From Planctomycetaceae bacterium (GTDB taxonomy: Bacteria; Planctomycetota; Planctomycetia; Pirellulales; Thermoguttaceae): 12,004 bases of DNA. This document shows positions 1-12,004 of this stretch, one piece after another. The stretch lies in assembly GCA_031283825.1 (NCBI GenBank), contig JAITAZ010000590.1, positions 1-12,004 on the forward strand. The letters run 5' to 3'. The translations under genes were made by a program, and so were the position numbers. The stretch's first letter is position 1, and every line of letters starts with the position of its first letter. The notes below the pieces were generated by a model. It was not told the origin of the DNA and made no database searches. It saw only the letters and a list, made by a program, of their open reading frames with translations.

Positions 1-49
1 TAAAAATAAATCTTACATGAGGTTTTTAGAAGTTCCCATTTGTTAATTT

Positions 50-100
50 GTAACTATTCACTTTTTAATTTTTTCGATAAAAATTTCCGTGAACGGTTAC
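50..100 (+). repeat. 51-bp element, copy 1
   Basis: GTAACTATTCAC (50-61), an AT-rich centre ending AAAAATTTCC, then GTGAACGGTTAC (89-100). It is preceded by TTGTTAATTT. The two 12-mers are roughly inverted. The same layout recurs at 5282-5339 and 5982-6032. Confidence 0.8.
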
Positions 101-113
101 GATAATTTTTTGG

Positions 114-263
114 GGGGACACTGGGGACGTTCTTGTTTGAAATAGGGGATTAATGTCTCGGGGGGACAAAATTTAAAGAAAAAAATTTCTCTTTTAACAA
201 TGCTGTTATTTTCTGTTGAGTCGTTAATCATGGTTTTTAAATTAGTGTGTCCCCAGTGTCCCC
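114..263. repeat. G/C-rich inverted repeat around a 120-bp loop
   Basis: GGGGACACTGGGGAC (114-128) is repeated perfectly inverted as GTCCCCAGTGTCCCC (249-263). Further GGGGGGACA (160-168) and TGTCCCCT units lie inside and outside, so longer imperfect pairing is possible. There is no coding frame inside. Confidence 0.75.
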
Positions 264-377
264 TAAGTCCCCTTTGTCCAATGTCCCCTCAAAAAAAATA
301 ATATGGTTTTTAAAAATACTGTGAACAGTTACTATTTCGTAATAATTTAAATGCAATTTTATTTAGCCCAGAATGAC

Positions 378-421
378 GCTAACTAAAAAAATAAAACTCG
401 CAGCAAGTGCGTAACATGAGT
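378..421 (-). repeat. 3'-end-associated repeat, subtype 1, copy a
   Basis: Read on the minus strand it begins ACTCATGTTACGCACTTGCT. It matches 8164-8207 at 42 of 44 positions. It lies 19 bp past the lysA stop, in the lysA transcript's sense. Confidence 0.85.
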
Positions 422-439
422 TATTAAAATGTCTATTAC

Positions 440-1693
440 TCACCAATTGTTAATATTTAGAGTGGCGATGTAATCGTTGAAAGTTTCGGCGCGGCGGATT
501 ATTCTGATTTTGCCGGATTTTTCTAGAAGTAATTCGGCGCATCTTAATTTTCCGTTGTATTGAAAACCCATAGCGTATCCGTGAGCGCCGGCGTCGTGAA
601 TTGCTATTAAATCATTGATTTCTAAAGCGGGCAATTCCCGATCAACTGCGAATTTATCGCAATTTTCGCAAAGAGAACCGACAACATCGACTATTTCGGT
701 TGACAAATTTTTGGGGATTGAGTTTTTTACTACAGTAATATGATGATAAGCTCCGTACATTCCGGGTCTCATTAGGTTTGCCATTGATGCATCGACGCCG
801 ATATATTTTTTGTAGGTATCTTTTCGATGAATTACTTTAGTAATTAAAATTCCGGATTCGGCGGCGACAAGACGACCTGATTCTGTAAAGATTTTAATTG
901 GCGGGAGAGTTCCGGCATTGTTTAATTTTTCGTATTCGGCGTTAATTTCTTTTCCGATTTTTATCAGGTTGAGCGGCGATTGTTCTGGTTTGTAGGCGAC
1001 TCCGAAACCTCCGCCAAGATTTACAAAGCTAATATTGACGTTTGTTTGTTGTTTAATTTTTATGACTAGGTCGAAAATTGTTTTTGCAGTTGTAACGAAG
1101 AAATTTTCATCTAGCAAGTTTGACGCAATCATCGTGTGTAGTCCGAATTGTTTTATTCCTTTTGATTTTGCGAGAGTGAAAGCGTCGAATAATTGTTTTG
1201 TTGTCAAGCCGTATTTTGCTTCGACTGGATTACCAATAACACTTGAGACATTATACAAAGGTCCCGGATTCCATCGAAAGCAGATAATATCCGGCAAACC
1301 AGCGCAATTTTCTAGAGTTTGTAGATCGGTGATATCGTCGAGATTTATAATGGCGTTTAATTGTTTTGCTTTTATGTATTCTGCTGTTGGCGTATCGTTT
1401 GAGGTGAACATAATATTCTCTCCAACGATACCGAGTCTTTCGCAGATGAGTAATTCGGCGAGACTTGAGCAATCGCAACCGAGTCCTTCGTTTGTAAGGA
1501 TTTTTAGTATTTCAGGATTTGGATTTGCTTTTACGGCGAAGTATTCTTTATATCCTTTATTCCATTCAAATGCTTTATTGAACAATCGCGCATTTTCCCG
1601 AAGAGTTTCTTCATCGTAAAGATAAAATGGAGTCGGATATTGCTCGGCAATTGATTTAATAAATTCGTCGTTATATTTAAGTTTTTTTAACAT
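440..1693 (-). CDS. lysA: Diaminopimelate decarboxylase, PLP-dependent
   Basis: Catalyses the last step of lysine synthesis, meso-diaminopimelate to L-lysine plus CO2, in the cytoplasm. The 417-residue length is usual for the family. Seen: the N-terminal TIM-barrel (fold type III) segment with the PLP lysine in EYFAVKANP (Lys55), a GLHTMIASN stretch where many LysA proteins have HIGSQ, the phosphate-binding loop NLGGGFG, and ESGR in place of the common EPGR. The C-terminal beta domain has CENCDKFAVDRELP, which supplies the active-site Cys across the dimer, and then DAGAHGYAMGFQYNGKLR. The His-type GAHG and CEN-DKFA motifs match, from memory, a LysA branch found in Bacteroidota and Clostridia. 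Other group IV decarboxylases (arginine, carboxynorspermidine) are less likely because of the CEN-DKFA motif. The ATG at 1691-1693 starts immediately before the conserved N-terminus but has no clear Shine-Dalgarno. No other lysine gene is adjacent. A repeat lies 19 bp past the stop. Confidence 0.93.
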   Translation of the reverse strand: MLKKLKYNDEFIKSIAEQYPTPFYLYDEETLRENARLFNKAFEWNKGYKEYFAVKANPNPEILKILTNEGLGCDCSSLAELLICERLGIVGENIMFTSNDTPTAEYIKAKQLNAIINLDDITDLQTLENCAGLPDIICFRWNPGPLYNVSSVIGNPVEAKYGLTTKQLFDAFTLAKSKGIKQFGLHTMIASNLLDENFFVTTAKTIFDLVIKIKQQTNVNISFVNLGGGFGVAYKPEQSPLNLIKIGKEINAEYEKLNNAGTLPPIKIFTESGRLVAAESGILITKVIHRKDTYKKYIGVDASMANLMRPGMYGAYHHITVVKNSIPKNLSTEIVDVVGSLCENCDKFAVDRELPALEINDLIAIHDAGAHGYAMGFQYNGKLRCAELLLEKSGKIRIIRRAETFNDYIATLNINNW

Positions 1694-1733
1694 GATTTTT
1701 TGTTACGTTAATTGTTGAAAAAAATATTTCGAT

Positions 1734-1763
1734 AATATATCAGTGAAATTTTTGTTTTGTCCA
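1734..1763 (-). promoter_or_regulatory. Possible lysA promoter
   Basis: On the minus strand TGGACA (1758-1763) and TATATT (1734-1739) are 18 bp apart, each one base from the sigma-70 consensus. Transcription would start about 35 nt before the lysA ATG. In AT-rich DNA such matches can arise by chance. Confidence 0.4.
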
Positions 1764-1835
1764 TTGAGTCCATCAATTGGGACACAACTTATTTTCTACT
1801 CTTTCGGAAACTTGAAGGTTAAAATAATTTTTGAA

Positions 1836-1913
1836 TTTTTAGAGATTCCCGATTATCGATCAGATAGGCGATCTGATCAATAATCGCCTATTATAAAAGG
1901 GAACTTCTAAAAA
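1836..1913. repeat. Nested inverted repeat with a GATC palindrome core
   Basis: Outer arms TTTTTAGAGATTCCC (1836-1850) and GGGAACTTCTAAAAA (1899-1913) pair with two mismatches. The core GATCAGAT-AGGCG-ATCTGATC (1858-1878) is a perfect hairpin. The right arm is an exact inverted copy of 23-37. Confidence 0.75.
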
Positions 1914-1969
1914 CTCGTTTTTTTATTAACCACAGAGAACACAGATTAAAACCATATTATTTTTTTCTT

Positions 1970-2023
1970 GTGAACGGTTACAAAATTCCCCTATTATCCG
2001 TGTTTAAAACCGTGAACGGTAAC
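1970..2023 (+). repeat. Directly repeated 12-mer pair
   Basis: GTGAACGGTTAC (1970-1981) and GTGAACGGTAAC (2012-2023) in the same orientation, 30 bp apart, after a copy of AAAACCATATTATTTTTTT (1948-1966). Confidence 0.7.
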
Positions 2024-2055
2024 TAATATTTTTTGTACGTTTTTTGATTTTAATC

Positions 2056-2211
2056 TTAAAATGTAATGAGTGTAGGGGGTATAGGGGCTGTTTGCAATAA
2101 TCTATTGGCGACGATTATAATTTTGTTTTCTGGTATTAGTCGTCTATATTTTTTTAATTTTGTTTGCTTTTGTTCAAGTATGGTGTAGAGTATGGGGACG
2201 TTGAGAGACAT
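2056..2211 (-). CDS. Doubtful 51-residue open frame
   Basis: A short ATG frame in the large spacer between lysA and the lipoprotein gene. The predicted product begins MSLNVPILYTILEQKQTKLK, continues with a basic, hydrophobic middle and ends in a Pro/Thr-rich tail encoded by C-rich low-complexity DNA. There is only a weak AAGG about 10 nt before the ATG. It matches no family I know. It is listed because the first 40 residues look protein-like; chance is at least as likely. Confidence 0.15.
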   Translation of the reverse strand: MSLNVPILYTILEQKQTKLKKYRRLIPENKIIIVANRLLQTAPIPPTLITF

Positions 2212-2238
2212 TTCAATTGACCTTAATATCCGACAGTT

Positions 2239-2340
2239 TTTTAAACTGCTCGCACTTGAATTTTCAGTTAGAGTTGCCTGTTTATTTTTGGAAATCAGGC
2301 TTTTACTTTTTTGAGTCGTCGAAAATCATAGTACGAGTTT
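2239..2340 (+). repeat. ~100-bp repeat, copy 1
   Basis: Begins TTTTAAACTGCTCGCACTTG and ends CATAGTACGA. It aligns along its length with 10974-11075, by eye at about three quarters identity. A diverged third copy of the first half lies at 2469-2540. Confidence 0.7.
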
Positions 2341-2538
2341 TATGCGGCATTGAATTGACTCGATAAATATCAACTGTTGACAATGATCCGTTCCCATTCC
2401 CCCTTTTTTCGCGACCCATCCCCCTCCCTTTTGTGATGTCAATACGGATTGTTTTTTGAAAGTTGATATTTTAAACGACCCGTACTTGAATTTACGATTA
2501 GAATCGTCAGCTTACCTATCGGAAAACTGGCGGCGATA

Positions 2539-2568
2539 ACCAAAAATTAAAGCGCGAACAGTTTAAAA
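2539..2568 (-). repeat. Inverted end of the ~100-bp repeat, upstream of the lipoprotein gene
   Basis: On the minus strand it reads GTTTTAAACTGTTCGCGCTT and on, matching the start of the repeat at 2236-2269. With that copy it bounds a ~330-bp unit with inverted ends. A similar inverted end lies just before pckA. Confidence 0.6.
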
Positions 2569-2669
2569 CTTTTGAATTGCCGAATTTTCTAGTATGAACG
2601 ACAACTATGAATATGCTGATTTTTTACCATTTCCCCCCTTGAACAAAAAATTTTTTAGGAGAAACATTC

Positions 2670-2966
2670 ATGAAGAAATTCACGTTGTTTACTACGTTGG
2701 CATTATTTTTGTCGGCGTGCGCGATAGGTTGCAGTACGGACGGAACGAATAGTTTTTGTCGAACGGGTTCGCTTTTTCCCGTACTACGATCAAATGTTAA
2801 AGACACGGTTTACACGTTAAAATATGGAAATCAAAACAACTGCGATCCATGCGAACCGGTTCAACCGTGTACTCCTTGCGAGCCGGTATGTAATCCATGC
2901 GATAACGTCAATTGTGTCAGTCCCATCGGTACTGTCGGCCCCGGCAGACCCACTTCAGGAGGCTGA
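2670..2966 (+). CDS. Small cysteine-rich predicted lipoprotein
   Basis: A 98-residue protein of unknown function. The first 21 residues form a lipoprotein-type signal: MKK, then a hydrophobic stretch and two possible lipobox cysteines, LSA-Cys17 and AIG-Cys21. The mature part has a Cys-Arg-Thr-Gly-Ser-Leu-Phe-Pro segment (residues 30-37). It then has a run of Pro-Cys and Cys-x2-Cys units between residues 58 and 82 (Cys58, 61, 67, 70, 74, 77, 82) and a Gly/Pro-rich tail. The Cys-Glu-Pro-Val and Cys-x-Pro-Cys repetition could bind metal or form disulfides in the envelope; this is inference. The start is well set: AGGAG at 2657-2661 lies 8 nt before the ATG. It is a single-gene unit, with an intrinsic terminator 165 bp after the stop. 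It resembles short lipoproteins I associate with Planctomycetota, but I cannot name a family. Confidence 0.8.
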   Translation: MKKFTLFTTLALFLSACAIGCSTDGTNSFCRTGSLFPVLRSNVKDTVYTLKYGNQNNCDPCEPVQPCTPCEPVCNPCDNVNCVSPIGTVGPGRPTSGG

Positions 2967-3130
2967 TATTATATTGAGTTAATCTTAATATTTTATTCGC
3001 CTATTTTGAATGATTATTCACATTGTTCACGTTTAATACGCCAGTAATATTGGCAAGTTTCAGCTTAGATATCTCGTTTCGACTTTTGCATATTATTGAA
3101 ATTAACAACGCGTTCAAATATAACCAATCG

Positions 3131-3171
3131 ACCGCAAACAAAGATTAATTTCTGAGTTTGCGGTTTTTTTT
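3131..3171 (+). terminator. Intrinsic terminator after the lipoprotein gene
   Basis: A perfect 9-bp stem ACCGCAAAC / GTTTGCGGT (3131-3139 with 3156-3164), a 16-nt loop and a run of eight T (3164-3171). It is oriented to end transcription from the lipoprotein gene and shields pyrG from it. Confidence 0.85.
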
Positions 3172-3221
3172 GTAACTATGTAACCGTTCACGTTTTTTAA
3201 AAAACCATATTATTTTTTTGG

Positions 3222-3301
3222 GTAACCGTTCACGTTCACAAGAAAAAATCCTACGCCCTGAAAGGGCTTAGGAAATTTTTCTCTTGTGCGTGAACGGTAA
3301 T
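3222..3301. repeat. ~80-bp foldback element, copy 1
   Basis: Nearly palindromic along its length: GTAACCGTTCAC at the left, GTGAACGGTAAT at the right, inner arms with CACAAGA..AAAAA and TCCTACGCCCT, closing on GAAAGGGC. As RNA it would form one long hairpin. It resembles a miniature foldback element with 12-bp ends. A second copy lies at 5842-5918. Confidence 0.85.
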
Positions 3302-3385
3302 AATATTTTAAAATTATAAATTTAACTCTTGCGTTGAAATTTTTTTGGCTTTAACTATTTTCAGATTTCATCGTGGATAATTAAC

Positions 3386-5005
3386 ATGGCAAAATTTATT
3401 TTTGTTACAGGCGGAGTCGTTAGCTCACTTGGTAAAGGTTTGACTTGCGCGTCAATCGGAATGCTGCTTGAACATCGCGGACTTAGCGTTCGTTTGCAGA
3501 AATTCGATCCTTATATCAATGTCAATCCGGGTCTGCTATCGCCGGCTCAACACGGAGAAGTTTACGTTCTCGACGACGGCTCAACAACCGATCTCGATCT
3601 CGGACACTACGAAAGATTCACAAACACAAAATTAACATGGTACAGCAGTTGGACTACCGGACAAATCTATCAACGAGTCTTTGAAAAAGAAAATCGCGGA
3701 GAATATCAAGGCGCAACTATTCAAGTAATTCCTCATATCACCGACGAAATTAAACATTGTATAAAACGTCTAGCAAGCTCTGATATCGACGTTGTCATTA
3801 CAGAAATCGGAGGAACTGTCGGCGATATCGAAAGTCTGCCTCACATGGAAGCAATTCGACAATTTGCTTTGGATGTCGGCAAAGAAAATTGTCTATATAT
3901 TCATCTCACACTGATTCCATTTCTCAAAGCCGCAAAAGAATTGAAAACAAAACCAACACAATACAGTGTCGGTCAATTGCGTCAAATCGGTATTCAACCT
4001 GATATTCTTATTTGTCGGACAGAAGTATCGTTATCGCAGGAAGAGCGGATGAAAATCGGCTTGTTTTGCAATATCGCAACCGACGCAGTAATAGAAGAGA
4101 AAGATAAAGATTTTTCTATCTACGAAGTTCCGCTGAGTCTAACCGAAAATAAATTAGACCAAATAATAGTTGACAAGTTGCATATTACTAAAGCCGCGCC
4201 GCTCGACCTCACTGACTGGCGGGAGTTGACGCGTAAACTTCGTAATCCGCAACACGAAATAACAGTTGCGGTTGTTGGAGAATTCGCAGGTTATAGAGAC
4301 GCTTACAAGTCAACTTATGAAGCGTTGGAACATGCCGGAGTTCAATGCAATACGCGAATCCGCATATTGTGGAAACCAAGCCGCGAAGTCCTATTACCGG
4401 ATACAAAATACGAGTTAAATAAAGTAAATGCTATTGTCGTTTCAGGAAGTTTTGGCGAATCTGAAATTGACGGCAAGATAGAATCGGTTCGTATTGCAAG
4501 AGAAAATAATATTCCGTTTCTTGGAATTGGTCTTGGGATGCAAGCGGCGATTATTGAATTTGCCCGAAACGTGATGTGTCTTGAGAATGCAAACTCTACC
4601 GAATACGATAAAGACTCGGCGAATCCTGTAATTTCTCTACTTGACGAGCGACGAACTTACATTCGAGACGGCGGAACGTTGAAAATCGGCGCGGACACGA
4701 CTGTATTTAAAGTCGGCAGTAAGATTTACGATGCGTATGATAAAAATCAGCTTGCTTACGAGCGATTTAGACATCGTTATGAGTTTAACAATCAATATCG
4801 CGAACAACTTGAACGCAGCGAGATGCAAATTACGGCAATGAGTCCGGACAGTTTATTAGTTCAGGGCGTGGAGTTATTGAATCATGATTGGTTTGTAGGA
4901 GTTCAGTATCACCCAGAATTTAAGTCTCAACCGACCAAACCTCATCCGTTGTTTCTAGCTCTAGTAAACGCCGCAATTAAAATGTCGAGTAAAAATAAAA
5001 ATTGA
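3386..5005 (+). CDS. pyrG: CTP synthase with substituted glutaminase nucleophile
   Basis: Converts UTP to CTP with ATP and a nitrogen donor, in the cytoplasm. Full length at 539 residues. The amidoligase domain (about 1-265) is conserved: [13 protein letters not shown] with P-loop Lys17, [46 protein letters not shown] and IGIQPDI. The class-I glutamine amidotransferase domain (about 285-530) is present, but the usual GICLGMQ reads GIGLGMQ. The nucleophilic Cys is therefore Gly382 (codon GGT, 4529-4531). The PGGFG oxyanion-hole loop reads SGSFG (353-357), and the Arg-Gly after it, tied to GTP activation in the family, is Ser359-Glu360. His509 and Glu511 of the triad remain in VGVQYHPEF. Inference: it cannot use glutamine and depends on free ammonia. 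The start codon begins the conserved [10 protein letters not shown]; the only ribosome-binding hint is GTGGA at 3373-3377. It stands alone between repeat clusters. Confidence 0.97.
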
Positions 5006-5022
5006 AATATCAGCGAAATATT

Positions 5023-5057
5023 ACTCATGTTACGCAGTATTTGTCCGTCAGTAGGCG
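5023..5057 (+). repeat. 3'-end-associated repeat, subtype 2, copy a
   Basis: Shares ACTCATGTTACGCA with subtype 1, then diverges to a TTGTCCG..CAGTAGGCG tail. It starts 17 bp after the pyrG stop in the pyrG sense and matches 6114-6148 (inverted) at 33 of 35 positions. Confidence 0.85.
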
Positions 5058-5063
5058 TTTATT

Positions 5064-5084
5064 GATCAGGTAGGCGACCTGATC
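5064..5084. repeat. GATC-bounded palindrome, copy after pyrG
   Basis: GATCAGGT-AGGCG-ACCTGATC, a perfect 8-bp stem with a 5-nt loop, beside TAGGCGTTTATT. The same unit with CAATAAACGCCTACTGA beside it recurs inverted at 8263-8284, and a variant lies at 1858-1878. Confidence 0.8.
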
Positions 5085-5177
5085 GATGGTTATTTGCTTA
5101 TGGAACAGTTACGAAATATTACTTATTTGTAACCGTTCACAGGTTTTTAAATTCGGATTTGAATTGCTAAACCCGAT

Positions 5178-5268
5178 GTAGAGACGCAATGCCTTGCGTC
5201 TCTATTGGTGATCTTTTGATCGAATGTAGGTTTAAACAACAATAGAGACGCAAGGCATTGCGTCTCTA
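5178..5268. repeat. Pair of REP-like hairpins in inverted orientation
   Basis: Two 26-bp palindromes, TAGAGACGCAA...TTGCGTCTCTA, at 5179-5204 and 5243-5268. The second is the exact reverse complement of the first, 38 bp away, like the paired REPs of BIMEs. The first has the GTAG foot (5178-5181) typical of REP sequences handled by RAYT transposases. Confidence 0.8.
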
Positions 5269-5281
5269 ATTTTGTTAATTT

Positions 5282-5339
5282 GTAACTATTCACGTTTGAA
5301 TTTTTTGATAAAAAAATAAACAATTTCGAGAACGGTTAC
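5282..5339 (+). repeat. 51-bp element, copy 2 (58 bp)
   Basis: Same order as copy 1: TTGTTAATTT, GTAACTATTCAC, an AT-rich centre a few bases longer, then GAGAACGGTTAC. It ends 23 bp before the membrane-protein gene and 15 bp before its Shine-Dalgarno, so it sits in that gene's promoter or leader. Confidence 0.75.
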
Positions 5340-5362
5340 ACTTATTTTTTATTGGAGGTAAT

Positions 5363-5728
5363 ATGCAATTATTCAAGAAGTATATTTTTTATTTATTTAG
5401 ATGGCAGCTTTCGACGCCAATATTAGCGATTGTTTTATGGTTATTGCACGGATACAACGGAATAATTGTAACGATAATTGCTAATTTTATCGGCGGATTG
5501 ATCTTTTTTTGGATAGACCGGATTATTTTCAGAGTTGAGTTTACGAATCCGCTGTGGGAAATAAGAGACAATATCACGTGCGTCTCGTGCGGCAAAATTT
5601 GCGAAGGATTCAGACTCGTGAAGACAAAAAATTATGATCGCATAAATGACAAACAATCAGAATTTCGTTGTCCCGAATGCTCAAAAGAAAAAATCAAAGA
5701 GCTATCAAATCGCGGAGTAATTATTTAA
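5363..5728 (+). CDS. Small membrane protein with C-terminal zinc ribbon
   Basis: A 121-residue protein of unknown function. Two predicted transmembrane helices occupy about residues 16-31 and 33-56; the second contains ANFIGGLIFFWIDRIIF. The C-terminal soluble part has two cysteine knuckles, Cys73-x2-Cys76 and Cys103-x2-Cys106, spaced like a zinc ribbon, plus an extra Cys80. Basic residues around both helices make a cytoplasmic ribbon plausible; this is inference. RWQLSTPILA at the start of helix 1 looks like a conserved family signature, but I do not recognise a named family. The start is supported by a full GGAGGT at 5354-5359, although only 3 nt separate it from the ATG. A repeat copy ends 23 bp upstream, so the promoter must lie in or before the repeat. 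Confidence 0.78.
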   Translation: MQLFKKYIFYLFRWQLSTPILAIVLWLLHGYNGIIVTIIANFIGGLIFFWIDRIIFRVEFTNPLWEIRDNITCVSCGKICEGFRLVKTKNYDRINDKQSEFRCPECSKEKIKELSNRGVII

Positions 5729-5841
5729 GACTTCACAATTGCGAACAGTTTAAAAATAATTGTACAAAAAATTCTAATGACAAATTACAAAATTTTGTAT
5801 GTTTTGTTATTTTTGTTTATTTTGTATTCTTAAAAAAATTT

Positions 5842-5918
5842 GTAACCATTCACGCAAAGAGAAAATTTCCTACGCCTCGAAGGGGCAACGGAGTTTTCTC
5901 TTGTGCGTGAACGGTTAC
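5842..5918. repeat. ~80-bp foldback element, copy 2
   Basis: Same plan as 3222-3301: GTAACCATTCAC, an arm with AAGAGAAAATTTCCTACGCC, a GAAGGGGC centre, TTTTCTCTTGTGC and GTGAACGGTTAC (5907-5918). The centre differs more than the arms, as expected for pairing-conserved DNA. Confidence 0.85.
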
Positions 5919-5941
5919 CGTTTTTGAAGGCTAAACCAAAA

Positions 5942-5969
5942 GTAGAGACGCAAAGCATTGCGTCTCTAC
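5942..5969. repeat. REP-like hairpin, single
   Basis: GTAGAGACGCAA and TTGCGTCTCTAC arms, the third copy of the 26-bp palindrome, with GTAG at the left foot and CTAC at the right. It stands alone, directly before a 51-bp element. Confidence 0.8.
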
Positions 5970-5981
5970 GATTGTTAATTT

Positions 5982-6032
5982 GTAACTATTCACGTTTTAA
6001 TTTTGTCAATAAAAATTTCCGTGAACGGTTAC
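5982..6032 (+). repeat. 51-bp element, copy 3
   Basis: GTAACTATTCAC (5982-5993), a centre nearly identical to copy 1, and GTGAACGGTTAC (6021-6032), again after TTGTTAATTT. It directly follows a REP-like hairpin, as copy 2 does. Confidence 0.8.
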
Positions 6033-6113
6033 CTTTATTTTTTCAGTTCGATCCATACGGCTTTTGAAGCTGGCAACTCTGCAATAAAATTCTTAACAAA
6101 AACAAAACAATAT

Positions 6114-6148
6114 CGCCTACTGCCGGACAATTACTGCGTTACATGAGT
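6114..6148 (-). repeat. 3'-end-associated repeat, subtype 2, copy b
   Basis: Inverted copy of 5023-5057 with two differences. Unlike the other three copies, no gene ends beside it in its own orientation; it lies about 350 bp upstream of pckA. Confidence 0.8.
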
Positions 6149-6212
6149 TATTATTTACTCGTAACTAACAAACCAATCTAAATTTTCTACCTATTTTCGC
6201 CTATTTCTCCGC

Positions 6213-6248
6213 CTACTACAACTAATACAACCAATACAACTTCTACAA
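6213..6248 (+). repeat. Four-unit 9-bp tandem repeat
   Basis: CTACTACAA, CTAATACAA, CCAATACAA, CTTCTACAA in exact 9-bp phase: each ends in ACAA and varies before that. Similar CCTATTT units precede it (6190-6212). Confidence 0.7.
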
Positions 6249-6265
6249 CTAAATTTCCCCTCCCC

Positions 6266-6294
6266 CTGTTTTTTTTGAATCTTGTTACTATAAT
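6266..6294 (+). promoter_or_regulatory. Weak candidate pckA promoter
   Basis: A perfect TATAAT at 6289-6294 lies 17 bp after a poor CTGTTT (6266-6271). It would give a leader of about 190 nt before pckA. An isolated TTGACA at 6348-6353 has no matching -10 box at proper spacing. Confidence 0.25.
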
Positions 6295-6429
6295 GTTTCC
6301 ATAATTTACACGTTTAGATGGCTTCGGCAAAATAGGTTGTCGCAGCTTTGACAAAATACTTAACGTATTACAGTTCGGCGATTTAATTGTGTCAACTTGC
6401 TTTCCAAAATTACGCAAGATACAATAAAC

Positions 6430-6459
6430 CCGAAAATTAACGTGTGAACAGTTTAAAAC
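6430..6459 (-). repeat. Inverted end of the ~100-bp repeat, upstream of pckA
   Basis: Minus-strand reading GTTTTAAACTGTTCACACGT, close to 2539-2568. It sits 24 bp before the pckA Shine-Dalgarno, so it could act in pckA expression. A shorter piece, GCGAACAGTTTAAAA, lies at 5741-5755. Confidence 0.6.
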
Positions 6460-6493
6460 AATTAACCCTCCCAAAATTCCATAGGAGAATTCA

Positions 6494-8080
6494 ATGAGTT
6501 TAGATTTAAGCACTTACGGTATTAAAGTAACAAACGTCCTTCGCAACGGCTCACCCGCCGTACTTTACGAAGACGGTATCCGCCAAAAAGATGCAGAAAT
6601 TTCATCTGCCGGCGCGCTAATCAATAAATCCGGCGAAAAAACCGGACGAAGCCCAAAAGATAAACGCGTAGAAAAAAGCCCCGAAAGCGAAAAAGATGTC
6701 TGGTGGGGATCAATCAATATCCCAATCACAAACGACGATTTCAACAAAAATAAATCTCGCGCTATCGAATTCCTTAACACTCGCGAAAAGCTCTACGTAG
6801 TTGACGCTTACGCCGGTTGGGATCAGGCAAACAGATTAAAAATCCGCGTCATTTGCTGCCGCCCGTATCACGCGCTTTTCATGCAAAATATGCTGATACG
6901 ACCAACCGCCGAAGAATTAAAGTCTTTCGGTAACCCCGATTACGTAATTTTCAACGCCGGTCAACAACAAGCCGACCCGTCGCTCGAATCGGTTAAAAGC
7001 AAAACCTGCGTAGCGTTATCATTTGAAAAAGGCGAATTCGTAATTCTCGGTACAGAATACGCCGGAGAAATGAAAAAAGGCGTGTTCACGATAATGAATT
7101 ATCTCATGCCGAAAAAAGGATTTCCGTCAATGCACTGCTCGGCAAACGAAGGAAAAGACGGCGACGTTTCACTGTTTTTCGGACTTTCCGGCACTGGAAA
7201 AACAACCCTTTCAACCGAACCGAATCGTAAACTAATCGGAGACGACGAACATTACTGGACAAACGACGGAATCGCTAATATTGAAGGCGGTTGCTACGCG
7301 AAATGTATCAATCTTTCACCGAAAAATGAACCTGAAATTTTCAATGCAATTCGATTCGGCACGGTACTTGAAAATGTTGGTTATTGTCCGACGACTCGTG
7401 AAGTCGATTTTGCCGACCAGTCGATAACCGAAAATACTCGCGCTTCGTATCCGATTGAATTTATTGACAATAGAAAAACGCCGTGTGTTGGAGGTCATCC
7501 GAAAAATGTGATTTTCCTTTCTTGCGACGCTTTTGGCGTCTTGCCGCCGGTGAGCGAATTAACGCCCGAACAAGCGATGTATCATTACATTAGCGGTTAC
7601 ACGGCGAAGGTTGCGGGAACGGAACAAGGCGTAACTGAACCAGAGGCGACATTTTCCGCATGTTTTGGCGGACCGTTTTTGGTTTGGCATCCGTCGAAGT
7701 ATGCCGAGTTGCTTGCGGCGTATTTGAAAAAGCATGGCGTAAAGGTCTGGCTAGTCAATACCGGTTGGAGCGGAGGAGGTTACGGAGTCGGAAGCAGACT
7801 TTCGATAAAATACACCAGAGCGATAATCGACGGAATCCACAGCGGCGAACTTGCAAAATCGGCAAAAGAGAAAGACCCAGTTTTCGGACTTTCGATTCCG
7901 AAATCATGTCCAAATGTTCCGGCGGAAATTCTTAATCCGAAAAATGTCTGGAAAGACAAAGACGCTTACGACAAAAAAGCATTGCACTTAGCCGGATTAT
8001 TCAAAAAGAACTTCGAAAAATTCGCCGCAAATTCCTCACAAGAAATAATCAACGCCGGTCCATTAAAATTCAGCGAATAG
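6494..8080 (+). CDS. pckA: ATP-dependent phosphoenolpyruvate carboxykinase
   Basis: Interconverts oxaloacetate plus ATP with phosphoenolpyruvate, CO2 and ADP in the cytoplasm. It serves gluconeogenesis or, in many anaerobes, CO2 fixation toward succinate; the direction cannot be read from sequence. At 528 residues it is close to the usual ~540. Seen: GEKTGRSPKDK with substrate-binding Arg52, the EYAGEMKKG metal-site lysines, the SMHCSAN histidine, P-loop GLSGTGKT at 230-237, kinase-2 LIGDDEH with Asp250 and Asp251, EGGCYAK, ENTRASYPI, GYTAKVAGTE and NTGWSGGGYGVG near the nucleotide site. All key motifs are intact, so it should be active. GTP-type PEPCK is excluded by the overall sequence. The start has AGGAG at 6483-6487, 6 nt before the ATG. 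Third codon positions turn G/T-rich from about 7340 to 7780 and A/C-rich on either side. A strong hairpin follows the stop. Confidence 0.97.
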   Translation: MSLDLSTYGIKVTNVLRNGSPAVLYEDGIRQKDAEISSAGALINKSGEKTGRSPKDKRVEKSPESEKDVWWGSINIPITNDDFNKNKSRAIEFLNTREKLYVVDAYAGWDQANRLKIRVICCRPYHALFMQNMLIRPTAEELKSFGNPDYVIFNAGQQQADPSLESVKSKTCVALSFEKGEFVILGTEYAGEMKKGVFTIMNYLMPKKGFPSMHCSANEGKDGDVSLFFGLSGTGKTTLSTEPNRKLIGDDEHYWTNDGIANIEGGCYAKCINLSPKNEPEIFNAIRFGTVLENVGYCPTTREVDFADQSITENTRASYPIEFIDNRKTPCVGGHPKNVIFLSCDAFGVLPPVSELTPEQAMYHYISGYTAKVAGTEQGVTEPEATFSACFGGPFLVWHPSKYAELLAAYLKKHGVKVWLVNTGWSGGGYGVGSRLSIKYTRAIIDGIHSGELAKSAKEKDPVFGLSIPKSCPNVPAEILNPKNVWKDKDAYDKKALHLAGLFKKNFEKFAANSSQEIINAGPLKFSE

Positions 8081-8110
8081 AAAATTCAATAAAATTGGAT
8101 ACGAGAAATT

Positions 8111-8147
8111 CTGGTAAACGACTTTTTCAAAAAAGGTCGTTTACCAG
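8111..8147 (+). terminator. Strong hairpin after pckA, without a U-tract
   Basis: A perfect 12-bp stem CTGGTAAACGAC / GTCGTTTACCAG (8111-8122 with 8136-8147), with an inner T5/A6 extension that can pair further. It begins 30 bp after the pckA stop. The following bases are ATAAAAGG rather than a T-run, so it may act as an mRNA 3'-end stabiliser or a weak terminator. Confidence 0.55.
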
Positions 8148-8163
8148 ATAAAAGGTAAATATT

Positions 8164-8207
8164 ACTCATGTTACGCACTTGCTACGAGTTTTATTTTTTT
8201 AATTAGC
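8164..8207 (+). repeat. 3'-end-associated repeat, subtype 1, copy b
   Basis: Begins ACTCATGTTACGCACTTGCT and ends with a T-rich stretch and ATTAGC. It lies 83 bp past the pckA stop, after the strong hairpin, in the pckA sense. Its 3' half has a T7 run that could help end transcripts. Confidence 0.85.
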
Positions 8208-8262
8208 ACTATTCGGCTTTTGAAGCTTTCCATTAGATAATCCCTCGATGTAAAATAACCCA

Positions 8263-8284
8263 AGATCTGGTTGCCTACCTGATC
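8263..8284. repeat. GATC-bounded palindrome, copy after pckA
   Basis: GATCTGGT-TGCCT-ACCTGATC, an imperfect form followed by CAATAAACGCCTACTGA. The flank matches the inverse complement of 5047-5063, so the repeat unit is about 38 bp. A GAATAGTTAC half-site follows. Confidence 0.7.
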
Positions 8285-8425
8285 AATAAACGCCTACTGA
8301 ATAGTTACAATATTTTTAGGAAAATATTACCAAAATCTTAACCCTTAACTTATACGCAACCATTACAAAATACCAAAGTCTAAAGTCTAGATCAAAAAAA
8401 TTTCTGTTGAGTATATAAATATCTA

Positions 8426-8454
8426 TTGCATGAATTGAAAGTCAATGATATACT
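8426..8454 (+). promoter_or_regulatory. Possible promoter of the radical SAM gene
   Basis: TTGCAT (8426-8431) and TATACT (8449-8454) are spaced 17 bp apart, a good sigma-70-type match. It would give a leader of about 150 nt before the ATG at 8614. That leader contains an imperfect inverted repeat, 8483-8493 with 8510-8520. Confidence 0.45.
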
Positions 8455-8613
8455 TTCACCCTATTTGTAAATTGACGAGTTTGAATTTCGATTAAAACGT
8501 TTCTATCAAAATCGAATTTCTACTAAAAAACGAACTCTGAATTAAAAACTCAACTTACAAAATTAACCTTGTGTTCGATTCAACTTTACCATCAACAGGA
8601 ATCAAAAAATATC

Positions 8614-10836
8614 ATGATCAAAAAACTTGAGATCATTTACATCGTTCCATCTCGATATGACGACGACGGATACGTTCAACGTTGGACTTGGGGAGTCGTT
8701 CCGTCTAATTCGCTGGCAGTTCTTAAAAGTCTCGCGCGAGATATGATCGATAAGAAACCTTTGCCCAATGTCGAAATCTCTTTGGAATCCTACGACGACA
8801 ATGTCCAAAAAATTCCATTCGACAAAATCGCGCGTCAAAATATTGATCCTGAAACCAAAGTTGTCGTTGGTATAGTCGGCGTTCAATCTAATCAATTTCC
8901 TCGCGCGTCTGATATTGCTATGCGATTTCGTAAACTTGGAGTCGATGTGCTAATCGGAGGCTTTCACGTTACCGGAGTAATCGCATTGTTCGATAAACTC
9001 ACGCCCGAATTGCAATCGCTTGTTGATAACGGAGTCTCGCTTATTGCGGGAGAAGCCGAAACTCCCGGCTCGATGGAAAAAATATTCGACGACGTAATCA
9101 ATAACAATTTGCAACCGGTTTATCGTCTGCCCAAAGCGCCAGACTTGACAAACGCACCGCTGCCAAAAGCAGACCCGAAATATATCGACCACTTCGGCGC
9201 AAAATGGGCAACTATCGATTCCTCGCGCGGATGTCCTTTTGGTTGTACATTCTGCACGGTGATAAATATTCAGGGTAGAAAAATGAGATGCCGTTCTTCC
9301 GACGCGGTTATCGAAACGGTCAAAGAAAATTGCAAAAACGGTATTCCGAATTTTTTCTTCACCGACGATAATTTCGCCCGTTCCGCACACTGGGAAACGA
9401 TTTTCGACGCACTCACAGAAATGAGAGAAAACGGAAGTCCCGTAAATTTCATGATGCAAATAGACACTCAATCGAGCAAAATTCCGAACTTTGTAGATAA
9501 GGCGGTTAAAGCTGGTTGTCGGATGGTTTTTATCGGGATGGAAAGCGTGAATCCTGAGAATATCGCCGAAGCTGGAAAGACGCAAAACAAGGTTGAGCAA
9601 TATCAGTCGATGGTTCAAACGTGGCAGAAGTCTGGGGTGATTGTTCATGTCGGTTATATTATTGGTTTCCCGAAAGACACTATTGAATCGGTGAAACGCG
9701 ACGTGTTGTTTTTACGTGATCATGTCGGCGTTGATTTAGCGTCGTTTTTTATGTTGACGCCGTTGCCCGGTTCGGTTGATCATTTTGAGATGGTCAAGCG
9801 CGGCGATGCGATTGATCCTGATTTGAATAAGTATGATTCTTTTCACGAAACGTTTGTTCATTCGTCGATGAATCCTGGCGAGTGGATGGCGGCGACTAAA
9901 ACTGCTTACAGTGTATTTTATTCAAAAGAGCATTGTACAAAGATTCTCAAGCGATTGCCGAAAGACCATTACTGGCTTATGTTTTGGAATTTAATTTGGT
10001 ATCGATATTCGGGTGTGTTGTCGGGAACGCATCCGATGATGACGGGTTTTTTCCGTTGCAAGGATAGGCTCGACAGACGACCTGGTATGCCGCGAGAAAA
10101 TATGTTTAGTTTTGCGTGGAGACGTATAAAAGATTTTGTGTTGGACAGTGGGTCGTATATTAAATTATTTTTTGAATTTCAGGAGATATGGTTTTTGACT
10201 CGGCGTAGTGCGATTGTGCATGAAAAGATTGACAGTTTAGTTGCGTCGAGCGACGATGTCGTGGTAGATGATAAAGTTGATAATGCGATATTGGGGTTGT
10301 CTCGAACTCGTGCGATGCGTCGTTTGATTCGGATTCGTCATTGGGCGCCTCTTGCTCGTTTGAAGTCGTGTTGGAATTCGTTGCAGCAGCGTCTTGCGGA
10401 GTACAATTGGAAGGGTCAATATGATGCGGCGGTTCAGGAGTTGAAGAATCAGTTAAGGGCGACGGCGGAAAGTTTACGTTTGATGGCGTCGTTGATTCGG
10501 CAGGAGAGGAGTAAAGCCAAAGCGTTAGAGGGTGTAGCTTTTGAGATTGACAACTATATCAATCAAATTGATTCTGAACCTGCCAACTCTACTACGTTAT
10601 ATAAAATGCAGCAATTTGTAGGCGAAAAATTGTTAGCAAGATATGAGGAAATGTCGAGCAGTTGCGTAAGATTAAGACGATATGCGAATCGTTTGAGAGC
10701 CAACGCCATTGGCAATTTCCGACAAGGCAAAATAATAAATTCCGGCGTAGAGTTCGTCAGAAGAGCATGGGTTCTACCAGTTGACGCCTTCCTATCATTC
10801 AGATTCTTCCTAGCCGTTTTCAGAAAAGAACTCTAA
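8614..10836 (+). CDS. B12-binding-type radical SAM protein, long C-terminal extension
   Basis: A 740-residue putative cobalamin-dependent radical SAM enzyme; substrate unknown. Residues about 1-190 resemble the B12-binding domain found before many radical SAM cores, with GIVGVQSNQFP and GGFHVTG (115-121). The core (about 195-420) has the cluster motif Cys207-x3-Cys211-x2-Cys214 (CPFGCTFC), then FFFTDDNF, VFIGMESVNPE, VGYIIGFPKDT and the MLTPLPGS region. These are typical of the BchE/HpnP-like class, whose members methylate or cyclise unactivated carbons in lipids, pigments or antibiotics. From about residue 430 a long helical, Arg- and aromatic-rich region follows that I do not recognise; it may bind a membrane or partner. 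The ATG at 8614 is preferred over an in-frame TTG at 8569 because the conserved N-terminus starts there. AGGA at 8597-8600 is 13 nt upstream, a loose fit. No partner gene lies beside it. Confidence 0.88.
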   Translation: MIKKLEIIYIVPSRYDDDGYVQRWTWGVVPSNSLAVLKSLARDMIDKKPLPNVEISLESYDDNVQKIPFDKIARQNIDPETKVVVGIVGVQSNQFPRASDIAMRFRKLGVDVLIGGFHVTGVIALFDKLTPELQSLVDNGVSLIAGEAETPGSMEKIFDDVINNNLQPVYRLPKAPDLTNAPLPKADPKYIDHFGAKWATIDSSRGCPFGCTFCTVINIQGRKMRCRSSDAVIETVKENCKNGIPNFFFTDDNFARSAHWETIFDALTEMRENGSPVNFMMQIDTQSSKIPNFVDKAVKAGCRMVFIGMESVNPENIAEAGKTQNKVEQYQSMVQTWQKSGVIVHVGYIIGFPKDTIESVKRDVLFLRDHVGVDLASFFMLTPLPGSVDHFEMVKRGDAIDPDLNKYDSFHETFVHSSMNPGEWMAATKTAYSVFYSKEHCTKILKRLPKDHYWLMFWNLIWYRYSGVLSGTHPMMTGFFRCKDRLDRRPGMPRENMFSFAWRRIKDFVLDSGSYIKLFFEFQEIWFLTRRSAIVHEKIDSLVASSDDVVVDDKVDNAILGLSRTRAMRRLIRIRHWAPLARLKSCWNSLQQRLAEYNWKGQYDAAVQELKNQLRATAESLRLMASLIRQERSKAKALEGVAFEIDNYINQIDSEPANSTTLYKMQQFVGEKLLARYEEMSSSCVRLRRYANRLRANAIGNFRQGKIINSGVEFVRRAWVLPVDAFLSFRFFLAVFRKEL

Positions 10837-10973
10837 TATTAATTTAGCTGTAGAAATTTTATAACAGTTCACGTTTTTTAAATTCGGAATTATATTTCTG
10901 GCAGTTATATTTATGATGTTTTATTTTTTGTAACGATAATTGTAATATTTCAGCGTAATTTATTTCAAAGATA

Positions 10974-11075
10974 TTTTAAACTGTTCGCACTTGAATTTTC
11001 GGTTAGAGCCGCCAGCTTATTTTCGGAAAGCAGACTTTTATGATTTTGCGTCGCCGAAATTCATAGTACGAATTG
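10974..11075 (+). repeat. ~100-bp repeat, copy 2
   Basis: Begins TTTTAAACTGTTCGCACTTG and ends CATAGTACGA, the counterpart of 2239-2340. No frame is open through both copies, and the differences do not look codon-like. Confidence 0.7.
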
Positions 11076-11103
11076 TATATTACTTTTTGATAAACTCATT
11101 TTC

Positions 11104-11134
11104 AACCTAATTTTTTTCCTAACAAAATTAGGTT
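11104..11134. terminator. AT-rich hairpin at the break of the nucleotidyltransferase remnant
   Basis: An 11-bp perfect stem AACCTAATTTT / AAAATTAGGTT with a 9-nt loop. It starts 13 bp past the end of the truncated frame. It has no strong T-run on either strand, so a terminator role is only possible; it may instead be the end of whatever DNA replaced the missing half-gene. Confidence 0.35.
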
Positions 11135-11146
11135 AAAAATGATTTT

Positions 11147-11329
11147 TTAAAAAATAAACCTAATATCTGTACAAAAATTAAATGAATGATTAGGAATATC
11201 AATATCGCTATTTTCCCTGTTTTCCCCTCTAGCATAAGATCCAAATAATACTATTCTTTCGGGAGAGATTCTTGAAGTAATAAATGTAACAATCTGCTCC
11301 ATGATAGGTAAATTTTGATTCATAGACAT
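11147..11329 (-). pseudogene. Truncated MNT-type nucleotidyltransferase domain
   Basis: A 60-residue frame. Its first ~45 residues match the start of a minimal nucleotidyltransferase (the MntA-like antitoxin of HEPN-MNT pairs): an N-terminal helix, then RIVLFGSYARGENRENSDIDI. The GSxARG and SDID motifs (residues 31-36 and 41-44) are intact, including the two Asp that bind metal. Directly after SDIDI the frame runs into unrelated sequence and stops. The rest of the domain, including the third catalytic Asp strand, is missing, and I could not find it in the next frames. The break abuts an AT-rich hairpin at 11104-11134. No HEPN partner is visible. There is no clear Shine-Dalgarno upstream. Most likely a dead remnant of a toxin-antitoxin locus. 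Confidence 0.7.
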
Positions 11330-11358
11330 TTTTATATTTGTTAAGGATATTTTTCACC

Positions 11359-11674
11359 AGTGTCCGGTTAAGACATTAAAGGTTTGTTGTATAGTTTTGT
11401 TTTTTTGACAGTTAGATAAAATTTTGACATGTATCGACTTCAAATTGGTTATTAACTTTGGGATAACTTAAAACGGAAGTTGTGTATTTAATCGTCAAAA
11501 TTTTGAAAAAAGTAGCTAAAACTGTCGCATTCATTATACAAAATTCTACAGATTGTAAGTCTAATACAATTTGAAAAATCCCTATTTTTCAAGTATTCAA
11601 CGAAAAAAAATTACAAAAACAATAACATACGCAATTATAACCAACAGTATTTATTCAACTTATAACCGGATACT
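11359..11674. mobile_element. Possible decayed non-autonomous element (inverted ends only)
   Basis: AGTGTCCGGTTAAG (11359-11372) faces CTTATAACCGGATACT (11659-11674). Read inward, both give AGTRTCCGGTTA..AAG, as in insertion-sequence ends. The ~290 bp between is AT-rich with no open frame, and no target-site duplication is visible. It fits a MITE or a deleted insertion sequence; chance pairing is not excluded. It occupies most of the gene-free stretch 11330-11746. Confidence 0.4.
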
Positions 11675-11746
11675 AGCGTAATTTTATATATAATCTCGCC
11701 GCTAATTCCGTTAAAATTTTATTAGCCCTTTTAGGTTTTCCTTTTT

Positions 11747-11953
11747 TTATTCTCCATGATTTTGGTTATATAGTTTCATTGCTTTACTGCTAATCTCTTC
11801 AATTGTCATCCCGACAAATAGATTTTCTTTTCTCCATTCTGTATAGTCAAATGGTTCGCGTAATATTAACGAAATAAATTTTTCTGCATCTATATTACCC
11901 AACTTTTCAATCAATACTTGCATCCCTGTTTTCATTAATACCGTGTCATTCAT
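11747..11953 (-). CDS. Small conserved-looking protein, possibly antitoxin-like
   Basis: A 68-residue acidic, helical-looking protein with no membrane segment: MNDTVLMKTGMQVLIEKLG, then DAEKFISLILREPFDYTEW, and a C-terminal helix with MTIEEISSKAMK. It has the look of small proteins encoded beside toxin genes, which is only an impression; I cannot name the family. The start is well supported by GGAGG on the minus strand (11959-11963), 5 nt before the ATG, and the codon use is protein-like. No toxin partner lies downstream in the window. A partner could lie upstream on this strand, beyond position 12004. The neighbouring truncated nucleotidyltransferase fits a decayed toxin-antitoxin region. 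Confidence 0.65.
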   Translation of the reverse strand: MNDTVLMKTGMQVLIEKLGNIDAEKFISLILREPFDYTEWRKENLFVGMTIEEISSKAMKLYNQNHGE

Positions 11954-12004
11954 GATATCCTCCAGTATATTCCCATATTTTAATAAACTTTATTGGATCT
12001 ACTA

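Follow-up and report, generated by a model that had tools for sequence, protein, structure and literature searches.

What does a CTP synthase do once its glutaminase has lost the nucleophile? Textbooks describe CTP synthase as dependent on glutamine, along with GMP synthetase and carbamoyl phosphate synthetase, and the 12,004-nt stretch of Planctomycetaceae DNA analyzed here (the window) raises this question, as it encodes a 539-aa protein that has the two-domain PyrG architecture (PF06418, 392 bits; PF00117, 107 bits) and Gly at the position of the catalytic Cys. The features of the gene are as follows.

3386..5005, + strand: pyrG-like gene for a glutaminase-dead CTP synthase of 539 aa, open reading frame from ATG to TGA
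3386..4180, + strand: amidoligase (synthase) domain, residues 1–265, invariant charged ligand-contact residues retained
3533..3535, + strand: Leu50 for E. coli Thr51 (GTP pocket), from the alignment, role as described in PMC9138612
3584..3586, + strand: Thr67 for E. coli Glu68 (GTP purine contact), from the alignment, role as described in PMC9138612
3707..3709, + strand: Gln108 for E. coli Leu109 (L4 loop, GTP coupling), from the alignment
4253..5002, + strand: class-I glutamine amidotransferase (GAT) domain, residues 290–539, folded in the model, nucleophile missing
4280..4282, + strand: Glu299 for E. coli Lys297, Glu in 72/72 clade members
4442..4465, + strand: SGSFGESE, in which the oxyanion loop and the L11 lid (PGGFGxRG in the family) are altered
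4529..4531, + strand: Gly382 (GGT) at the position of nucleophilic Cys379, inside GIGLGMQ (4523–4543)
4682..4684, + strand: Lys433 for E. coli Arg440 (GTP activation), from the alignment
4766..4768, + strand: Phe461 for invariant His467, Phe in 72/72 clade members
4910..4918, + strand: His509 (4910–4912) and Glu511 (4916–4918), the rest of the triad

Residue losses in the glutaminase and the GTP site

Compared with glutamine-dependent E. coli PyrG (PDB 1S1M; TIGR00337), the window protein has the same two domains, 47% identity and a closely similar fold (TM 0.92–0.93), and it shares the invariant synthase ligand residues, but it lacks the nucleophilic Cys and the GTP contacts, and its oxyanion loop and lid are altered. 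Reading the codons and aligning the two proteins bore out the original prediction, which had reported a GGT-encoded Gly at 4529–4531, an oxyanion loop reading SGSFG and Ser-Glu in place of the Arg-Gly that follows it. Specifically, relative to E. coli, C379 is G, P350 is S, G352 is S, R356 is S and G357 is E, so that SGSFGESE takes the place of both the PGGFG oxyanion loop and the Arg-Gly of the GTP lid. The persistence of His509 and Glu511, also reported earlier, was evident in the same alignment, in which they correspond to H515 and E517, leaving a Cys-His-Glu triad that is incomplete at the Cys position. The GTP-contact residues T51, E68, R356 and R440 are L, T, S and K, which means that GTP contacts are lost in both domains, and altogether the equivalents of C379, R356, G357, L109, T51, E68, K297, R440 and H467 are replaced.

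On the synthase side, the tunnel-gate residues P54, H57 and V60 are present as P53, H56 and V59, and the invariant P-loop, Mg, ATP, UTP and CTP contact residues are all retained, by comparison with the ligand contacts of the E. coli structures. The AlphaFold model has a mean pLDDT of 86 and a TM score of 0.93 to E. coli CTP synthase, and only residues 45–56 and 423–429 fall below a pLDDT of 50. The standard NCBIfam model TIGR00337 labels the protein glutamine hydrolysing (690 bits, cut-off 462.75), a label that would misdirect metabolic models. Among the papers that our literature searches listed, we found no report of a natural glutaminase-dead CTP synthase.

The cysteine loss is old and clade-wide

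The window comes from a fragmented bin that is 73% complete, and a faulty assembly or a misread Cys codon could produce an apparent loss of this kind. We rejected this explanation, which we regard as scarcely credible, since Gly at the same site and an altered lid recur at 16 loci of separate genomes in the genus (L003–L018), that is, in 16/16 further orthologues. The original prediction had taken relatives with an intact Cys as a pointer to such an error; relatives of this kind do exist, but they are paralogues, and the orthologues L003–L018 all have Gly. In a scan for a wider spread through the phylum, a DNA pattern that matched GI[x]LGMQ-like sequences with a codon not beginning with T hit only the window's genome among 392, a weak indication given how narrow the pattern is.

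Among the best 120 homologues listed, the Cys is absent in 64 (P0001–P0061, P0063, P0068 and P0070), where it is replaced by Gly (49), Thr (5), Ser (4), Asp (3), Asn (2) or Ala (1), and present in 56. C379 is found in 80/80 relatives from named genomes (the best 80 of 592), which were chosen regardless of this residue. In a tree of 110 rows built from synthase-domain columns, a single clade (SH-aLRT 100) comprises 37 sampled rows, of which 0/37 have Cys, and in a second tree of 58 rows, built without the GTP-site columns, the 17 sampled rows of the dead clade are supported at 100/98. Because all 37 sampled rows of this well-supported clade lack Cys, we conclude that the replacement is old and real. 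For residue counts we used a larger set of 72 clade rows (71 different sequences), which was chosen partly by motif, so that its 0/72 with Cys is not independent, whereas the 37-row tree clade and the 64/120 homologue count are. The earlier suggestion that the loss might be recent was not borne out, given that it is clade-wide and that His515 and Glu517 are themselves replaced in 43/72 and 11/72 clade members, respectively.

Most genus genomes also carry an intact PyrG

Searching 21 genomes of the window's genus, we found a dead and an intact PyrG together in 15, the dead copy only in three (the window's own genome G000, G001 and G013), an intact copy only in two and neither in one. A second pyrG, which had been proposed as something to look for in the window's genome, is thus an intact paralogue in 15/21 genomes, and G000 itself shows the dead copy only; its 73% complete bin may simply be missing the intact one. 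The intact genus copies are 57–60% identical to the window protein, that of G005 being of a 49% type, and all 17 that were found retain Cys, His, Glu and PGGFGDRG. An organism whose CTP supply hinges on ammonia or on some other glutaminase, as first envisaged, is at odds with an intact PyrG standing beside the dead one in this many genomes. For the same reason the window species is probably not ammonia-limited, and its organism is probably not ammonia-only for CTP.

Nor has the genus made a general shift to ammonia, since CarA is present in 19/21 genomes and GMP synthetase in 18/21, with frames of at least 520 aa in 17/18; CarA and full-length GuaA occur together in G000, G008, G017 and G018. 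Within the genus, the ammonia-type form appears, as far as tested, to be limited to CTP synthesis. We also considered and rejected a general loss of class-I glutaminases in G000, where the TrpG-like protein, CarA and GuaA each have their Cys. CarB was not found in G000, which may be due to the incomplete bin.

For the gene neighborhood, we compared the LysA-like, PEPCK and radical-SAM genes of the window with the dead-pyrG stretches of 10 relatives (whole contigs or long stretches of 7.5–16.9 kb, one of 17.8 kb). None of these neighbors occurred there in 10/10 relatives, and no conserved gene neighbor pointing to ammonia was found. The PEPCK gene occupies window positions 6494–8080 and follows the dead pyrG at a distance of about 1.5 kb; in G020 (L358) its 92% identical counterpart is found on the intact-pyrG stretch, 1.7 kb past that gene (1/5 intact stretches), and not on the dead-pyrG stretch.

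The synthase domain is conserved and the GAT domain relaxed

We defined 153 columns that are at least 97% invariant on 146 canonical rows, of which 66, from outside the named genomes, are the remainder once broken ones had been removed; 98 of these columns lie in the synthase part and 55 in the rest. Of the invariant cells, the 72 dead-clade rows retain 94.9% for the synthase part but 74.5% elsewhere, and the 16 intact paralogue rows (15 from the genus and one from G139) retain 99.2% and 99.9%. K40, D72, E140, D147, E149, K187, Q192 and K223 are kept in 72/72 clade rows and K18 in all 67 rows long enough to show it, R211 is Gln in 1/72, and the losses that do occur in the synthase part include the GTP-pocket residues T51 and E68. 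Two changes speak against reading the clade as ammonia-fed synthases: the tunnel-gate residue His57, invariant in the 146 canonical rows, is Arg in 23/72 members (e.g. L017, P0022 and P0036), not including the window, and D303 is Glu or Ala in 13/72.

Rates of change separate the two domains in the same way. In 12 genomes with both copies, mean synthase divergence is equal for the dead and the intact PyrG (0.131 vs 0.131), whereas GAT divergence is 0.317 for the dead copy and 0.219 for the intact one; of 66 pairs, which share genomes, 63 have a higher GAT/N ratio in the dead PyrG. These are 12 of the 15 two-copy genomes, with G009 and G012 omitted as partial and G005 omitted as its intact copy is of the other type. 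For 12 close pairs, omega is 0.02–0.05 in the synthase domain of either copy, and in the GAT domain it is 0.04–0.16 for the dead copy (computable in 9/12) and 0.04–0.12 for the intact copy (10/12), with dS saturated in many pairs and one pair running the opposite way. The dead pyrG is maintained by selection, which has slackened over its GAT domain without being lifted; since that domain is still under purifying selection, with an omega that overlaps that of the intact copy, we conclude that it retains some role. Residue conservation and rate comparison thus both agree with the earlier proposal that the synthase would stay under selection while the glutaminase and its GTP lid were released, and both point to the ammonia-using enzyme that it had envisaged.

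Published work bears on several of the replaced positions. The review PMC9138612 describes a GTP pocket lined by Thr51 and Glu68, an external NH3 entry that is occluded by GTP, and an L109A variant that retains NH3 activity and loses glutamine coupling. According to its Table 1, NH3-dependent kcat or specific activity shifts by no more than about 1.3-fold upon changes at L109, R356 and G352 or with G357A, while R356P raises Km 1.7-fold, R440M halves kcat and G357P cuts kcat 3.5-fold; Glu at position 357 is absent from the table.

Two other fates of the gene can be weighed against these data. A redundant duplicate in decay would be expected in a genus where most genomes have an intact copy, and the GAT domain does diverge faster, but L002–L018 all have full frames of 533–550 aa, the synthase-domain omega is low and the Cys-less form is broadly distributed among the best homologues listed, all of which makes decay very improbable. 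Repurposing of the amidoligase for another nucleotide or amine would fit a paralogue that is only 57–60% identical to the intact genus copies and whose GAT domain has been freed; nevertheless, the invariant UTP, CTP and ATP contacts examined are unchanged in the window, and we consider this improbable, if somewhat less so than decay. An ammonia-specific CTP synthase remains the reading that we prefer.

PyrG glutaminase has changed repeatedly across the family

Of 119 family genomes searched, 111 had a PyrG match, and we read the triads as far as the contigs extend. The window's dead clade also contains a copy from G139 (genus g63), and elsewhere the triad is broken in other ways. In genus g60, G123 and G125–G128 have Gly or Ala for Cys plus a second, intact PyrG, and G124 and G129 have Gln for Glu. 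In g59, the Cys is retained but His is Leu and Glu is Gln (G103, G104, G109, G110 and G111), and Leu-Gln is also seen in G106 on a fragment that covers the end of PyrG only; among the 45 homologues closest to the G110 protein, 44 are of this type and the remaining one ends before these residues. In g9, the Cys of G137 is Ser. On the tree, the PyrG glutaminase needs five state changes, and the starred branches force at least four, counts that do not separate loss from regain. The lid residue G357 is altered in 4/5 lineages and the pocket residue T51 likewise in 4/5.

As a separate observation, intact pyrG adjoins guaA in G005, G123 and G125–G128, and so does the single intact pyrG of G141 (loci L049, L159, L161, L164, L166, L168 and L170). 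The pyrG beside guaA in G005 and g60 is 46–48% identical and apparently of foreign type, and the adjacency suggests that the two genes were transferred together.

CarA and the GMP synthetase glutaminase were not found where PyrG is seen only in broken form

Nine genomes outside the window's genus, from the three genera g59, g60 and g9, have a broken PyrG and no other among the copies detected (G103, G104, G106, G109, G110, G111, G124, G129 and G137). Class-I GATase searches of these genomes found CarA in none of the nine, nor a separate GMP synthetase glutaminase, absences that weigh less for G137 (77% complete), G106 (PyrG end only) and G129 (GMP synthetase cut by a contig end). Including the three dead-only genomes of the window's genus, CarA is present in 2/12 broken-only genomes vs 85/96 with intact PyrG (Fisher p=4.8e-7, with kinship ignored and three partial genomes and 8 family genomes without a PyrG match omitted). 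The coupling of PyrG and CarA is not strict, because 11/96 genomes with intact PyrG also have no CarA, and G116 has an intact PyrG, no CarA and a single 424-aa GMP synthetase frame. CarB is present in 8/8 broken-only genomes tested, and these eight proteins form a single clade (100/100, with a long-branch warning) together with the additional CarB that G105, G113 and G119 encode on a different contig from carA.

The GMP synthetase matches of the nine genomes fall in open frames of 303–326 aa, with an additional 25-aa fragment in G106. An in-frame stop stands just before the ATPPase domain in 7/7 readable cases (G103, G104, G109, G110, G111, G124 and G137), leaving a GMP synthetase without a glutaminase domain in each. 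The short enzymes of g9, g59 and g60 form one clade (99/95). Some genomes with intact PyrG (for example G105, G113, G119, G123 and G125) carry CarA and a full GuaA together with a short GMP synthetase. We also noticed a second, separate clade of GATase-less GMP synthetases (L246, L247 and L248, from G113, G105 and G119, respectively), and these three genomes have their full GuaA alongside this second type.

We read the broken-only genomes as having shifted nucleotide synthesis, in what would be a coordinated change, away from glutamine and onto ammonia. They also bear on whether the dead PyrG acts by itself. CTP synthases assemble into tetramers and filaments, and a protein that stands beside intact PyrG in 15/21 genus genomes, with a GAT domain retained and folded in the AlphaFold model, might be a pseudo-enzyme partner that tunes intact PyrG in mixed assemblies. 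We consider this unlikely, as the invariant synthase ligand residues are retained, a synthase omega of about 0.02–0.05 in close pairs is tighter than a regulatory partner requires, and in eight of the nine genomes, G106 with its fragment aside, no PyrG other than the broken one was detected. Barring cytidine salvage, such sole copies suggest that broken PyrGs can carry CTP synthesis alone.

Ammonia might instead be fed to the dead PyrG in trans by a free glutaminase. There are only two or three class-I GATase matches per genome among the nine, namely PyrG and frames that we take to be HisH- or TrpG-like from the motifs in sequences read for G110, G124 and G137, with a PF07722-like frame in 8/9, which in G110 lacks the Cys. 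Although CTP synthases do possess an NH3 entry path (PMC9138612), supply in trans seems, on this class-I search, distinctly improbable, about on a par with repurposing or marginally ahead of it. Apart from this, a second Cys-less amidotransferase-like family, PF00117/PF07722-like, has Gly at the expected Cys in four genomes of three genera (G000:C83:740-1153, L222; G017, L221; G110, L210; G123, L224), with the motifs AIGTGMQ, AIGVGMQ and GIGAGMQ.

A predicted ammonia-fed CTP synthase

With a probability of roughly three in four, judged from the sequence comparisons above, we propose that the PyrG of the window is a CTP synthase isozyme specific for ammonia, and an instance of a switch from glutamine to ammonia that nucleotide amidotransferases of this family have made repeatedly. 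The synthase domain would phosphorylate UTP with ATP, and free NH3 would then attack, as in every CTP synthase. Instead of being released from glutamine, the NH3 would enter from the solvent by way of the vestibule that lies at the bottom of what was the GTP cleft; because GTP otherwise occludes this entry, loss of the GTP contacts would leave it open. With the Cys, lid, oxyanion loop and GTP contacts all changed, glutamine hydrolysis and GTP activation would both be gone, and the retained CTP feedback residues would keep the enzyme open to CTP feedback. In the genus, the dead PyrG would work beside an intact, glutamine-fed PyrG, a division of labor that may be likened to AsnA and AsnB, the paired ammonia and glutamine asparagine synthetases. 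Direct ammonia use would spare the ATP of glutamine synthesis.

On a broader scale, the family may have rebuilt its nucleotide nitrogen supply repeatedly, with some lineages making CTP, GMP and carbamoyl phosphate from ammonia (glutaminase-dead PyrG, GATase-less GMP synthetase and CarB without CarA) and others, including the window's genus, keeping a switchable pair of ammonia and glutamine CTP synthases after taking in a foreign intact pyrG; we hold the case for and against this scenario to be evenly balanced.

The closest parallel is the CPS I of terrestrial vertebrates, which lacks the class-I glutaminase Cys and uses free ammonia (PMC7657897), although it is a different enzyme from a different kingdom and the corresponding activity of the window protein is predicted. 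CPS I requires N-acetylglutamate (PMC4655335), whereas the window PyrG would have lost GTP control with no known substitute. Type N NAD synthetases of bacteria and archaea resemble it as amidoligases that work on free ammonia without a glutaminase (PMC3376133), but there the glutaminase domain is absent and the state is common (Table 1 of that survey puts it at 44% across 886 genomes), whereas the window PyrG retains a dead domain. The same table gives glutaminase fusion as 100% for pyrG (800 genomes) and guaA (730 genomes), and carAB without a glutaminase in none of 600 genomes. In the two-subunit archaeal GMP synthetase, the separate ATPPase protein can take external ammonia, as described in PMC10526850; unlike that system, no partner GATase was found to accompany the short GMP synthetases in the broken-only genomes. 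A lineage in which all three textbook enzymes seem glutaminase-free would offer natural ammonia-only enzymes for studying the NH3 tunnel and GTP allostery, and makes it testable when cells give up glutamine as a nitrogen carrier.

Other frames in the window

Three further frames were noted in the window. A 98-aa frame at 2670–2966 (+ strand) has a lipoprotein-like start and a Cys-rich tail. A short 60-aa frame at 11147–11329 (− strand) ends early and looks like the start of a minimal nucleotidyltransferase, judged by the motif GSYARGENRENSDID. The frame at 8569–10836 (+ strand) encodes a 755-aa radical SAM protein that scores under all named NCBIfam cut-offs, and its translation may in fact begin at an ATG downstream of the listed TTG.
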